Shown piece by piece: positions 1 through 64,000 of a DNA stretch of 64,000 nucleotides. How positions within the stretch are numbered: the stretch's first letter is position 1; each line of letters begins with the position of its first letter. Both the position numbers and the translations under genes were made by a program. Source of the DNA: Allostella sp. ATCC 35155 (GTDB lineage: Bacteria > Pseudomonadota > Alphaproteobacteria > ATCC43930 > Allostellaceae); contig AP019701.1 in assembly GCA_006738865.1 (NCBI GenBank), positions 735,001 through 799,000 on the forward strand. Reading direction: 5' to 3'. Below the pieces are notes generated by a model, which searched no databases, was not told where the DNA came from, and was given only the letters and a program-made list of their open reading frames with translations.

Positions 1-730
1 GCAGCCACAGCAGGAAGGTGCCGTAGAGCTTGGGCTGCTGCATCAGGCGGTCGGCGGCGAGGATGCCGATGCGGCCGCGCCCGTCGGCCTCGACCTGCAG
101 CAGGTCGGCGACCTCCAGCATCGGCTCGCCGAAGAAGCGGTCCGCCCCCTGGGTCTCGAGCGCCAGCAGGGCGCGCTGGATGGCCCCGACGGATGCCGAC
201 GAGACGCTGCCGTAGCGCAGCGTCAGCGCCCGGGCATTGTCGGCGACGAAGACCAGCATCGCCCGCAGATCCTTGAGGTCGAGCAGCAGCAGCCCCTCGT
301 CGTCGGCGAGCTTGAAGGCGAGGTTGAGGACGCCGGTCTGGACCTCGTTCAGCCCCATGAGGCGCGCCAGCAGCAGCGGGCCGAGGTCGGAGATCGTCGC
401 CCGGACGGGGTGGCCCTTGCGCCCCTCCAGATCCCAGAAGACGACGGGGAAGCCGCGATGGTCGAGGCGGATGCCGAGCTGGGCCGCCCGTTCGTCGAGC
501 CGCGGCCGCGACTCGCCCGGCCGGGCGAGGCCGGCGAGGTCGCCCTTCACGTCGGCCAGGAACACGGGCACCCCGATGCGCGAGAAGCCTTCCGCCAGGA
601 TCTGCAGCGTCACCGTCTTGCCGGTGCCGGTGGCGCCGGCGACGAGGCCGTGGCGGTTGGCCAGCCGCGGCAGCAGCTCCAGCTCGACGCTTCCCGCCTT
701 GCCGACGAAGATCCCGTTGCCCGCCACCAT
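1..730 (-). CDS. HerA-like helicase/ATPase (DUF853 family), C-terminus outside window
   Basis: The gene reads leftward off the window, so only about 243 N-terminal residues are visible. The protein opens MVAGNGIFVGKAG, and a Walker A motif GATGTGKT follows near residues 33-40, then an ADVKGDLAGL stretch typical of the HerA/YjgR (DUF853) group of ring ATPases related to FtsK and HerA. These proteins are predicted DNA-translocating or helicase-like ATPases; the exact role of this group is not well defined. The next gene on the other strand starts 116 bp away, so the two are divergent. The Walker B and C-terminal parts cannot be checked here. The family call is firm and the function is not. Confidence 0.85.
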   Translation of the reverse strand, partial: MVAGNGIFVGKAGSVELELLPRLANRHGLVAGATGTGKTVTLQILAEGFSRIGVPVFLADVKGDLAGLARPGESRPRLDERAAQLGIRLDHRGFPVVFWDLEGRKGHPVRATISDLGPLLLARLMGLNEVQTGVLNLAFKLADDEGLLLLDLKDLRAMLVFVADNARALTLRYGSVSSASVGAIQRALLALETQGADRFFGEPMLEVADLLQVEADGRGRIGILAADRLMQQPKLYGTFLLWL

Positions 731-846
731 CGTTCCCCCTGCCGTGCCCCGCGCGACGCCAGCTAAGGAGGGTGCGGCGCCGCCGGTCAAGATCATGCTG
801 CGGGATGGGCTTGCGCCGGGCGGCCGGCCGCGCCAACTAGCGGCCC

Positions 847-1389
847 ATGCGATCCGCCGCCCCCTTCATCGCCGCCGCCGCGCTGGCCGCCCTCTTCGCC
901 GCCGCGCCCGCCGACGCCCAGCAGAAGGGCCGGGGAAAAGGAGCCCAGCCCGAGGCGACGCAGCGCTTCGAGGATTGGCGGCTCGGCTGCGAGCGACGTC
1001 CGGGAAGCGAGCGGGAAACCTGCTTCGTCGAGCAGCGCCTCAGCCCCAAGGACGATCCCGAGCGCCTGGCGATCGCCGTTGCGATCGGCTATTTCGCGCC
1101 CGACGGCAAGCCGGCGATGATCATGAAGCTGCCGCCGTCCGCCATCCAGGAGGCCGGCATCATCATTCGCGTCGACGAGCGGCCGGTGCGCGAGGTCGCG
1201 ATCCGCCATTGCGGCCCCGACAGCTGCGCGGTCATGGCGCTGCTCGACGACGTCATGCTGGGCGACCTGCGCGCCGGGCGCACCGCCGTCGTCGCCTATT
1301 CGCGCAAGGACAGCGAGGAGATCGCCCGGGTGCCGGTCTCGCTGCGCGGCCTGACCCGCGGCCTGGCCGCGCTGCGCAAGCGGGGGTGA
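847..1389 (+). CDS. Invasion associated locus B (IalB) family secreted protein
   Basis: A 180-residue protein with a clear Sec signal peptide (MRS, then an Ala/Leu-rich core, ending ADAQQ near residue 25). The mature part has the IalB pattern: an FEDWRLGCE motif, a Cys pair (ERETCFVEQ and IRHCGPDSC), and the alternating hydrophobic strands of this small beta-rich family. IalB proteins are periplasmic or outer-membrane associated and widespread in Alphaproteobacteria; the name comes from Bartonella erythrocyte invasion, but most members occur in non-pathogens and have no defined role. It is a single gene, divergent from the HerA-like gene and convergent with the enoyl-CoA hydratase. Confidence 0.82.
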   Translation: MRSAAPFIAAAALAALFAAAPADAQQKGRGKGAQPEATQRFEDWRLGCERRPGSERETCFVEQRLSPKDDPERLAIAVAIGYFAPDGKPAMIMKLPPSAIQEAGIIIRVDERPVREVAIRHCGPDSCAVMALLDDVMLGDLRAGRTAVVAYSRKDSEEIARVPVSLRGLTRGLAALRKRG

Positions 1390-1430
1390 GGCGCCGTCGC
1401 CGGCGCCGCACCCGCGCGTCGCGTCCGGCG

Positions 1431-2249
1431 TCAGACGCCCTTGAAGGCGGGCTTGCGCTTTTCCATGAAGGCCGTGCGGCCTTCCTTGTAGTCGGCGCTG
1501 TTGAAGCAGGCCTTGACCATCTGGTCGCACAGCTCGAGATCGACGTGGCCCGGAACCTTGCCGGCGATCTCCTCCACCTCGCGCTTCACCGCGAGGATGG
1601 TGAGCGGCGCGTTGGCGGCGATCGTCGCGCAATATTCGCGGACGTAGGTCTCGAGTTCGGCGGCCGGCACGACGCGGTTGACGAGGCCCATCTTCTCCGC
1701 CTCGGCGGCCGAGAAGGCGCGCGCGGTGAAGAAGATCTCCTTGGCGAAGGCCGGGCCGACGATCGAGACCAGCTTGTTGATGCCGCTGACGCGATATCCC
1801 AGGCCGAGCTTGGCGGCCGGGATGGCGAAGCGGCTGTCGTCCGAGCAGATGCGGATGTCGGTGTTGAGCGTGATGGCGACGCCGCCGCCGACGCACCAGC
1901 CGCGGATCATCGCGATCGTGGGCTTGGCGACATGGCGCAGCCGGTCGCTGCTGTTCTCGACGAAGCGCTCGTAGGCGGCGACCTGCTCGGGCGTGTTGCG
2001 CGCCTGCTCGAACTGGGAGATGTCGGCGCCGGACACGAAGGCCTGGTCGCCCGCGCCCTTCAGCACGATCACCCGGACCTGCGGATTGGCCTCGAACTCG
2101 TCGAGGATCTGAGGCAGCGCCTCCCACATGTCGGTCGACACGGCGTTGCGCCGCTCGGGCTTGTTGAAGGTGATCCAGCCGATCGCGCCATCGATCTCCG
2201 CGATCATGTGCTTGGTCAGCTCGGGCAGGCGCTGGACGTCGTCAGGCAT
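1431..2249 (-). CDS. Enoyl-CoA hydratase/isomerase family protein
   Basis: A crotonase-fold protein of 272 residues, the usual length. It shows IGWITFNKPERRNAVSTDMWEAL at the N-terminus (the first oxyanion-hole region), GAGDQAFVSGADISQFE, and IAMIRGWCVGGGVAITLNTDIRI, the second oxyanion-hole signature. Such enzymes hydrate trans-2-enoyl-CoA or do related CoA-ester chemistry in fatty-acid or amino-acid degradation; the substrate cannot be read from sequence. I chose the ATG at 2249 because AGAGG lies just upstream and family homology begins here; a longer in-frame start at 2333 would run into the divergent quinone oxidoreductase. The spacing of 77 bp suggests a shared divergent promoter region. 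Confidence 0.9.
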   Translation of the reverse strand: MPDDVQRLPELTKHMIAEIDGAIGWITFNKPERRNAVSTDMWEALPQILDEFEANPQVRVIVLKGAGDQAFVSGADISQFEQARNTPEQVAAYERFVENSSDRLRHVAKPTIAMIRGWCVGGGVAITLNTDIRICSDDSRFAIPAAKLGLGYRVSGINKLVSIVGPAFAKEIFFTARAFSAAEAEKMGLVNRVVPAAELETYVREYCATIAANAPLTILAVKREVEEIAGKVPGHVDLELCDQMVKACFNSADYKEGRTAFMEKRKPAFKGV

Positions 2250-2326
2250 GGGAAACCTCTGGCGGGCGGGCCGTCTGGAAGGGTGGACCATGCCCGTATA
2301 GCATGCCGCGCCGGGAGGGCCACCAG

Positions 2327-3313
2327 ATGACACGCGTCGTCCGCATCCACCGCCATGGCGGGCCGGAGGAACTGAAGCTCGAAGAGGAGGAGGTCGGGGC
2401 GCCGGCCCCGGGGCAGGCGCGGCTGCGCCACACCGCGATCGGCCTCAACTTCGTCGACATCTATCATCGCATCGGCCAGTTCGGCGCCGACCCGATGCCC
2501 TTCGTGCTGGGTGTCCAGGGCGTCGGCGTCGTCGATGCGCTGGGCGAGGGGGCCGGTGAGGGCGTGGGCGGTCTTTCGGTCGGCGACCGGGTCGCCTATG
2601 CCGGTGCGATGGGTGCCTATCGCGAGGCCCGCCTGATGCCGGCCGACCGGCTGATCCGCCTGCCCGCCGACGTCGAGGACGGGGTCGCGGCGGCCGGCCT
2701 GCTGCGCGGGCTGACCTCGCAGTATCTCGTGCGGCGCCTCTATCGCGTGCAGCCGGGCGATGCGGTTCTGGTCCATGCCGCGGCCGGCGGCGTCGGCCTC
2801 ATCCTCTGCCAGTGGGCGAAGCATCTCGGCGCGACGGTGATCGGCACCGTATCGACCGCCACCAAGGCCGAGATCGCGCGGGCCCATGGCTGCGACCACC
2901 CGGTCCTCTACGGGGAGGGGCGGGACTGGGTCGACGAGGTGCTGCGGCTGACGGGCGGCCGCGGCGTTCCGGTCGTCTATGACAGCGTCGGCCGCGACAC
3001 CTTCATGGGCTCGCTCGACTGCCTGCGCCCGATGGGCATGGCGATCAACTACGGCACCGCCTCGGGGCAGGTCGAACCCTTCCCGCTGCAGCGCCTGCAC
3101 AAGAAGTCGCTGATCGTCACCCGCCCCACGCTCGGCACCTGGATCGCCGACCGTGGCGACCTCGAGCGCGCGGCCGACGAGTTCCTCAACCTCGTGCGCG
3201 GCGGCATTATCCGGGTCGACGTCGCCCGCTGCTATCCCCTGGCCGAGGTCGCAGCCGCCCACCGCGAACTCGAAGGGCGACGCACGACCGGGGCGATGAT
3301 CCTCGTGCCATAG
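2327..3313 (+). CDS. Quinone oxidoreductase (zeta-crystallin-like MDR)
   Basis: 328 residues, medium-chain dehydrogenase/reductase fold without the zinc ligands. N-terminal GroES-like part (MTRVVRIHRHGGPEELKLEE, then TAIGLNFVDIYHRIGQF) and a Rossmann part with the AAAGGVGLILCQWAK nucleotide-binding motif near residue 150. These match NADPH:quinone reductases (Qor), which reduce quinones or enones with NADPH. The start at 2327 has GGGAGG upstream; an in-frame ATG at 2303 lacks a better site. The family call is firm, but quinone as the real substrate is inferred. Confidence 0.88.
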   Translation: MTRVVRIHRHGGPEELKLEEEEVGAPAPGQARLRHTAIGLNFVDIYHRIGQFGADPMPFVLGVQGVGVVDALGEGAGEGVGGLSVGDRVAYAGAMGAYREARLMPADRLIRLPADVEDGVAAAGLLRGLTSQYLVRRLYRVQPGDAVLVHAAAGGVGLILCQWAKHLGATVIGTVSTATKAEIARAHGCDHPVLYGEGRDWVDEVLRLTGGRGVPVVYDSVGRDTFMGSLDCLRPMGMAINYGTASGQVEPFPLQRLHKKSLIVTRPTLGTWIADRGDLERAADEFLNLVRGGIIRVDVARCYPLAEVAAAHRELEGRRTTGAMILVP

Positions 3314-3361
3314 CTCCAGGGTGCGACGCGTCCTCCCTCAGGGCGACGCGTCGCCGGCCCC

Positions 3362-4552
3362 TCAGATCGCGTTCTTCTCCCGCAGGGCCGCGATGTCGGC
3401 CGCGCCGTAGCCGAGGCCCTGGAGGATCGCGTCGGTGTCGGCGCCCTGCTCGGGCGTGGCCGAGCGCATGACCTGGGGCGTGCGCGACAGCTCGACCGCC
3501 TGGCCGACGACCTTCTGCGGACCGAGCACCGGATGGTCGACCGCGGCCGCCATCCCGAGATGCTCGACCTGCGGGTCGGCGAAGACCTCGTCGATCGAAT
3601 AGATTGGGCCGCTCGGCACGCCGGCCTCGTTCAGGAGGTCGATCCAGTGGCGGCTCGACTGCGTGCGGGTGATGGCGGCGATGGCGGCGTTCAGCGCCTT
3701 GCGGTTCTTCGAGCGCGCGGCACTGGTCGCATAGTCCGGGTCGCTCGCCAGCTCGGGCGCGCCGATCGCCTCGCAGAAGCGCTTGTAGATGCCGCCACCG
3801 GTGGCCGCGATGTTGATGTGGCCGTCCGCCGTCTCGAAGACGCCGGTCGGGATCGAGGTCGGATGGTCGTTGCCGGCCTGCTTGGGCACCTCGCCCGCCA
3901 TCAGCCAGCGCGCCGCCTGGAAGTCGAGCATGGCGATCTGGGCCTGGAGCAGGGACGACTTCACCCATTGCCCCTCGCCGGACACCTCGCGCTCCAGCAG
4001 CGCGACGAGGATGCCCATGGCGCAGAAGATGCCGGCCGTCAGGTCAGCCACGGGGATGCCGACCCGCACCGGGCCCTGGCCCGGCAGGCCGGTGATCGAC
4101 ATGAGCCCGCCCATGCCCTGGGCGATCTGGTCGAAGCCGGGGCGCTCGCGGTAGGGGCCGTCCTGGCCGAAGCCGGAGATCGAGCCGAGGATGATGCGCG
4201 GATTGATCGCCCGGAGCGTCTCGTAGTCGACGCCGAGCCGGAACTTGACGTCCGGCCGGTAGTTCTCGACCACCACGTCGGCCGTCTCGACCAGCTTCTT
4301 GAAGATCGCCAGCCCCTCCGGCGACTTCAGGTTCAGGGTCATCGACCGCTTGTTGCGGTGCAGGTTCTGGAAGTCGAAGCCGTGGCGCGGCCCGCCCAGC
4401 CCCTCGCCCTGGTCGAGGGCCGGCGGCGATTCGATCTTGATGACGTCGGCGCCCCAGTCGGCGAGCTGGCGCACCGCCGTCGGGCCGGCGCGGACGCGGG
4501 TCAGGTCGAGAACCTTGAAGCGGGCGAGCGGGAGGGCGGCTTGGGCGGTCAT
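3362..4552 (-). CDS. CaiB/BaiF family CoA-transferase (class III)
   Basis: 396 residues, full length for a class III CoA-transferase. The opening KVLDLTRVRAGPTAVRQLADWGADVIKIE is the family signature; RNKRSMTLNLKSPEG and the catalytic-Asp region ERPGFDQIAQGMGGLM (Asp near 169) are present. These enzymes move CoA between carboxylic acids (formyl-CoA:oxalate, carnitine, succinyl-CoA:mesaconate and similar). The substrate cannot be assigned. It is convergent with the quinone oxidoreductase and downstream, on the same strand, of the iron-type ABC genes, 70 bp from the permease stop. A second family member lies at 30172-31380. Confidence 0.9.
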   Translation of the reverse strand: MTAQAALPLARFKVLDLTRVRAGPTAVRQLADWGADVIKIESPPALDQGEGLGGPRHGFDFQNLHRNKRSMTLNLKSPEGLAIFKKLVETADVVVENYRPDVKFRLGVDYETLRAINPRIILGSISGFGQDGPYRERPGFDQIAQGMGGLMSITGLPGQGPVRVGIPVADLTAGIFCAMGILVALLEREVSGEGQWVKSSLLQAQIAMLDFQAARWLMAGEVPKQAGNDHPTSIPTGVFETADGHINIAATGGGIYKRFCEAIGAPELASDPDYATSAARSKNRKALNAAIAAITRTQSSRHWIDLLNEAGVPSGPIYSIDEVFADPQVEHLGMAAAVDHPVLGPQKVVGQAVELSRTPQVMRSATPEQGADTDAILQGLGYGAADIAALREKNAI

Positions 4553-4622
4553 TCTGCCTCTCGGGGGAACGGACGAAGCGGGATCGGGCGAGCTTAGCGG
4601 AGTGTCGGGGTGGCGGAAGCCC

Positions 4623-6383
4623 CTAATCGCTGCCGCCGCGCCGCAGCATGAAGTCCCGCCCGACGATGCGATAGCCGACGGCGACGATGAGGATGGTGGC
4701 GCCCAGCAAGAGCCAGCCGAGCGCCGCCAGTCGCTCGAAATTGCCCTCCTCGGAGAGGTCGAACAGCATCACCGCCATGGTCCGGGTGTCGGGGCCGTAG
4801 AGGAAGATGGCGGCCGACAGCTCGCGGGTCGCGGGGATGAAGACCAGCAGCCAGGCGCCGATCAGCCCGCTCTTCAGGAGCGGCGCGACGACCCGGCGCA
4901 CGGCGGTCAGCCGGCTGCCGCCGAGGATGCGCACGGCATCCTCCATCTCGGGGTTGATCGAGCGGATCGCGGCCGAGGCGTTGGCGAAGGCGATCGGCAG
5001 GAAGCGCGTGGTGAAGGCGAGGATGAGGATCCAGGCGGTGCCGTAGAGCGACAGCGGCGGCGGCGCATAGGCGGCATAGAAACCGATCGCCAGCACGATG
5101 CCGGGAATGACGAAGGGCGCCATGCACAGGAAGGAGAGGACGCCGCCGAACGGAATCAGGCGCCGCTGCACGATGTAGGCGATGGCGAGCGCCAGCCCGA
5201 TCGCGATGAAGGCGGTGGCGGCCGCATAGACGAAGCTGTTGACGACCGACTGCCGGGCGGTCGCGTGCTCGAACAGCAGGAAGTGGAAGTTCCCGAGCGT
5301 CAGGTTGTCGAAGCTGAAGCCGCGGCCCCAGGCCTTGGCGAAGGCCGCCTGGCCGAGGATCAGGTAGGGCAGGAGCACGGCCAGCGTCAGCACCAGCAAC
5401 GCATAGCCGAAGAGCGCCCAGCGCCAGGGGCCGAGCGCCAGCGGGCGCCGCTCGCCGCCCTTGCCGGTGAGGGCGACGAAGCCACGCCCGCGGATGATCC
5501 GCTGCTGCACCCAGAAGAGCGCGATCGTGACCAGCAGCAGCGGCATGGCGAAGGCGGCCGCCACCTCGACGCGGGCGGGGTGCGAGAAGAACTGCCAGAG
5601 CTGGGTCGTCACGACGTTGAAGCGGGCGGGGAGCGCGATCAGCGCCGGCGAGCCGAACAGCGCGATCGCCTCGAGGAAGGTGATGATGACGCCGCCGAGG
5701 ATCGCCGGCAGGACCAGCGGCAGGGTGATCCGGAAGGTGGTCCGCCACTTGCCGGCGCCGAGGATGCTGGCGGCGTCCTCCATCTCCGAGGAGACGAGGT
5801 CGAGGGCGGCGCTGACGAAGATGAAGAGGTAGGGGAAGGAGTAGAGCGCGATGATGAGCGTCAGGCCGGGGAAGCTGTAGATGTCGAAGAGGGGGGCCTC
5901 GGCGCCCGTCAGCCAGCGCCAGCTGCGGTTGATCCAGCCGGCGTTGGGGCCGGCGAGCAGGATCCAGCCGATGGCGCCGAGATAGGGCGGCGTGATGAAG
6001 GCGCCCAGGACGAGCAGGCGGACCAGGCCCTTGCCCGGCATGTCGGTGCGCGACACGCCCCAGGCCAGCGGCACCGCCAGGACGAGGCAGAGCATCGACA
6101 CCGCCCCACCCAGCAGCAGCGAGTTCCAGAGGGCCTCGACATACCGGGCGCGGCCATAGGCCGCCGCATAGTTCGCCAGCGTGAAGGCGCCCGTATCCTT
6201 CTCCAAGAAACTGGTCAGGACGAGGCGGAAGAGCGGGTTGACGACGAGGAAGACGAGGATGGCGGCGAGCCCGAGCCACACCAGGAGGGTCGGGTCGAAG
6301 TTGCGCAGGCGCACGCGCCAGGACGCGCGCCGGGCACCCGGCCCCGGCCCGGAATTGTGGCCCGTCACGGCTCCGTCGACCAT
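4623..6383 (-). CDS. ABC transporter permease, iron(III)/thiamine type with two MetI domains
   Basis: 586 residues with about twelve membrane segments in two halves, each with an EAA-like loop ([22 protein letters not shown] in the first half and [22 protein letters not shown] in the second). This double-permease form is typical of FbpB/AfuB/ThiP-like importers. It lies 32 bp downstream of the substrate-binding protein, so the two form an operon. No ATPase subunit gene lies beside them: the next gene on this strand is a CoA-transferase. The ATPase must be supplied from elsewhere if the importer works. Ferric iron is the commonest substrate of this subfamily, but that is inference. Confidence 0.88.
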
Positions 6384-6415
6384 CGCCGGCTGCCCGGCGC
6401 CGGATCAGCGCGCCG

Positions 6416-7447
6416 TCAGCCGCCGAAGAGATCCCGCCATTTCTCGATCACCTTCGGAATGCCCGCGGACACCTCGGCGTCGGTCGGGCGGATCACCTTG
6501 AACTCGGTGAAGGGCTTGGCGCCCGGCAGCGGCTTGACCTCGGGCCGCAGGCTCTCCTGCCGGTTCTTGACCGCGACCTGGGCATGCTCGACGTCCATCA
6601 GGAATTCCATGAAGAGCTTGGCTGCGTTCGGTTTGGCCGTGTTCTTCATGATCGCCGACGGCGAGATCATCAGCAGCGACCCGTCGGTCGGGTAGATGAC
6701 GCCGACCGGGTTGCCGCGGTCGGCGCTTTCCAGGGTGGTCGCGGTCGGCCCGAAGGAGACGAGGCGCTCGCCGGCGTTCAGCATGGTGACGGTGTCGTTG
6801 ATCGAGCGCCCGATCTGGGGCCGGTTCTTCTCCAGCTTCTCGAAGAAGGACCAGCCGTAAAGCTTCTCCATCGTCACGACCCAGGTGCCGACATAGCCCG
6901 AGAAGGCGGGATGGCCGGTCGCGACCTTGTTGCGCCACTTGGGATCGAGCAGGTCGGTCCAGTTCTTCGGCAGCTCCTCCGGCTTCAGCCGGTCGGTGCG
7001 GTAGCCGATGACGATGAGGCCGGCCGCGGTCGGATAGTAGACGCCGTCCGGCTCGAAATTCCGGAAGGGCTCGGCCACCTTGTCCGCGTTCTCGGGCTTG
7101 TAGGCCATGAGCAGGCCCTTCTTCTTCAGCTCGATGTAGTGGCCGATGTCGGTCGAGCTGAAGACGTCGCACTTGGCGACGCCGGCGGAGATGTCCTGGT
7201 TGAGGCGCTGATAGGCGACCTGCGCCGTGGTGCGGACCACGTTCACCTTGATGCCGGGATATTTCTTCTCGAAGGCGCGGCCGGTCTCCTCGGCCTGCTG
7301 CGTCGTGTAGTGGGCGACGTACCAGGTCAGCTCGCCGTCCTTCTTGGCCGCTTCGTAGAGCTTGGCGAGGTCCGCCAGGGCGGGGGCGGCGAGCGTCGTG
7401 GCCACGGCCGCGACGGCGAGGCCGAGCAGACTCCTGCGATCGATCAT
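6416..7447 (-). CDS. ABC transporter substrate-binding protein (FbpA/FutA-like, extracellular family 1)
   Basis: 343 residues with an N-terminal export signal that has a twin arginine ([14 protein letters not shown], cleavage after APALA near residue 25), so Tat export is possible. The body follows the iron-type binding proteins: [30 protein letters not shown], then [12 protein letters not shown] and [31 protein letters not shown]. These periplasmic proteins deliver Fe(III), or sometimes other anions or organics, to a two-domain permease, here the gene just downstream. Two-lobed FbpA proteins often use paired tyrosines; I could not place them without an alignment, so the ligand is unconfirmed. 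Confidence 0.87.
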
Positions 7448-7681
7448 TCTCGACTTCCTCCCCTGTCGGGCGCGCGATCCGTGTCGACGGTGCCGGATCG
7501 GCCCCCATTGATTGCCGCGACTCTAGGCCGCGCGGCCGGGCCTTGCCAATATGGCGTGGCGACCAGTTCTTGCCGATCTGGCGGATTTACCGTCCCCGGA
7601 CTTTATGATATCGCACCGCCCGCGGCGGGGTGTTTCCCGCCCGCCTTGTTCGTTCGCTCCGCGAAAGGAGTGCCATTCACC

Positions 7682-7885
7682 GTGCAAGTACTCGTCCGCG
7701 ACAACAACGTCGAGCAGGCCCTGCGTGCGCTCAAGAAGAAGCTGCAGCGCGAGGGCGTCTTCCGCGAAATGAAGATGCGCCGGAACTTCGAGAAGCCGTC
7801 GGAGCGCCGCGCGCGCGAGCAGGCCGAGGCGGTGCGCCGCTATCGCAAGCTGCTGCGCAAGCGGATGGACCGCGAGGGCTACTGA
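7682..7885 (+). CDS. rpsU: 30S ribosomal protein S21
   Basis: 67 residues. The protein ([20 protein letters not shown], then a Lys/Arg-rich helical tail ending RMDREGY) is the S21 family from end to end. S21 binds the 30S platform near the anti-Shine-Dalgarno region of 16S rRNA. The start is a GTG at 7682 with AAAGGAG eleven bases upstream; an in-frame GTG at 7670 overlaps that site and is rejected. A -10-like TATGAT lies at 7604-7609, but I could not find a well-spaced -35. The gene is monocistronic and convergent with greA. Confidence 0.95.
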
Positions 7886-7907
7886 CCGCGGCGCGGCACG
7901 ACGAAAA

Positions 7908-7939
7908 AGGGCGCCCCCTCCTGCCGGAGGCGGCGCCCT
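7908..7939 (-). terminator. Intrinsic terminator of greA
   Basis: Perfect 8-bp outer stem (AGGGCGCC at 7908-7915 with GGCGCCCT at 7932-7939) and an inner CCTCC/GGAGG stem. Read on the minus strand the hairpin is followed directly by TTTTT (7908-7904), so it terminates greA. On the plus strand there is no T run after it, so it would serve rpsU only weakly. Confidence 0.75.
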
Positions 7940-7964
7940 CTGCGCGTCGGAGATCCGGCCGCGT

Positions 7965-8438
7965 CTAGCGGAACTCGACCTTGATGATCTCGTAGGACTT
8001 GGCGCCGCGCGGCGTCGCCACTTCCACGGACTCGCCCGTCTGCTTGCCGATCAGGGCGCGGGCGAGCGGCGAGGTGACCGACAGGCGCTGGGCCTTGATG
8101 TCGGCCTCGTCCTCGCCGACGATCTGGTAGCTCGTCTCCTCGTCGGTATCCTCGTCGGCCAGCGTCACCGTCGCGCCGAACTTCACGACGTCGCCGGACA
8201 GCTTCGAGACGTCGATCACCTCGGCGCGGGCGATCTTGTCTTCCAACTCCGCGAGCCGCCCCTCGATGAAGCTCTGGCGCTCGCGCGCGGCGTGGTACTC
8301 GGCATTTTCCGAAAGGTCGCCGTGCTCGCGCGCCTCGGCGATCGCCCGGATCACCTCCGGCCGGTCCACCGACTTCAGACGCTTCATCTCTTCGACCAGA
8401 CTCTCGTAACCGCCGGCCGTCATCGGGACTTTGCTCAT
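7965..8438 (-). CDS. greA: Transcription elongation factor GreA
   Basis: 157 residues, standard GreA length. N-terminal coiled coil ([18 protein letters not shown], then [37 protein letters not shown], which carries the two acidic tip residues that reach the polymerase active site) and C-terminal FKBP-like domain ([18 protein letters not shown]). GreA stimulates transcript cleavage in backtracked RNA polymerase. The start at 8438 was chosen by homology; the open frame goes on upstream to 8594 but is not conserved. It lies downstream of carB on the same strand, with a hairpin between the two. Confidence 0.95.
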
Positions 8439-8522
8439 GCGTACCGTTCCGTAGGAGATTTCACGGACAGGAACAGCGTTCCCACGGGAGAAGTTGCCCG
8501 GGAGGACACGAAGAAACGAGGG

Positions 8523-8546
8523 CGCCCGGCCGTTGCCGGCCGGGCG
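8523..8546 (-). terminator. Hairpin after carB, probable terminator
   Basis: A 9-bp GC-only stem (8523-8531 with 8538-8546) with a 6-base loop lies just past the carB stop. On the minus strand it is followed by a T-rich stretch (CTCGTTTCTTCG). The uridine tract is broken, so some read-through into greA is possible. Confidence 0.5.
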
Positions 8547-8550
8547 TTCC

Positions 8551-11805
<3,255 letters not shown>

Positions 11806-11812
11806 GGTCTGA

Positions 11813-12991
11813 TTACCCGCGCTTCTCGTCCATCAGGCGGACGAACCGCCGGAAGAGGTAGTGGCTGTCCTGCGGCCCGGGCGACGCCTCGGGATGGTAC
11901 TGGACCGAGAATATCGGCTTGTCCTTCACGCGGATGCCCTGGTTGGTGCCGTCGAAGAGCGAGACGTGGCTTTCCTCGACGCCGTCGGGCAGCGTCTCGG
12001 AGACGACGCAGAAGCCGTGGTTCTGGCTGGTGATCTCGACCTTGCCGGTGTCCAGCGCCTTGACCGGATGGTTGGCGCCGCGGTGACCGATCGCCATCTT
12101 GCGCGTCTCGCCCCCCAGCGCCAGCGCCAGCAGCTGATGGCCGAGGCAGATGCCGAAGATCGGCTTGCCGGTCGCGACCAGCGTCTTCAGGGTCGGGATG
12201 GCATAGGTGCCGGTCGCCGCGGGATCGCCCGGGCCGTTCGACAGGAAGATCCCGTCCGGCTCGTGCCGCAGGATGTCCTCGGCGGTCGCGGTCGCCGGCA
12301 CCACGGTCACCGCGCAGCCCTCCGAGGCGAGCGAGCGCAGGATGTTGCGCTTGGCGCCATAATCGACGGCGACGACGTGGCGCAGCGGATTCTCCTGCCG
12401 GCCATAGCCCTGGCCGAAGACGTAGCGCGTCTCGTCCCACTGATAGGTCTGGCGGCAGGTGACGTCGAGGGCGAGGTCCATGCCCTCCAGGCCCGGCCAG
12501 GCGCGCGCCTCCTCCAGGAGGGCGGGGATGTCGAACTTGCCCGACGGGTCGTGGGCGATGACGCCGGTCGGCGGTCCGCCGTCGCGGATGCGGCGGGTGA
12601 CGCGGCGGGTGTCGACGCCGCTGATGCCCGGCAAGTCGTTCTGCTTCAGCCAGGCGTCGAGATGGCGCGTCGCGCGCCAGTTCGACGGCTCGGTGATGTC
12701 GGCGCGCAGGACGAGGCCCCGGGCGGCCGGCACCACCGTCTCGATGTCCTCGGGGTTGGTGCCGACATTGCCGATATGCGGGAAGGTGAAGGTGATGATC
12801 TGCCCGGCATAGGACGGGTCGGTCAGGATCTCCTGATATCCCGTCAGCGAGGTGTTGAAGCAGACCTCGCCCACCGTACGTCGCTCCGCCCCCAGGCCGC
12901 GTCCCCAGAAGACGTTCCCATCGGCCAGGACCAGGACGGCGGTCGCGCCGGGTGGGGGCCGGGTGTCGGGGAGGGGGGCCGTCGACGGCAT
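11813..12991 (-). CDS. carA: Carbamoyl-phosphate synthase small (glutaminase) subunit
   Basis: 392 residues. The N-terminal CarA domain ([43 protein letters not shown]) is followed by a class I glutamine amidotransferase domain with the nucleophile in [15 protein letters not shown] and the His/Glu pair in [11 protein letters not shown]. It hydrolyses glutamine and channels ammonia to CarB. A GGAG ribosome-binding site lies 8 bases before the ATG at 12991. A good promoter lies at 13130-13158. A transposable element ends about 180 bp upstream, just beyond that promoter. Confidence 0.97.
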
Positions 12992-13129
12992 CGGGGGCTC
13001 CTTCAGGCTGGCGTCGGCGCACGACCTTGCGGGCGCGCGAATACGGCCCCTCGGGCATGAGTCCGTGGGGCCGGGCTGGTCTGGTTCCGCCGGTCAGGCG
13101 CGGCTGGCGATTGCGTGGGAACCGGCGGG

Positions 13130-13158
13130 TACTTAGAGAATGGCCCCGGCCGCGTCAA
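13130..13158 (-). promoter_or_regulatory. Candidate sigma-70 promoter of carAB
   Basis: On the minus strand TTGACG (13158-13153), a 17-base spacer and TAAGTA (13135-13130) lead toward carA. The -35 box is near consensus and the spacing ideal; the -10 box is a weak match. The inserted element begins only 8 bp upstream of the -35 (target duplication at 13166-13173), so the core promoter is intact but its upstream context has been replaced. Confidence 0.5.
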
Positions 13159-13165
13159 GGCAGGG

Positions 13166-13173
13166 CGGCGCTG
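13166..13173. repeat. Target-site duplication, left copy
   Basis: CGGCGCTG directly abuts the left inverted repeat. The same eight bases follow the right inverted repeat at 16635-16642. An 8-bp direct duplication is within the range made by IS1-family transposition. Confidence 0.85.
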
Positions 13174-13200
13174 GGTAGTGTCTCAGTTTGGAATCGGCGG
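13174..13200 (+). repeat. Left terminal inverted repeat of the element
   Basis: It begins GGTAGTGTCTCAGTTTG. The first 17 bases are identical to the right end in inverse orientation, and 24 of 27 match overall. It contains the stop codon of the adjacent 148-aa gene. Confidence 0.85.
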
Positions 13201-13629
13201 CCGAAACGGGATGGGCGACGCATCGCGATAAGCGATAATCTCGGGCAAGCCGTCCAAGGCGTATCGCTTCCTGTTTGAGACAGGATTGATTTCGCGCGTT
13301 GAGGCCCCCGGGAAGCACGTTGCTGGAATGATCCAAAAATGGTGCTGGTGCCAATAGCTCGGTCGTGTGAGCCACCCAACCCCGGCGCCCACTTTCGCGC
13401 GCAAGAGTTCCCGCCGAAGACCATCCCGACCGGGGTCGGTGTATAGCGGTACTGTGAGGAAATTCTCGCTGCCTTCCTCCTTCAGCAGGACGAGAAAGGG
13501 TCCTGGACGGTTCAGTGCTTGTGCCAGGTCAACGACATTGGTCAGGCAACCAGCGCACTCTTTCAGAAAATCGGGGTCGAGATAGACAACCAGACCCGGC
13601 GTGACTTCCTCGGACAATACAGACGCCAT
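13183..13629 (-). CDS. Hypothetical protein coupled to the IS1-like transposase
   Basis: I do not recognise this 148-residue protein. It starts 9 bp after the transposase stop with an AGGA site about 7 bases upstream of the ATG, so it looks translationally coupled to the transposase. No signal peptide or membrane segment is visible. A stretch RPGPFLVLLKEEGSENFLTVPLYTD has the strand-turn look of small PemK/MazF-like barrels, but the full family pattern is not evident, so this is only a hint. The final residues (PPIPN) and the stop codon are encoded by the terminal inverted repeat itself, so the gene belongs to the element. It could be an accessory transposition protein or a maintenance factor. 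Confidence 0.6.
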   Translation of the reverse strand: MASVLSEEVTPGLVVYLDPDFLKECAGCLTNVVDLAQALNRPGPFLVLLKEEGSENFLTVPLYTDPGRDGLRRELLRAKVGAGVGWLTRPSYWHQHHFWIIPATCFPGASTREINPVSNRKRYALDGLPEIIAYRDASPIPFRPPIPN

Positions 13630-13638
13630 AGCTATGTC

Positions 13639-14517
13639 CTAAGCTGCTCGCTTCTTGTACGGACCGCGCTTCCCGGCCTTCGCTTGCACGGCGTCGACCA
13701 TCTCGGCAATGTCCTCCATCGACCATAGCCGATCGCTGACACCAGCCGCCATCGCGGGCGACATGCGCAGCGTCTTATGGATGCGGGCGAAGTTGTAGAA
13801 CATGAAATAGAGCGCCTGCACGGCGTGGTGGTTCTCCAGCTTCCTGCTGAACCCGTTCGTCAGCCGCGTGAAGCGGCGCATCTGCATCCGCATCGTGAGG
13901 TTCTGGCGCTCGACATAGGAAGTCGAGACGTGGGCGATATCGGGCCGGCCGGTAATCGCCTCCTTCCGGGCGCCGATGCACTCGGCCGGGGAATAGCGGC
14001 CCTTCGCGCTCTCCGGCGCGGCGCCGTACAGCTTCACCAGCATGGCATAGTCGACGTCGGCCCCGAACGCCTCCTCGACCGCGACCAGGTAAGCCTTGTG
14101 TCCGTCCGTGGTGAGTTGCACCCGGTTGGCCAGGCGGCTGCGGAGATCGTCCATCAGCGCCAGAGCGTATTCGCCGTCCCGGCCGCCCGACAGGTAGCTA
14201 ATGACGAGCTTGCTGTCGGCGTCGATCGCGGTCCAGGTCCACACGTCGCCTGCTACGTCGGGCGCTGACTTCGCCGCCGCAACGTTCTTCTGCTTGGCGT
14301 AGCAGTAGGCCCAAATCTCGTCGCACTGGACCCGTGCCGCCTTCACGCCTCGGACATGCTCGTCGTGGTACGCTGCGCAGGCATTCCCCGCATCAACCAG
14401 CAGCTTCGTCACCGTGTTGATCGACACGTCGACCACGCGGGAGATCGACCGCATCGACGAACCCTCGCACAGTATAGCAAGGATTTGGACGCGCTTGGCG
14501 AGGGGCAGCTTGTTCAT
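13639..14517 (-). CDS. IS1-like family transposase (single ORF, DDE)
   Basis: 292 residues. An N-terminal helix-turn-helix ([33 protein letters not shown], residues 8-40) precedes an RNase-H-like catalytic domain. Candidate acidic residues are the D of QCDEIWAYC, the D of [10 protein letters not shown] and the E of [19 protein letters not shown], the last followed by the basic run seen in IS1-type enzymes. The enzyme cuts and joins the element ends, and the 8-bp target duplication agrees with this family. I chose ATG 14517 (MNKLPLAKR), where homology begins, although the GGAGG site is very close to it; the open frame runs up to 14658 and would overlap the Xre-ImmA gene. The gene appears intact. 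Confidence 0.87.
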
Positions 14518-14560
14518 GCCTCCATTATCTGAACTTGTATGCTTAGCGTCAAGCATAATG

Positions 14561-15658
14561 TCATTGTACCAACCGGAGATGCGGCGGACGGCGATCTGCT
14601 TCGGTCTCCCACGCTTGTGGGCCGTACATTGCTTCAAGCTCCTGGGGGAGGAGGTCAAGCAATTGGGAAAGTTGATCTATGGAATACCCGAGCTGTTTCC
14701 GATGATACTCAACCATTCTCTTGAGGAGACGCGGATGCTCGCGGGGCGGCTCGTTTGGTTCCCGTTTTCGATACCCGAGGCGGCTCATTTCCATCCAGAA
14801 CTGCTTCTTTTGGTATGGCGTAATAGCGCCCAACCTATCGGCCCTCACTGCAAGCGAAGCCATAGAGACCTTCCAGTATCCCTTCATATTCGCTAGTTGA
14901 CGCAGATCAAATTTCCGGAACTGAGGGCGCACCGCATCGGCCGGAGCCATGAACGCACCAGCAAATGCGTCCGCTTCGTCCTCCATCTCCACATCATCCT
15001 TAAGCGTGGTCGTATGAAGCACCATATGGCCCAGCTCATGCGCGAGCGTGTGCCGAATTCTATCTGCTGGCGCATTGATATTGATGAAGAATAGAATCGG
15101 CATTCCATCGATGCGTTGACTCATTGCATCAAGCAAGTCGGTCCCAAAGTCGCAGGGCACAACAATTGCCCCGTTGCTCTCCAGTAGCTGCACCATGTTT
15201 TCAACCGGCCCAGCAGGAAGCATCCATAGCTCCCGCAGGTTACGGGCAACATCTTCGATGTCCAGACGCCCTTTCTTCCCGCCATGATATTCATCCCGAT
15301 CAATCTCGGGAATAAATTGATTAGACTTGAGCGGGAAAGACAACCCAAGCCGCTGAATATGAATACGTCGGATATTCATCTCAGCGACGATCTTCCCGAG
15401 CGCCTTTGCCGAAAGCTTCTTGCGTTTTCGGAAATGAAATGGCGGGAATCCGTAAACTTGATCCGGCCTGGAGAAAAAGGAGAGCGGGAACCGCAGCGAC
15501 GCCGACAGCGCTCTCGCGGAATCGGCCGCAAGAGAAAGCACCCCGGTCTCATACTTTGACAATGTGCCCTGCGCGATCTGGCTAAGATCCGCCAGATCCG
15601 CCTGCGTCAGCCCTCGTGCCTCGCGGGCCAGCACAAGCATCCGGTGATTGAAGTCCAT
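14561..15658 (-). CDS. Xre-family regulator fused to ImmA/IrrE metallo-endopeptidase
   Basis: 365 residues with two domains. Residues 1-70 form a helix-turn-helix of Cro/CI type ([33 protein letters not shown]). The ImmA/IrrE part spans roughly 150-270 and carries the zinc motif HELGH in [14 protein letters not shown] and the downstream acidic ligand in [14 protein letters not shown]. ImmA-type peptidases cleave repressors (ICEBs1 ImmR, Deinococcus DdrO), and Xre-ImmA fusions occur as regulators in mobile elements and toxin-antitoxin-like modules. All catalytic residues are present. The gene starts 16 bp after the stop of the 181-aa gene and is in operon with it. The base composition is clearly less GC-rich than the chromosome. 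The substrate is unknown. Confidence 0.9.
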
Positions 15659-15674
15659 GGGTGCAATTGGCGAC

Positions 15675-16220
15675 TTACTGCCACCCCGACTGTCGGGTTA
15701 CGTCGATCCACCGCTTCGCGCCGGCAACGGCGTCCGAGGCCGGGATGATCGCGGCGCACCATTCGATGATCTTCCCTCGCGGTCGCGCAGCCTGTGTGCG
15801 CAAGTAGGCGGTCTCCGTGACATCGAGCAGGTACCCGATCGACACTCGCGCGGCAGGGGGAGGCAGGCCAGGGAGCGCACGGCCGCGATCGAAGTCCTGA
15901 GCCTGCTTCGTCGGGTAGTTCCTGGATCGGCCGTCTTCGTCCATCTTCTTGAACCGGATCACGGCCTTGTCCTCAATGATCCAGACCTTGAGCCCGCGGA
16001 TGTCCTTCGGCGCGATGCCGCGGCGGCCGGCGAAACGCCGCTCCGCATCCGCAAGCATGTGCGAGTAGACGCAAGCAGCCGCTGCCCTTCGATCATGCTC
16101 CACGAGATGCTGGGGCGGATAGCTACGATATCGCGCATGCGCCAACCGCGGAATCTCATCCAGATCGTCGATCAGGTGCTCCAAGGCACCCATCACGTCG
16201 CCCATCGTCCACTCGTCCAT
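15675..16220 (-). CDS. Hypothetical protein, second gene of the transposon cargo operon
   Basis: I do not recognise this 181-residue protein. It is soluble, with an acidic N-terminus (MDEWTMGDVMGALEHLIDDLDEIPRLAHAR) and a mixed charged middle (GLKVWIIEDKAVIRFKKMDEDGRSRNYPTKQAQDFDRG). I chose the ATG at 16220 because GGAGA lies 6 bases upstream; the open frame extends to 16316, but that start would overlap the upstream gene by 22 bp and has no clear site. It lies between the small KGG-motif gene and the Xre-ImmA gene with short gaps, so the three probably act together. A toxin or effector controlled by the Xre-ImmA protein is one possibility, unproven. Confidence 0.7.
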   Translation of the reverse strand: MDEWTMGDVMGALEHLIDDLDEIPRLAHARYRSYPPQHLVEHDRRAAAACVYSHMLADAERRFAGRRGIAPKDIRGLKVWIIEDKAVIRFKKMDEDGRSRNYPTKQAQDFDRGRALPGLPPPAARVSIGYLLDVTETAYLRTQAARPRGKIIEWCAAIIPASDAVAGAKRWIDVTRQSGWQ

Positions 16221-16294
16221 CTTCGTCTCCGAAGCATCTGGGGAGAAGAAAATGGCACGACCCGCGCCGGAATGAAAGACAATTATTCCTGAAA

Positions 16295-16534
16295 TTATTC
16301 CTTCGGTGCCGCCCACCGCTTTGCCGCCGCCTTCTTTGCGATCTCCGCCCGGCGCTCCGGCGTCATCCCCTCAGCGCGCGCCTTCCCGCCGCGCCGGCCG
16401 AGATCGACCGCCGCCTTGTCCTTGCCGTCGTCGGGGATGGTCTCTTCGATTTCGCCGGTTGCGATTTTCGCTGCCATGATGGCCGCGCCGATCACGTCGG
16501 CCGGACGGCGTTCGCCTTTTGGTCCTTTCGCCAT
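16295..16534 (-). CDS. Small basic KGG-motif protein, first gene of the cargo operon
   Basis: 79 residues. The core KAAVDLGRRGGKARAEGMTPERRAEIAKKAAAKRW is a widespread pattern in small proteins of unknown role often found on plasmids and mobile elements; the basic GG-containing repeat suggests nucleic-acid binding. A GGGAG site lies upstream of the ATG at 16534. It opens the leftward operon and its promoter should lie in 16535-16600, inside the right end of the element, though I could not define it. DNA- or RNA-binding is inferred from composition only. Confidence 0.72.
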   Translation of the reverse strand: MAKGPKGERRPADVIGAAIMAAKIATGEIEETIPDDGKDKAAVDLGRRGGKARAEGMTPERRAEIAKKAAAKRWAAPKE

Positions 16535-16607
16535 TCTCGCTCCCGCGTTCGATGCTTGCCGCTTAGCATATGGGGAGCCGGGCCGCCGAGGCGAGCGTCG
16601 TCAAGGG

Positions 16608-16634
16608 CGGCGGATTTCAAACTGAGACACTACC
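16608..16634 (-). repeat. Right terminal inverted repeat of the element
   Basis: Read inward on the minus strand it begins GGTAGTGTCTCAGTTTG, identical to the left end for 17 bases. Differences from the left end fall at positions 18, 23 and 26. Confidence 0.85.
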
Positions 16635-16642
16635 CGGCGCTG
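16635..16642. repeat. Target-site duplication, right copy
   Basis: CGGCGCTG, the same as 13166-13173, lies immediately outside the right inverted repeat and 38 bp before the nicotinamidase start. Confidence 0.85.
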
Positions 16643-16680
16643 TCTTGCGTCCCGCTCCCGGCCCGATCGACACTTGGGCC

Positions 16681-17325
16681 ATGACAACGATCGATCCGCG
16701 ACCCGGCGATGCGCTGCTGGTGGTCGACCCGCAGCGCGACTTCTGCCCGGGCGGCGCGCTGGCGGTGGCTGACGGCGATGCGATCATCCCCGGCATCAAC
16801 GCGCTGGCCGAGCGCTTCCCCTTCGTGGTCCTGACCCAGGACTGGCACCCGCCCGACCATCGCTCCTTCGCCAGCAACCATCCGGGCGGGGTTCCCTTCG
16901 CGACCGTGGATATGCCGTACGGGCCGCAGATCCTGTGGCCGGACCATTGTGTCGCCGGCACGGCGGGCGCGGCCTTCCATCCGGGCATCGCGGCAGGCGT
17001 CCTGACGCGGGCGCAGCTGGTGCTGCGCAAGGGCTGCGACCCGGCGATCGATTCCTATTCGGCCTTCTTCGAGAACGACCGGACGACGGCGACCGGGCTC
17101 GGCGGCTACCTGCGCGAGCGCGGCGTGCGGCGCTGCGTGCTGGCCGGCCTCGCCTATGATTTCTGCGTCGCCTACTCGGCCGTGGACGCGGTCCGGCTCG
17201 GCTTCGAGGTCGTGGTGGTCGAGGAACTGACGCGGGCGATCGCCGTACCGGTCGCGGGCGGCGGCACCACGGCCGACCTCGCCGAGCGGTCCTTCCGCGA
17301 GGCCGGGGTGACGGTCATTCGCTGA
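16681..17325 (+). CDS. pncA: Nicotinamidase (isochorismatase fold)
   Basis: 214 residues. The catalytic triad of nicotinamidases is visible: Asp in LLVVDPQRDF, Lys in QLVLRKGCDP, and the Cys nucleophile in GLAYDFCVAYSA. The metal site Asp/His/His lies in QDWHPPDHRSFASNH. The enzyme deamidates nicotinamide to nicotinate for NAD salvage and often also acts on pyrazinamide. The ATG at 16681 is preceded by only 46 bp of native sequence before the inserted element, so its original promoter may have been separated from it; transcription may now start within the element. Confidence 0.93.
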   Translation: MTTIDPRPGDALLVVDPQRDFCPGGALAVADGDAIIPGINALAERFPFVVLTQDWHPPDHRSFASNHPGGVPFATVDMPYGPQILWPDHCVAGTAGAAFHPGIAAGVLTRAQLVLRKGCDPAIDSYSAFFENDRTTATGLGGYLRERGVRRCVLAGLAYDFCVAYSAVDAVRLGFEVVVVEELTRAIAVPVAGGGTTADLAERSFREAGVTVIR

Positions 17326-17331
17326 AGCGGG

Positions 17332-17368
17332 GGCGGGCGTCCGGCACGGGTCATGCCGGACGCCCGCC
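17332..17368. terminator. Shared terminator hairpin between pncA and the aminotransferase
   Basis: A perfect 15-bp stem (17332-17346 with 17354-17368) with a 7-base loop lies between two convergent genes. Neither side has a T run, so this is a strong hairpin that may need Rho or act as a transcript-end stabiliser. Confidence 0.55.
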
Positions 17369-17378
17369 GACGACTGCC

Positions 17379-18728
17379 TCAGGCGATCTTCTTCAGCGCG
17401 GTGCGGATGGTGTCGAAGATGCGGTCGATCTCGGCGTCCTCGATGATGAGGGGCGGGGAGAGGACCAGCGTGTCGACCGTGTTGCGGATCAGGATGCCCG
17501 CCTCGTAGCAGAGCTCGTTGACCTCGGCGCCGCGGGTGCCGATCGCGCCCGGCCGCGGGTCGAGCTGGATCGCGGCGAGCAGGCCGATGTTGCGGATGTC
17601 GAAGACGTGCGGCTCGCCCTTCAGGGCGTGGGCGGCCTCCTCCCAGCGCTGCGCGGCGCGGCGCGTGCGGGCATAGAGGTCGAGGTCGCGGTGGACCTCC
17701 AGCGTCGCGAGGCCGGCGGCGCAGGCCAGCGGATGGGCCGAATAGGTGTAGCCGTGGAAGAGTTCGATCGTCTCCTCGGGCCCGGACGTGAAGGCGTCCC
17801 ACACCTTCTGGTTGACGATGACGCCGCCCATCGGCACGGCCGCGTTGGTCATGCCCTTGGCGCAGGTGATGATGTCGGGCGTGACGCCCAGCATCTCCGA
17901 GCCGAAGGCGGTGCCGAGCCGGCCGAAGCCGGTGATGACCTCGTCGAAGATCAGGAGGAAGCCGTACTTGTCGCAAATCTCGCGCAGGCGCTCGAGATAG
18001 CCCACCGGCGGCGGCAGCACGCCGCCCGAGCCGACCACCGGCTCGACGATGACGGCGGCGATGGTCGAGGGGTCGTGGACGACCGTCATCTGCTCGAGCT
18101 CGTTGGCGAGCTGTGCGCCCCAGGCAGGGCGCCCGCGCGAGAAGGCGTTCTTCTGCGGGACGTAGTGATGGTTGAGGTGGCTCACCTCCGGCAGCAGGGG
18201 GCCGAAATCCTTGCGGTGGCGGGCCATGCCGGCCACCGACAACCCGCCCCAGCCCATGCCGTGATAGGAGCGTGACCGGCCGATCAGGCGGGTGCGGCCG
18301 GCCTCGCCGCGGGCAACGTGGTAGGCCCGCGCCATCTTGAGCGCGGTGTCGACCGCCTCGGAGCCGGAATTCGCGAAGAAGACGTGGTTGAGGTCGCCGG
18401 GCGTGACCTGGGCGATGGCGTGGGCGAACTCGAACGCCAGCGAATGGGTCATCGAGAAGGAGGAGACGAAGTCCAGCTGCTCGGCCTGGGCCTTGATCGC
18501 CTCGACGATCTTGCGCTGGCCGTGGCCGGCATTGACGCACCACAGGCCCGCCATGCCGTCGAGGATCTGACGGCCCTCGCGCGTCGTGTAGTACATTCCC
18601 TGAGCGCCGTCGAAGACGCGCGGGCTGCGCTTGAACTTGCGGTTCGCGGTGAATGGCAGCCAGAGGGCCTCCATCATCTCCGGCGTCAGCGAGTTGGAGA
18701 GCGTGTTGGGCGCGGGCGCGTCGTTCAT
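17379..18728 (-). CDS. Class III aminotransferase (omega-amino acid--pyruvate type)
   Basis: 449 residues. The N-terminus EALWLPFTANRKFKRSPRVFDGAQGMYY and LDGMAGLWCVNAGHGQ are typical of omega-amino acid:pyruvate transaminases. The PLP-contact region LIFDEVITGFGRLGTAFGSE and the Schiff-base Lys in IITCAKGMTNAAVPMGGV are present. It should transfer the amino group of beta-alanine or another omega-amine to pyruvate. It is divergent from the C45 hydrolase gene, and with the amidase downstream it suggests a path that hydrolyses an amide and then removes the free amine. Substrate assignment is inference. Confidence 0.9.
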   Translation of the reverse strand: MNDAPAPNTLSNSLTPEMMEALWLPFTANRKFKRSPRVFDGAQGMYYTTREGRQILDGMAGLWCVNAGHGQRKIVEAIKAQAEQLDFVSSFSMTHSLAFEFAHAIAQVTPGDLNHVFFANSGSEAVDTALKMARAYHVARGEAGRTRLIGRSRSYHGMGWGGLSVAGMARHRKDFGPLLPEVSHLNHHYVPQKNAFSRGRPAWGAQLANELEQMTVVHDPSTIAAVIVEPVVGSGGVLPPPVGYLERLREICDKYGFLLIFDEVITGFGRLGTAFGSEMLGVTPDIITCAKGMTNAAVPMGGVIVNQKVWDAFTSGPEETIELFHGYTYSAHPLACAAGLATLEVHRDLDLYARTRRAAQRWEEAAHALKGEPHVFDIRNIGLLAAIQLDPRPGAIGTRGAEVNELCYEAGILIRNTVDTLVLSPPLIIEDAEIDRIFDTIRTALKKIA

Positions 18729-18778
18729 CGCGGGACCTCGTCGGCGTTGGAAACCATCCGCATGATGCGCTTTGAGGC

Positions 18779-18830
18779 GATAAAACGCAAATCGCCGCTG
18801 CCGAGCTTTGCTGTTTCGTGTAGATACGAA
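18779..18830. promoter_or_regulatory. Candidate operators between aminotransferase and C45 hydrolase genes
   Basis: The intergenic region holds an imperfect dyad, TGCGCTTT then eight bases then AAAACGCA, which contains GATAAAACGCAA at 18779-18790. A second dyad, TTCGT-6-ACGAA, lies at 18815-18830. The 12-mer recurs with one change at 22462-22473 upstream of the GntR gene and the first binding protein. The local GntR regulator is the natural candidate binder; this is inference from repeats only. Confidence 0.35.
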
Positions 18831-18881
18831 GAACACTAGTCTTTCCCGATCATCCATTCCCCGCCCGGAGGAACCGCCGCC

Positions 18882-20021
18882 ATGGCGCAACCCGTCCCCC
18901 TCATCGAGCTTTCCGGCGGTCCGCGCGAGCGCGGGCGCCAGTACGGCCGCCAGGCCGCCGACCGGGTCCATCTCGGCATCCGCCACTATCGCGAGCAGCT
19001 GGCACGGACCGACTTCACCTGGCCGGAAATCCAGAAGCTCGTGCGCGACTACCTGCCGGTGATGGAAGGCTACGCCGCCAACCAGGTCGAGGAGATGCGC
19101 GGCATCGCCGAGGGGGCGGAGGTCGAGTTCGAGCAGATCGCCTTCCTCAACGCCCGCACCGAGGTGCTGAAGCTCAGCACCCGGCCGGACCTGCGCGAGA
19201 AGCTGGCGCGCACCGAGGAGCCGGACGGCTGCACCGGCGTCATCGTCCTGCCCGAGGCGACGCGGGACGGCCGTCTGATCCATGCCCAGAACTGGGACTG
19301 GAAGGCGGAATGCGCCGAGACCGCGGTCGTGCTCCATATCCACCAGGAGGACGGGCCGACCATGCTGGCCTTCGCCGAGGCAGGCCAGATGGCGCGCTGC
19401 GGCATGAACGCGGCCGGCATCGTCATCACCGCCAACTATCTCGAGTCCGACCGCGACTACACGCGGCTCGGCGTGCCGCTGCCGCTGATCCGCCGCAAGG
19501 TGCTGGAACAGCAGCAGCTGGCACTCGCCTTCCACACCGTCTACACGACGCCCAAGTCCGGCTCGAACAACATGATGGTGAGCCAGACCGAGGGCGTGGC
19601 GATCGACTTCGAGTGCGCACCGGACGAGACCTTCCAGGTCCATGCCCAGGGCGGCCTCATCGTCCATGCCAACCACTGGCAGAGCCCGGTCGCGCTGTCG
19701 AAGCTGAAGGACACCGGCGTCGCCGGCACGCCCGACAGCCTCTATCGCGACATGCGCGTGCGCCAGCTCCTCGCCGCCCAGGCCGGCAACATCACGCGCG
19801 ACGGCGTCAAGGCGGCGCTGTTCGACGATTTCGGCCATCCCTGGTCGGTCTGCCGTCCGCCGCGCAAGTCGCTGACGCAGAACCTCAGCGCGACCGTGGC
19901 GATGATCGTCATGGAGCCGGCCCTCGGCGTCATGGACGTCTGCGTGCTGCCGGCGCTCAACAAGCAGTTCCAGTCCTACAGCGTCGAGATGCAGGGCGCC
20001 GGGCGGGCCGCGGCGGCATGA
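18882..20021 (+). CDS. C45 family peptidase / acyl-CoA:6-aminopenicillanate acyltransferase-like Ntn hydrolase
   Basis: 379 residues. The N-terminal pattern LSGGPRERGRQYGRQAADRVHLGI and the DGCTGVIVLPEA site belong to the AAT/C45 Ntn-hydrolase family. These are made as a precursor cut before a Cys that becomes the N-terminal nucleophile; here it is Cys117. QNWDWK follows as in family members. They hydrolyse or transfer acyl groups on amide bonds. No signal peptide, so it is cytoplasmic. The stop overlaps the start of the amidase gene by 4 bases (ATGA), a tight operon. It is not necessarily a penicillin enzyme; a catabolic amide hydrolase fits the neighbours better. Confidence 0.87.
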   Translation: MAQPVPLIELSGGPRERGRQYGRQAADRVHLGIRHYREQLARTDFTWPEIQKLVRDYLPVMEGYAANQVEEMRGIAEGAEVEFEQIAFLNARTEVLKLSTRPDLREKLARTEEPDGCTGVIVLPEATRDGRLIHAQNWDWKAECAETAVVLHIHQEDGPTMLAFAEAGQMARCGMNAAGIVITANYLESDRDYTRLGVPLPLIRRKVLEQQQLALAFHTVYTTPKSGSNNMMVSQTEGVAIDFECAPDETFQVHAQGGLIVHANHWQSPVALSKLKDTGVAGTPDSLYRDMRVRQLLAAQAGNITRDGVKAALFDDFGHPWSVCRPPRKSLTQNLSATVAMIVMEPALGVMDVCVLPALNKQFQSYSVEMQGAGRAAAA

Positions 20022-21445
20022 GCGCCGCCGCTTCGTCCGGCACTCCCCTCTGGGCGCGTGACGGCGTCGATCTCGCCTGGCTGATCCGCTCGCGCCAGGC
20101 CTCGGCGCGGGAGGTCGTGCAGGCGTGCCTCGACCGCATGGAGGCGGTCAACCCCGCCATCAATGCGGTGGTCCTGTCGCTGGCGGACGAGGCGCTGGCC
20201 GCCGCCGACGCGGCCGACCGTGCCGTCGCCGCGGGCGAGGCGGTCGGGCCGCTGCACGGCGTGCCGGTGACGACCAAGGTCAACACCGACCAGAAGGGCT
20301 GCCCGACCGACAACGGCATCGTCGCCTTCAAGGATCTGGTGGCGCAGGACGACAGCCCCGTCGTCGCCAACCTGCGCCGGGCCGGCGCCATCGTCATCGG
20401 GCGCACCAACACGCCCGGCTTCTCGATGCGCTGGTTCACCGACAACGACCTGCACGGGCTGACCAAGAACCCGTGGCGCGGCGACGTCACGGCCGGCGGC
20501 TCGAGCGGCGGGGCGGGCGCGGCCATCGCTGCCGGCATCGGCCCGATCTCCCAGGGCAACGATATCGCCGGCTCGATCCGCTATCCCGCCTACTGCAACG
20601 GCGTCACCGGCATCCGGCCGACCTTCGGGCGGGTGCCGTCCTTCAACGGGACGTCGAAGGGCACACGGCCGATCTCCTCGCAGCTGATGGCGGTGAACGG
20701 ACCGCTCGCGCGCCGCATCCGCGACCTGCGCGTGGCCTTCCAGGCGCTCTCCGTCGGCAGCCCGCTCGACCCGCGCTGCGTCGACGTGCCCTTCGAGGGG
20801 CCGCCGGTCGGCCGGCCCATCCGGGTCGCCATGGTGGTCGACCCGGCCGGCCGCGGCGGCGTCCATCCGGCGGTCGCCGACGGCATCCGCGCCGCCGGCC
20901 GCGCGCTGGCCGATGCCGGCTACCTGGTCGAGGAGGTCGAGCCGCCCCGCTTCGGCGAGGCGGCCGACCTCTGGACGGCGATCGGCAACGACGACGTCAT
21001 GGCCCAGCTCGCGGGGCCGGTCGCCGAATACGGCGATGCCGGCATCCGCACGGCGTCGCGCCTGTGGATGGCGCAAGGGTCGGGCGGCTTCGAGGTCTTC
21101 CGCCAGGCCCTGGCGACGCGCGAGAAGATCCTGATGGAGTGGCAGCTCTTCTTCGAGGAGCGGCCGATCCTGCTGGCCCCGGTCTCGACCGTGCCGCCCT
21201 ATCCGCACGACCGCGATCTCGTCGACGAGGCGACGACGGCGGCGATGTTCGCCGAGCAGCGGGGGATGCTGGCGGTTTCGGTGCTGGGGCTGCCGGGCGT
21301 CTCGGTGCCGGTCGGTCTTGCCGACGGCGTGCCGGTCGGCGTGCAGGTGGTGGCAGGCCGCTACCGCGAGGATCTCTGCCTCGACGCGGCGGAGATCATC
21401 GAGGCTCGGCTCGCGCCGGCGACGCCGATCGACCCGCGCGGCTGA
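20018..21445 (+). CDS. Amidase (amidase signature family)
   Basis: 475 residues. The amidase signature is present: GVPVTTKVNTDQKG (first catalytic Lys), TAGGSSGGAGAAIAAGIGPISQGNDIAGSIRYPAYCNG (cis-Ser and nucleophile Ser of the Ser-Ser-Lys triad). Such enzymes hydrolyse carboxamides. The ATG at 20018 overlaps the stop of the C45 hydrolase, so they are translated together. The 3' end overlaps the convergent GntR gene by 50 bp. Confidence 0.9.
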   Translation: MSAAASSGTPLWARDGVDLAWLIRSRQASAREVVQACLDRMEAVNPAINAVVLSLADEALAAADAADRAVAAGEAVGPLHGVPVTTKVNTDQKGCPTDNGIVAFKDLVAQDDSPVVANLRRAGAIVIGRTNTPGFSMRWFTDNDLHGLTKNPWRGDVTAGGSSGGAGAAIAAGIGPISQGNDIAGSIRYPAYCNGVTGIRPTFGRVPSFNGTSKGTRPISSQLMAVNGPLARRIRDLRVAFQALSVGSPLDPRCVDVPFEGPPVGRPIRVAMVVDPAGRGGVHPAVADGIRAAGRALADAGYLVEEVEPPRFGEAADLWTAIGNDDVMAQLAGPVAEYGDAGIRTASRLWMAQGSGGFEVFRQALATREKILMEWQLFFEERPILLAPVSTVPPYPHDRDLVDEATTAAMFAEQRGMLAVSVLGLPGVSVPVGLADGVPVGVQVVAGRYREDLCLDAAEIIEARLAPATPIDPRG

Positions 21446-22409
21446 CGGGGCGATCTCCGGCCGTCGCCGCCTCGGCGGCGGCCGCATCGCGCGCCTGCCG
21501 GTCGGTATAGGAGCGCGACGCCAGCGCCAGGTGGCGCTCCAGCAGCGACGCCGCCCAGGTGCGGTCGTCCTTCTCGATCGCCTCCAGGATCGCCAGATGC
21601 TCGCGCGAGGACTGGACGAAGCGGGCCGGCGACAGGCGCTGGAACGCCGAGCGCTCGACGAAGCGGCGCAGCGCGTTCTGCCGCCGCACCGCCTCGATCA
21701 GGAAGCGGTTGTGCGACCACAGCGCGACCGCCTCGTGGAAGGCGTCGTTGGTCGCCAGCCAGACGGCGGGGTCCAGCTTCTCGACGTTCTCCAGGATCGC
21801 CAGGTGCTGGTCGCGCAGGCGGACCAGCGCCGACGGGGCCGGGCGGAAGGTCGGCTCGGCCAGGGCGGCGCACTCCACCACGATGCGGAAGCGATAGCTC
21901 TCGACCACCGCCTCGGGCGTATCGAGCGCCTCGGCGAAGCGCCAGCCATGGCCGCGCTGCCGACGCACCAGCCCGTCGTCCGCAAGGCGCATCAGCGCCC
22001 GGCGCACGGTCCCGCGCGAAGCGCCGTAGCGCGGCATCAGCGAGGCTTCCGACACCTCCATCGGCAGCAGGCCGCGGGCGCGATCGGACAGGATCGCGCG
22101 GTGCAGGTCGTCGACCGTGGACCCGGACACGCCGGCCGCCAGCGCGTCCGGCGTCACCGGCCGCAGCAGCGAGAAGCCGCGTCCCGGATCGAAGCCGACC
22201 CAGCCCTGCTCCTGCAGCAGCTGCAGCGCGGCGCGGACCGGGGTGCGCGACACGTCGAAGCGCTGGGCCAGCGGCAGTTCGCGGATCGCCCCGCCGACCG
22301 GAATCGCGTCTTCGACGATCGCGGCCAGGATCTGGCGCACGAGTTCGCTCTGCAGGGCGGTCCTGCCAGCGGGACGCCGGGCGCGGCGCGGTCGTTCGCT
22401 CGTCGTCAT
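21396..22409 (-). CDS. GntR-family regulator with two winged-helix domains and an FCD-like domain
   Basis: 337 residues, longer than the usual 220-250 of FadR-type regulators. Two separate winged helix-turn-helix segments are visible: residues about 18-80 (ELPLAQRFDVSRTPVRAALQLLQEQGWVGFDPGRGF) and about 95-160 (SLMPRYGASRGTVRRALMRLADDGLVRRQRGHGWRF). An FCD-type helical ligand domain follows (ECAALAEPTFRPAP, then ATNDAFHEAVALWSHNRFLIEAVRRQNALRRF). It is divergent from the first family-5 binding protein and convergent with the amidase, so it likely controls this catabolic region. An in-frame ATG 12 codons upstream (22442) is the alternative start. Confidence 0.85.
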   Translation of the reverse strand: MTTSERPRRARRPAGRTALQSELVRQILAAIVEDAIPVGGAIRELPLAQRFDVSRTPVRAALQLLQEQGWVGFDPGRGFSLLRPVTPDALAAGVSGSTVDDLHRAILSDRARGLLPMEVSEASLMPRYGASRGTVRRALMRLADDGLVRRQRGHGWRFAEALDTPEAVVESYRFRIVVECAALAEPTFRPAPSALVRLRDQHLAILENVEKLDPAVWLATNDAFHEAVALWSHNRFLIEAVRRQNALRRFVERSAFQRLSPARFVQSSREHLAILEAIEKDDRTWAASLLERHLALASRSYTDRQARDAAAAEAATAGDRPVSRAGRSASPARAEPR

Positions 22410-22461
22410 TCCGATCCGGCCTCCCGTCCATCGAGGCTGCATGCCGAGTGTTTTTTGGATT

Positions 22462-22494
22462 GATAAAGCGCAAGGATCGTCGAAGATAGCGCAA
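22462..22494. promoter_or_regulatory. Candidate operator/promoter upstream of GntR and first binding protein
   Basis: GATAAAGCGCAA at 22462-22473 is followed two helical turns later by a related GATAGCGCAA-like half. TTGATA (22460-22465) with AAGATA 17 bases on could be a weak promoter toward the binding-protein gene. The 12-mer matches 18779-18790 at 11 of 12 positions. Confidence 0.35.
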
Positions 22495-22541
22495 ACCGCT
22501 CGCAACTCTCGGCGGGCGGCAACGGACAGGGGAACGGGGAC

Positions 22542-24101
22542 ATGATGAAGAACGCCCTTCTCGCCACGGCCGCGGCCGTGCTGGTCGCCGCGCCGGCGAT
22601 CGCGCAGGACGCGCCGCGCCGCGGCGGCACGCTCACCATCGCCATCAACGCCGATATCCGCAGCCTCGAGCCCGGCATCAACCGCGACGGCAACACCGAC
22701 TCCGTCGCCCACATGATCTACGAGGGGCTGGTCGGCTATCGCACGGATCTCAGCGTCGGGCCGCAGCTGGCCAAGGGCTGGACCGTGTCCGACGACGGCC
22801 GGACCTTCCGCTTCACCCTGCGCGACGGGGCGAAGTTCCACAACGGCCAGCCGGTGACGGCGGCCGACGTCAAGTCGAGCTGGGACCGCCAGATCGCCAA
22901 CAAGGCCTGGCCCTGCGCGCGCTTCTTCAACGGCGCCAGCGGCGCCAAGGTCGAGGCCGTGGAGGCGCCCGACGCGAAGACCGTGGTCTATCGCCTCGAC
23001 AAGCCGAGCGCGCTCTTCCTCAAGCAGCTCGCCAACTTCCAGTGCGCGGTGGTCGCCATCCATCCCGCCGCCTTCGACGCCGAGGGCAAGTGGAAGGAGG
23101 CGATCGGCACCGGTCCCTTCAAGCTCAAGGAATGGAAGCGCGGCGAGTATGTCGCGATGGAGCGGGTGGCCGACTACGTCCCCAACCCGGAGCCCGCCAG
23201 CGGCTATGCCGGCGCCCGCAACGCCTATGTCGACAACCTCGTCGTGCGGGTCGTTCCCGACGCCAGCGCGGCCGAGGCGGCGCTGGTGAGCGGTGCCGTC
23301 GACGTCCTGCCCGATGTCGATGCACACCGGATCGAGGGCCTGAAGCAGAAGGGCATGACGGTTCAGACGACGCCGGGCCTGGGCTGGTCGGCACTCCTGA
23401 TGCAGACGCGCGATCCGCTGCTGTCGAACCCGAAGATCCGGCGCGCCATCGCCCACGCCCTCAACCTGCAGGACATCGCCGACGCGCGCATGCTCGGCCT
23501 GTCCAAGGGCAATCCCTCGGCAGTGGCCGATCCCACGCCCTATTTCCAGCCGAGCTTCGTCTCCAGCTGGCCGGCCTACGATCCGGCGCGGGCCAAGGCG
23601 CTCCTAAAGGAGGCCGGCTACAAGGGCGAGACCATCCGGATCCAGACGAACAAGCGCTACACCGGCATGTACGACAATGCGGTCGTCGTGCAGGCGATGC
23701 TGCAGGCGGCGGGGATGAAGGCCGAGCTCGACGTCATGGAATGGGCGACCCAGCTCGACGCCTACCTCAAGGGCGCCTTCCAGATTCAGTCCTTCAGCTA
23801 TTCGGCCCGCTTCGATCCGGGGCTGATGTACTCCGCGCTGATCGGCGACAAGGACAAGCTGAAGTGGGCCCAGTGGGAGGATCCCAAGGCGATCGCCCTG
23901 CTGGCGGAGGCGAACGGCTCGCTCGACGAGGCGCGGCGCAAGGCGATCTTCGTCGAGCTGCATCGCATGGCGACCGAGCAGGTGCCGGTGATCGGCCTCT
24001 ATTTCAGCACCGAGATCGAGGCGACGGCTCCGACCGTCCGCGGCTACAAGCCGTGGCCGGCCGGCAAGCCGCTGCCCTGGGGCGTGTGGAAGGCCGGCTG
24101 A
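22542..24101 (+). CDS. ABC transporter substrate-binding protein, family 5 (peptide/opine type), paralogue 1
   Basis: 519 residues. A Sec signal peptide ends at AIAQ (about residue 21). The mature protein begins with RRGGTLTIAINADIRSLEPGINRDGNTD and has SDDGRTFRFTLRDGAKFHNGQPVTAADVKSSWDR, the family-5 (DppA/OppA/NikA) signature. It binds peptides or other organic solutes in the periplasm. A paralogue lies 890 bp downstream (24990-26558). No permease or ATPase gene is near either. It is divergent from the GntR regulator, which suggests induction by a catabolic substrate. Confidence 0.9.
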   Translation: MMKNALLATAAAVLVAAPAIAQDAPRRGGTLTIAINADIRSLEPGINRDGNTDSVAHMIYEGLVGYRTDLSVGPQLAKGWTVSDDGRTFRFTLRDGAKFHNGQPVTAADVKSSWDRQIANKAWPCARFFNGASGAKVEAVEAPDAKTVVYRLDKPSALFLKQLANFQCAVVAIHPAAFDAEGKWKEAIGTGPFKLKEWKRGEYVAMERVADYVPNPEPASGYAGARNAYVDNLVVRVVPDASAAEAALVSGAVDVLPDVDAHRIEGLKQKGMTVQTTPGLGWSALLMQTRDPLLSNPKIRRAIAHALNLQDIADARMLGLSKGNPSAVADPTPYFQPSFVSSWPAYDPARAKALLKEAGYKGETIRIQTNKRYTGMYDNAVVVQAMLQAAGMKAELDVMEWATQLDAYLKGAFQIQSFSYSARFDPGLMYSALIGDKDKLKWAQWEDPKAIALLAEANGSLDEARRKAIFVELHRMATEQVPVIGLYFSTEIEATAPTVRGYKPWPAGKPLPWGVWKAG

Positions 24102-24139
24102 GGCCGGCCACTCAGGAGCGAAAGGACCGGGTGAGGGAC

Positions 24140-24985
24140 ATGGCGGATCGGCAGCGGGAGCAGGCCTTTTACGCGCGCGGCAAGACGACGATCTACGCGT
24201 GCCAGTTCGACCAGCGGTTCAGCTACTGCTGCTATGTCCCGAGGGCGGTCGAGGAAGCGCCGGACCGGCGCTTCCCGCTCTTCGTCGCGGTCCACGGCAC
24301 CGGCCGGCTGATGACGGCCTACCGCGATCTCTTCGCCGAATTCGCCGAGCGGGAGGGCGTCGTCGTGCTGGCGCCGCTCTTCCCCGCCGGCATCACCGGC
24401 CCGGACGATCTCAACAGCTACAAGTTCCTGCGCGCGGGCGACCTGCACTACGACGCGGTGATGCTGGCGATGGTCGAGGAGGCGGCTGGGCGCTGGCCGG
24501 TCGACCCCGGCCGCTTCTCGATGTTCGGCTTCTCGGGCGGGGGGCACTTCGCCCATCGCTTCTTCTACCTCCACCCCGAGCGCCTCTCGGCCGTCTCGAT
24601 CGGCGCGCCGGGCGTCGTCACCTTGCTCGACTTCGACCATGATTTCTGGGTCGGCGTGCGCGACTTCGAGCAGGTGTTCGGCAAGGCGGTCGACCTCGAC
24701 GCCATGCGCCGGGTCGCGGTCCAGATGGTGATCGGCGCCGAAGACAAGGAGACCTGGGAGATCACCATCACGCCCGCGAGCCCGCGCTGGATGCCGGGCG
24801 CCGACCTCGCCGGCCCCGACCGGCTGGCGCGGATGCGCGCATTGAAGGCGAGCTTCGAGCGGCACGGCATCGCGGTCCGCCACGACATCCTGCCGGGGGT
24901 CGCCCACAACGGCCTCGCCATGACCCCGCTGGTCGAGCGCTTCCTCTCGGACGCGCTGGCCGCTCCCCTCGACAAGGCAGGTTGA
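24140..24985 (+). CDS. Alpha/beta hydrolase between two binding-protein paralogues
   Basis: 281 residues, no signal peptide. The nucleophile elbow is in RFSMFGFSGGGHFAHRFFY (Ser near residue 126), the oxyanion region in LFVAVHGTGRLMTAYRD, and the likely catalytic His in PGVAHNGLAMTP. It resembles esterase/PHB-depolymerase-like hydrolases. It lies 38 bp after the first binding protein and 4 bp before the second, so all three are one operon; hydrolysis of the imported ester or amide inside the cell is plausible. I used the ATG at 24140; a GTG at 24131 is the alternative start. Confidence 0.82.
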   Translation: MADRQREQAFYARGKTTIYACQFDQRFSYCCYVPRAVEEAPDRRFPLFVAVHGTGRLMTAYRDLFAEFAEREGVVVLAPLFPAGITGPDDLNSYKFLRAGDLHYDAVMLAMVEEAAGRWPVDPGRFSMFGFSGGGHFAHRFFYLHPERLSAVSIGAPGVVTLLDFDHDFWVGVRDFEQVFGKAVDLDAMRRVAVQMVIGAEDKETWEITITPASPRWMPGADLAGPDRLARMRALKASFERHGIAVRHDILPGVAHNGLAMTPLVERFLSDALAAPLDKAG

Positions 24986-24989
24986 TCCG

Positions 24990-26558
24990 ATGATGCGACG
25001 ACTTCTCCTCGCGGCGGCGCTGGCCGCGGCACCCCTCGCGGCTTCCGTCCCGGCCATGGCGCAGGACGCGCCGCAGCGCGGCGGCACCTTCACCATCGCC
25101 CTCAACGCGGACATCCGCAGCCTGGAACCCGGGATCAACCGGGACGGCAACACCGACACGGTCGTCCACACCATCTTCGAAGGACTGGTCGCCTATCGCG
25201 CCGATCTCACGGTCGGGCCGGCCCTCGCCGAATCCTGGACGGTGTCCGACGATGGCCGCACCTGGCGCTTCACGCTGCGCGAGGGGGTGCGCTTCCACAA
25301 CGGCCAGCCGCTGACCGCCCAGGCGCTGAAATGGACCTGGGACCGGCAGTGGTCGAACGAACGCTGGGGCTGCAAGCGCTTCTTCGACGGGCGCACCGGG
25401 CTCAAGGTCGAGGCCATGGAGGCACCGGACGCACGCACCGTCGTCTACCGCCTGGCCGGACCGAGCGGGCTTTTCCTCAAGCAGCTCGCCAACGTGCAGT
25501 GCGGCATCGTCGCCGCCCATCCCGACAGTGCGGACGCCGAGGGCAAGTGGAAGGCGCCGATCGGCACCGGCCCGCTGAAGCTGGCCGACTGGCGGCGCGG
25601 CGAGTTCGTGGCGCTCGACCGCTTCGACGGCTACGTCGCCAGCGATGCCCCGGCCAGCGCCTATGCCGGGCGGCGCACCATGTATTTCGATCGCGTCGTC
25701 TTCCGCGTCGTGCCCGATGCCAGCTCGGCCGAGGCGGGACTGGCGACGGGCGACATCGACCTGCTGCCGGAGGTCGAGGCCCATCGCGTGGCGGCGCTGA
25801 AGCAGCGCGGGGTGACGGTGCTGTCGTCGCCGGGCCTCAGCTGGGCGGTGCTGCTGATGCAGATCCGCGATCCGCTGCTGTCGGACGTTCGCATCCGCCG
25901 TGCCATCGCCCATGCGCTCGACCTGGACCAGATCGCCGACGCGCGCGGCGAAGGCCTGGTCAAGCCGCACCCTTCGCCGGTCGATGCCGGCAGCGTCTAT
26001 TTCGACGACCGCTTCCGTGCCTGGCCGGCCTACGATCCCGCGAAGGCGCAGGCCCTGCTCGAGGCGGCGGGCTACAAGGGCCAGCCGATCCGCATCCAGA
26101 CGAACAAGCGGTCCTCGGCCAACTACGACAATGCCGTCGTGATCCAGGCGATGCTGGCCGCGGCCGGCTTCACCGTCGAACTGGAAGTCCTCGACTGGGC
26201 GACGCAACTCGACAACTACATCAAGGGCAATTTCCAGCTGCAGTCGTTCGGCTACTCGGCGCGCTTCGACCCGGGCCTGCGCTTCGCCTCGCTGATCGCC
26301 GACAAGGACAAGTCGAAATGGGCGCAGTGGGACGATCCGAAGGCGATCGCCCTGCTGCAGGAGAGCACCCGGACGACCGACGAGGTGCGGCGCAAGGCGA
26401 TCTTCGCCGAACTCCACGCGATGCTGGCCGATCAGGTGCCGACAATCGGGCTCTATTACGACCCGGGGGTCGAGGCGGTGGGCCCCAGCGTCCGCGGCTA
26501 TCGCACCTGGCCGGCGAGCCGGCCGATCCCCTGGGGCGTCTGGAAGGCGCGGCCGTAG
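24990..26558 (+). CDS. ABC transporter substrate-binding protein, family 5, paralogue 2
   Basis: 522 residues. The signal peptide ends PAMAQ (about residue 25). The mature sequence follows paralogue 1 almost without gaps, from RGGTFTIALNADIRSLEPGINRDGNTDTV to WPASRPIPWGVWKARP, with well over half of positions identical by eye. Differences cluster in the middle (SNERWGCKRFFDGRTG against NKAWPCARFFNGASG), which could change ligand choice. It starts 4 bp after the hydrolase stop. It must use a permease encoded elsewhere. Confidence 0.9.
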   Translation: MMRRLLLAAALAAAPLAASVPAMAQDAPQRGGTFTIALNADIRSLEPGINRDGNTDTVVHTIFEGLVAYRADLTVGPALAESWTVSDDGRTWRFTLREGVRFHNGQPLTAQALKWTWDRQWSNERWGCKRFFDGRTGLKVEAMEAPDARTVVYRLAGPSGLFLKQLANVQCGIVAAHPDSADAEGKWKAPIGTGPLKLADWRRGEFVALDRFDGYVASDAPASAYAGRRTMYFDRVVFRVVPDASSAEAGLATGDIDLLPEVEAHRVAALKQRGVTVLSSPGLSWAVLLMQIRDPLLSDVRIRRAIAHALDLDQIADARGEGLVKPHPSPVDAGSVYFDDRFRAWPAYDPAKAQALLEAAGYKGQPIRIQTNKRSSANYDNAVVIQAMLAAAGFTVELEVLDWATQLDNYIKGNFQLQSFGYSARFDPGLRFASLIADKDKSKWAQWDDPKAIALLQESTRTTDEVRRKAIFAELHAMLADQVPTIGLYYDPGVEAVGPSVRGYRTWPASRPIPWGVWKARP

Positions 26559-26744
26559 GCGAAACCTGCCACGGCGCGTCCGGCGGCGTCGGTGCGCGCC
26601 GGCTTGGCCGACAGCTCCGAACGTGTCACGAGCGTGAGTGAAGTCGGTGCCCGAGTGTCCGGAGACGATTGACCGCGACCGTCCCGCGGCGGCACCTTGG
26701 CGCGCCAATCAAGAACCCGCCTCCGTGGAGGGAGCCCGAGCGCG

Positions 26745-27026
26745 ATGATTCATTTTCTGGTGCATGACGAGAACGACTCCTGCGGGGTGGTCGTCGTCGA
26801 GGGGATCAAGGCCGGTGAGACGCTGACCGGCTGGGTGATGGATCAGGACAAGACGATCCATGTCCAGGTGACGCAGGACATCCCGATCGGCCACAAGCTG
26901 GCGACCAAGACGCTCGGCGAGGGCGACACGGTGATCAAGTACGGGGTCGACATCGGCCGCGTGGTGGCGCCGATCCCGGTCGGGGCGCATCTCCACGTCC
27001 ATAACGTCAAGACGAAGCGGTGGTAG
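26745..27026 (+). CDS. UxaA/SuyA-type small subunit (SAF domain)
   Basis: 93 residues consisting of a SAF-type domain: [28 protein letters not shown], then [31 protein letters not shown]. This is the N-terminal unit of altronate/galactarate dehydratases, encoded here as a separate gene as in (2R)-sulfolactate sulfo-lyase SuyA. It works with the large subunit that starts 2 bp after its stop. The start at 26745 follows GGAGGGAGC. The 187 bp before it hold no clear promoter. Confidence 0.85.
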
Positions 27027-27028
27027 GC

Positions 27029-28198
27029 ATGGACATCACCAAAGCCACGTTCCACGGCTATGTCCGCGAGAACGGGCGCGTCGGCGTGCGCAACCATGTC
27101 GTCATCCTGCCGGTGGACGACCTGTCGAATGCGGCCAGCGAGGCCGTCGCCAACAACATCAAGGGATCGCTGGCGATCCCCCATCCCTACGGCCGCCTCC
27201 AGTTCGGTGCCGACCTCGACCTGCACTTCGCCACCCTGATCGGCACCGGCTGCAACCCCAACGTCGCCGCCGTCGTCGTCATCGGCATCGAGCCCGGCTG
27301 GACCAAGCGGGTGGTCGACGGCATCGCGGCCTCGGGCAAGCCGGTCGAAGGATTCTGGATCGAGGGCAACGGCGACATTCAGACGATCGCCAGCGCCAGC
27401 CACGCCGCCTACCGTTTCGTCAAGCACGCCTCGACCCTGCGCCGGGTCGAGCGACCGATCCAGGATCTCTGGGTTTCGACGAAGTGCGGCGAGTCCGACA
27501 CGACATCGGGCTGCGGCTCCAACCCGACCGTCGGCGACGCCTTCGACAAGCTCTATGCCGCGGGCTGCACCCTCGTCTTCGGCGAGACGACGGAACTGAC
27601 CGGCGGCGAGCATCTGGTGGCGGCGCGCTGCCGCACGCCCGAGGTGCGCGAGCGCTTTCAGTTCATGTTCGACCGCTATCAGGCGATCATCGACCGCCAC
27701 AAGACGAGCGACCTCTCCGAATCGCAGCCGACCAAGGGCAACATCGCCGGCGGTCTGACGACGATCGAGGAGAAGGCGCTGGGCAACATCCAGAAGATCG
27801 GCCGCAAGTGCATGGTCGACGGCGTCCTCGACAAGGCCGAGGTGCCGACCGGTCCCGGCCTGTGGTTCATGGATTCCTCGTCTGCGGCGGCCGAGATGGT
27901 GACCCTCTGCGCCGCCTCGGGCTATGCCGTGCACTTCTTCCCGACGGGTCAGGGCAACGTCATCGGCAATCCGATCCTGCCGGTGATCAAGCTCTGCGCC
28001 AACCCGAAGACGGTGCGCACCATGCCCGAGCACATCGACCTCGACTGCTCGGGCCTGCTGCGGCGGGAACAGAACCTCGACCAGACCGGCGATGCGTTGC
28101 TCGACGTCATGCTGCGCACGGCGAACGGCGAGCTGACGGCGGCCGAATTGCTCGGCCACCGGGAGTTCGTGCTGACCCGCCTCTACGAGAGCGCCTGA
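27029..28198 (+). CDS. UxaA/SuyB-type large subunit (altronate dehydratase or sulfolactate sulfo-lyase family)
   Basis: 389 residues. It starts [24 protein letters not shown], the signature of UxaA C-terminal domains, and has a Cys-containing [23 protein letters not shown] stretch plus [17 protein letters not shown]. The split gene pair matches SuyAB in layout, which splits sulfolactate into pyruvate and sulfite; sugar-acid dehydratases of the same family are equally possible. No sulfite-handling or sugar-acid gene lies nearby to decide. The GTG at 27020 is an alternative start overlapping the small-subunit stop. Confidence 0.85.
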
Positions 28199-28220
28199 GC
28201 CCGATGCGGGGTGCGGCGGA

Positions 28221-29546
28221 TCAGGCCGCGCCCCGCAGATCGGCCGCGAGATCGAGGTAGCGCCGGGCGAGCGGGCTTTCGGCGCGGACCGAGAGGCGTT
28301 CATGGGCCAGCGCGCGCAGCAGCGCCGTCTGTCCGTCCCGCCGCGCGGCCTCCAGCAGCGTCAGGTCGATCAGGTCGCGCTGCGCATGGCTGCCGCCGAA
28401 GCGGTGCGCGCGCGAGCGGAGCGGACGCAGGGCCGTGACGGCCGCGCCATAGTCCCGTCGCCCGAAATCCCACAGGGCCCGCGCCAGCGGCATGCCCACC
28501 TCGCGGGACATCGCGGCGTTGCTGGTGCCGCCTCCGGCGCTTCGTTCGAGGGCTGCCATCGCCTGCTCGGCCAGCTTCCAGCGCCCGGCGGCCACGAAGG
28601 CCATCATCGCGTGGCAATCGTTGAAGGCGTACCAGCCGTCGCATACGAAGGGCGCCCAGCGGTCGGCGAGGCCCTGCCAGCGCTGGCCGCAATCGACCCC
28701 CCGCAGGGCGAGGCGCCATAGCAGCGCCGAGGCGTCGACGAGGTCGGTCACGGCCGGGGCGGGGCCCGTCAGGCGAAGATCGTAGAGCGCGAGCGCTTCG
28801 TCGCCACGCTCGCCGTCGAGCAGGAAGAGCGCGAGGTGCCACCAGTTGTGGACGGCCGCGCTGCCGTCCCCCGCCCAGGTGTCTTCGCGCTCGCGCATCC
28901 AGGCGATGCCTTCGCTGCGCCGGCCCTGCATCTCCATGACGTGGGCGACCGCATGATGCGCCCAGGCGTCCGCCGGCTCCATCGCCAGCGCCTCGCGGCC
29001 GAGATCCTCGGCCTGCCCATAGTCGCCGCACTCCTCCAGCCCGAAGGCGTGCATGGCGAGAACGGCATGGTGGCCGGGAAGTGCGGGCGACCAGGCGTGC
29101 CGGACCCGCGCCACCCGGTCGCGCAGGTTGCGGGCGTCGCCCCGCCGGAGGTCGAGGAGATGGCCCTGGTGCAGGGCCAGGAGGTCGCGCGGATGCTCCA
29201 CGAGGATGTCGTCGAGCCCGTCGGAGGCCGCGTCGAGATCGCCGCCGGCATAGGCGGCGACGACGGCGGCATGGCGGCGCTCGCGCTCGCTCTGCGCCGT
29301 CCGCCGGAGGTCGGGGAGCATCGCCGCGGCGCGGGGCGCGCCGCGCGCATCGGTTCCGCAGAGCTGCAGATAGGCCGCCAGGACGTGCGCCATGGCGAAG
29401 TCCGGGCAGCGATCGACGGCGGCCGCGCACGGCGCCAGTGGATCGCCGGTGCCGCGGACCAGACGCGCGAGGGCGGTTTCGAACGCGTCCACGGCAGGGC
29501 GGTCGGCGCCGCTGACGCAGAGGCCACGATTGTCGGTTCGCATCAT
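28221..29546 (-). CDS. Tetratricopeptide-like helical repeat protein
   Basis: 441 residues, all helical, with TPR-like pairs: FAMAHVLAAYLQLCGTD, EECGDYGQAEDLGREALAMEPADAWAHHAVAHVMEMQGRRSEGIAWM, LFLLDGERGDEALALYDLRL. No signal peptide or membrane segment, so cytosolic. This is a known bacterial family of TPR proteins without an assigned role. It is convergent with the UxaA-type gene (22 bp between stops) and divergent from mscL. Two ATGs are adjacent at the start (29546 and 29543). Confidence 0.75.
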   Translation of the reverse strand: MMRTDNRGLCVSGADRPAVDAFETALARLVRGTGDPLAPCAAAVDRCPDFAMAHVLAAYLQLCGTDARGAPRAAAMLPDLRRTAQSERERRHAAVVAAYAGGDLDAASDGLDDILVEHPRDLLALHQGHLLDLRRGDARNLRDRVARVRHAWSPALPGHHAVLAMHAFGLEECGDYGQAEDLGREALAMEPADAWAHHAVAHVMEMQGRRSEGIAWMREREDTWAGDGSAAVHNWWHLALFLLDGERGDEALALYDLRLTGPAPAVTDLVDASALLWRLALRGVDCGQRWQGLADRWAPFVCDGWYAFNDCHAMMAFVAAGRWKLAEQAMAALERSAGGGTSNAAMSREVGMPLARALWDFGRRDYGAAVTALRPLRSRAHRFGGSHAQRDLIDLTLLEAARRDGQTALLRALAHERLSVRAESPLARRYLDLAADLRGAA

Positions 29547-29732
29547 CGGCCTGCCGGTTCCGGGGGTCACCATGTCCACCCGGATATGTCGCCGGACGGC
29601 CCCGGCCGGTTCGATTTGGGGCAAAGAATCTAGGTGCGACGCGGGCGCATGCCCTAGAAATCGATTCGGATGCCGCCCGCGGTCCGGCGTCGGAAACCGG
29701 GATCGTGCTCCGACTGTAAGAAGGGGGCCCCC

Positions 29733-30143
29733 ATGTGGCAGGAGTTCCGGGTATTCATCGCCCGTGGCAGCGTCGTCGACCTCGCCGTCGGTATCATCAT
29801 CGGCGCGGCCTTCACCTCGATCGTCAATTCGCTGGTGACGGACATCATCATGCCGCCGATCGGCCTCATCCTCGGCGGCATCGATTTCTCGGACTTCTAC
29901 ATCAACCTCAGCGGCCAGGATTACCCCTCGCTGGCCGCCGCAAAGGAGGCGGGCGCCGCCACGATCAACTACGGCGTCTTCGTCAACGCCTGCATCAAGT
30001 TCCTGATCGTGGCCTTCGCGGTGTTCATCCTCGTCAAGCAGGTCAACCGTATCCACCGCAAGCCGCCCCCACCGCCGCCGGCCGCCTCGGCCGAGGCGAA
30101 GCTGCTGGAGGAGATCCGCGACCTCCTGAAGACACGGGTCTGA
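29733..30143 (+). CDS. mscL: Large-conductance mechanosensitive channel
   Basis: 136 residues. It opens MWQEFRVFIARGSVVDLAVGIIIGAAFTSIVNSLVTDIIMPPIGLI, the conserved N-terminal helix and pore-lining TM1 of MscL. TM2 is NYGVFVNACIKFLIVAFAVFILV, then a polyproline linker and a C-terminal helix (AEAKLLEEIRDLLKTR) that forms the cytoplasmic bundle. It opens under membrane tension on osmotic downshock. Start at 29733 by homology; the frame is open upstream to 29670. Confidence 0.96.
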   Translation: MWQEFRVFIARGSVVDLAVGIIIGAAFTSIVNSLVTDIIMPPIGLILGGIDFSDFYINLSGQDYPSLAAAKEAGAATINYGVFVNACIKFLIVAFAVFILVKQVNRIHRKPPPPPPAASAEAKLLEEIRDLLKTRV

Positions 30144-30160
30144 CGCGGGGTCTGATCGGT

Positions 30161-30186
30161 GTCGCCGGCCCTCAGGGGCCGGCGAC
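30161..30186. terminator. Hairpin shared by mscL and the CoA-transferase, with a stop codon in its loop
   Basis: A perfect 11-bp stem (30161-30171 with 30176-30186) encloses a 4-base loop, TCAG. The CoA-transferase stop codon (30172-30174, minus strand) is in that loop, so the hairpin serves as the end of both convergent transcripts. There is no T run on either side. Confidence 0.5.
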
Positions 30187-31380
30187 GATCACCCGCCGGC
30201 GCGCCAGGTCGTCGATCGCGGGCACGTCGTAGCCGATCTCGGCCAGCACCTCGCGCGAGTGCTGGCCGAGAGTCGGCGCCTCGAGGCGCAGCCCGAGGTC
30301 ATGCTCGCCCATCTCGACCGGCAGCTTCGGCAGCTTCGTGGTCCGCCCGTCCGGCAGGCGCACCGGAATCAGGAATCCGTGGGCGTTGAGCTGCGGGTCG
30401 TCGAACAGATCCTCGGTCGTGACGACCGGCGCAAAGGGGATCTGCGCCGCCTCCAGCCGCTGCTCGGCTTCGGCGCGCGTCAGCTGCCCGATCACGGCCG
30501 CGACCAGCGGCACCAGCTGCGGCCGGGCCGCGACCCGGTCCTCGTTCGACTGCAGGCCGGCCTCGTCGCGCAGCGCGGCCAGCTGCGGGTCCTCGGCCCG
30601 GAAATGGTCGCAGAAGCGGTGCCAGTGGTTGTTGGAGGTGATGCCGACGAACACCTGGTCGCCGTCCCGGGTGCCGAAGGGCTCGTAGACCGCCCAGGCG
30701 CTCTTGCGCGCCGGCATCGGCGGAATCTTCTCGCCGGTGATGGCGTGGCCGGCCATGTGCGAGCCCATCAGGAAGGCCCCGCTCTCGAACAGCGAACTCT
30801 TGACGAGCTGGCCCTCGCCGGTGCGGTCGCGCTCGCGCAACGCGGCCAGGATGGCGATGGCACCATAGGCGCCGCCGAGGATGTCGATGATCGAGGCGCC
30901 GGCGCGCAGCGGCCGGCCCGGCGGCCCGGTCATGTAGGCGATGCCGGACATGAACTGCACGATCTCGTCGAGCGCCGGCCGGTTCTCGTAGGGGCCGGAT
31001 AGGAAGCCCTTGAGCGCGCAATAGACGAGGCGCGGGTTGACCCGGCGGGCTTCCTCCCAGCCCATTCCCAGCCGGTCGGCGGTGCCGGGACCGAAATTCT
31101 CGAGCAGCACGTCCGCGGTGCCGAGCAGCCGGTGCAGCACCTGGCGGCCCTCCTCGGTCTTGAGGTCGACGGCGAGGCTGCGCTTGTTGCGGTTGAACAC
31201 GGTGAAGAAGCCGGACGCGAAGCCCGGCAGCCGGCGCGTGTGGTCGCCGGCCGGCGCCGGCTCGATCTTGACGACGTCGGCGCCGAGGTCGGCGAGCGCG
31301 AGGCCGCAGGACGGGCCCATGATCGTGTGGGTCATCTCGACGACGCGGATGCCGTCGAGGGGCAGGGCGGTTTGGGTCAT
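30172..31380 (-). CDS. CaiB/BaiF family CoA-transferase (class III), second copy
   Basis: 402 residues. It opens GIRVVEMTHTIMGPSCGLALADLGADVVKIEPAPAGDHTRRLPGF and has RNKRSLAVDLKTEEGRQ and the active-site Asp in RPALDEIVQFMSGIAYMTGPPG. It is a full-length class III CoA-transferase, clearly diverged from the one at 3362-4552. The acyl substrate is unknown. It is divergent (129 bp) from the lipid A acyltransferase gene, with no evident functional link. Confidence 0.9.
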   Translation of the reverse strand: MTQTALPLDGIRVVEMTHTIMGPSCGLALADLGADVVKIEPAPAGDHTRRLPGFASGFFTVFNRNKRSLAVDLKTEEGRQVLHRLLGTADVLLENFGPGTADRLGMGWEEARRVNPRLVYCALKGFLSGPYENRPALDEIVQFMSGIAYMTGPPGRPLRAGASIIDILGGAYGAIAILAALRERDRTGEGQLVKSSLFESGAFLMGSHMAGHAITGEKIPPMPARKSAWAVYEPFGTRDGDQVFVGITSNNHWHRFCDHFRAEDPQLAALRDEAGLQSNEDRVAARPQLVPLVAAVIGQLTRAEAEQRLEAAQIPFAPVVTTEDLFDDPQLNAHGFLIPVRLPDGRTTKLPKLPVEMGEHDLGLRLEAPTLGQHSREVLAEIGYDVPAIDDLARRRVIVAGP

Positions 31381-31509
31381 GTCCTGAACGGGCGATGGAG
31401 AAGGGACGGCGGCACAGTATCAGCACTGCCGCGGCGATGGCGACGCTTGACAGGCACGGCCGGTCGCTGTCGGTTGGCGCGCTCCGAAACGGACCAAGCA
31501 TCCCGACCG

Positions 31510-32490
31510 ATGGCGCTCTCCTGGCGGCTTCGCCTCAAGCTTCATGCCGCCCGCTGGCTGGGCGCGATCGGCGGCGCCTTCGTGGCGGCCTTCTTTCTGG
31601 CCGCCCGTGTCGTTCCCTATGCCTGGATGGCAGGTGCCGGCGGCTGGATCGCCCGCACGCTCGGCCCGCGGCTCAAGCCCAGCCGGACGGCCCGCGCGAA
31701 CCTCGCGCAGGCCTTTCCGGAGAAGGGCGAGGCCGAGCGCGAGGCGATCCTGCGCGGCGCCTGGGACAATCTCGGCCGCACGGCGGTCGAATATCCCTAT
31801 CTCGGACGCCTCTGGGACTATGATCCCGCGCACCCGGAACGGCCGGGCCGGATCGAAGTCGTCGGGCGCGAGCACTTCATGGCCCTGCGCGACGACGGGC
31901 GGCCGGGGGTGATCTTTGCCGCCCATCTCGCCAACTGGGAACTGCTCGCGGTGGCTGCCGCGCGGCACGGCCTCGACATCGCCGTGCTCTACCGCGAGCC
32001 GAACAACCCGGCGATCGCCCGCATCATCCGCCGCATCCGCGGCCAGAACATGGGCCGCCTGATCCCGACCGACCTGCGCGGCGGCCTCGCGCTGGTCGGC
32101 GTCCTCAAGGGCGGCGGGCATGTCGGCATGCTGGTCGACCAGCATTTCAGCCGCGGGCCGCTGGGCCGGTTCTTCGGCCGGCCGGTGCGCACCGCACCGG
32201 CCGCCGCCAAGTTCGCCCGCGCCTTCGAATGTCCGCTGCACGGGGCGCGGGTGATGCGCCTGCCGGGCGGCCGGTTCCGCGTCGAGATGACGCCGCCGCT
32301 GGCGATCCCGCCGGCGACCGGCGATGCCGCGGCCGACGAGGCGACGCTGACCCAGGCCATCACCGACGTCATCGAGACCTGGGTCCGCGAGCAACCCGAG
32401 GACTGGCTGTGGATGCACCGGCGCTGGCGGGTGGAGGGAGGCGCGGCGCCCATCCCCTCCGGCGTTGACAAACGGGGAGCCGCCCGATAG
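31510..32490 (+). CDS. LpxL/HtrB-family acyltransferase, LpxXL candidate
   Basis: 326 residues. An N-terminal membrane anchor (LGAIGGAFVAAFFLAARVVPYAWMA) precedes the lysophospholipid-acyltransferase fold, with the catalytic HX4E motif in IFAAHLANWELLAVAAARHG and LVDQHFSRGPLGRFFGRPVRTAPAAAKFA downstream. This family adds secondary acyl chains to lipid A at the inner membrane. Because AcpXL starts 95 bp downstream and a full VLCFA elongation set follows, transfer of a very long acyl chain from AcpXL (LpxXL role) is likely. In Rhizobium lpxXL lies at the other end of the cluster. Confidence 0.85.
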   Translation: MALSWRLRLKLHAARWLGAIGGAFVAAFFLAARVVPYAWMAGAGGWIARTLGPRLKPSRTARANLAQAFPEKGEAEREAILRGAWDNLGRTAVEYPYLGRLWDYDPAHPERPGRIEVVGREHFMALRDDGRPGVIFAAHLANWELLAVAAARHGLDIAVLYREPNNPAIARIIRRIRGQNMGRLIPTDLRGGLALVGVLKGGGHVGMLVDQHFSRGPLGRFFGRPVRTAPAAAKFARAFECPLHGARVMRLPGGRFRVEMTPPLAIPPATGDAAADEATLTQAITDVIETWVREQPEDWLWMHRRWRVEGGAAPIPSGVDKRGAAR

Positions 32491-32585
32491 GGCTTCCGAC
32501 GCCGACCGATCCGCCGGATCATGGCAATTTTCCGGCCGTTACGGTCCGTCCTGCGCCAACTCAGCCCGAGGCTGCACGGAGTCCC

Positions 32586-32870
32586 ATGGCCGCCACCGTC
32601 GATGCCATCGCCGAAATCATCGCCTCGACCTGCAACCTGGATCGGGCGACAATCACCGTGGATTCGCACATCATCGACGATCTCGGCGTCGACAGCCTCG
32701 ATTTCCTCGACATCGCGTTCGCGATCGACAAGCGGTTCGACATCAAGATGCCGGTCGAGAGCTGGATGGAGGACGTCAATGCCGGCCGGGCCAGCAGCGA
32801 CGACTTCTTCATCATGCGCAATCTCGCCGCGCGCATCGACGATCTGGTCGCGGCCAGGGCAGCGGGATGA
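32586..32870 (+). CDS. acpXL: Acyl carrier protein AcpXL type
   Basis: 94 residues, longer than housekeeping AcpP (about 78). The phosphopantetheine site is Ser37 in DDLGVDSLDFLDIAFAIDKRF. The longer C-terminus (SDDFFIMRNLAARIDDLVAARA) matches AcpXL, the special carrier for 27-hydroxyoctacosanoic acid in rhizobial and Brucella lipid A. It leads a run of overlapping genes for chain elongation. Confidence 0.88.
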   Translation: MAATVDAIAEIIASTCNLDRATITVDSHIIDDLGVDSLDFLDIAFAIDKRFDIKMPVESWMEDVNAGRASSDDFFIMRNLAARIDDLVAARAAG

Positions 32871-32910
32871 CCGGGGCCGCGGCGGCGCGGCCCCTGTCCC
32901 CGACGCGAGC

Positions 32911-33384
32911 ATGGACTTCGAATCCTTCCGCCTCGTCGATGCGCTCGACGAGTTGAGCCTGTCGCCCGCACGCATCGCCATGCGCGGCCGCGTGCCCGAG
33001 CGCTCGACCATTCTCGACGCGCATTTCCCCGGCCATCCGATCATGCCCGGCGTGCTGATGGTGGAGGCGATGGCCCAGGCCTCGGGCTATCTCCTGCTGG
33101 CGTTGACCCGCGCCGGCCGGATGCCGTTCCTGGCCGAGGTGCGCGAGGCGAAGCTGCGCGCCTTCGTGCCGCCCGGTGCGGAACTCGCCATCGCGGCCGA
33201 ACTCGAGCACGAGGGCTCGGGCTATGCCGTGACGCGGGCCAGCATCGCCCGCGACGGCCGGCGCGTGGCCGAGGCCGAGCTTCGCTTCCGCACCGTCCCG
33301 TTCCCCGCGCCCGAACTCGCCGCGCAGATGCGCGCGGCCATGGTCCGGGTCGGCCTTCCCGACCCGGCGGAAGCCGGGGCATGA
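32911..33384 (+). CDS. 3-hydroxyacyl-ACP dehydratase (FabZ-like, XL cluster)
   Basis: 157 residues, hot-dog fold. The catalytic His and Glu are in DAHFPGHPIMPGVLMVEAMAQASGYLL. It removes water from 3-hydroxyacyl-ACP during elongation. The ATG at 32911 is 40 bp after the acpXL stop; its own stop overlaps the next start (ATGA). This position matches fabZXL of rhizobia. Confidence 0.88.
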   Translation: MDFESFRLVDALDELSLSPARIAMRGRVPERSTILDAHFPGHPIMPGVLMVEAMAQASGYLLLALTRAGRMPFLAEVREAKLRAFVPPGAELAIAAELEHEGSGYAVTRASIARDGRRVAEAELRFRTVPFPAPELAAQMRAAMVRVGLPDPAEAGA

Positions 33385-34562
33385 GCGCCTCCGGCCGCGA
33401 GGTCTGGATCACCGGCGCCGGCCTCGTCACCGCGCTCGGCGAAGGGCGCGCGGCGCACCGGGCCGCGCTTGCCGATCCCGCCGCGCTGGCCGCCGCCCGC
33501 GACGAGGCTGCCTTCGCCCCCTTCGCGATCCATCCGATCCGCGCGCTCGATCTCGACCGCTACATGCCCCGGCGCGGCGACCAGCGCGCGACCGGTCCCT
33601 GGATGCACTACGGCATCCATGCCGCGGGGATGGCGCTGGAGGCGGCGGGCGTGCTGGGCGATGCCGCACTGCTCGCTCGCACACATGTGCTGGCCGCCGC
33701 GGCCGGCGGCGAACGCGACACCGCGCTGGACGAGAAAATCCTCGCCGAAGCCGCGGGGGCGCCCACGCCCGCCGCGCTGACCGTGACGCGGCTTGCCGAG
33801 GGGCTGCGGCCGACGGCGTTCCTGGCCCAGCTGTCCAACATGTTCGCCGGCAACCTCTCGATCGTGCTGGGGCCGGCCGCATCCAGCCGCACCCTGATGG
33901 GCGAGGAGTCGGCCGGCGTCGAAGCCGTCCGCATGGCCGGGCGTCGCGCGGGCGCCGGCCAGGGCGATCTCTTCCTCGTCGCCGCCTCCTACAACGCCGC
34001 ACGGCTGGACATGCTGCTGCTGCACCGGCTGGGCGGGCGCCTGCTGGAGGGCGCCTGGACCGACTTGTGGTCGCGGCCTCCGGCCGGCATGTGCCTCGGC
34101 AGCATGGGTGCGGCGCTGGTCGTCGAGGCCGCCGACCATGCGCGAGCGCGCGGTGCCCGGCCGCTCGCGCGGCTGGTGCGCGTCGCCCATGCCTGGTCCG
34201 ACCGGACCGCTGGCGCGGCCGCCGCAGCGGCCGAGCGGGACTGGGCCGATCTGCCGCGGGATTCCTCGACCCTGATCCTCAGCGCCGCCTCCGGCGCCGG
34301 GCCGGCGACGGCCGACGAGCGGGACTTTCTCGCCGGGCGCGGGGTCGTCCGCGGCACCGCCGCCGCCATCGGGCACGGCGTCGAGGCGGCGTTCGCGGCC
34401 AATCTCGTGCTGGGCGCCTGGTGCGCCGAGGACGGTGCCTTCCCGGCGCTCTCCTCCCATCCGGTCGAGGCGATGCCGGCCGCGGCCCCGGAGCGGGTGG
34501 CGGTCAGCGGCTGGGGCGTGCGCCGTGGCGAGGGCCTCGCCGTGCTGGAGCCGGTCCGTTGA
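33381..34562 (+). CDS. Ketosynthase-like protein lacking the catalytic Cys (FabF2XL position)
   Basis: 393 residues, beta-ketoacyl synthase fold (EVWITGAGLVTALGEGRAAHRAAL at the start). The nucleophile Cys that should lie in a TACASG motif is replaced: here the stretch is LGPAASSRTLMGEESAG (about residues 163-178). The first His (NAHGTGT in active enzymes) is also gone, with SAASGAGPATADERDF in its place, while a GH remains in AAIGHGVEAAF. It should not condense by itself. By position and loss of Cys it resembles the chain-length-factor half of KS-alpha/KS-beta pairs, partnered by the complete ketosynthase that overlaps its 3' end. Confidence 0.82.
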   Translation: MSASGREVWITGAGLVTALGEGRAAHRAALADPAALAAARDEAAFAPFAIHPIRALDLDRYMPRRGDQRATGPWMHYGIHAAGMALEAAGVLGDAALLARTHVLAAAAGGERDTALDEKILAEAAGAPTPAALTVTRLAEGLRPTAFLAQLSNMFAGNLSIVLGPAASSRTLMGEESAGVEAVRMAGRRAGAGQGDLFLVAASYNAARLDMLLLHRLGGRLLEGAWTDLWSRPPAGMCLGSMGAALVVEAADHARARGARPLARLVRVAHAWSDRTAGAAAAAAERDWADLPRDSSTLILSAASGAGPATADERDFLAGRGVVRGTAAAIGHGVEAAFAANLVLGAWCAEDGAFPALSSHPVEAMPAAAPERVAVSGWGVRRGEGLAVLEPVR

Positions 34563-35803
34563 GCGCGTCCGTCGCCGTCACCGGCATCGGCATGGTCACC
34601 GCGCTGGGCCAGGGCGTTGCCGCCAACTGGCCGGCGCTTCTGGCTGGCCGGTCCGGCATTCGCACGCTGACGCGCTTTCCCGTCGAAGGCTTGCGCTGCA
34701 CCTTCGGCGGCGCGGTCGATGATGACGGCCTGGGCGGCCTGCCGGCGGCACAGCGGTGCCTTGCCATGGGTCGCATGGTTGCGTCCGAGGCGCTGGCCCA
34801 GGCCGGCCTTACCGGCTCCGGTTTCGGGGGGCCGCTGGTCCTGGCCCTGCCGCCGATCGAGCTCGAATGGCCGCAGCGCCGGGCGCTGGCCGCCCGCGCC
34901 GCGGCGCCGTCCTACGCCGCGATGCTCGCCGCGGCGGCGGGCGACGCCGACGATCCCGCCCACCGGGACTTCCTGTTCGGCACCGTCGCCGAGCAACTGG
35001 CCGAGGCATTCGCGACGGCCGGTCCGCCGGTCACGATCTCGACCGCCTGCGCCTCGGGCGCCACGGCGATCCAGACCGCGGTCGAGGCGATCCGCCGCGG
35101 CGACTGCGACCGCGTGCTGGTGGTGGGCAGCGAAGGTTCGCTGCAGGTCGAGGCGCTGATCCGGTTCGGGCTCCTCCAGGCACTCTCCACCCACAACACC
35201 GATCCGGCCGGGGCCGCCCGGCCCTTCGCCGCCGACCGCGACGGCTTCGTCATGGCCGAAGGCGCCGCGGCGCTGGTGCTGGAGCGGCCCGCGGCCGCGG
35301 CCGATCGCGGGGCGGCGATCCTGGCCTATGTCCGCGGCTGCGGCGAGGCGGCCGACACCTTTCACCGGACCCGCAGCAATCCGGACGGCGGGGCCATCCT
35401 GCGCGCGATGGCCGATGCGGTGGCCGATGCGGGCCTCGCGCCCGATGCGATCGACCACGTCAATGCCCATGGCACCGGCACGCCCGAGAACGACAAGATG
35501 GAATGCCTCGCCTTGCAGCTCCTGCTGGGCGAGCGGGTCGGCCGGGTTCCGGTCACCGCCAACAAGTCGATGATCGGCCACACGCTGAGCGCGGCCGGCG
35601 CCATCGAGGCGGCAGTCTCGATCCTCACCCTCCGGCATGGCCTGATCCCGCCGACGATCAACCACCACCATCCCGACCCGGCGCTGCCGCTCGACATCGT
35701 GGCGGGCGCTGCGCGACCCTTCGCCGGCCGGACCGTGCTCTCGAACTCGTTCGGGTTCGGCGGGCAGAACGTGTCGCTGGTGCTCGGGCTCGATCCCGCA
35801 TGA
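34559..35803 (+). CDS. Beta-ketoacyl-ACP synthase (FabF-type, FabF1XL position)
   Basis: 414 residues. The complete active site is present: Cys164 in TISTACASGATAIQTAVEAIRRG, His in HVNAHGTGTPENDKMECLAL and His in ANKSMIGHTLSAAGAIEAA. It condenses malonyl-ACP with the growing acyl-ACP. The start is a TTG at 34559 that overlaps the upstream stop; the first ATG (34592) would cut off the conserved VAVTGIGMVTALG strand, so TTG is preferred. Together with the Cys-less partner it could form a heterodimer that sets the very long chain length. Confidence 0.88.
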   Translation: MSASVAVTGIGMVTALGQGVAANWPALLAGRSGIRTLTRFPVEGLRCTFGGAVDDDGLGGLPAAQRCLAMGRMVASEALAQAGLTGSGFGGPLVLALPPIELEWPQRRALAARAAAPSYAAMLAAAAGDADDPAHRDFLFGTVAEQLAEAFATAGPPVTISTACASGATAIQTAVEAIRRGDCDRVLVVGSEGSLQVEALIRFGLLQALSTHNTDPAGAARPFAADRDGFVMAEGAAALVLERPAAAADRGAAILAYVRGCGEAADTFHRTRSNPDGGAILRAMADAVADAGLAPDAIDHVNAHGTGTPENDKMECLALQLLLGERVGRVPVTANKSMIGHTLSAAGAIEAAVSILTLRHGLIPPTINHHHPDPALPLDIVAGAARPFAGRTVLSNSFGFGGQNVSLVLGLDPA

Positions 35804-35813
35804 GCGGGCCGGC

Positions 35814-36530
35814 ATGAGCGGAACGCAGGGGCGGGTTCTGGTGACGGGCGGCGGCCGCGGAATCGGCGCGGCCATCGTCGCCCAGCTCGCCGCAGCCGGC
35901 TGGGAGGTCGACTATACCCACCGCCGTGGCGCGGGCGACGGGCCGGGCCGGGCGATCGCCTGCGACCTCGCCGACCGTGCGGCGGTCGATGCCCTGGCCG
36001 AGGAGGCGGTCGGCGCCGGCTATCGCGCCTTCGTCCACAATGCCGGGGTGAGCTACGACCGGCTGGCGGCCATGGTCGACCAGACCCAGGCCGAGACGGT
36101 GATGCAGGTGAATTTCTGGGCGATGACGCGCATCACCAAGGCCCTGGTCCGCCCGATGACGGCGGCGGGCGGCGGGCGGATCGTCGTCGTCGGCTCGGTT
36201 GCAGCACTCGCCGGCGGCCGCGGCAATGCCATCTACGCGGCCTCGAAGGCGGCGGCGCTGGGCTACCTGCGGACGCTGGCGCAGGAGGTGGCGCGCAAGG
36301 GCGTGACGGCGAACTACGTCGCGCCCGGCTTCGTCGATACCGAGATGCTGGCCGGCTACGGCGCCCATCGCGAGCGGCTGGAGCAGCAGATCCCGGCCGG
36401 CCGCTATGCCCGGCCCGAGGAGGTGGCGGCCGTGGTCGGCTTCCTCCTGTCCGATGCCGCCGCCTATGTCACGGGGGCGGTGCTGCCGGTCGATGGCGGG
36501 CTCTCGGCGGCGATGGCCGTGCAGCGATAG
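35814..36530 (+). CDS. 3-oxoacyl-ACP reductase (SDR, FabG-like)
   Basis: 238 residues, classical SDR. Cofactor motif TGGGRGIG near residue 11, NAG in FVHNAGVSYD, and the catalytic Ser and YxxxK in VGSVAALAGGRGNAIYAASKAAAL. It reduces 3-oxoacyl-ACP with NADPH. It starts 10 bp after the ketosynthase, in the same operon, supplying the ketoreduction step for the XL cluster. Confidence 0.88.
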   Translation: MSGTQGRVLVTGGGRGIGAAIVAQLAAAGWEVDYTHRRGAGDGPGRAIACDLADRAAVDALAEEAVGAGYRAFVHNAGVSYDRLAAMVDQTQAETVMQVNFWAMTRITKALVRPMTAAGGGRIVVVGSVAALAGGRGNAIYAASKAAALGYLRTLAQEVARKGVTANYVAPGFVDTEMLAGYGAHRERLEQQIPAGRYARPEEVAAVVGFLLSDAAAYVTGAVLPVDGGLSAAMAVQR

Positions 36531-36538
36531 GCGGGACA

Positions 36539-37573
36539 ATGGCGAAGATGCAGGCGCTGCGGCTGCTGGCCGAGCGCGAACTGGCGCTGGTCGAGGTGGA
36601 GGAACCGCCGCCGCCGGGACCGGACGAGGTCCAGGTGCGGGTGCGGGCGATCGCCCTCAACCATATCGACCTCTGGGGCTTCCGCGGCATGGCCTTCGCC
36701 AAGCGCACCTTGCCGATCACGGTCGGGGTCGAGGCGGTGGGCGAGGTCGTGGCCGCGGGGGCGGAGGCGCGGTTGCCGCCGGGCACGCGCGTCGCCCTCT
36801 ATGGCGGGCGCACCTGCGGCGTCTGCCTGGCCTGCCGCCAGGGCCGCGACAATCACTGCGCCGAGGTCGCGGGCATCGCCGGCTTCCATGTCGACGGTTT
36901 CGCCCAGACGCTCGTCAACCAGCCGGCGCGGCTGTGCGTGGCGATTCCGGACGCGATCGGCTGGACCGAGGCGGCCTGCGCCCCGCTGACCTTCGCGACC
37001 GTCGAGCACATGCTGTTCGACAATGCGCGCCTGATGGGGGGCGAATGGGTGCTCGTCCATGCGGCCGGCAGCGGCATCGGCTCGGCCGCGATCCGCCTCG
37101 CCAAGGACCAGGGTGCCACCGTCATCGCGACCGCGGGCGACGACGCCAAGCTCGAGAAGGCGCGCGCGATCGGCGCCGACCATGTCGTCAACTACCGCAC
37201 CCAGCGGTTCGAGAGCGTCGCACGCCGCCTGACCGGCAAGCGCGGGGTCGATGTCGTGTTCGAGCATGTCGGGCCGGATACCTGGGGCGGCAGCCTGCTG
37301 GCGCTCGCCCGCGGCGGGCGGCTGGTCACCTGCGGCTCGACCAGCGGCATCCAGGCGGAGACCAACCTCTTCCTCGTCTTCCAGCAGCAGCTGCGGATCT
37401 TCGGCTCGTTCGGCGCCACCCGCCGGAACGTCCGCGACGTGCTGGCGCGCATGGCCGCCGGCCGCGTCGCGGCGGTCATCGACAGCCAGCTGCCGCTCGA
37501 CCGCTGGTCGGAGGGGCTGGCCCGCATCGAGGCCCGCCAGGTCTTCGGCAAGATCGTGGTGACGATGCCGTAG
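36539..37573 (+). CDS. Zinc-type MDR alcohol dehydrogenase / enoyl reductase (FabXL position)
   Basis: 344 residues. GroES-like N-terminus, a structural-zinc Cys set in GGRTCGVCLACRQGRDNHCAEVAG, and an AAGSGIGSAAIRLAKDQGA nucleotide motif. The rhizobial VLCFA cluster also has an MDR dehydrogenase gene here, thought to serve reduction in the elongation cycle. It starts 8 bp after the SDR gene and appears to end the operon. Confidence 0.87.
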   Translation: MAKMQALRLLAERELALVEVEEPPPPGPDEVQVRVRAIALNHIDLWGFRGMAFAKRTLPITVGVEAVGEVVAAGAEARLPPGTRVALYGGRTCGVCLACRQGRDNHCAEVAGIAGFHVDGFAQTLVNQPARLCVAIPDAIGWTEAACAPLTFATVEHMLFDNARLMGGEWVLVHAAGSGIGSAAIRLAKDQGATVIATAGDDAKLEKARAIGADHVVNYRTQRFESVARRLTGKRGVDVVFEHVGPDTWGGSLLALARGGRLVTCGSTSGIQAETNLFLVFQQQLRIFGSFGATRRNVRDVLARMAAGRVAAVIDSQLPLDRWSEGLARIEARQVFGKIVVTMP

Positions 37574-37587
37574 CCTTGCGGCGCGGG

Positions 37588-37782
37588 TCAGCGCCCGATG
37601 GATCGCCAGGTCAGGGCGGCCGCAGCGGCCAGCACCAGGCCGACGCCGGCCAGGGCCAGCGCGCCGGCGCCGTCGGTCGCGGGGGCGCCCAGTCCGATCG
37701 CGCTCTCCGACACCATCGGGTTGGCGAGCGCCGGCATGGCGAGGATGGTCGGCAGCAGGGCGAGCAGGCAGCGGATGGGCAT
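37588..37782 (-). CDS. Small membrane or exported protein, hypothetical
   Basis: 64 residues on the strand opposite the neighbours, filling most of a 311-bp gap. It has a signal-peptide-like start (MPIRCLLALLPTILAMPALANP, cleavage after ALA) and a C-terminal hydrophobic helix with a basic tail (ALALAGVGLVLAAAAALTWRSIGR). That layout recalls short surface proteins with a sorting or anchor tail, but no LPXTG or PEP motif is clear. The ribosome-binding site is weak (GGGAG about 12 bases away). It may be real; I do not recognise a family. Confidence 0.42.
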   Translation of the reverse strand: MPIRCLLALLPTILAMPALANPMVSESAIGLGAPATDGAGALALAGVGLVLAAAAALTWRSIGR

Positions 37783-37884
37783 GGACGGTGATCTCCCTCG
37801 GGTCGCCGGGTCCGTCGCGCCATCGGTGCCGAAGGTTCAGCGATCCCTTGCCGCTGTCCGCGACCGCGTGTAGCCATCGACCGC

Positions 37885-38982
37885 ATGATGAGAGCCCTGA
37901 TCTGCCTTGTGCTCGTCGCCGTCTGGGCGCCCGCGCTCGCCCAGGCACCCCGTCCGGCCGCCGCCGTCCACGAGAACGAGCGCGCCGCCTATCGCATCCA
38001 GATCCCGCCGGGATGGCAGGCGGTGCCCGATGACGATGTCGACTTCGCGATGCGCGACGCGCAGGCCGACCTCAACCTCTATGTCCGGGTTCTCGAGGGG
38101 CCCTTTGGCGACGACCGGGACGCTTTCCGGACGCTGGCCGACTTCTTCAAGGGCGACCTCGACTATCTCGTGCTGCGCCAGGGGCTGAAGCCGATGCCCG
38201 CACTCGGGCGCGAGGCCTGGAACTTCGTGATGCGGCGCACCGCCCGGCCGCGCGTCGAGATGGTGGTCGTGATCCCGCAGATGCCCAACGGCGAGAGTTC
38301 GATCTACTACCATCTGCGGCTCGACGCCCCGATCCGGCGCCTGGATGCGATCGAGAGCGAGATGGACCGGCTGCTGCTGGGCTTCCGCATCACCGGTGAA
38401 CCGGCGGCGGCCGTGGTGCGGCCGCGCGCCGACGCCGGCGCCTTCCAGCCGCCTTCGCAGCGGGTGCCACCCCCGGCACCGGATGCAGCCGATGCCGGCG
38501 ATGCCCTGCCGCAGCGGCTGGAGGCCTGGCAACTCGGCTACGCGCTGCGCTATCCGGCCGGCTGGACGGTCTCGCGCCTCAACGAGTTCACCGTCCGGAT
38601 TTCCGCCGGGCGCGACCAGCGCAACCGCGAATCGGCCATCACCATCCAGAACATGGCGAGCACCGCCGCGGGCGGCGCTTACGAGAAGCCCGACGACGTG
38701 GCGGGCGCCTTCCGCCGGCAGATCGAGGGGCTCGACCCGAAGGCCCAGTTCCGCAGCGCCCGCCCGTTCCACTACAGCCGCACCCGCCTGCGCCTGACCG
38801 GGACCGAGTTCAATGCCGCCTACCGTGTCGGCGGCAACGACTGGCGGCAGTGGCAGATCGTCGTGCCGCGGCCGGACGGGCGCGTCTTCCACGCCTGGGG
38901 CCTGACGGCCCCGGCCGAACGCTTCGACGACTATGCCAAGGTCGCGGGCGCCATCCTCGAAAGCTGGGTGATCGCGCCCTGA
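37885..38982 (+). CDS. Secreted protein with two copies of a PsbP/MOG1-like domain
   Basis: 365 residues. The signal peptide (MMRALICLVLVAVWAPALAQ) gives a periplasmic or outer-membrane protein. Two halves share a pattern: residues about 34-170 begin AAYRIQIPPGWQAVPDDDVDF and end with a MDRLLLGFRI helix; residues about 213-365 begin GYALRYPAGWTVSRLNEF and end with AKVAGAILESWVIAP. A proline-rich linker joins them. The YxxxxPxGW start and the closing helix are typical of PsbP/MOG1-like domains. The role is unknown. It is convergent with the 3-hydroxybutyrate dehydrogenase (4 bp between stops). Confidence 0.75.
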   Translation: MMRALICLVLVAVWAPALAQAPRPAAAVHENERAAYRIQIPPGWQAVPDDDVDFAMRDAQADLNLYVRVLEGPFGDDRDAFRTLADFFKGDLDYLVLRQGLKPMPALGREAWNFVMRRTARPRVEMVVVIPQMPNGESSIYYHLRLDAPIRRLDAIESEMDRLLLGFRITGEPAAAVVRPRADAGAFQPPSQRVPPPAPDAADAGDALPQRLEAWQLGYALRYPAGWTVSRLNEFTVRISAGRDQRNRESAITIQNMASTAAGGAYEKPDDVAGAFRRQIEGLDPKAQFRSARPFHYSRTRLRLTGTEFNAAYRVGGNDWRQWQIVVPRPDGRVFHAWGLTAPAERFDDYAKVAGAILESWVIAP

Positions 38983-38986
38983 GACG

Positions 38987-39790
38987 TCACCGCGCGGTCC
39001 ACCCGTTGTCGACGGGCAGGGCGGCGCCGTTGAACGACTGCCCGGCCGGGCCACACAGCAGGACCGCCAGGGCCCCCAGTTCCTCCACCGTCGTGAACCG
39101 CTTGGCCGCCTGCGGCGCCAGCACGACCTCGCGGATGACCCGTTCGCGGTCGATGCCGTGCGCCTTGGCCTGCTCGTCGATCTGCTTCTCGACGAGCGGC
39201 GTCCAGACATAGCCCGGGCAGATCGCATTCGCGGTGACGCCGAACTCGGCCACCTCCAGCGCCGTCGTCCGGGTCAGCCCGACGACGCCGTGCTTGGCGG
39301 CGACATAGGCCGACTTGAAGGGCGAGGCGACCAGCCCGTGGGCCGAGGCGATGTTGACGATCCGGCCCCACTTCCGCGCCTTCATCCCCGGCAGCACGGC
39401 GCGCGTGCCGTGGAAGACCGCCGACAGGTTGATGGCGAGGATGGCGTCCCACTTCTCGATCGGGAACTCCTCGATCGGGGCGACGTACTGGATGCCGGCA
39501 TTGTTGACGAGGATGTCGACGGCGCCGCCCAGCGTCTGTTCGGCAAAGGGAACCATGCCGGCGATCTCCGCCGGCTTCGTCATGTCGGCCGGGCAATGGG
39601 CCACGCGGACCTTGGCCTGATCGGCGATCTCGGCGGCGAGCGCGGCGATCTGCTGCGGATCGCCGAAGCCGTTGAGCAGCACGTTGGCCCCGGCATCGGC
39701 GAGCGCGCGCGCGATGCCCAGACCGATGCCGCTGGTCGAGCCGGTGACGATGGCGTTGCGGGCGGCGAGCGGGCGGCTGGTATCGGGCAT
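38987..39790 (-). CDS. 3-hydroxybutyrate dehydrogenase (SDR)
   Basis: 267 residues. SDR motifs: TGSTSGIGLGIARALADAGANV, NNAGIQYVAPIEEFP, and catalytic Ser and Tyr in NIASAHGLVASPFKSAYVAAKHG. PLVEKQIDEQAKAHGI and QAAKRFTTVEELGALAVLL are characteristic of NAD-dependent D-3-hydroxybutyrate dehydrogenases, which feed 3-hydroxybutyrate (for example from PHB) into acetoacetate. The start at 39790 was chosen by homology. Divergent from the MDR reductase gene at 39893. Confidence 0.9.
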   Translation of the reverse strand: MPDTSRPLAARNAIVTGSTSGIGLGIARALADAGANVLLNGFGDPQQIAALAAEIADQAKVRVAHCPADMTKPAEIAGMVPFAEQTLGGAVDILVNNAGIQYVAPIEEFPIEKWDAILAINLSAVFHGTRAVLPGMKARKWGRIVNIASAHGLVASPFKSAYVAAKHGVVGLTRTTALEVAEFGVTANAICPGYVWTPLVEKQIDEQAKAHGIDRERVIREVVLAPQAAKRFTTVEELGALAVLLCGPAGQSFNGAALPVDNGWTAR

Positions 39791-39892
39791 GGCGTACTCC
39801 TGCGAGGGACGGTGTATAGATCGAGCGGGCCGGGTCGCATGGCAAGGCGACGGGCCGAGGGTGCGACGCATTGTCGGAGCGGGGGGCGGGCG

Positions 39893-40873
39893 ATGCAGGC
39901 GGTGGTGTTCGACAAGTTCGGCGAGCCGGACGCGGTGCTGCGGCTGGCGGAGCGCCCGGTTCCGGCGCCGGGACCGGGCGAGGTCCGGGTCCGGATGCGG
40001 CTGCGGCCGATCAATCCCGCCGACCTCCTGACCGTGCGCGGGCTCTACGGCACCCGGCCACGGCTGCCGGCCGTGCCCGGCTATGAGGGGGTCGGCGTGG
40101 TCGATGCCCTGGGCGAGGGCGTCTCGACGCCGGTTCCGGGAACGCGCGTCGTGCCGCTCGCCAGCAACGGCACCTGGCAGGAGTTCTGCGTCACCAAGGC
40201 GGCCGCGCTGCTACCCGTGCCCGATGCCATCGGCGACGAGAACGCCGCCCAGTTCGTGGTCAATCCGCTGACCGCGCTCGCCATGGTGGAGCAGGAACTG
40301 GGGGCAGGCCCGGGCGACTGGCTCGTCCAGACGGCGGCCGGCTCGACCCTCGGCCGCATCGTGCTGCAGCTGGCGCGGATATCCGGCTTCCGCACCATCA
40401 ACCTGGTGCGCCGGCCCGAGCAGGCGGCAGAACTGACGGCCCTGGGGGCCGACCTGGTGATCGCGACGGAGGATCCCGATGCCGCCGGGCGGGTCGCGGC
40501 GGCGACCGCGGGACAGCCGGTCCTGCGTGCGATCGATGCCGCCGGCGGCGCGATGGCGGCGACGGCCCTGTCGCTGCTCTCTCCCGGCGCCACGATGCTG
40601 TCCTTCGGCATGATGTCGGGCGAGCCCATCCCGGTCGATCCGGCCCACCTCGTCTTCCGCGACCTGTCGCTGCGCGGCTTCTGGCTGACGAACTGGATGC
40701 GGCGCGCCGGCAACGAGCGCCGGCAGGCCCTGATCGCGCGGCTGGGGGATCTCATGGCGCGCGGGCTGGTGGCGCCGCCGGTCTTCGCCGTGCATCCGCT
40801 GACGGCGGTGCTTGCCGCCGTCGCGGCTTCCGAGCGGCCGGGGCGGGCGGGCAAAGTCCTGCTCGCCGGGTGA
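39893..40873 (+). CDS. Zinc-free MDR oxidoreductase (enoyl-thioester-reductase-like)
   Basis: 326 residues. MQAVVFDKFGEPDAVLRLAERPVPAPGPGEVRVRM, NPADLLTVRGLYGTRPRLPAVPGYEGVG and QTAAGSTLGRIVLQLARISGF match the ETR/MECR branch of MDR enzymes, which reduce trans-2-enoyl thioesters with NADPH. The catalytic Tyr region (about VRGLYG) is present. It could also act on quinones. Divergent from 3-hydroxybutyrate dehydrogenase and followed by the signalling cluster after 103 bp. Confidence 0.85.
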   Translation: MQAVVFDKFGEPDAVLRLAERPVPAPGPGEVRVRMRLRPINPADLLTVRGLYGTRPRLPAVPGYEGVGVVDALGEGVSTPVPGTRVVPLASNGTWQEFCVTKAAALLPVPDAIGDENAAQFVVNPLTALAMVEQELGAGPGDWLVQTAAGSTLGRIVLQLARISGFRTINLVRRPEQAAELTALGADLVIATEDPDAAGRVAAATAGQPVLRAIDAAGGAMAATALSLLSPGATMLSFGMMSGEPIPVDPAHLVFRDLSLRGFWLTNWMRRAGNERRQALIARLGDLMARGLVAPPVFAVHPLTAVLAAVAASERPGRAGKVLLAG

Positions 40874-40976
40874 GGAGATCGGCCCTATCGTCAACCCGTC
40901 ATCCGGGTGTCATGAATTTGTCGTCGGGGCGCCCTAGGTTGTGCGCCGCGACCGTAGGGGAAGGGACGTTTCGAGA

Positions 40977-41321
40977 ATGCAGATCTCCGTCGAGAAGCTG
41001 CCCGACGCAGTGACGCGGGTGGTGTTGTCCGGGCCGCTCGACATCAAGGGCGCCGCAGCCGTCGAGTTGCCCTTCACGACGGCGACGTCCGCCAACGAGC
41101 GGGTCGTGGTCGACGTCGCCGAAGTCGACTATGTCGCCTCGATCGGTCTTCGGCTTCTGGTCAGCGCGGCCCGGACCGTCTCGCGCCGCGGCGGGCGCCT
41201 CGTGCTCTGCCACACCACCGAGAATGTCTCGAAGGTGCTGGCGATGTCGGGGCTGAGCCAGATGCTGCCCAGCTTCCCCACGCTCGAAGAGGCGGTGGCG
41301 GCCGTCCGTCAGCCGGCCTGA
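40977..41321 (+). CDS. STAS-domain anti-anti-sigma-type protein, copy 1
   Basis: 114 residues, a single STAS domain: ISVEKLPDAVTRVVLSGPLDIKGAAAVELPF, then VVDVAEVDYVASIGLRLLVSAARTV. The Ser in ASIGLR is the usual phosphorylation site of SpoIIAA/RsbV-like proteins. When unphosphorylated, such proteins bind the HATPase partner and free its target. The partner gene begins 1 bp after the stop. I chose ATG 40977 by homology; an in-frame upstream ATG at 40941 is not conserved. Confidence 0.9.
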   Translation: MQISVEKLPDAVTRVVLSGPLDIKGAAAVELPFTTATSANERVVVDVAEVDYVASIGLRLLVSAARTVSRRGGRLVLCHTTENVSKVLAMSGLSQMLPSFPTLEEAVAAVRQPA

Positions 41322-41322
41322 C

Positions 41323-41766
41323 ATGCCGGCCGGCGAAGCCGGAGCGAACCGCATCGAATTGCCGGCACAGCCGGATTCCATTTCGCGGCTGTGGGACTGG
41401 CTCGCAGGCCGGCTCGGGCCGATCGAACCGGGGCCCGAGCTGTCGCACGCCATCCGCCTGTGCGCGGAGGAGATCGCGACCAACATCGTGATGCATGCCT
41501 ATCCGGGCCGGGCCGACGGCACTTTCGCCGTCGGTTTGGAGGCCGACCCCGCTGCCGACGGCGCGGTTCGGCTGTCGTTCGAGGACTGGGGCATCCCGTT
41601 CGACCCGACCGCGCATGCCCCGGCCGCCGCGGCCGGGACGGTCGCCGAGGCGGAGATCGGCGGTCTCGGCATTCCGCTGGTCCGCGGTTTCGTGCAGCAG
41701 ATGGCCTACGAGCGCCACGGCGCGGCGAACCGGTTGACGCTGGTCTTCGCCCGGGGTGCGTCCTAG
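41323..41766 (+). CDS. HATPase_c_2 (RsbW-like) switch kinase, copy 1
   Basis: 147 residues. GHKL ATPase motifs: N-box in RLCAEEIATNIVMHAYPG, G1 in SFEDWGIPFDP, G2 in GGLGIPLVRGFVQQMAYER. RsbW/SpoIIAB-like proteins phosphorylate the partner STAS Ser and hold a sigma factor or another target. It starts 1 bp after the STAS gene, so the two form a pair. The last 4 bp overlap the convergent glutaminase gene (CTAG shared). Confidence 0.88.
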   Translation: MPAGEAGANRIELPAQPDSISRLWDWLAGRLGPIEPGPELSHAIRLCAEEIATNIVMHAYPGRADGTFAVGLEADPAADGAVRLSFEDWGIPFDPTAHAPAAAAGTVAEAEIGGLGIPLVRGFVQQMAYERHGAANRLTLVFARGAS

Positions 41767-42800
41767 GCGCGCTCCCGCTGCAGCATCGAGCTCACGAACA
41801 GCGAGCCCTGGTTGAGGCATTCGAAGGTGTGCAGGCCGAAATCGTTGGCCAGATCTTCGAAGACGCGAAGGCCGCGCGCCGAATTCCCCAACGCGTCGAT
41901 CCGCGGCGAAAAAGTGCCGATGCCAAGCTGCCGGTTGACGACGCCGACGATGCCGCCGCCGACGCCGCTCTTGGCCGGGATGCCGACCTTGAAGGCCCAG
42001 CCGCCCGAATAATCGTACATGCCGCAGGTGAACATGACCGCCAGCGTGTCGCGGACGGCGCCGAGTTCGAAGACCTGCTCGCCGGTCGCCGGATGCTCGC
42101 CGATATGCGCCAGCGTCGCACCCATCCAGGCGAGGTCGACGGCCGTGACCAGCATCGAGCATTGCCGGAAATAGATGTCGAGGATGGTGTCGACGGGCCC
42201 GGAGATCGCGCCGCAGTTGCGCAGCAGATGGCCGATCGCGCGGTTGCGGTGGCCCGTCTCCGTCTCCGACCGGTAGACCGCCTCGTCCACCGCGAGCGGA
42301 CGGCCCGCCGCGGCTGACATCCGGGCCAGCAGCGTCGGAAATGCATCGTCCCCCAGCCTCTCGTGCAGCATGCCGGCGACCGTGATGGCGCCGGCGTTCA
42401 CCATCGGGTTGAAGGGGCGATTGGTCCGCGGGTCGAAGACGATCGCGTTGAAGGCGTCGCCGCTGGGTTCGACGCCGATCCGCTCCAGCACCGCCTCGCG
42501 GCCCAGCAGTTCGAGCGCGACGCAATAGGCGAAGGCCTTCGACACCGATTGGATGGTGAATTCAGCCAGGCAATCCCCGGTCTGGAACAGGTCGCCGCCG
42601 GCGGTCGCCACGGCGATGCCGAAGCGGTCCGGATCGCCCTTGGCGAGTTCGGGGATGTAGTCCGCCAACGCCCCCGTCGTCTCGCCGAGATGGCGCTGAT
42701 GCAGTTCCCGCAATGCCTGCCGCAAGCCGTACTCCTCCGGGGCTTCGACCGCACCGGGCGAAGCGGCCGGGCAATCGGCGGGCTCCAATGGCACAAGCAT
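41763..42800 (-). CDS. glsA: Glutaminase A
   Basis: 345 residues, serine-dependent glutaminase with a beta-lactamase-like fold. The SxxK nucleophile motif is in FTIQSVSKAFAYCVAL, and NPMVNAGAITVAGML, SETETGHRNRAIGHLLRNCG and FTCGMYDYSGGWAFKVGIPAKSGVGGGI are all conserved. It hydrolyses glutamine to glutamate and ammonia. It is about 35 residues longer than common GlsA at the N-terminus. Its placement inside the signalling cluster on the opposite strand may be chance. Confidence 0.92.
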   Translation of the reverse strand: MLVPLEPADCPAASPGAVEAPEEYGLRQALRELHQRHLGETTGALADYIPELAKGDPDRFGIAVATAGGDLFQTGDCLAEFTIQSVSKAFAYCVALELLGREAVLERIGVEPSGDAFNAIVFDPRTNRPFNPMVNAGAITVAGMLHERLGDDAFPTLLARMSAAAGRPLAVDEAVYRSETETGHRNRAIGHLLRNCGAISGPVDTILDIYFRQCSMLVTAVDLAWMGATLAHIGEHPATGEQVFELGAVRDTLAVMFTCGMYDYSGGWAFKVGIPAKSGVGGGIVGVVNRQLGIGTFSPRIDALGNSARGLRVFEDLANDFGLHTFECLNQGSLFVSSMLQRERA

Positions 42801-42835
42801 GCGGAATTTGCACGCAAGTTGCGGGCCATCGCGCC

Positions 42836-44464
42836 TCAGGCGGCTTGAAGCGTCTCCGCCGGATCGACCTGGACGAGCCGCGCGACCCGGCCGGCCAGCC
42901 AGACGCTGCGCTCGAAGAGCCCGGTCAGCCTAAGCAGATCCTCCTGGGCCGCGGGGCCATGGTCGCGGCCGTCGCGCACGACGCCGCGCCGCATCGCCTC
43001 GACGACGTCGCCGCGGTCTCCGGTCATGGCGCACAGCATATCGAGTCCGTCGCGGTCCGGGGCGGCGAGCGACTCCGCCAGCGTCTCCAGCAACATATGC
43101 AGCGATTCGACGATCCCCTCGATGAACGGGGCGAGTGCCGCATCGCGGGAGAGCCGGGCAGACAGTTCGGCCAGCGGCTCCAGGGTCTCGATCTGGGACA
43201 CCAGCATCTCGTTGCGATTGCGCAGCTGCACGGCCTCGGCCACCGCCGCGGGCCCGGGGCGCGAAGCCAGCAGGTCGTCGAGGAAGCGGTCGATCGCCAG
43301 AGCCAGGCCGCGCAGCCCCTTGGCCAGACCGTCCTGTCCGGGCTGCGGGACGCCGGCCGTGTCGGCCCGGACGGAATCGAGCAGGGCCGGCACCAGGGCT
43401 GCCATCCGCGCCTGCTCGCGCCGTGCGACGTCGAGCGCCGTCACGGGATCGGTGACGGCCTCGGGGTAGAGGAACTGCGGCTGCGCCAGACTCTCGGCCG
43501 GGTCTTCCGGCACCAGCGCGGCCGCCAGCCGGGCCAGCGGGACGGCCGCCACGCTCATCAGGGCGGCTCCCGACAGCTGCACGATCGCGAAGGCGACGCC
43601 GGTCTGGCCGCCGGCGCCGGTGGCCAGCCCCGAGACCAGGAACTGCATCAGCGAGGGCAGGCCGATCGCCGCCTCGACCGCCTCCAGCAGCAGCAGCGCC
43701 AGGACGGCCGCCCCCCTGCCGAGGGCCTGGAACAGCAGCAGCCGTCGGCCGGTGCCGCGCATCCGGCTGCTGACGAGGAAGGTCGAGGCAGCCGATCCGA
43801 TCGCCGATCCGTAGACGACGGCGAGCAGCGCCTCGAAGCTGAACCAGCCGCTGGCGGCGAGGGCGACGACGGTGGCGGCGACGGTCGTCGAGGACTGCAC
43901 CACCATTGCCAGCACCACGCCGATCGCGAGCAGCACCAGGGGTGCGCCGTGCGAGAACGCCACGGCGTCGGCGAACCACTCCGACTCGGTCATCGGCCCC
44001 AGCGAGCGCCGCAGGATCTGCAGGCCGAGGAAGAGCGTCCCGACGCCGAACATCGCGGAGATGCCCGGTCCCCAGAGGGGGGAATCGCGAAAGCGGCTGA
44101 CCTGCAGGAGCCCGGTGATACCGACGAGCCAGAGCACGGCGAGTTCCAGGCGCACCGTGGCGAGCAGCACGAGCGCGGCGGTGCCGACCCCGGACCAGGC
44201 GGCCACCAGATAGGCCCGATGCAGCGACATCAGGCCGGTCGTGACCAGGCCGAGCACGATATAGCCGGCGGCGTTGGTGCTCTGCGTGACCGCGCCCAGC
44301 ATCACGCCGGTGCCGGCGGCCCGGATGGGGGAATGGGTGGCGCGCCACAGCAGGTTCCGCAGCCGACGGCCAGCCATCTGCTGCAGGGCCATCTGGACCT
44401 GACGCATCCCGAACATGGCGAGCCCGAGACCGCCGAGCACCGCCGGGATTACTTCAAATAGCAT
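42836..44464 (-). CDS. Na/Pi-cotransporter family protein with PhoU-like tail
   Basis: 542 residues. N-terminal half: two inverted repeats of membrane segments with the paired motifs TQSTNAAGYI and VQSSTTVAATVVALA, hallmarks of the NptA/YjbB family. C-terminal half (from about residue 330): soluble helices with a PhoU-like pattern (RREQARMAALVPALL, then LRNRNEMLVSQIETLEPLAELSARL). This family exports or imports phosphate with sodium. It is upstream of glsA on the same strand, 35 bp apart. Confidence 0.88.
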   Translation of the reverse strand: MLFEVIPAVLGGLGLAMFGMRQVQMALQQMAGRRLRNLLWRATHSPIRAAGTGVMLGAVTQSTNAAGYIVLGLVTTGLMSLHRAYLVAAWSGVGTAALVLLATVRLELAVLWLVGITGLLQVSRFRDSPLWGPGISAMFGVGTLFLGLQILRRSLGPMTESEWFADAVAFSHGAPLVLLAIGVVLAMVVQSSTTVAATVVALAASGWFSFEALLAVVYGSAIGSAASTFLVSSRMRGTGRRLLLFQALGRGAAVLALLLLEAVEAAIGLPSLMQFLVSGLATGAGGQTGVAFAIVQLSGAALMSVAAVPLARLAAALVPEDPAESLAQPQFLYPEAVTDPVTALDVARREQARMAALVPALLDSVRADTAGVPQPGQDGLAKGLRGLALAIDRFLDDLLASRPGPAAVAEAVQLRNRNEMLVSQIETLEPLAELSARLSRDAALAPFIEGIVESLHMLLETLAESLAAPDRDGLDMLCAMTGDRGDVVEAMRRGVVRDGRDHGPAAQEDLLRLTGLFERSVWLAGRVARLVQVDPAETLQAA

Positions 44465-44643
44465 TGCGCTCCGCCGGCGATCGGAACCGGCGGTCTGTAT
44501 GACCGAGGCGCGTTACGGTTTGATGAAGCGCGGAAATCCGCCGCCGGGGCCGCCGAGCGGCATTGCGGGCGGCGACGGGTCGCTTATGGTAGCGGCGGCG
44601 CGGGAATCGCCGGCGCCGGGAACGGAACGAGAGGCATGTCCGG

Positions 44644-45075
44644 ATGGGGGCGGAACGGACGGCGAGGATTCGTGCTGCGGGGGAGGAAATTCGATCGCTG
44701 CTGGACGGGATCGAGGCCGAGGGCAGGGCCGCCGGGGTGGCCGAGGCCCTTCTGAGCGACCTCCGTCTCTGCCTCGACGAGCTTCTCGTGAACGTCGTCA
44801 ATCACGGGGCGCCCGCGCCGGAAGCGGAGATCACGGTGCACTATCGCCTCGAGCCCGATGCCGTGGCGGCCGAGATCGTCGACGCCGGCCCCGCTTTCGA
44901 TCCCCTGTCCCTGCCCGATCCCGACGTGGACGCGCCGCTCGATGCGCGGGTGCCGGGGGGGCTCGGCATCTACTTCGTGCGCCGCCTCATGGACGAGGTG
45001 GTGTATGAGAGGCGCGATGCATTCAACCGGCTGCGGCTCGCCAAGCGGGCCGTGGCCGATCCGGCAACCATCTGA
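44644..45075 (+). CDS. HATPase_c_2 (RsbW-like) switch kinase, copy 2
   Basis: 143 residues. N-box in LRLCLDELLVNVVNHGAP, G1-like EIVDAGPAFDP, G2 in PGGLGIYFVRRLMDEVVYERR. It is only distantly similar to copy 1, so the two pairs probably have different partners. An AGAGG site lies 9 bases before the ATG at 44644. It is first in a run of six or more same-strand signalling genes. Confidence 0.87.
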   Translation: MGAERTARIRAAGEEIRSLLDGIEAEGRAAGVAEALLSDLRLCLDELLVNVVNHGAPAPEAEITVHYRLEPDAVAAEIVDAGPAFDPLSLPDPDVDAPLDARVPGGLGIYFVRRLMDEVVYERRDAFNRLRLAKRAVADPATI

Positions 45076-45088
45076 GGGTCAGAACACC

Positions 45089-45415
45089 ATGCAGATCGTG
45101 GAAGAGCCGTTCGGCAGCGGCATCGTCGTCCGGCCGATCGGCCGACTGGACAGCACCACCGCACCCGCGGCCGAGCAGGCCATTCGCGAAGCCATGACAC
45201 GGTCGGGCCATCGGCTGCTGCTCGACATGGGCGATCTGGACTATGTCAGCAGCGCCGGCCTGCGCGTCGTGCTCGCCGCCGCCAAGCAGAGCAACGCCGC
45301 CAGCGGCCGCTTCCTCGTCTGCGATCTCAAGCCCCAGGTGCGCCAGGTGTTCGAGTTGAGCGGCTTCACCCGGATCATTTCGATCGTCGCCACCCGCGCC
45401 GAGGCCGAGCTTTAG
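45089..45415 (+). CDS. STAS-domain anti-anti-sigma-type protein, copy 2
   Basis: 108 residues: GIVVRPIGRLDSTTAPAAEQAIREAM, then LLLDMGDLDYVSSAGLRVVLAAAKQSNAA. The DYVSSAGLR motif holds the likely phospho-Ser. It starts 13 bp after HATPase copy 2; gene order (HATPase then STAS) is the reverse of pair 1. It is the natural substrate of the HATPase and of the PP2C phosphatase downstream. Confidence 0.9.
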   Translation: MQIVEEPFGSGIVVRPIGRLDSTTAPAAEQAIREAMTRSGHRLLLDMGDLDYVSSAGLRVVLAAAKQSNAASGRFLVCDLKPQVRQVFELSGFTRIISIVATRAEAEL

Positions 45416-45445
45416 GACGGGGGGCGGCGACCGGCGGCGGCGACC

Positions 45446-48283
45446 ATGAGGGCCGGGCTCTCCCGCAAGCTCCTGCTCGCCTTCTGCCTGATCTCTGCCC
45501 TGACGGTGGTGGCGGCCGTGGTCGCCTGGGTCCGCTTCAACACGGTCCAGGAGACGATCGCCCAGCTGACGCGGGAGAGCATTCCCGAGGTCACGCTGTC
45601 GCTGGCGCTGGCGGGCCGGGCATCGGAGATGGCGGCGGCCGCGCCGCTGCTCGGCCGCTCGGCGAGCCAGGCGGAGCGGCTGCAGCGCTTCGGCGCGATC
45701 GCCCGGTTCCTCGGCGAGATCGACGAGCTGCTGAGCCGCTTGAAGGAGATCTCCGACCAGAGCGAGCGGCTCGCCCGCCTCGACGAGGCGATCGCCGAGA
45801 TCGCCCGCGTGTTCACGACCGTCGACCGCGGTGCGCAGGACTTCCTGAACGCCCAGGAACGGCTCGACAATGCCAGCCAGTCGGTCCAGGCGCTGGCCGA
45901 GCGCGCGCGCCGCATCCTGGCCCCGGTCACCGCGGACGCGACCTACCGGCTGACGTCGCGGCTGGAAGAGCTGTCGTCGGGGGAGGTCGACCTGCTCGCG
46001 GACCAGGAGGAACTGCTGCGCCTCTCGACCGAGGTGGTGCAGCCGCTGCTGGCGCTGCAGGAACTGCGGGTCGATCTCAACGGCCTCGTGGCGGCATTGG
46101 CGCAGGTCGCGAGCGCGCCGCGGGGCGAGGTGCTGGCGCCGCTGCGGCCGACGGTGGTCGGGCAGCGCATGAAGATGGCGGCCGCCCTCGACACGCTGGA
46201 GCGCGCGCGCGAGGCGGAGGGCATCCGTCCGATCGCCGAGCAGCTCATGGATCTCGGCGACGACAGCCGGCTCTTCGCCTATCGCCGCCGGGTGCTGGCG
46301 GCGAGCGCGGCGGTCGGCGACGCCCTGCGGCAGTCCCAGGTGGTGGTGTCGACCCTGACGCGGGAGATCGACGACCTCGTCGCCGCGGCGCGGGAGACCG
46401 CCGACCGCTCGGTGGCGCGCACCCGGGTGCTGGTCGACGAGACGCGGTGGTTGCTCGTCGGCCTGTCGGTCGCGAGCCTTCTCGTGGCGATCCTCATCGT
46501 CTGGCTCTACGTCGCGCGCAACATCGTCCGCCGCCTCCTGGCGATCGAGCGCAGCATGCTGGCGATCGCCGGCGGTGACCTGGGGGCCTCGATCCCCGAT
46601 GCCGGCCGCGACGAGGTCGGCAACATGGGCCGCGCCCTCGTCGTCTTCCGCGACAATGCGCGCGGTTTGCGGGTCGCGCGCGAGGAGGCCGAGGCCGCCC
46701 GCGACGAGGCGGAGGCGGCGCGGAGCGCGGCGGAGCGTGCGACACAGGCGAAGTCGGAGTTCCTGGCGAACATGAGCCACGAGCTGCGGACGCCGCTCAA
46801 CGCGATCATCGGCTACAGCGAGATCCTGCTGGAGGAGGCCGAGGACCAGGAGCTGGACGATTTCGCGCCGGACCTGGAGCGCATCCGGACGGCGGGCAAG
46901 CACCTGCTGACGATCATCAACGACATCCTGGACCTGTCGAAGATCGAGGCGGGGCGGATGGACGTGCATATCGAACCCATCGACCTCGGCTTCCTGGTGC
47001 GCGAGGTGGAGACGCTGATCCGTCCGGCGGCGGAGAAGAACGGCAACCGGCTGGAACTCGTCTGCCCGGACGACATCGGGCGGATGACGTCCGACAGCCA
47101 GAAGATCAAGCAGTGCCTGCTCAACCTCGGCAGCAACGCCGTGAAGTTCACCAGCAACGGCGAGGTGCGGATCGCGGTCGCCCGGGCGGCGGGACCGGCC
47201 GGCCCCGGCGTCCGCTTCTCGATCGAGGACACCGGGATCGGGATGACGGAGGAGCAGATGGGCAAGCTGTTCCGGGCGTTCACCCAGGCGGATTCCTCGA
47301 CGACGAAGAAGTATGGCGGCACCGGCCTCGGGCTGGCCATCTGCAAGCACTTCGCCACCATGCTGGGCGGCGACATCACGGTCGCCAGCACGGTCGGCAC
47401 CGGCACCACCTTCACGATGTGGCTGCCGGACCCGGCCCCGGGCGAGGTGGCGCCGCAGGCCGCGGTGCCGGCAGGCGCCCTGAGCAGCGAACTGGCCGGG
47501 CAGGTGCCCGGCGGCGGCGCCGGCCGCAAGATCCTCGTCGTCGACGACGATCCCAACGTCCACAATCTCCTCGGGGCGATGCTCGCCAAGGAGGGCTTCG
47601 TCGCGATCCACGCCTATGCCGGCGAGGAGGCGCTGGAGATGGCGCGGACCGAGCGTCCGGCGCTGATCACCCTCGACGTCATGATGCCCAAGGTGAACGG
47701 CTGGTCGGTGCTGACCGCCCTCAAGGCGGACCCGGCCGTCGACCAGATCCCGGTCGTCATGGTGACGATCAGCGACGAGCGCGGCCTCGGCTATTCGCTG
47801 GGGGCGGCGGAATTCCTGACCAAGCCGATCGACCGGGCGCGCCTCGTCTCCGTCGTCCGCCGCTTCGCGACGAACGACGCGCCGTTGGGCGTCCTCATCG
47901 TCGAGGACGACGACGCCAACCGCGACCTCATGCGCCGCGCCGTCGAGGCCGCCGGGCTCGGGGCCGCTGCCGTCGAGAACGGACTGCGCGGGCTGGACTG
48001 GCTGCGGCGCAATCCGGCCCCCGACCTGATCCTTCTCGACCTGATGATGCCGGAAATGGACGGCTTCACCTTCATCGAGGCATTGCGTTCCGAACCGGCT
48101 TGGCGCGACATTCCCGTCGTCGTCGTCACGGCCAAGACGCTGACCGCCCAGGAACACGAGTACCTCAGCCAGCGCACGCGCCAAGTGGTTGCCAAAGGCG
48201 ATCAGGCGATTGCCGATCTCGCGGACGTGATTCGGACCACGCTGCCGACGGGCTCCACCCCCGGCGGGACGGACAGAGGATAA
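45446..48283 (+). CDS. Hybrid sensor histidine kinase with two receiver domains
   Basis: 945 residues. TM1 at about 7-28, a helical periplasmic sensor, TM2 ([22 protein letters not shown], about 334-355), HAMP, and a coiled coil. Dimerisation/phosphoacceptor H445 is in [22 protein letters not shown]. HATPase boxes are complete ([25 protein letters not shown]). Two receivers follow: [13 protein letters not shown] with [10 protein letters not shown] and [13 protein letters not shown] with [10 protein letters not shown]. In the first, the conserved Lys is in EFLTKPIDR. It should drive the small response regulator and PP2C protein downstream, though the partner is inferred. Confidence 0.93.
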
Positions 48284-48290
48284 TGGAGCC

Positions 48291-48668
48291 ATGCCGAAGA
48301 TCCTCATTGTCGAGGACAACGAGATGAATCGCGACCTGCTGAAGCGGCGGCTGTCGAAGAAGGGCTACGACATCGCCCTGGCGGTCGACGGCCTGGAGGG
48401 CGTGTCGGCCGCTTCCGCGGAGCGGCCCGACCTCATCCTGATGGATGTCGGCCTGCCCGGGATCGATGGACACGAGGCGACCCGCCGCATCCGGGCCGAG
48501 CCCGGGCTCGCCCGCATCCCGATCATCGCGCTGACGGCCCATGCCATGTCGGACGACCGCGCCAAGGCGATCGACGCCGGATGCGACGACTACGACACCA
48601 AGCCCGTGGACCTGCCTCGGCTTCTCGCCAAGGTCGAGGCGCTGCTGGCCCGGACGGCCGGCCAATGA
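48291..48668 (+). CDS. Single-domain response regulator (DivK-like)
   Basis: 125 residues, a receiver only: ILIVEDNEMNRDLLKRRLSKKGY (acidic pocket), phospho-Asp in LILMDVGLPGIDGHEATRRIR, Thr/Ser switch in IIALTAHAMSDDR and Lys in YDTKPVDLPRLL. Such proteins carry phosphate between kinases or bind targets directly. It begins 7 bp after the hybrid kinase, and its stop overlaps the PP2C start (ATGA), so the three are co-expressed. Confidence 0.92.
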   Translation: MPKILIVEDNEMNRDLLKRRLSKKGYDIALAVDGLEGVSAASAERPDLILMDVGLPGIDGHEATRRIRAEPGLARIPIIALTAHAMSDDRAKAIDAGCDDYDTKPVDLPRLLAKVEALLARTAGQ

Positions 48669-49921
48669 GCGAGATTCGCGAGCGCTCGGCCGGGGCGAGC
48701 GAGCGGCGCGCCGCATCCGAGGAGCAGCGGCGCCAGGCCATCGCCCGGATCGGCGGCAACGTCTCCGTCCTCGTCGTCGACGATCATCCCGACAACCGCG
48801 ACCTGCTGCGGCGCCGCCTGGAGCGGCTTGGCATCGCCCGCGTCGAGATGGCGGTCGACGGGGTGGAGGCGGTCGACATGATCCGCGCCGATTCCTTCGA
48901 CCTCGTCTTCCTCGACGTCATGATGCCGAACATGAACGGCTACGAGGTGCTGGAGCGGCTGCGCGACGAGAACCGGCTCGCCGACCTGCCGGTCGTCATG
49001 ATCTCGGCCCTGACCGAGATGGACAGCGTCGTGCGCTGCATCGACCTCGGGGCCGAGGACTACCTCGCCAAGCCCTTCAACCCGACGCTGCTGCGCGCCC
49101 GCCTCTACGCCCTGCTGGAGAAGAAGCGGCTGCGCGACGCCGTGCGCGAGAACCTGCGCCGGCTCGAGAGCGACCTCGAGGCGGCGCGATCGAGCCAGCT
49201 CGGCATGGTGCCGCCGGCGATGGATCCGCGCGACGGCGAATGGCCGGTCGGCATCCGCGCGCTGCTGGAGCCGGCGCGCCAGGTCGGCGGCGATCTCATC
49301 GACTTCTTCGCGCTCGGGGCGGGGCATTGCTGCTTCCTCCTCGGCGACGTGTCCGGCAAGGGGCCGGCCGCGGCGCTGTTCATGGCCCGTGCCTGGGGAA
49401 CGCTGCGATCGGCGGCGCCCTTGTGGGCCGAGCGCAGCGACGACGAGTCCGGCGTCGTCGCCATGATGGAAGCGGTCAACACCCGCATGTGCGAGGCCAA
49501 TCCCAGCTTCGAGTTCCTGACCCTGTTCCTCGGTGTGCTCGACGTCGCGACCGGCCGGGTGGTCTTCGCCAACGCCGGGCATCCGCCGCCGTACCGCATC
49601 CGGCACGGCGAGGCGCCGCTGCCGCTGGTCGGCGGCATGCCCGTCGGCATCGACGATCGCGTCCGGCACCTGTCCGGCACCATCGACCTGGCTCCTGGCG
49701 ACCGCATCGTCGTCTACTCCGACGGCGTCACCGAGGCGATGAACACCGCCAAGGAGTTCTATGGCGACGACAAGCTGGCCGACGTGCTGGCCGAGGTGCC
49801 CGACGCCGATCCGGAGACGCTGGTCGCCCATGTCCGCCGCTCGGTGGCCGAGTTCGCGGCGGGCGAGGAACAGTCCGACGACATCGCGATCCTGGCGCTC
49901 GGCTGGAAGGTAGTGGAATAG
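48665..49921 (+). CDS. Receiver-domain PP2C-type (SpoIIE/RsbU) phosphatase
   Basis: 418 residues. Residues about 34-155 are a receiver (VLVVDDHPDNRDLLRRR, phospho-Asp in LVFLDVMMPNMNG, Lys in YLAKPFNPT). A coiled-coil linker follows (KKRLRDAVRENLRRLESDLEAARSSQL). Residues about 185-418 are PP2C_SIG, with metal Asp residues in VGGDLIDFF, DVSGKGPAAALFMA, YSDGVTEAMN and QSDDIAILAL. RsbU/HsbR-like enzymes remove phosphate from STAS Ser. The two STAS proteins nearby are likely substrates, with activity set by phosphorylation of the receiver. Confidence 0.92.
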   Translation: MSEIRERSAGASERRAASEEQRRQAIARIGGNVSVLVVDDHPDNRDLLRRRLERLGIARVEMAVDGVEAVDMIRADSFDLVFLDVMMPNMNGYEVLERLRDENRLADLPVVMISALTEMDSVVRCIDLGAEDYLAKPFNPTLLRARLYALLEKKRLRDAVRENLRRLESDLEAARSSQLGMVPPAMDPRDGEWPVGIRALLEPARQVGGDLIDFFALGAGHCCFLLGDVSGKGPAAALFMARAWGTLRSAAPLWAERSDDESGVVAMMEAVNTRMCEANPSFEFLTLFLGVLDVATGRVVFANAGHPPPYRIRHGEAPLPLVGGMPVGIDDRVRHLSGTIDLAPGDRIVVYSDGVTEAMNTAKEFYGDDKLADVLAEVPDADPETLVAHVRRSVAEFAAGEEQSDDIAILALGWKVVE

Positions 49922-50016
49922 AGCCGCCTGCTCACGGAAGGTTGTTGGGAACGGGGCCGGCCTCGATGCTATGAATGCTGACGAGTTGCTGAATCCACGA
50001 GTGTGGGGCACGCACG

Positions 50017-50865
50017 ATGCTTGGGGTTTCTGACCCCCTGGCCAGCAAAGCCGTTCTCGACCGTCACAACACCCGGGTCCGGGGTTCCGGGAAGGTTCCA
50101 ATCCTGTTCGCCCACGGCTATGGCTGCGACCAGTCGATGTGGCGGTGGGTGATGCCGGCGTTCGAGGACCATTTTCGCACGGTGGCGTTCGACTATGTCG
50201 GATGCGGCGGCTCCGCCGCCCCGTACGACGCCGGAAGGTATGCCAGCCTCTCCGGCTATGCGGACGATCTGCTGGATGTCTGTCGCGCGCTGGGCGACGC
50301 GCCGGTCGTGCTGGTCGGCCATTCGGTGAGTGCGATGATCGGCGTGCTCGCGGCTGCGCGGGAGCCCGGACGTTTTTCGCGACTGGTCATGATCGGGCCA
50401 TCGCCCCGTTACATCTCCGACGGCGACTATGTCGGCGGCTTTTCGCCGAGCGACATCCAGTCGCTGCTCGATCTGATGGAGGCCGACCACCAGGGCTGGG
50501 CCGCGAGCCTGGCATCAACCGTACTGGGGAACCCGGACCGTCCCGAACTGGTGGCGGAACTCGAGGCCAGCTTCTGTCGCATGGACCCCGCCATCGCGCG
50601 CCAATTCGCCCGGACCACGTTCCTTTCCGACAACCGCGCCGATCTGGACGCCGTCTCGGTTCCGGTCCTCGTGCTGCAATGCTCGGACGACGTGATCGCG
50701 CCCGTCGATGTCGGCCGATACGTCGATCGGCGGCTGCGGGACAGCCGGTTCGTCCAGCTGAACGCCGTCGGCCACTGTCCGCATATCAGCGCACCGGAAG
50801 AGCTGGTTGCTGCCATCCGCCCCTTCCTTGCCGATCTGGTCGAGGCCGATCGTGCCGATTCCTGA
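50017..50865 (+). CDS. RsbQ-like alpha/beta hydrolase
   Basis: 282 residues. It opens NTRVRGSGKVPILFAHGYGCDQSMWRWVMPAFEDHFRTVAFDYVGCGGS, close to RsbQ/KAI2-type hydrolases. Catalytic Ser in VLVGHSVSAMIGVLAA, Asp in LVLQCSDDVIAP, His in NAVGHCPHISAPEEL. In Bacillus RsbQ is needed with the PAS-PP2C protein RsbP for energy-stress activation of sigma-B. Here the next gene, overlapping by 14 bp, has a PAS-like sensor plus a kinase domain, so an RsbQ-to-PAS sensor pair is likely. An extended -10-like TGCTATGAAT lies at 49967-49976. The ligand is unknown. Confidence 0.88.
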   Translation: MLGVSDPLASKAVLDRHNTRVRGSGKVPILFAHGYGCDQSMWRWVMPAFEDHFRTVAFDYVGCGGSAAPYDAGRYASLSGYADDLLDVCRALGDAPVVLVGHSVSAMIGVLAAAREPGRFSRLVMIGPSPRYISDGDYVGGFSPSDIQSLLDLMEADHQGWAASLASTVLGNPDRPELVAELEASFCRMDPAIARQFARTTFLSDNRADLDAVSVPVLVLQCSDDVIAPVDVGRYVDRRLRDSRFVQLNAVGHCPHISAPEELVAAIRPFLADLVEADRADS

Positions 50866-52048
50866 CGAGGGCAGCGAAGACTTTTACGAGGAGGCACCCT
50901 GCGGGTACGCGACCCACCGGGCGCAGGATGGCGTGATCGTGCGGATGAACCGCACCCTGGCGCAGTGGCTCGGCCATGCGAGCGAGGGCTCGGTCGGAAT
51001 CCGGCGCTTCCAGGATCTGTTGTCGCCGCCCGGGCGTGTGGTGCACGAAACCCGCCATCTGATGCTGCTGCGCAGCAGCGGATTCGCGTCGGCCCTGGCA
51101 ATGGAGATGGTGCACGCGAACGGCGAAAGGATGCCGGTCCTCATCACCTCGCAACTCCGGCGGGACAGCTTCGGCACGGAATTCATCCGTTCGACGATCT
51201 TCGATGGCACCGCACATATGCGCTATGAGCGGCAACTGATCGAAGCCCGGGACCGCGCCGAGACGGCCGCCCGCGAGGCGCAATCGGCCCGCGCGGCCGC
51301 CGATGCGGCGAACCGTGCGAAGTCCTGCTTCCTGCGGGCGATGAACCACGAGTTCCGTACCCCTATCCACGCCATCACCGGTTTTGCCGAACTCCTGACG
51401 ACCGCCGGCGCGACAATCGGTGAGGGTGCGAAGCAGCAGTATCTGGGCCGGATGCAGGAGTCCGCACTCCACCTCCTCGGGCTCCTCGAGGACGCCACCC
51501 GCTACGCCAGTCTGGATGCGATGGAAGGTGCCCCGGCCGCGGACCCCGTTCGCCTGCGCACCATCGTCGAGAACGGGCTGGCGCTCGCCCGGCCGATCCT
51601 GGATCGGCGCCAGGTTCTTGCGGTCCAATTGCCGGACGCCGACGAACCGGCTGTGCTGGTCGACGGCGCGGCAGCCGCCGAGGCGTTGTCCTGCGTGCTT
51701 CGCGATGTCGCGCGTCGCGCGCCGCCACGCTCGAACCTCCGGGTCGGCGTCCGTCGGCAGGCAGACGGGAGCGCGATCGAGCTTCGTGGAACGGCACTGC
51801 CGCAGAGCCGCTCCGAACTGTCGGCCCTGTTGTCGCCACTGGATGCCCCGGCGGTCATGAACCGCGGACTGGAGGGCTCGGGCCTCGGCATCGCCTACGC
51901 GCACCGGGTGCTCGGCCTGTTCCGGGGTGCGCTGACGATGGATCACACCGCCGAAAGCGGCTTTGGCCTGATCATGACCTTCGCCAGCGACCGATCGGCC
52001 TTCAATGCGCGGCTGTCCATCGTTCCGGGTCCGGCAGGCGCAGGGTGA
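50852..52048 (+). CDS. PAS-domain histidine kinase with degenerate ATP-binding domain
   Basis: 398 residues. A PAS-like sensor (about 10-125; DFYEEAPCGYATHRAQDGVIVRMNRTLAQWLGH), a coiled coil, and a phosphoacceptor His166 in FLRAMNHEFRTPIHAITGFAEL. The HATPase part keeps only a G2-like GSGLGIAYAHRVLG. The N-box Asn is not seen (AAEALSCVLRDVARRAPP), and the DxGxG G1 box is missing (RGTALPQSRSELSALLSP). It may bind no ATP and be a pseudokinase or phosphatase/scaffold. The start is a GTG at 50852 overlapping the RsbQ-like gene. The 3' end overlaps the convergent MFS gene by 47 bp. Confidence 0.8.
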   Translation: MPIPDEGSEDFYEEAPCGYATHRAQDGVIVRMNRTLAQWLGHASEGSVGIRRFQDLLSPPGRVVHETRHLMLLRSSGFASALAMEMVHANGERMPVLITSQLRRDSFGTEFIRSTIFDGTAHMRYERQLIEARDRAETAAREAQSARAAADAANRAKSCFLRAMNHEFRTPIHAITGFAELLTTAGATIGEGAKQQYLGRMQESALHLLGLLEDATRYASLDAMEGAPAADPVRLRTIVENGLALARPILDRRQVLAVQLPDADEPAVLVDGAAAAEALSCVLRDVARRAPPRSNLRVGVRRQADGSAIELRGTALPQSRSELSALLSPLDAPAVMNRGLEGSGLGIAYAHRVLGLFRGALTMDHTAESGFGLIMTFASDRSAFNARLSIVPGPAGAG

Positions 52049-53195
52049 CGGCCGCCGCCAGGGTGGCAAGCGCCGCGCACCCGCCAACCGGCCAAGTGTA
52101 GGAGCCGAGCGCGTCGAAGGCGAAGCCGGCGATCGGGGGCCCCAGCAGGCAACCGATCGAAACGCTGCTGAACACCGCTCCCATGACGGCGCCGATGGCG
52201 CGCGCGCCGAAGAAGTCGGCGCAGAGCGTCGGCATCAGCGCGACATAGCCGCCATAGCTGACGCCGAACGCGCCGGCGAACAGCGCCAGCATCCAATAGC
52301 GGTCGGCCACCGCCCAGAACAGGAGCAGGACCGCCTGGGCCGCCACGACCGCGATCAGCGCCCGCCGGCGGCCGAGCCGGTCGGCGGCCGAGCCGATCAC
52401 GAAGCGCCCGAGGATGCTGCCGGCACCGATGATGCCGAGGAGAGCGGCCGCCATCGCCGGCGTCGCGCCGAGGTCGATCGCGTCCGGCGCCAGATGCACG
52501 AACGGCGTGAAGATGCCGAACGACGTCAGGAACGCGGCGAACGCCATCAGGCGGAACGGCCGGCTGCGGACGGCGGTGCGGAAGTCGACTCCGGTGACGG
52601 TACGCGGGCCCGCCTCGCGCGGGGCCGGCTGCCCATCGGGGCCAAGGCCCCGGCGCTGCGGCCGGCTGTCGAGCAGCAGTGCGCCGCCGCCGCCGACCAG
52701 CAGCGTGCCGGCCGCCAGCACGAGGTAGCTGGCGCGCCAGCCGAGCCCCTCGACCAGCCAGGCGGTGAGTGGGGGAATCGCCAGAGTTCCGGCGCCGATG
52801 CCGGCGATGGCGATGCCGGACGCGAAGGCCCGGCGGCGGACGAACCAGGGCTGCACCGCGCCGAGCGATGGGACATAGGAGAAGCCGACGCCGATGCCGA
52901 TCCCGAGGCCGGAGGCGAGGTAGATCTGCCAGAGGGCGTCGGCCCGGCTGGCCAGCACGAGGCCCGCGCTCATGATGAGCATGCCCAGGAGCGCGACCCG
53001 GCGCGGCCCCCAGCGATCGGCGGCGGCTCCGCTCGGCAGGCCGAGGCCGAAATAGAGCGCGCCGGAGATCGAGAAGACGATCGCAAGATCGCCGCGCCGG
53101 GCGGCGAACTCGCGCTCCAGCTCGGTGAAGAAGGCACCGAAGCTGTAACCGACACCGAATCCGGCGAACATGACGGCGAAGGCGGCACCGACCAC
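52002..53195 (-). CDS. MFS transporter (monocarboxylate/oxalate-formate-like), start uncertain
   Basis: 397 residues as read from the GTG at 53195, about 12 membrane segments: VGAAFAVMFAGFGVGYSFGAFFTELEREF, GLPSGAAADRWGPRRVALLGM (the loop 2-3 motif), FVRRRAFASGIAIAGIGAGTLAIPPLTAWL. It resembles OFA-type carriers that move small carboxylates. In the same frame upstream of 53195 the sequence still reads IFPPIFHGWIV, the usual lead-in to TM1, but no start codon is found there; an ATG at 53247 is one base out of frame across a run of nine C. See findings. Confidence 0.85.
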   Translation of the reverse strand: MVGAAFAVMFAGFGVGYSFGAFFTELEREFAARRGDLAIVFSISGALYFGLGLPSGAAADRWGPRRVALLGMLIMSAGLVLASRADALWQIYLASGLGIGIGVGFSYVPSLGAVQPWFVRRRAFASGIAIAGIGAGTLAIPPLTAWLVEGLGWRASYLVLAAGTLLVGGGGALLLDSRPQRRGLGPDGQPAPREAGPRTVTGVDFRTAVRSRPFRLMAFAAFLTSFGIFTPFVHLAPDAIDLGATPAMAAALLGIIGAGSILGRFVIGSAADRLGRRRALIAVVAAQAVLLLFWAVADRYWMLALFAGAFGVSYGGYVALMPTLCADFFGARAIGAVMGAVFSSVSIGCLLGPPIAGFAFDALGSYTWPVGGCAALATLAAAVTLRLPDPERWTAAH

Positions 53196-53341
53196 GATCC
53201 AGCCGTGGAAGATCGGGGGGAAGATGCGGGGGGGGGAGGGATGGCATGGCGGGCCGACCCTAGATCATTTCGTGCCGCCTCGCCCCCGGCGGTGTCGACC
53301 GGTGCCGGTCGGGCGTGGAAGCCGGAGAGGAACGATGAAGG

Positions 53342-54133
53342 ATGGAACATGAAGCCACCGCAGGACGGCCCGCAGGTGAAGCGGTGAAGGGGCTCGTCGT
53401 CGGGCTGGCGAACGATCGTTCGCTGGCATGGGGCTGCGCGCAGGCGCTCCATGCCCAGGGTGCCGAGCTCGCCGTCACCTATCAGAACGAGAAGGCGCGG
53501 CCGCATGTCGCGCCGCTGGCGGCAGCGCTCGGGGCGGACATCGTCATGCCGCTCGACGTCACGGTCGATGCCGAGATGGACGCGCTCTTCGCCGCGCTGG
53601 CGGGGCGCTGGGGAAGGCTCGATTTCCTGCTGCACTCGATCGCGTTCGCCCCGAAGGCGGATCTGCATGGGCGGGTCGTCGACAGCTCCGCTGCCGGCTT
53701 CGCGACGGCGATGGACGTCTCCTGCCATTCGCTCGTCCGGTTGGCGCGGCGGGCGGAGCCGTTGATGGCGGATGGCGGTTCCATCCTGACGATGAGCTTC
53801 TACGGCTCGGAGAAGGTGGTGCCGGGCTATGGCATCATGGGGCCGGTCAAGGCCGCGCTGGAAGCGACGGTGCGCTATCTCGCCGCCGAACTCGGGCCGC
53901 GGCACGTCCGCGTCAACGCGCTCTCGACCGGCCCCGTCCAGACCCGCGCGGCTTCGGGTCTCGCCCATTTCGATACGCTGATGGCGCAGGCGGCGGCGAC
54001 GGCCCCCCTGCATCGCCTGGTGACGATCGAGCAGGTCGGCGAGGCGGCGGCCTTCCTCCTGTCCGGACGGGCCCGCTTCATCACCGGCCAGACCATCTAT
54101 GTCGACAGCGGCTACAACGCCGTTACCGGGTAG
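53342..54133 (+). CDS. Enoyl-ACP reductase (FabI-type SDR)
   Basis: 263 residues. The glycine-poor cofactor motif VVGLANDRSLAWGCAQALHAQGAELAVTYQNEK is diagnostic of FabI, as are LHSIAFAPKADLHGRVVDSS and the Tyr/Lys active-site region MSFYGSEKVVPGYGIMGPVKAALEA. It reduces trans-2-enoyl-ACP with NADH, last step of fatty acid elongation. It may be a second FabI besides a housekeeping copy. A GTG at 53384 is an alternative start. The 3' end overlaps the MocR gene by 11 bp. Confidence 0.9.
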   Translation: MEHEATAGRPAGEAVKGLVVGLANDRSLAWGCAQALHAQGAELAVTYQNEKARPHVAPLAAALGADIVMPLDVTVDAEMDALFAALAGRWGRLDFLLHSIAFAPKADLHGRVVDSSAAGFATAMDVSCHSLVRLARRAEPLMADGGSILTMSFYGSEKVVPGYGIMGPVKAALEATVRYLAAELGPRHVRVNALSTGPVQTRAASGLAHFDTLMAQAAATAPLHRLVTIEQVGEAAAFLLSGRARFITGQTIYVDSGYNAVTG

Positions 54134-55541
54134 GCACCAGCTCGACCTCGCGCACGACCTCGGCCAGCGCCGCCATGCAGGGTTCGACCCAGGCCGGGTC
54201 GGCGGTCGCGAAGCTGAGGCGAAGGAAGGCGCCCGCGGCCTCGGCCGGATGCCAGTGGCGGCCGGCGGTGACGAGGATGTCGCGAAGCGCGGCGCGCTGC
54301 TCGACCGCGAGGTCGGACACGCCGGGCGGCAGCGCCACCCAGAGATGCAGGCCGCCCGCGGGCAGGCGGGGCAGCGCCTCCGGCCCGAGATGCCGGCGCA
54401 CCGCCGCGGCGAGCGCGTCCCGCCGCTGGCGCAGGCCGCTGCGCAGCGCCCGCAGATGGCGGGCCCAGCCGGGGGCCGACACCAGCTCCAGCGCCGTTTC
54501 CTGCAGGATGCCCGGAACGAAGAAATCGTCGGCCATGCGCGCCTGCCGCAACCGCTCCAGGGCGGCGCCCCGGGCGCAGATGGCGCCGACGCGCAGACCG
54601 GGCGCGGCGCACTTGGTGAGGGAGCGGACCTGGACGACGTGCCCGTCCCGGTCGGCGCTGGCGAGCGATGGCGGGGGATCGCCGTCGATCGCGAAATCGC
54701 GCGCCCAGTCGTCCTCGACGACGAAGGCGCCGGCCAAGGCGGCGGCCTCCAGCACGGCGCGCCGCCGCTCGGGCGGCAGCACCGTGCCGGCCGGGTTCGA
54801 GAAGGTCGGCTGGCAGTAGAAGAGCCGCGCGCCGGAGCGCTGGAAGGCCTCGCGCAGCAGGTCGGGACGAACCCCCTCGGCATCCGTCGGCACCGGCACG
54901 ACGCGCAGGCCCGCGGCATGGGCCGCGGCCAGGGCGCCGAGGTAGGTCGGCGTCTCCACCAGTAGCGGCTCCCCGGGCGCGGCCAGCGCGCGGAAGGCGG
55001 CGGCGATCCCCGCCTGGGTGCCGGGGCAGACCGTCACCTCGCGCGGGTGATAGGCATGGTCGGTGCGGGCGGCGAACCAGGCGCGCAGCGCCGGCAGGCC
55101 CTCGGCCGGCATCCGCCCCCAGATGCCCGGCCGGCGCACCGCCCTGGCCGACGCCGCCGCGATCAGCGCGGTCGGCTGCATCTCCTCCGGCAGGTAGGCG
55201 ACATTGAGGGTGCGCGCGGCCGGCGACGGCAGGGCGAGCAGGCCGGCCAGGCCGGCGGCGCTGGCCCGGGCCGGGCCGAGCGCCAGGCTCTGCCAGGCGA
55301 GATCGGCCGGCGCCGCGGTCTCCGCCGGCGGCGGTTCGGCGACGAAGGTGCCGAGGCCCGGCCGGGCATCGAGCACGCCGTCCCGCACCAGCGTGTCCAG
55401 CGCCTTCTGGATCGTGACCGGACTGACCCGCAGTTCCGCCATCAGCGCCCGAACCGAAGGCAGCCGTGCACCGGGGGCCCGCTCGCCGGCGAGCCGTCGC
55501 AGGTGTTGCGTGACGCGGCCGCTGCTGTTATCGCTTTTCAT
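54123..55541 (-). CDS. MocR/PdxR-type regulator (GntR helix-turn-helix + aminotransferase domain)
   Basis: 472 residues. The N-terminal winged helix (LPSVRALMAELRVSPVTIQKALDTLVRDGVLDARPGLGTF) is followed by a fold-type I aminotransferase domain with the PLP Lys in VRSLTKCAAPGLRVGAI and NPAGTVLPPERRR. MocR proteins sense PLP-amino acid adducts and control transport or metabolism genes. It is divergent from a LysE exporter with 69 bp between, so that exporter is the likely target. Confidence 0.9.
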   Translation of the reverse strand: MKSDNSSGRVTQHLRRLAGERAPGARLPSVRALMAELRVSPVTIQKALDTLVRDGVLDARPGLGTFVAEPPPAETAAPADLAWQSLALGPARASAAGLAGLLALPSPAARTLNVAYLPEEMQPTALIAAASARAVRRPGIWGRMPAEGLPALRAWFAARTDHAYHPREVTVCPGTQAGIAAAFRALAAPGEPLLVETPTYLGALAAAHAAGLRVVPVPTDAEGVRPDLLREAFQRSGARLFYCQPTFSNPAGTVLPPERRRAVLEAAALAGAFVVEDDWARDFAIDGDPPPSLASADRDGHVVQVRSLTKCAAPGLRVGAICARGAALERLRQARMADDFFVPGILQETALELVSAPGWARHLRALRSGLRQRRDALAAAVRRHLGPEALPRLPAGGLHLWVALPPGVSDLAVEQRAALRDILVTAGRHWHPAEAAGAFLRLSFATADPAWVEPCMAALAEVVREVELVPTR

Positions 55542-55610
55542 GAGATGTGAAAGTAACGCTATCGACGTGCGGCGGATAACGCAAGCGCGCGCTGCCAGGG
55601 CCGCCGGGCG

Positions 55611-56207
55611 ATGACCGGCGAGCTGATGCTGGCCTTCGCGGGCTTCGCCTTCGTCGCCTCGATCACGCCGGGGCCGAACAACGCCATGCTGCTGGCGTCG
55701 GGCGTCCATTTCGGCTTCCGGCGCACCGTCCCGCACATGATCGGCATTTCCTTCGGCTGCGTCGTCATGCTGGTGCTGGTCGGCTTCGGCCTGGGCCAGG
55801 TGTTCACCGCGGTGCCGGCCCTCTACACCGCGCTGCGCTGGGCGGGCGCCGCCTATCTCCTGTGGCTCGCCTGGGCGATCGCGCGCTCGGGCCCGGCCGA
55901 CGAGCGGCCCGCCGGCCCGCGTCCCTTCGGCTTCTGGCCGGCCGCCTTCTTCCAATGGGTCAACCCCAAGGCCTGGATCATGGTGGTGGGGGCGGTCAGC
56001 ACCTACGCCCCGCCGGACGGCTTCGCGGGCAGCGTCGCCGTGCTGGCGGCGCTGATGACCCTGGCCTGCCTGCCCTCCACCGCCGTCTGGGCCGCCTTCG
56101 GCGCCGCCCTCCGCCCCTTCCTCGCCGATCCCCGGCGGATGCGCGTCTTCAACATCGCCATGGCGGTTCTGCTCGTCCTGTCGCTGATTCCGGTCGTCGC
56201 GACCTGA
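55611..56207 (+). CDS. LysE/RhtB family amino acid exporter
   Basis: 198 residues, about six membrane segments. The N-terminal signature ITPGPNNAMLLASGVHFGFRRTVPHMIGISFG and the central FFQWVNPKAWIMVVGAVSTY are typical of LysE/RhtB carriers, which export amino acids or derivatives. The substrate is unknown. It is divergent from the MocR gene, a common arrangement for MocR control of exporters. Confidence 0.9.
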   Translation: MTGELMLAFAGFAFVASITPGPNNAMLLASGVHFGFRRTVPHMIGISFGCVVMLVLVGFGLGQVFTAVPALYTALRWAGAAYLLWLAWAIARSGPADERPAGPRPFGFWPAAFFQWVNPKAWIMVVGAVSTYAPPDGFAGSVAVLAALMTLACLPSTAVWAAFGAALRPFLADPRRMRVFNIAMAVLLVLSLIPVVAT

Positions 56208-56322
56208 GGCGGGGGCGGCCTGCTGCGGGGTGGGCCGCGCCCGCGCGCCCGTGCTAGGGTCCGGCCGCGCGTGGCCGCGGGCGGCGGCCGGCGATGGCAA
56301 GGGCAAGAAAGAAGGACGTTCC

Positions 56323-57957
56323 GTGACGAAGATGACCGGTGGGCAGGCGCTGGTGGGCGCCCTGCACCAGCATGGCGTGGACACCGTATTCGGCCTGCCG
56401 GGCGTACAGCTCGACTGGCTCTTCAACGCCTTCCACGACCGCAGGAACCAGGTCCGCGTCATCCACAGCCGGCATGAGCAGGGCGTCGCCTACATGGCCT
56501 ATGGCTATGCCCAGGCGAGCGGCCGCGTCGGCGCCTATGCCGTCGTGCCCGGCCCCGGCGTGCTCAACACGACGGCGGCGCTCGCCACCGCCTACGCCTG
56601 CAACAGCCCGGTCTTCTGCATCACCGGCCAGATCGCGTCCGGCCATATCGGCCGCGGCATCGGCCAGCTGCACGAGATCCCGGACCAGCTCGGCATCATC
56701 GAGCGGCTGACCAAGTGGGCGGCGCGCGCGAACCACCCGACCGAGATCCCGGGCCTGGTGCGCGAGGCGTTCCGCCAGATGGCCTCGGGCCGGCCGCGCC
56801 CGGTCGGGCTGGAGATTCCGCCGGACATCCTGCAGCTCGCGACCGAGGTCGATCTCGGCGACGTCGCAGTGGCCGATCCCGTGCCCGAGCCCGATCCCGA
56901 CGCCGTCGCCAAGGCGGCCAAGCTGCTCGGCGAGGCCAAGCGCCCGATGATCTTCGTCGGCTCGGGCGGCTGGGACGCGACCGAGGAACTTCTGGCGCTG
57001 GCCGAGATGCTGCAGGCGCCGGTCGTCGCCTCGCGCAACGGCATCGGCGCCATCGACGACCGCCACTACCTGTCACAGAAGCTGCAGGCCGGCTGGGAGA
57101 TGTGGGCCGAAGCCGACGTGGTGCTCGGCGTCGGCACCCGCCTGTCGCCGAACGTGCCGGGCTGGGGCGTCGATTCCGACCTCAAGATCATCCGCCTCGA
57201 CATCGACCCGGTCGAGATCACGCGCAACATCCGTCCCGATGTCGGCATCGTCACGACGGCCAGGCGCGGCCTCGCGGCGCTGGCCGATGCCGTCGCCAAG
57301 ACGGGCACGAAGCGCGCCTCGCGCAAGGACGAGCTGACGGCGCTCCAGGCGAAGACGCGCGCCTTCTACGAGCAGAAGCTGGCGCCGCAGATGGCCTGGA
57401 TCGGGGCGCTGCGCCGCGCCCTGCCCGACGACGTGGTGATCGTCGACGAGCTGACCCAGATCGGCTACGTCGCCCGCGTCGGCTTCCCGCAGTACCGGCC
57501 GCGCAGCTACATCACCTCGGGCTACCAGGGCACGCTCGGCTTCGGCTTCGCGACGGCGCTCGGCGCCAAGGTCGCCTGCCCGGACCGGCCGGTCGTCTCC
57601 ATCACCGGCGACGGCGGCTTCATGTTCAACGTGCAGGAACTGTCGACCGCGGTGCAGAACGGCATCCACCTCATCACGGTGGTCTTCGCCGACGGCGCCT
57701 TCGGCAACGTGCAGCGGATGCAGCGCGAGGACTATGGCGACCGGGTGATCGCGACCGACCTGCACAATCCCGACTTCGTGCGCCTGGCCGAGAGCTTCGG
57801 AGCCCAGGGCGCCCGGGTCGAGACGCCGGCCGAGATGGAGACGGCGCTCGCCCGCGCCCTGCGCGAGCCGGGACCGTGGCTGATCGAGGCGCGGGTCGGC
57901 CGTCTGCCCGATCCCTGGCCGGTCCTCGGCGTCGGCCGGGCGCGCGGGCGCAAGTAG
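56323..57957 (+). CDS. Thiamine diphosphate-dependent enzyme, acetolactate-synthase-like
   Basis: 544 residues in three domains: N-terminal pyrimidine-binding domain with the catalytic Glu in SRHEQGVAYMAYGYA, a central FAD/structural domain (GWGVDSDLKIIRLDIDP), and a C-terminal domain with the ThDP motif ITGDGGFMFNVQELSTAVQNGI. It resembles AHAS large subunits and related decarboxylases, but no small subunit or ilv gene is near, so the substrate is open. The GTG at 56323 has GAAGGA six bases upstream. Confidence 0.87.
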   Translation: MTKMTGGQALVGALHQHGVDTVFGLPGVQLDWLFNAFHDRRNQVRVIHSRHEQGVAYMAYGYAQASGRVGAYAVVPGPGVLNTTAALATAYACNSPVFCITGQIASGHIGRGIGQLHEIPDQLGIIERLTKWAARANHPTEIPGLVREAFRQMASGRPRPVGLEIPPDILQLATEVDLGDVAVADPVPEPDPDAVAKAAKLLGEAKRPMIFVGSGGWDATEELLALAEMLQAPVVASRNGIGAIDDRHYLSQKLQAGWEMWAEADVVLGVGTRLSPNVPGWGVDSDLKIIRLDIDPVEITRNIRPDVGIVTTARRGLAALADAVAKTGTKRASRKDELTALQAKTRAFYEQKLAPQMAWIGALRRALPDDVVIVDELTQIGYVARVGFPQYRPRSYITSGYQGTLGFGFATALGAKVACPDRPVVSITGDGGFMFNVQELSTAVQNGIHLITVVFADGAFGNVQRMQREDYGDRVIATDLHNPDFVRLAESFGAQGARVETPAEMETALARALREPGPWLIEARVGRLPDPWPVLGVGRARGRK

Positions 57958-57987
57958 GCGGCGTCCCGACGGGGGAAGGGAAGCGCC

Positions 57988-59166
57988 ATGGCGGACGCGT
58001 CGCCCTTGCGCGTGCTGTTCTACACGGTCAACGGCAAGGGGCTCGGCCATCTGATGCGGGCGCTGGCGATCGCCCGCCAGATGCGCCGCCTCGCGCCCGA
58101 GACGCGTTTCCTCTTCGTCACCTCCTGCGAGGATCCCGCCGTCCTCTGGCGCGAGGGCTTTCACTATGTGAAGACCCTGGCGCCGGAGGCGGTCGAAGCG
58201 CACGGCCGCGGTCTCGAGCGCCATCGAACCATGGCCGAGCAGTTCATGCGGGCCACATTCGAGGGCTTCCAGCCCCACATCCTGGTCGTCGACAGTTTCG
58301 CCTACGGTTCCGTCGGCGAACTGAAGCCCTTCCTCGCCGGCCCGTGGCGGCGGGTGCTGGTGAGCAATCTCTTCCTGCTGCAGCGCGACGTCACCCGCTA
58401 CCGGGAGAGCGTCGGCCACTATGATCTGGTGGTCTTTCCCTTCCTGGCGCAGGAGGCGCGCGGGCACCCGGCGCTGGCCGACCTGCCGAGCCCGACCATC
58501 TTCGCCGGACCGATCGCCGGCGTCCGTCCGGTGGACCTGATGCCGCGCGCCCGGGCGCGCGCGACGCTCGGCCTGCCGGCCGAGGGACCAATCGTGCTGA
58601 TCGCGGCCGGCGGCGGCGGCGGCGAAAGCGTCGCGCCGGTGCTGGCGCGGGCGACGGCGGCCCTGCCGCTGATGCCGGACCTCGGCTTCGCCCTGCTGGA
58701 GCCGCCGCTGGCCCGCGACCTGCCGGCCATCGCATGGGGGCCCAATGTCCGCATCGTCCGCCGCGTGCCGATCGCGCCGTGCCTTGCCGCCTTCGATGCG
58801 GCCGTCACCACGGCCGGGATGAACAGCGCTGCCGAGATGATGACGGCCGGGCTGCCGATGGTGTGGACCCCGCTCGGTCCGCCGTCGGTCGACCAGGGGC
58901 GCAACGTCGCGCGCTGGACGCGGGCCGGAATCGGCTGCGTCCCCGACGGACCGGGGCCGGAGGCGCTGGCGGCGGCCGTGCGCCGCGTCCTGGAGCCCGC
59001 GACGGCGGCGGCGATGCGGGAAGCGATGGCCGCGAGCGGTGCGGTCGACGGCGCCACCCGGGCGGCCGAGGCGATCCTGCGGCGGCCGAAGCGTCCCCCG
59101 CCGCGTCCCCGCATCGTACGGGCAGGAGGAACCGATCATGCGCAAGGCGAAGCTGACCAACGGTGA
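57988..59166 (+). CDS. MurG/UGT-like glycosyltransferase
   Basis: 392 residues, GT-B fold. The N-terminal VLFYTVNGKGLGHLMRALAIARQMRR and the C-terminal donor site (DAAVTTAGMNSAAEMMTAGLPMVWTPLGPPSVDQGRNVARWTRAGIG) match MurG-like transferases. It should move a sugar from a nucleotide donor to an unknown acceptor. No polysaccharide genes lie near. The 3' end overlaps the aldo/keto reductase gene by 29 bp. Confidence 0.82.
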   Translation: MADASPLRVLFYTVNGKGLGHLMRALAIARQMRRLAPETRFLFVTSCEDPAVLWREGFHYVKTLAPEAVEAHGRGLERHRTMAEQFMRATFEGFQPHILVVDSFAYGSVGELKPFLAGPWRRVLVSNLFLLQRDVTRYRESVGHYDLVVFPFLAQEARGHPALADLPSPTIFAGPIAGVRPVDLMPRARARATLGLPAEGPIVLIAAGGGGGESVAPVLARATAALPLMPDLGFALLEPPLARDLPAIAWGPNVRIVRRVPIAPCLAAFDAAVTTAGMNSAAEMMTAGLPMVWTPLGPPSVDQGRNVARWTRAGIGCVPDGPGPEALAAAVRRVLEPATAAAMREAMAASGAVDGATRAAEAILRRPKRPPPRPRIVRAGGTDHAQGEADQR

Positions 59167-59968
59167 GACGGTGCCCGTCCTCGGGATGGGCACCTGGCGG
59201 ATGGGCGAGCGCGCCGGCCAACGGGCCGACGAACTGGCCGCCCTGCGCCTCGGCCTCGATCTCGGGGTGACGCTGATCGACACGGCCGAGATGTACGGCG
59301 ACGGCGGCTCGGAGGAACTGGTCGGCGAGGCCATCCGCGGGCGTCGCGACGGGCTCTTCCTCGTCACCAAGTTCTATCCGCACAACGCCTCGCGCACGGG
59401 CGTTCCCGCGGCCTGCACGCGCAGCCTGAAGCGGCTCGGCACCGACCGCATCGACCTCTACCTGCTGCACTGGCCGGGCTCGGTGCCGCTCGACGAGACG
59501 GTCGAGGCACTGGAGCGCCTGCGCGAGGCCGGGCGCATCCGCCACTGGGGCGTCAGCAACTTCGACACCGACGACATGGAAGACCTGATGGCGGCCGGCG
59601 GGGAGGGCTGTGCGGCCAACCAGGTGCTCTACAATCTCGGCCGCCGCGGCATCGAATACGACCTGATGCCCTGGGCCGAGGAGCAGGGCATGCCGCTCAT
59701 GGCCTATACCCCGCTGGAACCGGGTCGTCTTGCCGGCAAGCCCGCGCTCGCCCGCATCGCCGCCGAGCGCGGGGTGGCTCCGCTCCAGGTCGCGCTCGCC
59801 TGGGTGCTGCGCCGCCCGCAGGTGATCGCCATTCCCAAGGCGAGCACGCCCGAGCATGTCCGCCAGAACCGCGCCGCGCACGACCTCGTCCTGACCGAAC
59901 CCGAGCTGGCGATGCTCGATGCCGTGTTCCCCCCGCCGACCCGCAAGCGTTCGCTGGAGATGCTGTAG
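59138..59968 (+). CDS. Aldo/keto reductase
   Basis: 276 residues, TIM barrel. VLGMGTWRMGERAGQRADELAALRLGLDLGVTLIDTAEMYGDG holds the catalytic Asp and Tyr; Lys in FLVTKFYPHNAS and His in YLLHWPGSVPL complete the tetrad. It reduces aldehydes or ketones with NADPH. GGAGG lies upstream of the ATG at 59138. Confidence 0.92.
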   Translation: MRKAKLTNGETVPVLGMGTWRMGERAGQRADELAALRLGLDLGVTLIDTAEMYGDGGSEELVGEAIRGRRDGLFLVTKFYPHNASRTGVPAACTRSLKRLGTDRIDLYLLHWPGSVPLDETVEALERLREAGRIRHWGVSNFDTDDMEDLMAAGGEGCAANQVLYNLGRRGIEYDLMPWAEEQGMPLMAYTPLEPGRLAGKPALARIAAERGVAPLQVALAWVLRRPQVIAIPKASTPEHVRQNRAAHDLVLTEPELAMLDAVFPPPTRKRSLEML

Positions 59969-60002
59969 GCGCGGCCGGAACGGGGGCACTGCGGACACGC
60001 CG

Positions 60003-60401
60003 TCAGCCGGTTTCGGTGGCGGCGGGCCTGCACCCGGCCGCCCAGACCAGCAACCCGTCCAGGATGGGACACAGGGCCTGTCCGCTCCCGGTCAGCGAGT
60101 ACTCTACCCTCGGAGGCACTTCGGGGTAGACGACCCGGCGCACCACCCCGGCCACCTCCAGCTGTCGGAGATGCTGGATCAGCATCTTCTGGGAGGCTGC
60201 CGGGATCGCGCGTTCCAGGTCCGACAGACGCATGCACCCGCCGTCGAACAGATGAAAGAGGATCAAGGGCTTCCATCGCCCACGCAGAATTGAGAGCGCG
60301 GCGTCCAGCTCCGCCGCCGCGGTCTCGGGCGTGTAGGGTCGACCGGATCGATCGCGCTGGCTTACGGGTTCGTAGCTTACCTTTTTGTCTGTTCTTTCCA
60401 T
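60003..60401 (-). CDS. HxlR-family transcriptional regulator
   Basis: 132 residues. Winged helix of HxlR type: ALSILRGRWKPLILFHLFDGGCMRLSDLERAIPAASQKMLIQHLRQLEVAGVVRRVVYPEVPPRVEYSLTGSGQAL. These dimeric regulators often answer to oxidative or electrophile stress and usually control a divergent gene. Here it is divergent from the NTF2-like gene with 48 bp between. Confidence 0.9.
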   Translation of the reverse strand: MERTDKKVSYEPVSQRDRSGRPYTPETAAAELDAALSILRGRWKPLILFHLFDGGCMRLSDLERAIPAASQKMLIQHLRQLEVAGVVRRVVYPEVPPRVEYSLTGSGQALCPILDGLLVWAAGCRPAATETG

Positions 60402-60449
60402 TGCTCCGCACGGTCCCCAGCTGATGGAAGCAAGCGATGGAGGATTCCT

Positions 60450-60776
60450 GTGACGATCTCAATTCCCGCACCGATCAGTTCCTACTATGCCGCCGAACAG
60501 GCCGGCGACTTCGGTGCGCTGGCGGGCTGTTTCGCGCCCGACGGAACCCTTCGGGACGAGGGGCAGCTCCAGACCGGCCGTGCGGCGATCGCCGCATGGA
60601 TGGCCGATGCCAAGCGACGCTACAACCATCGAACCGAAGTCCTGGGCATCGATGAGCAGGATGGTTCGTTCGTCGTGTCGGTCCGGGTTGCAGGCAACTT
60701 CCCGAACTCCCCGGTCACACTGGAACAGCGCTTCCGGCTGGAGGACGACCGAATTCGCCGGCTGGAGATCGGCTGA
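60450..60776 (+). CDS. NTF2-like (SnoaL) protein
   Basis: 108 residues, cone-shaped NTF2-like fold: ISSYYAAEQAGDFGALAGCFAPDGTLRDEGQLQTGRAAIAAWM, then VTLEQRFRLEDDRIRRLEIG. The family includes small-molecule isomerases, hydrolases and carriers, so the role is open. The start is a GTG at 60450 with GGAGG 7 bases upstream. Likely controlled by the divergent HxlR gene. Confidence 0.85.
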   Translation: MTISIPAPISSYYAAEQAGDFGALAGCFAPDGTLRDEGQLQTGRAAIAAWMADAKRRYNHRTEVLGIDEQDGSFVVSVRVAGNFPNSPVTLEQRFRLEDDRIRRLEIG

Positions 60777-60884
60777 CCCTCGCCCCGGCGCGGCGGCTGC
60801 CGCGGCGCGGAGGGCGTTGTCCCGGCCGCGGCGAGTCGCTAGGTTCCGCCGACCAACCGTTGCGAGAATGCGAAGGAGCCAGCG

Positions 60885-62249
60885 ATGTCGGATCAGGTGA
60901 AGTATCTGCTGTCGGAAGAGCAGATGCCGAAGAGCTGGTACAACATCGCCGCCGACCTGCCGGTGCCGCTGGCGCCGCCGCTCCATCCGGGCACCGGGCA
61001 GCCGATCGGGCCGGACGATCTCGCGGCCATCTTCCCGATGGAGGTCATCCGCCAGGAAGTGTCGACCGAGCGGCGGATCGACATTCCCAAGGAGGTGCGG
61101 GACATCTATCGCCAGTGGCGGCCGACGCCGCTGTACCGCGCCCGGCGGCTGGAGAGGGCCCTCGGGACGCCGGCCAAGATCTTCTACAAGTACGAGGGCG
61201 TCAGCCCCGCCGGCAGCCACAAGCCGAACACCTCGATCCCCCAGGCCTTCTACAACAAGGCGGAGGGCGTGAAGCGGCTGACGACCGAGACCGGCGCCGG
61301 CCAGTGGGGCTCCTCGCTCGCTTTCGCGGGCGCGCTCTTCGGCCTCGAGGTCGAGGTCTTCATGGTCCGCGTCAGCTATGACCAGAAGCCCTACCGCCGC
61401 GCGCTGATGGAGGCCTATGGCGCCCGCTGCGTCGCCAGCCCGAGCAACGAGACCGCGTCCGGCCGGGCCGTCCTGGCCGAGCATCCCGATTCGACCGGCA
61501 GCCTCGGCATCGCGATCAGCGAGGCGGTCGAGCGCGCCGTGCAGTCGCCCGACACCAAGTATGCGCTGGGCAGCGTGCTCAACCACGTCCTCCTGCATCA
61601 GACGATCCTGGGCGAGGAGGCGATGATGCAGATGGAGATGGCCGACGCCTATCCCGACGTCATCGTCGGCTGCACCGGCGGCGGCAGCAACTTCGGCGGC
61701 ATCGCCTTTCCGTTCCTGGGCGAGAAGCTGCGCGGCGGCCGCGACGTCGAGATCATCGCCGTCGAGCCGGCGGCCTGTCCGACCTTGACCAAGGGCACCT
61801 TCGCCTATGATTTCGGCGACACCGGCCACCTGACGCCGCTGGTCAAGATGCACACGCTGGGCTCGACCTTCGTGCCCCCCGGCTTCCATTCCGGCGGGCT
61901 GCGCTATCACGGCATGGCGCCCCTGGTCAGCCACATCAAGGAACTCGGCCTGATCTCGGCCCGCTCCTACAAGCAGCTCGAGACCTTCGAGGCCGGCGTC
62001 CTCTTCGGCCGCGCCGAGGGCATCCTGCCGGCGCCCGAGGCCAATCACGCCGTCAAGGGCGCGATCGACGTGGCGCTCGAATGCAAGCGCGACGGCCGCG
62101 CCCGCACAATCCTCTTCAACCTGTGCGGCCACGGCCATTTCGACATGCAGGCCTATATCGACTTCGCGGCCGGCAAGCTGCGGGACATCGACTACAGCGA
62201 AGCCGAACTCGAGCGCGCGCTGGCCGGCCTGCCCAACGTCGCGGCCTGA
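60885..62249 (+). CDS. trpB2: TrpB2-type tryptophan synthase beta-like enzyme
   Basis: 454 residues, longer than standard TrpB (about 400). The TrpB2 pattern is clear: WYNIAADLPVPLAPPLHPGTGQPIGPDDLAAIFP, RPTPLYRARRLERALGTPAKIFYKYEG, PLP Lys in VSPAGSHKPNTSIPQAFYN, and VGCTGGGSNFGGIAFPF for the PLP phosphate. TrpB2 enzymes can make tryptophan from indole and serine without a TrpA partner, or use O-phosphoserine. No trpA or other trp gene lies here, which supports the solitary type. It lies 21 bp upstream of a branched-chain-type ABC operon. Confidence 0.9.
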   Translation: MSDQVKYLLSEEQMPKSWYNIAADLPVPLAPPLHPGTGQPIGPDDLAAIFPMEVIRQEVSTERRIDIPKEVRDIYRQWRPTPLYRARRLERALGTPAKIFYKYEGVSPAGSHKPNTSIPQAFYNKAEGVKRLTTETGAGQWGSSLAFAGALFGLEVEVFMVRVSYDQKPYRRALMEAYGARCVASPSNETASGRAVLAEHPDSTGSLGIAISEAVERAVQSPDTKYALGSVLNHVLLHQTILGEEAMMQMEMADAYPDVIVGCTGGGSNFGGIAFPFLGEKLRGGRDVEIIAVEPAACPTLTKGTFAYDFGDTGHLTPLVKMHTLGSTFVPPGFHSGGLRYHGMAPLVSHIKELGLISARSYKQLETFEAGVLFGRAEGILPAPEANHAVKGAIDVALECKRDGRARTILFNLCGHGHFDMQAYIDFAAGKLRDIDYSEAELERALAGLPNVAA

Positions 62250-62270
62250 GAAAACGGGGAGGGGAGGAAC

Positions 62271-63476
62271 ATGCACAAGATGCGTCGGGCGGCCGTACGG
62301 GCTGCCATCGTGGGGGCCGCCATCCTGGGGGCCGGCGTCGCCGGGACCGCGCAGGCCCAGGCGCCGGTCAAGATCGGCCTGGTGCTGCCCTATTCGGCGG
62401 GCCCCTTCGTCGCCATCGCCAACGAGATCACCGACAGCATGGCCCTGGCGCTCGAGGAATCGGGCTACATGGCCGCCGGGCGCAAGATCGAGATCCTGCG
62501 CGAGGACACGACCCACAAGCCGGACGTGGCCCAGGCCAAGGCCAAGAAGCTCGTCTTCGAGGACAAGGTCGACATGCTGGTCGGCCCCGTCGCCTCGGCC
62601 GAACTGACCGCGCTGTTCGACTTCGCGCATCAGGCGAAGGTGCCGCTGATCATTCCCAATGCCGGCGACAACGAGGTGACGGGCGAGAAGTGCAGCCCCT
62701 GGGTGCTGCGCACCTCCTTCTCGAACGACCAGATCGTCCGCGACATGGGCCGCTGGATGGCGGGCAAGGGCTTCAAGAAGGTCGCGCTGCTCGCCTTCGA
62801 CTACAAGGCCGGCCACCAGCTCATGGGCGGCTTCAAGAAGCCGTTCACCGAAGCGGGCGGCACCATCGTCACCGAACAATATCCGCCCTTCGGCCGCCTG
62901 TCGGACTTCGGTCCGTGGCTCGGCAAGATCCGCGACGCCAAGCCGGACGCGGTCTTCACCTTCTTCGCCGGCCCGCCGGCGACGCTCCTGGTGCAGCAGT
63001 TCAAGGAGTTCGGCCTCGACCGCGAGATGAAGCTGGCGGGTGCCGGCTGGCTCGTCTCGCCGCTCAGCCTGCCGAGCCAGGGCAAGGCGGCGGCGGGCGT
63101 CATCGGCGTCCTCAACTACGTCCCGGCGATCGACAACCCGGTCAACAAGTCCTACCAGGAGCGCTTCCAGGCCAAGTTCAAGCGCACCGGGTCGGAGTTC
63201 GGCGCCCAGGGCTACGATACCGGCAAGCTGATCCATGCCGCGCTCACCCAGGCCGGCGGCAAGACCGACGACAAGGCGGCGCTGGTCAAGGCGATGCACG
63301 CCGTCCGCATCGAGGGCACCCGCGGGCCGCTGCGCATCGACCCCAGGACCAACAACGTCGTGCAGGACATCTACGTCTTCGAGACCGAACTGCAGGGCGA
63401 CAAGGTCGGCTACAAGGTCCTCGACCGCATCCGCGACGTGCAGGATCCGCCGAACGGCTGCAAGCTCGGCGGCTGA
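62271..63476 (+). CDS. Branched-chain amino acid-type ABC substrate-binding protein (LivJ-like)
   Basis: 401 residues. Signal peptide to TAQAQ (about residue 29), then APVKIGLVLPYSAGPFVAIANEITDSMALAL and the periplasmic-binding type I fold (DMLVGPVASAELTALFDFAHQAKVPLIIPNAGDNEVTGEKCSPWVLRTSFSNDQ). It binds branched-chain amino acids or other organics such as aromatics or amides for a Liv-type importer, whose permease starts 100 bp downstream. Neighbouring TrpB2 hints at an indole or amino acid link, unproven. Confidence 0.92.
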   Translation: MHKMRRAAVRAAIVGAAILGAGVAGTAQAQAPVKIGLVLPYSAGPFVAIANEITDSMALALEESGYMAAGRKIEILREDTTHKPDVAQAKAKKLVFEDKVDMLVGPVASAELTALFDFAHQAKVPLIIPNAGDNEVTGEKCSPWVLRTSFSNDQIVRDMGRWMAGKGFKKVALLAFDYKAGHQLMGGFKKPFTEAGGTIVTEQYPPFGRLSDFGPWLGKIRDAKPDAVFTFFAGPPATLLVQQFKEFGLDREMKLAGAGWLVSPLSLPSQGKAAAGVIGVLNYVPAIDNPVNKSYQERFQAKFKRTGSEFGAQGYDTGKLIHAALTQAGGKTDDKAALVKAMHAVRIEGTRGPLRIDPRTNNVVQDIYVFETELQGDKVGYKVLDRIRDVQDPPNGCKLGG

Positions 63477-63489
63477 TCGAACCGCTGCC

Positions 63490-63516
63490 GGCCGGCCCCG
63501 CGCCCCGGGGCCGGCC
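63490..63516 (+). terminator. Hairpin between binding protein and permease genes
   Basis: A perfect 10-bp GC stem (63490-63499 with 63507-63516) with a 7-base loop follows the binding-protein stop. No T run, so it is more likely a processing or partial-termination structure that keeps binding-protein mRNA more abundant than permease mRNA, as is common in ABC operons. Confidence 0.45.
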
Positions 63517-63576
63517 GCAGCCTCGCCGCAGCCGGCGATTGCCTGGCATCCGGCCTGCCGCTAATCAGGGGCGGCG

Positions 63577-64000
63577 ATGATCATCCAGCTTCTCAACGGC
63601 CTGCAGCTCGCGATGCTGCTCTTCCTGCTGTCGGTCGGGCTGTCGGTCGTCTTCGGGCTGATGCGGTTCGTCAACCTCGCCCACGGCACGCTCTTCATGC
63701 TGGGGGCCTTCGTCGGCCTCAGCACGGTCGAGGCGACGGGCTCATTCTGGCTGGCGCTCGCCGCCGGCACGCTGGCCGCGGCCGTGGCCGGCGGCCTCCT
63801 CTATCTCGGGCTGCTGCGCCGGCTGCAGCCGGCCGGACCCCTGAAGCAGGTGCTGGTCACCTTCGGGCTGATCTTCATCGGGCTCGAGGTCGCGCGCCTC
63901 GTCTGGGGCGACTATGCCGAGCGCCTGCCGGGGCCGGCCTCCCTGGCGGGTGCGACCGAGATCTTCGGCGTCTACTATCCGACCTATCGCCTCTTCGTCA
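63577..64000 (+). CDS. Branched-chain amino acid-type ABC permease (LivH-like), cut by window end
   Basis: 141 residues visible, no stop. MIIQLLNGLQLAMLLFLLSVGLSVVFGLMRFVNLAHGTLFMLGAFVGL is the LivH signature (GLxxVFGLMRxxNxAHG). At least three membrane segments are seen before the window ends. It is the first permease of the importer served by the upstream binding protein. Confidence 0.92.
   Translation, partial: MIIQLLNGLQLAMLLFLLSVGLSVVFGLMRFVNLAHGTLFMLGAFVGLSTVEATGSFWLALAAGTLAAAVAGGLLYLGLLRRLQPAGPLKQVLVTFGLIFIGLEVARLVWGDYAERLPGPASLAGATEIFGVYYPTYRLFV

Follow-up and report, generated by a model that had tools for sequence, protein, structure and literature searches.

An IS1-like transposon in Allostella sp. 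ATCC 35155 is a member of an apparently undescribed alphaproteobacterial family with exchangeable cargo

The window analysed here, a stretch of 64,000 nucleotides from the Allostella sp. ATCC 35155 genome (GenBank accession number AP019701.1, positions 735,001 to 799,000), contains what is, judged from its sequence, an intact IS1-like transposon with one transposase that mobilizes an XRE-ImmA/IrrE module (Table 1). The element is one member of a large alphaproteobacterial family that is apparently undescribed; no description of the family was found in the titles and abstract openings of the literature searched, a scope that excluded ISfinder, preprints and most subscription journals. Passenger-carrying ISs (tISs) are already known, and the elements described here seem to represent a novel type among them. 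We consider it probable that its members are unit transposons with a two-gene core, control via a shared palindrome and exchangeable slots, which in this element would hold a RosmerTA-like cassette.

The exact ends and perfect 8 bp target site duplication reported in the first-pass annotation were recovered at the same positions, as were the 27 bp inverted repeats, which match at 24 of 27 positions when read inward, with the first 17 bases identical. The wider 43 nt arms are 84 % complementary, and the chance of a perfect 8 bp match outside two given ends would be ~1.5e-5 (4^-8). Because the element is present in a single copy in this 5.34 Mb, one-contig genome, and the 17 bp end (allowing up to one mismatch) is found there only at the two ends of the element, both repeats belong to one element and not to two separate IS copies. 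The element is missing from three congeners, and the 17 bp end, searched under the same conditions, is also absent from them. However, synteny with the congeners is restricted to the left flank, on the carA side, which is conserved to position 13161, and there is therefore no clean pair of occupied and empty sites. The same applies to the related element L076, for which several of the 61 Mesorhizobium genomes compared lack the element and retain the right flank to about the junction, but a variable repeat region makes up the left flank.

Table 1. Features of the element in the window
Feature	Position	Strand	Remarks
Element	13174-16634		3461 bp; boundaries from the end-finder agree with those of the first-pass annotation
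Target site duplication, left, CGGCGCTG	13166-13173		8/8 identical to right copy (end-finder)
Terminal inverted repeat, transposase side	13174-13200		27 bp
Slot-3 ORF, 148 aa	13183-13629	-	downstream of transposase; frame runs into terminal repeat
Transposase, 292 aa	13639-14517	-	from ATG 14517; upstream alternative start TTG 14658
Sigma-70-like promoter of transposase (candidate)	14524-14552	-	TTGACG-17-GATAAT; stretch conserved in position across relatives
Palindrome ATGCTTGACGCTAAGCAT (- strand)	14539-14556		39 bp upstream of transposase ATG, covers -35; 12/12 arm bases
XRE-ImmA/IrrE protein, 365 aa	14561-15658	-	HELGH; RmrA-type antitoxin candidate
Putative toxin, 181 aa	15675-16220	-	partner of XRE-ImmA protein; 213 aa if start is GTG 16316
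Core small protein C0, 79 aa	16295-16534	-	MAKGPKGERRPADVIG...IATGEIEE...GGKARA...AKRW; profile match in 79/79 elements
Second palindrome, ATGCTAAGCGGCAAGCAT (- strand)	16552-16569		just upstream of C0; 11/12 arm bases
Terminal inverted repeat, C0 side	16608-16634		27 bp
Target site duplication, right, CGGCGCTG	16635-16642		8/8 identical to left copy (end-finder)

The transposase matches PF03400 (DDE_Tnp_IS1) with 29.6 bits, above the cut-off of 24.1. Of four NCBIfam models, NF033558 (IS1) was the best (1.1e-16), but the score of 61.3 bits is below the cut-off of 100 for this equivalog, and for this reason we refer to the element as IS1-like and do not file it under IS1. The score with NF033587 (IS6) was 31.4 bits, against a cut-off of 125. 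Members of the IS1 family generate target duplications of 8-9 bp, and the 8 bp duplications seen here are a further similarity; in contrast to simple ISs, however, all 79 delimited copies in the family include additional genes.

The family was assembled by keeping the best 80 of at least 554 confirmed candidate stretches with transposase relatives, and the best four of 20 matching records from a plasmid search. Relatives of the transposase are encoded at 85 places, and both ends are present at 79 of them. The end-finder, which considered only 8 bp duplications, delimited 73 of the 85 loci automatically, and 72 of these 73 duplications are perfect; a further six loci have both ends without a matching duplication. 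The end consensus over the 79 elements is GGTAGTGtcTCAGTTTGAA. They range from 2.05 to 4.25 kb, and none, not even the shortest at 2047 bp, is a bare IS. The first-pass view that the Allostella element is unusual beside ordinary IS1 elements holds. Other copies with the same ends and different duplications were also found, most clearly in one Sphingopyxis genome, where two elements of 3316 bp have exactly the same sequence (0 mismatches) and are flanked by different duplications, CGGAGCCG and CAATGCGC. This indicates movement as a unit that includes the cargo. The initial description of an IS1-like element was right, but had missed the large family, the exchange of cargo, and a palindrome found before the transposase gene and before that for a small protein, here called C0.

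All of the ORFs originally listed, namely the transposase and four genes regarded as cargo, were confirmed. However, the elements exchange their cargo rather than keeping a fixed set, and the 79 aa gene is not cargo. This gene encodes C0, and a C0 profile matches all 79 elements (78 with more than 70 bits, and L107 partially with 46 bits), always on the transposase strand and upstream of the transposase. The conserved core therefore consists of two genes, the transposase and C0. In 385 genomes of the class, there were 37 strong C0 matches, of which 29 lie no more than 4.5 kb from a transposase row (all 29 upstream and 27 on the same strand), and 33 of the 39 transposase rows have C0 nearby. 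The other eight are away from a listed transposase; among six that were examined, four have one end nearby and two have none. A plasmid search with C0 returned seven records, and the two examined correspond to L008 and L011, which were already in the element set. C0 has no match in Pfam, NCBIfam, PADLOC or the PDB sequences, and its C-terminal motif weakly matches phrog_2384. The structure predicted for it is weak (pTM 0.33), and none of the three chains compared with it matched. Two ORF clusters considered as cargo, C1 and C4, overlap C0 on the opposite strand, and were judged to be antisense and left out of the cargo labels.

A common palindrome, ATGCTTNNCGNNAAGCAT, precedes both C0 and the transposase in 34 of the 79 elements, compared with less than 1 % per site (0.6-0.7 %) in shuffled sequences. 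At least 10 of the 12 arm bases are present at the 5' end in 48/79 and at the transposase in 39/79, and in mid-element in 8/79. The 5' copy was found in 48 of 65 elements with class I C0 and in none of 13 with class II, though the C0 classes are confounded with the clades of the transposase; in the class II elements L093 and L109, the palindrome at the transposase is still near-perfect but has a longer spacer. As 14 of the 65 class I elements do not reach 10/12 at either site, the palindrome is not universal. The sigma-70-like promoter listed in Table 1 was the only one found in the region, where 0.9 would be expected from shuffles, and this match is therefore weak on its own.

Transposases that are 91-98 % identical are found with different cassettes, including pairs with transposase identities of 97.6, 96.2, 95.9 and 94.6 %. 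In the 13 pairs compared, homology is mostly limited to the 5'-terminal sequence (up to ~90 bp), to C0, to the whole transposase gene with ~20-48 bp of the DNA preceding it, and to the last ~25 bp on the 3' side. These breakpoints suggest that the complete contents of a slot are exchanged, and homologous recombination between elements through the C0 and transposase blocks is the most likely mechanism. RmrA cargo (17 rows) changes 16 times on the transposase tree, compared to a shuffled mean of 15.5, and is thus not linked to the tree, whereas PD-Lambda-2 cargo, with 6 changes against 9.5 when shuffled, is partly inherited with the transposase. L050 and L054, with transposases that are 90.7 % identical, both have RmrA-type cargo, in opposite orientation. 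Cargo of toxin-antitoxin (TA) or defence type, including the RosmerTA, PD-Lambda-2, Abi, NYN, PemK and Panacea families, was recorded in 45 of the 79 elements by a scan of representatives of the cassettes, leaving 34 with no such family assigned, or 29 if STAND ATPases are counted. A RES and MbcA TA pair beside an Acidiphilium transposase lies outside the right end of that element and was dropped. When six hand-chosen slot-1 ORFs were compared to PHROGs, one weak match to a regulator was found and five had none. For the slot-3 ORF of the Allostella element, searches of Pfam, NCBIfam, PADLOC, PHROGs and the PDB sequences found no match, and no relative was detected in the set of 79 elements at the cut-off applied.

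The XRE-ImmA/IrrE fusion, confirmed to have an intact HELGH site, matches PF06114 (6.3e-13), PF01381 (5.3e-11) and, over the full length, the PADLOC RmrA model PDLC03949 (7.2e-65); a PDB sequence search yielded a single match, 9vzy_A (6.1e-5). Its cluster is present in 17 of the 79 elements, with HExxH in all 17, and this cargo does not, therefore, always occur without the ends. An upstream partner of 181-285 aa adjoins 12 of the 17, the window member included, and six other elements combine the XRE-ImmA cluster with another cluster, of which the single member tested matches RmrT (3.8e-27). The partner in the window probably starts at ATG 16220, judged from relatives, and not at GTG 16316. It has no Pfam, NCBIfam or PADLOC family and no PDB sequence match, only a weak PHROGs match annotated as of unknown function, and the 213 aa frame had no match in the plasmid search. 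Neither it nor its L076 relative matches RmrT in PADLOC, and a relationship to RmrT was rejected when hhalign against the RmrT cluster gave a probability of 0.1, with no profile similarity. Foldseek searches with the predicted model (pLDDT 86.9) found nothing in the PDB at E <= 0.001, with human Rep15 ranked top at 0.099 and EcoRV from 0.15, and nothing significant was found in a viral structure library. With VIA-align, there were weak matches to restriction endonucleases, whose fold is that of the PD-(D/E)XK nucleases; the best Z was 6.8, to NaeI (rmsd 3.8, 135 aligned), and at most 5.8 for EcoRV, where Z below 8 may be due to chance. In RosmerTA, according to PMC10440598, the XRE-ImmA antitoxin RmrA adjoins a variable partner and the RmrTs are diverse. 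The arrangement here is similar but the partner matches no known RmrT, and the cassette is therefore termed RosmerTA-like.

From the anatomy, the IS1-related DDE transposase would act on the GGTAGTGTCTCAGTTTGAA ends and generate the 8 bp duplications. In the core, the transposase lies towards one end and C0 towards the opposite end, with the same orientation. In many copies both lie behind the same palindrome, which here covers the -35 of the transposase, and a single dimeric regulator therefore probably represses both via the 18 bp sequence. C0 is the best candidate for this regulator, since apart from the transposase no other gene was found in all copies. The main slot here would contain the putative 181 aa toxin and, after it, the XRE-ImmA/IrrE protein as antitoxin and protease. 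An addiction or defence role for the cargo is plausible, and addiction together with abortive phage defence would be the likely benefit, guarding a single-copy element against loss. A more specific version, which we hold tentatively and rate as not quite an even chance, is a self-regulated mobile platform of two genes, with C0 repressing itself and the transposase via the shared palindrome and three slots swapping cassettes. Anti-CRISPR-associated (Aca) regulators are the model for this repression logic. The slot before C0 would hold a small gene, possibly for counter-defence, the middle slot a defence or TA cassette, and the slot behind the transposase a TA-type gene.

That C0 is instead a transposition accessory, binding ends or target, with the palindromes answering to the transposase or a host protein, is somewhat doubtful. 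C0 is small, has a basic C-terminal motif and is near one end, its predicted structure has no repressor fold, and the transposase has an HTH_38 match of its own, albeit a weak one below the cut-off. However, the palindrome sits over promoters and not in the ends, and C0 type is associated with the 5' copy. The XRE-ImmA cassette could also sense stress and regulate its own operon or the transposase in the manner of ImmR/ImmA, and not be a TA or defence system. Control systems of the DdrO/IrrE and ImmR/ImmA types likewise combine XRE with an M78 metallopeptidase, and the 181 aa partner is no recognised toxin. ImmA can act as an antirepressor (PMC10440598). We nonetheless think this unlikely, given the full-length RmrA match and the pairing of the cluster with an RmrT-matching cluster or an adjoining partner; moreover, the cassette is missing from other elements, and control of transposition therefore does not require it.

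Very unlikely, in our assessment, is an ordinary tIS, with some passengers acquired in the past by an IS1-family element and with cargo and C0 incidental. ISs with passenger genes are known in general (PMC3129680, PMC7986276, PMC9330008), and with IS-type ends and a transposase enclosing passengers unrelated to transposition the element is a tIS as described in PMC3129680 and PMC9330008. However, every delimited copy has cargo, cargo is exchanged while the core stays, the palindrome is often shared, and the constant second gene, keeping its strand and side, disfavours an incidental passenger. As in Tn3-family transposons, where TA modules have repeatedly been gained and exchanged (PMC7157771), modules change here, but the transposition module is unrelated, the elements are IS-sized, the cargo families are broader and no resolvase was found among the cargo proteins scanned. 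Tn7-like transposons likewise bear highly varied defence cargo (PMC8649781), whereas this family has a single IS1-like transposase, a size of 2-4 kb and capacity for few genes.

Small IS-like elements are usually regarded as transposase-only, and this family allows the exchange of cassettes to be studied in them. It also brings out an unnamed small protein, C0, that is nearly as constant as the transposase. As target duplications bound the cassettes to the exact base, the family offers a clean route to new defence and TA genes. If C0 and the transposase do form a self-regulated platform, immunity genes would be shuttled across the Alphaproteobacteria faster than the transposase that carries them diverges.

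The end-finder returned the same 3461-bp element that the first-pass annotation had placed here, flanked by a perfect (8/8) target duplication, CGGCGCTG, at 13166-13173 and 16635-16642. The inverted ends, starting at 13174 and 16634, are identical over their first 17 bases and match at 24 of 27 positions, as had been read. The single-contig host chromosome of 5.34 Mb yielded no second copy, and in it the 17-bp end (≤1 mismatch) occurs only at the two element ends, so the repeats do not derive from two separate IS copies; this end was also not found in three congeners. The stretch upstream of carA (13040-13165; loci L123-L125) is conserved in the three congeners to ~13161; beyond that point each has a different sequence, as if rearrangements had recurred in this intergenic region.

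The transposase and four other genes previously noted in the element were all recovered, the five lying on the minus strand.

Genes of the window element
Feature	Coordinates	Strand	Basis
C0	16295-16534	-	gene call
181-aa ORF	15675-16220	-	gene call
XRE-ImmA/IrrE protein, 365 aa	14561-15658	-	gene call
transposase	13639-14517	-	gene call
148-aa ORF	13183-13629	-	gene call

As the transposase exceeds the Pfam cut-off for IS1 DDE but not the NCBIfam IS1 equivalog cut-off, we refer to the element as 'IS1-like'. C0 and the 181-aa and 148-aa ORFs matched no Pfam, NCBIfam or PADLOC model. In PHROGs, C0 and the 181-aa ORF weakly match families of unknown function, and the 148-aa ORF has no match.

Relatives of the transposase (E ≤1e-40) are present in 32 of 385 alphaproteobacterial genomes, including the window's own, at 1-3 copies each. 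The GTDB species genomes were scanned with an alignment of 16 transposases, and 85 places were examined, namely the best 80 of at least 554 confirmed candidate GTDB loci, the best 4 of 20 plasmid records and the window. Ends and duplication delimited 73 automatically (72 of them perfect), a further six have both ends but no matching duplication (L009, L059, L089, L097, L102 and L105), and the remaining six have one end or start at a contig end (L077, L083, L101, L106, L110 and L117). The search for further copies thus yielded 79 delimited elements with both ends, of 2047-4251 bp (median 3183). Because the transposase gene occupies only ~0.88 kb, no bare IS is among these 79, drawn from the best 80 of at least 554 loci, four plasmid records and the window. 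Two Sphingopyxis copies are base-for-base identical and lie between different target duplications, the kind of pair that the first-pass annotation had proposed looking for. By their anatomy, the duplications and this pair show that elements of this family move as a unit. In Tsuneonella rigui (loci L105, L106 and L110) contigs break at a 2047-bp element, the shortest seen, which suggests that this genome holds more than one copy.

C0, earlier counted as cargo, belongs to the core, which is constant across the elements. Its profile matches all 79, upstream of the transposase and on the same strand in each, with >70 bits in 78; the L107 element gives only 46 bits, via a 288-aa and a 57-aa ORF. 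In the reverse search, C0 matches were found in 40 of the 385 genomes, and 37 matches were strong (E ≤1e-15). Of these 37, 29 lie ≤4.5 kb from a transposase row, upstream in 29/29 and on the same strand in 27/29. Six of the eight strong matches with no listed transposase nearby were fetched, and four have one terminal repeat close and two none. Conversely, C0 is nearby for 33 of 39 transposase rows, and C0 and transposase identities are correlated (r=0.52, 3003 pairs). The L051 element has two C0 matches, one per end on opposite strands, the second being on the minus strand. Ten elements (L051, L056, L063, L068, L073, L084, L088, L107, L108 and L119) encode a 288-383 aa protein that matches the C0 profile (4e-13 to 7e-6) via a GGKARA...AARW-like motif; the one tested, from L084, contains a P63C domain. 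The presence of this motif in both core and cargo may not be accidental.

The scan covered one representative of each larger cargo cluster plus some single proteins, so cargo is counted by cluster and not protein by protein. The RmrA cluster (RosmerTA antitoxin) is present in 17 of the 79 elements, six of which also have RmrT. Other clusters are PD-Lambda-2_B (10 elements), P63C (10), NYN (7), nSTAND ATPase (7), OLD-like/HEC-04 (4), Abi_2/AbiD (4), PemK (4), SDH-type protease (3) and Panacea (2); the rest are unassigned. By raw cluster-based counts, 45/79 elements carry at least one toxin-antitoxin (TA) or defence family, or 50/79 with STAND ATPases. At the right end of the Acidiphilium plasmid copy, and continuing past it, is a toxin-antitoxin pair of RES/MbcA type (L008:4883-5721).

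The window XRE-ImmA protein matches PADLOC RmrA (7.2e-65) over residues 3-345 of 365, most of its length. HExxH is kept in 17/17 RmrA-like proteins, and our gene calls place a partner of 181-285 aa immediately upstream of 12/17. Relatives of the window's 181-aa partner occur at L065, L076 and in genome G186, where the gene also adjoins a transposase and C0; in the 385 genomes it matches only the window's own, G186 and, partially, G303. Its predicted model is confident (pLDDT 86.9, pTM 0.84). Foldseek returned nothing at E ≤0.001 (top rank human Rep15, 0.099), and a structural second look found mainly restriction endonucleases, with Z values (under 8 may be chance) of 6.8 for NaeI, ≤5.8 for EcoRV, 4.6 for BglI and ≤4.2 for HincII. 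As RosmerTA pairs an ImmA-domain antitoxin with differing toxins, one system protecting against phages (PMC10440598), we call the window cassette RosmerTA-like, short of a RosmerTA assignment.

Cargo is exchanged between elements. It differs despite near-identical transposases in L055/L056 (97.6 %), L050/L092 (96.2 %), L048/L062 (95.9 %) and L098/L103 (94.6 %). L050/L054 (90.7 %) both have the RmrA label, in opposite orientation. In 13 pairs compared as DNA, similarity is mostly within the 5' end, C0, the transposase with ~20-48 bp before it, and the 3' end. On a 79-row transposase tree, for which bootstrap was not settled, RmrA cargo (17 rows) requires 16 changes against a mean of 15.5 for shuffled labels, and all nine cargo labels together 48 against 53. 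PD-Lambda-2 (10 rows) requires 6 against 9.5, hence part of this cargo is inherited. Within RmrA cargo, cargo and transposase identity are not correlated (r=0.05, 136 pairs). Exchange would proceed by homologous recombination.

Positional alignment of ends and promoters revealed an 18-bp palindrome, ATGCTTNNCGNNAAGCAT, at two sites, one ~66 bp in from the C0-side end and the other 39 bp upstream of the transposase ATG. At a threshold of ≥10 of 12 arm bases, it is present at the C0-side (5') site in 48/79 elements, at the transposase site in 39/79 and at both in 34/79, compared with 0.6-0.7 % in shuffles; the element middle reaches threshold in 8/79. In the window it overlies the -35 of a predicted TTGACG-17-GATAAT promoter. 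The 5' palindrome is found with 48/65 class I and 0/13 class II C0 types (L107 is unclassed), an association that is confounded with transposase clade and has L093 and L109 as partial exceptions; neither site reaches threshold in 14/65 class I elements. This association suggests that C0 may bind the palindrome, and C0 would then be a regulator acting through it. Many elements have a small ORF, mostly 55-100 aa and mostly without detectable mutual kinship, between palindrome and C0, where C0 starts beyond position 190 (e.g. L044:2667-2888, L054:7688-7975 and L084:2112-2345). Several overlap the C0 start, a layout reminiscent of anti-defence loci; the window lacks one.

Eleven loci from the class genomes were taken with longer flanks, ten with transposases of 40-58 % identity plus L166, apparently the same copy as L046. 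Nine have a matching GG-initial end pair with a 7/8 or 8/8 duplication and span 2.6-4.0 kb; no such pair with duplication was found for L159 and L162. Three loci, L160, L162 and L163, gave no C0 match. As some cargo-sized distant elements lack a detectable C0, cargo carriage reaches beyond the range of C0. L160 and L163, with more distant transposases, have other ends (GGTAGTGTCCTAATTTGA, GGTGCTGTCCTAAGTAGG), perfect 8-bp duplications, cargo size and no detectable C0.

Passenger-gene-carrying ISs (tIS; PMC3129680, PMC7986276, PMC9330008), TA modules exchanged by Tn3 elements (PMC7157771) and defence cargo on Tn7-like elements (PMC8649781) are already described. Our literature search did not turn up a description of the IS1-like C0/transposase family, which, subject to an ISfinder check, we therefore rate as new within a known kind of element. 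The benefit of its cargo would be addiction or defence.

Follow-up and report, generated by a model that had tools for sequence, protein, structure and literature searches.

A catalytically dead ketosynthase as the probable KS/CLF-like partner of FabF1XL in an alphaproteobacterial lipid A very-long-chain fatty acid cluster

The lipid A very-long-chain fatty acid (VLCFA) cluster of Allostella sp. ATCC 35155 encodes two neighboring ketosynthase (KS) homologues. Our analysis of this locus, which lies in a 64,000-nucleotide stretch of contig AP019701.1 (here called the window), indicates that the two probably work as one unit, with FabF1XL as the catalytic member and FabF2XL as a dead partner, similar to the chain length factors (CLFs) of polyketide synthesis and dedicated to the acyl carrier protein AcpXL. 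In rhizobia and their relatives, the outer membrane is anchored by the C26-C32 chain of lipid A, which these bacteria require for fitness and symbiosis, and we found no mechanism in the literature by which the length of this chain is set. Should one of the two "synthases" prove to be a dead partner, the annotation would be wrong in every alphaproteobacterium with this cluster, the enzyme would be a heterodimer, and both chain length and carrier choice would become testable through subunit swaps. The CLF-like logic of polyketide and polyene pathways would also reach into the synthesis of a membrane lipid, with a CLF-type partner at work in the making of envelope lipids and a Glu-Glu dead-site signature unlike that of CLFs. 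In the literature searched, we found no paper in which the term "chain length factor" appears together with AcpXL.

Gene cluster and its distribution

The genes around the pair, all on the forward (+) strand, are those of the known lipid A VLCFA cluster: lpxXL-like, acpXL, fabZXL, the ketosynthase pair, an SDR gene and adh. An LpxXL-like lipid A acyltransferase (31513..32490, start approximate; NF005120/PRK06553, 379 bits, cut-off 273) is followed by AcpXL, the dedicated acyl carrier protein (32586..32870; NF005079/PRK06508, 138 bits, cut-off 83), of which the 5.34-Mb alphaproteobacterial contig contains one above the cut-off. The stop of the next gene, for a FabZXL-like dehydratase (32911..33384, start approximate; Pfam FabA 61 bits, FabZ models 71-73 bits), overlaps the ATG of ORF1. 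ORF1 (33381..34562) encodes a ketosynthase homologue of 393 aa, assigned to the FabF2XL type by its score above the curated cut-off (NCBIfam NF005084/PRK06519, 371.6 bits, cut-off 320) and by its position in the order acpXL-fabZXL-fabF2XL-fabF1XL. ORF2 (34559..35803, TTG start, 414 aa) scores below the curated cut-off of its family (NCBIfam NF005076/PRK06501, 582 bits, cut-off 629), which 7 of the 16 FabF1XL matches in the class also miss, and its name as a FabF1XL-type protein rests on synteny and best match. Downstream are a FabG-like SDR that is likely the ketoreductase of the cycle (35814..36530; Pfam adh_short_C2; FabG subfamily model 185 bits, below the cut-off of 222) and a zinc-binding alcohol dehydrogenase family protein at the Adh2XL position (36539..37573; Pfam ADH_zinc_N and ADH_N). 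An earlier sequence-only reading had located both ketosynthase frames correctly and had noted their overlap, which amounts to 4 bp (ORF1 stop at 34560-34562, ORF2 TTG start at 34559). This overlap is not conserved among relatives, where the spacing is typically 10-30 bp.

Among 385 genomes across the class, we found FabF2XL above its cut-off in 17, AcpXL in 17 and FabF1XL (E<=1e-130) in 16. Every mismatch between the three involved a contig end or a short locus that would fit one: in genome G227 the FabF2XL match starts at base 12 of the contig, in G343 the contig stops 194 bp past acpXL, and in G231 the locus is short. The order acpXL-fabZXL-fabF2XL-fabF1XL was likewise constant in our named loci (n=80, fetched partly with the motif RTFMGEE and rich in Bradyrhizobium and relatives), except for loci cut by contig ends; FabF1XL started more than 300 bp away or was absent in four of them, three of which list it nearby. 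Any two genes of the same pathway would be expected to lie side by side, as fabF2XL and fabF1XL do. A fusion of the two genes was considered and rejected, the 806-aa frame in locus L013 and similar long frames being out-of-frame open reading in GC-rich DNA.

Published genetics bear on both genes. An Agrobacterium fabrum fabF2XL insertion mutant makes lipid A without any VLCFA, and fabF2XL alone partly restores the VLCFA (PMC11901934); the length of the A. fabrum gene, 1197 bp, fits PRK06519. The insertion could alter fabF1XL expression, and the complementation was partial. In Bradyrhizobium ORS278, neither fabF1XL nor fabF2XL mutants could be obtained (PMC5613085).

Loss of the active site in FabF2XL

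FabF2XL has been described as a beta-ketoacyl-ACP synthase (PMC7663294) and is so named by NCBIfam, and databases call both members of the pair active enzymes. Judged from its sequence, however, FabF2XL is almost certainly a catalytically dead ketosynthase. An active beta-ketoacyl-ACP synthase carries a Cys and two His, and the corresponding residues of ORF1 are Glu176, Ser304 and His332. The earlier reading was thus right that both the active-site Cys and the NAHGT motif are absent; its pairing of GPAASS with TACASG was misaligned, the Cys column being Glu176 of MGEESAG, about 8 residues downstream. MAFFT joint alignments and an hhalign profile-profile alignment of both families agree on this column. 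In the AlphaFold2 model, which has a ketosynthase fold (pLDDT 88, pTM 0.90) and of which about 372 residues align to FabF in a fold search, Glu176 lies between strand 169-173 and helix 177-191, the position of the nucleophile elbow.

These changes are general in the family. Across 99 FabF2XL proteins, Gly174, Glu175 and Glu176 are invariant (Glu175-Glu176 codons, 33903..33908, that of Glu176 being 33906-33908; 99/99 for both residues). Where the first catalytic His would stand, the window has Ser304 (34290..34292) and the family has Thr (56), Ser (34), Cys (8) or Asn (1), never His; the second His is retained as His332 (34374..34376; His in 94/99). The catalytic Lys (NKSxxGH) is gone from the family, and the GFGG gate loop of ketosynthases has become G-H-W-R-G-E. 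The sequence-only reading had named an active-site Cys at some other position as the finding that would count against it, and none was found: ORF1 contains only C238 and C348, and because neither is conserved we reject a hidden nucleophilic Cys. The rhizobial case, on which that reading could not decide, is settled as well, since the Sinorhizobium meliloti protein has GEE, lacks NAHGT and stands beside an intact partner. The losses of Cys, first His, Lys and GFGG are shared everywhere sampled. Because the named loci had been collected partly by the motif RTFMGEE, we took 20 FabF2XL proteins found by HMM as an unbiased set; GEE was present in 20/20 of them and in the S. meliloti protein, which was found by tblastn. 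In the open literature we found no discussion of the missing active site, which older subscription papers may mention.

ORF2 does carry the catalytic residues that had been ascribed to it, namely Cys164 (TGC, 35048..35050; 95/95 relatives), His304 (35468..35470) and His341 (35579..35581), each His being present in 93/93 relatives with letters at that position. The Lys is kept in 93/93 and GFGG is conserved too, which completes the Cys-His-His, Lys and GFGG set of an active enzyme. Both genes are under purifying selection, with Ka/Ks values of 0.26-0.33 for FabF2XL versus 0.23-0.27 for FabF1XL.

Ketosynthases with a Cys-to-Gln exchange (KSQ) decarboxylate malonyl-ACP, and FabF2XL might do the same, priming AcpXL or supplying the carbanion for condensation, given that an acid replaces the amide at the Cys position and that the second His is usually kept. 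We consider this improbable, because a KSQ protein has Gln at the Cys position and keeps His and Lys, whereas FabF2XL has Glu and has lost the first His and the Lys, which are generally reported to be needed for decarboxylation; His332 itself is missing in 5/99. Still less probable is a second active condensing enzyme serving, for example, late elongation steps, as annotated. The name in NCBIfam and in published tables (PMC7663294), the ketosynthase fold and the kept second His speak for it, but Cys, first His, Lys and GFGG gate are absent in all sampled relatives and the protein's own Cys residues are not conserved. The lost catalytic residues and a long branch in the tree (1.51) would also be expected of a decaying duplicate kept by chance, an explanation that is hardly credible in view of the invariant motifs, a Ka/Ks of about 0.3, the class-wide co-occurrence and the mutant phenotype.

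Conservation, carrier docking and pairing

Conservation is divided between the two proteins in a complementary manner. When FabF2XL residues are counted as conserved if they are the same in >=97% of the family, 27 of the 56 lie within 105-176 (expected 10.3, P=1.9e-8). The matching segment of FabF1XL is depleted, with 9 of 117 conserved residues (expected 20), and its C-terminal half is enriched (70/117, expected 56). FabF2XL 105-176 aligns with the tunnel end of FabF (the GIGG region), ACP region 2 and the nucleophile strand, and it includes S169-M173 and the most conserved stretch of the protein, GGERDxxxD. The GGERD motif (residues 109-113, 33705..33719; 99/99) is aligned with the FabF tunnel end and with what we take to be the gate residues of the actinorhodin CLF. 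The FabF1XL family has a motif of its own in the tunnel-end segment, PPxExxWxxR, which reads PPIELEWPQR in the window (34850..34879, tunnel-end/interface region; P99 in 95/95 and E101, W104 and R107 each in 94/95).

A similar division is seen at the putative carrier-docking surface. In crosslinked FabF-AcpP structures, the non-crosslinked monomer gives most of the ACP contacts, through Lys65, Arg68 and Lys69 as well as Arg127, Lys128 and Arg206 (PMC7138838). Mapped through an alignment of about 20% identity, the Lys65/Arg68/Lys69 region corresponds to PRRGDQR in FabF2XL (33567..33587), a retained basic patch with P63 in 99/99, Lys or Arg at 64 in 97/99 and R69 in 99/99. FabF2XL has a mean of 4.2 Lys/Arg at residues 60-76 versus 0.8 in FabF1XL, where the site of the patch is marked by a deletion and has no conserved basic residues. 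The position of FabF Lys128 corresponds in the same mapping to FabF2XL residue 141, which is Asp in 71, Gly in 15 and Glu in 13 proteins (Gly in the window protein), and the matching Glu of AcpP is Lys49 in AcpXL (80/80). This pattern suggests AcpXL-specific docking on FabF2XL, and it is likely that the protein has a docking and tunnel role.

Because the genes are in frame in several loci, FabF2XL, stop, spacer and FabF1XL could be read through and folded as one chain. The construct, from Bradyrhizobium sp. CER78, was run in AlphaFold2 together with 17 other paired rows and gave a pTM of 0.83 and a mean pLDDT of 78.8, values obtained with a forced linker, 18 rows in total and no control. The linker was disordered, the five models had pLDDT values between 53 and 79, and the FabF1XL half aligned to FabF structures. 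A pTM this high for two halves of 400 residues implies that their relative placement is predicted with confidence. We regard a physical FabF1XL-FabF2XL heterodimer, probably an obligate one, as likely.

In the mechanism that we propose, FabF1XL would perform the condensation chemistry with its Cys-His-His, Lys and GFGG gate, and FabF2XL, itself dead, would supply one face of the dimer interface and tunnel end. The basic surface of FabF2XL would be the docking site of AcpXL, feeding the FabF1XL active site in trans, and a charge exchange would have put AcpXL Lys49/FabF2XL Asp141 in place of AcpP Glu/FabF Lys128. The physical heterodimer and the docking of AcpXL in trans are inferred. The sequence evidence speaks for an ACP-docking and enabling role no less strongly than for the setting of chain length, and the proposal that FabF2XL sets the length is one that we put forward tentatively, as a serious but not the favored possibility. 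FabF2XL might instead pair with FabF1XL only for ACP docking or stability, with length set elsewhere, for instance by the FabF1XL pocket or by LpxXL specificity. Such a limited role would agree with the patch being kept in FabF2XL and lost in FabF1XL and with the Lys49/Asp141 exchange, which points to ACP recognition; the alignment of GGERDxxxD with the CLF gate and the FabF tunnel end suggests a tunnel role too, and we hold the limited role to be rather unlikely. On balance we lean, with some reserve, toward an ancient KS/CLF-like heterodimer that makes the alphaproteobacterial lipid A VLCFA, in which FabF1XL reacts and FabF2XL recognizes AcpXL and shapes the C26-C32 tunnel.

Comparison with known systems

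The closest counterpart is the rhizobial acpXL-lpxXL cluster (S. meliloti, A. fabrum, Bradyrhizobium), which has the same gene order and families, and in S. meliloti FabF2XL the same Glu-for-Cys exchange and loss of the first His. The window differs in having lpxXL upstream, an SDR gene between fabF1XL and adh, and a FabF1XL below the NCBIfam cut-off.

Type II polyketide synthases likewise place an intact KS beside a Cys-less partner, as in the KS-alpha/CLF pair of actinorhodin (1TQY) and its plasmid relatives (loci L140, L141 and L145-L148; the plasmid matches L142-L144, L149 and L150 gave no useful CLF). The sequence-only reading had likened our pair to KS-alpha/CLF. Its broader part, a KS/CLF-like pair, is well supported by the dead member, adjacency, co-occurrence, complementary conservation, the confident AlphaFold2 arrangement and published genetics; a canonical CLF, however, FabF2XL is not. 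An intact KS is adjacent, the motifs at the Cys site are alike (SEQAGG in CLFs, GEEAAG in FabF2XL), and the first His is lost in both. The act-type CLFs of the six plasmid clusters have Cys replaced by Gln (His in one), the first His by Asp and the second by Arg, with the Lys kept; FabF2XL has the complementary pattern, with Cys replaced by Glu (99/99) rather than Gln, the first His by Ser/Thr, the Lys lost and the second His kept. The carrier here is also fatty-acid-like and the product saturated, unlike in type II polyketide synthesis.

In the tree, the CLF clade (support 100) and the FabF2XL clade (95) are separate. A recent duplication of FabF1XL was rejected as the origin of FabF2XL, which forms its own clade on a long branch (1.51). 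A rough AU test on a reduced set (5000 replicates) rejected neither FabF2XL+CLF (0.42) nor FabF2XL+FabF1XL (0.18). Fold searches with FabF2XL ranked FabF chains first, with no CLF chains among the matches listed, in a search that does not discriminate CLF from KS. FabF2XL would therefore work like a CLF without being classed as one, given Glu in place of Gln and a phylogeny compatible with either sister relationship.

Pairs of a KS and a dead partner in fatty-acid-like cycles, as proposed here, are known from ApeO-ApeC, Iga11-Iga12 and AmcF-AmcG, with contacts between ACP and CLF in Iga11-Iga12 (PMC8358021). These pathways belong to secondary metabolism, and whereas FabF2XL is full-length at 393 aa, ApeC has only half that size class and some secondary structures are missing from AmcG. 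FabF/KAS II, finally, shares the fold and the chemistry of FabF1XL, but it forms homodimers in which both sites are active and each monomer has docking patches, unlike the split that we propose between FabF1XL and FabF2XL.

Distribution of the ketosynthase pair

In a profile search of sampled genomes, FabF2XL, the Cys-less ketosynthase homologue (33381-34562, +), scored over the cut-off within the window's order only in the window's own genus, and it was absent at that cut-off from all 27 sampled genomes of the order's other family, some of which are incomplete. This restriction suggests either that the gene was acquired by transfer or that the sister family has lost it. For the catalytic partner, FabF1XL (34559-35803, +), the NF005076/PRK06501 cut-off of 629 bits excluded 7 of the 16 matches in the class, and automated annotation therefore under-calls it. 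We also observed the entire cluster on a contig (locus L128, CALZIO010000079.1) binned as a gammaproteobacterial Chromatiaceae MAG, which may reflect transfer or mis-binning; its FabF2XL carries Asn in place of His332.

A possible charge exchange

At the ketosynthase-contact position 48-49, AcpXL (32586-32870, +) has Asp-Lys versus Glu-Glu in AcpP, both in the window and in named loci L059-L138, with Lys49 in 80/80 of the latter. The FabF Lys128 position is Asp/Glu141 in FabF2XL; the window's own FabF2XL has Gly there. Judged from sequence, Lys49 and Asp/Glu141 could represent a charge exchange relative to AcpP/FabF.

Gene order

A FabG-like SDR gene (35814-36530) lies between fabF1XL and the adh gene in the window, whereas most of the named loci lack an SDR within the cluster. 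The LpxXL-type acyltransferase gene (31513-32490) is located upstream of acpXL, in contrast to S. meliloti and most named loci, where it lies downstream of the fabF2XL-fabF1XL pair.
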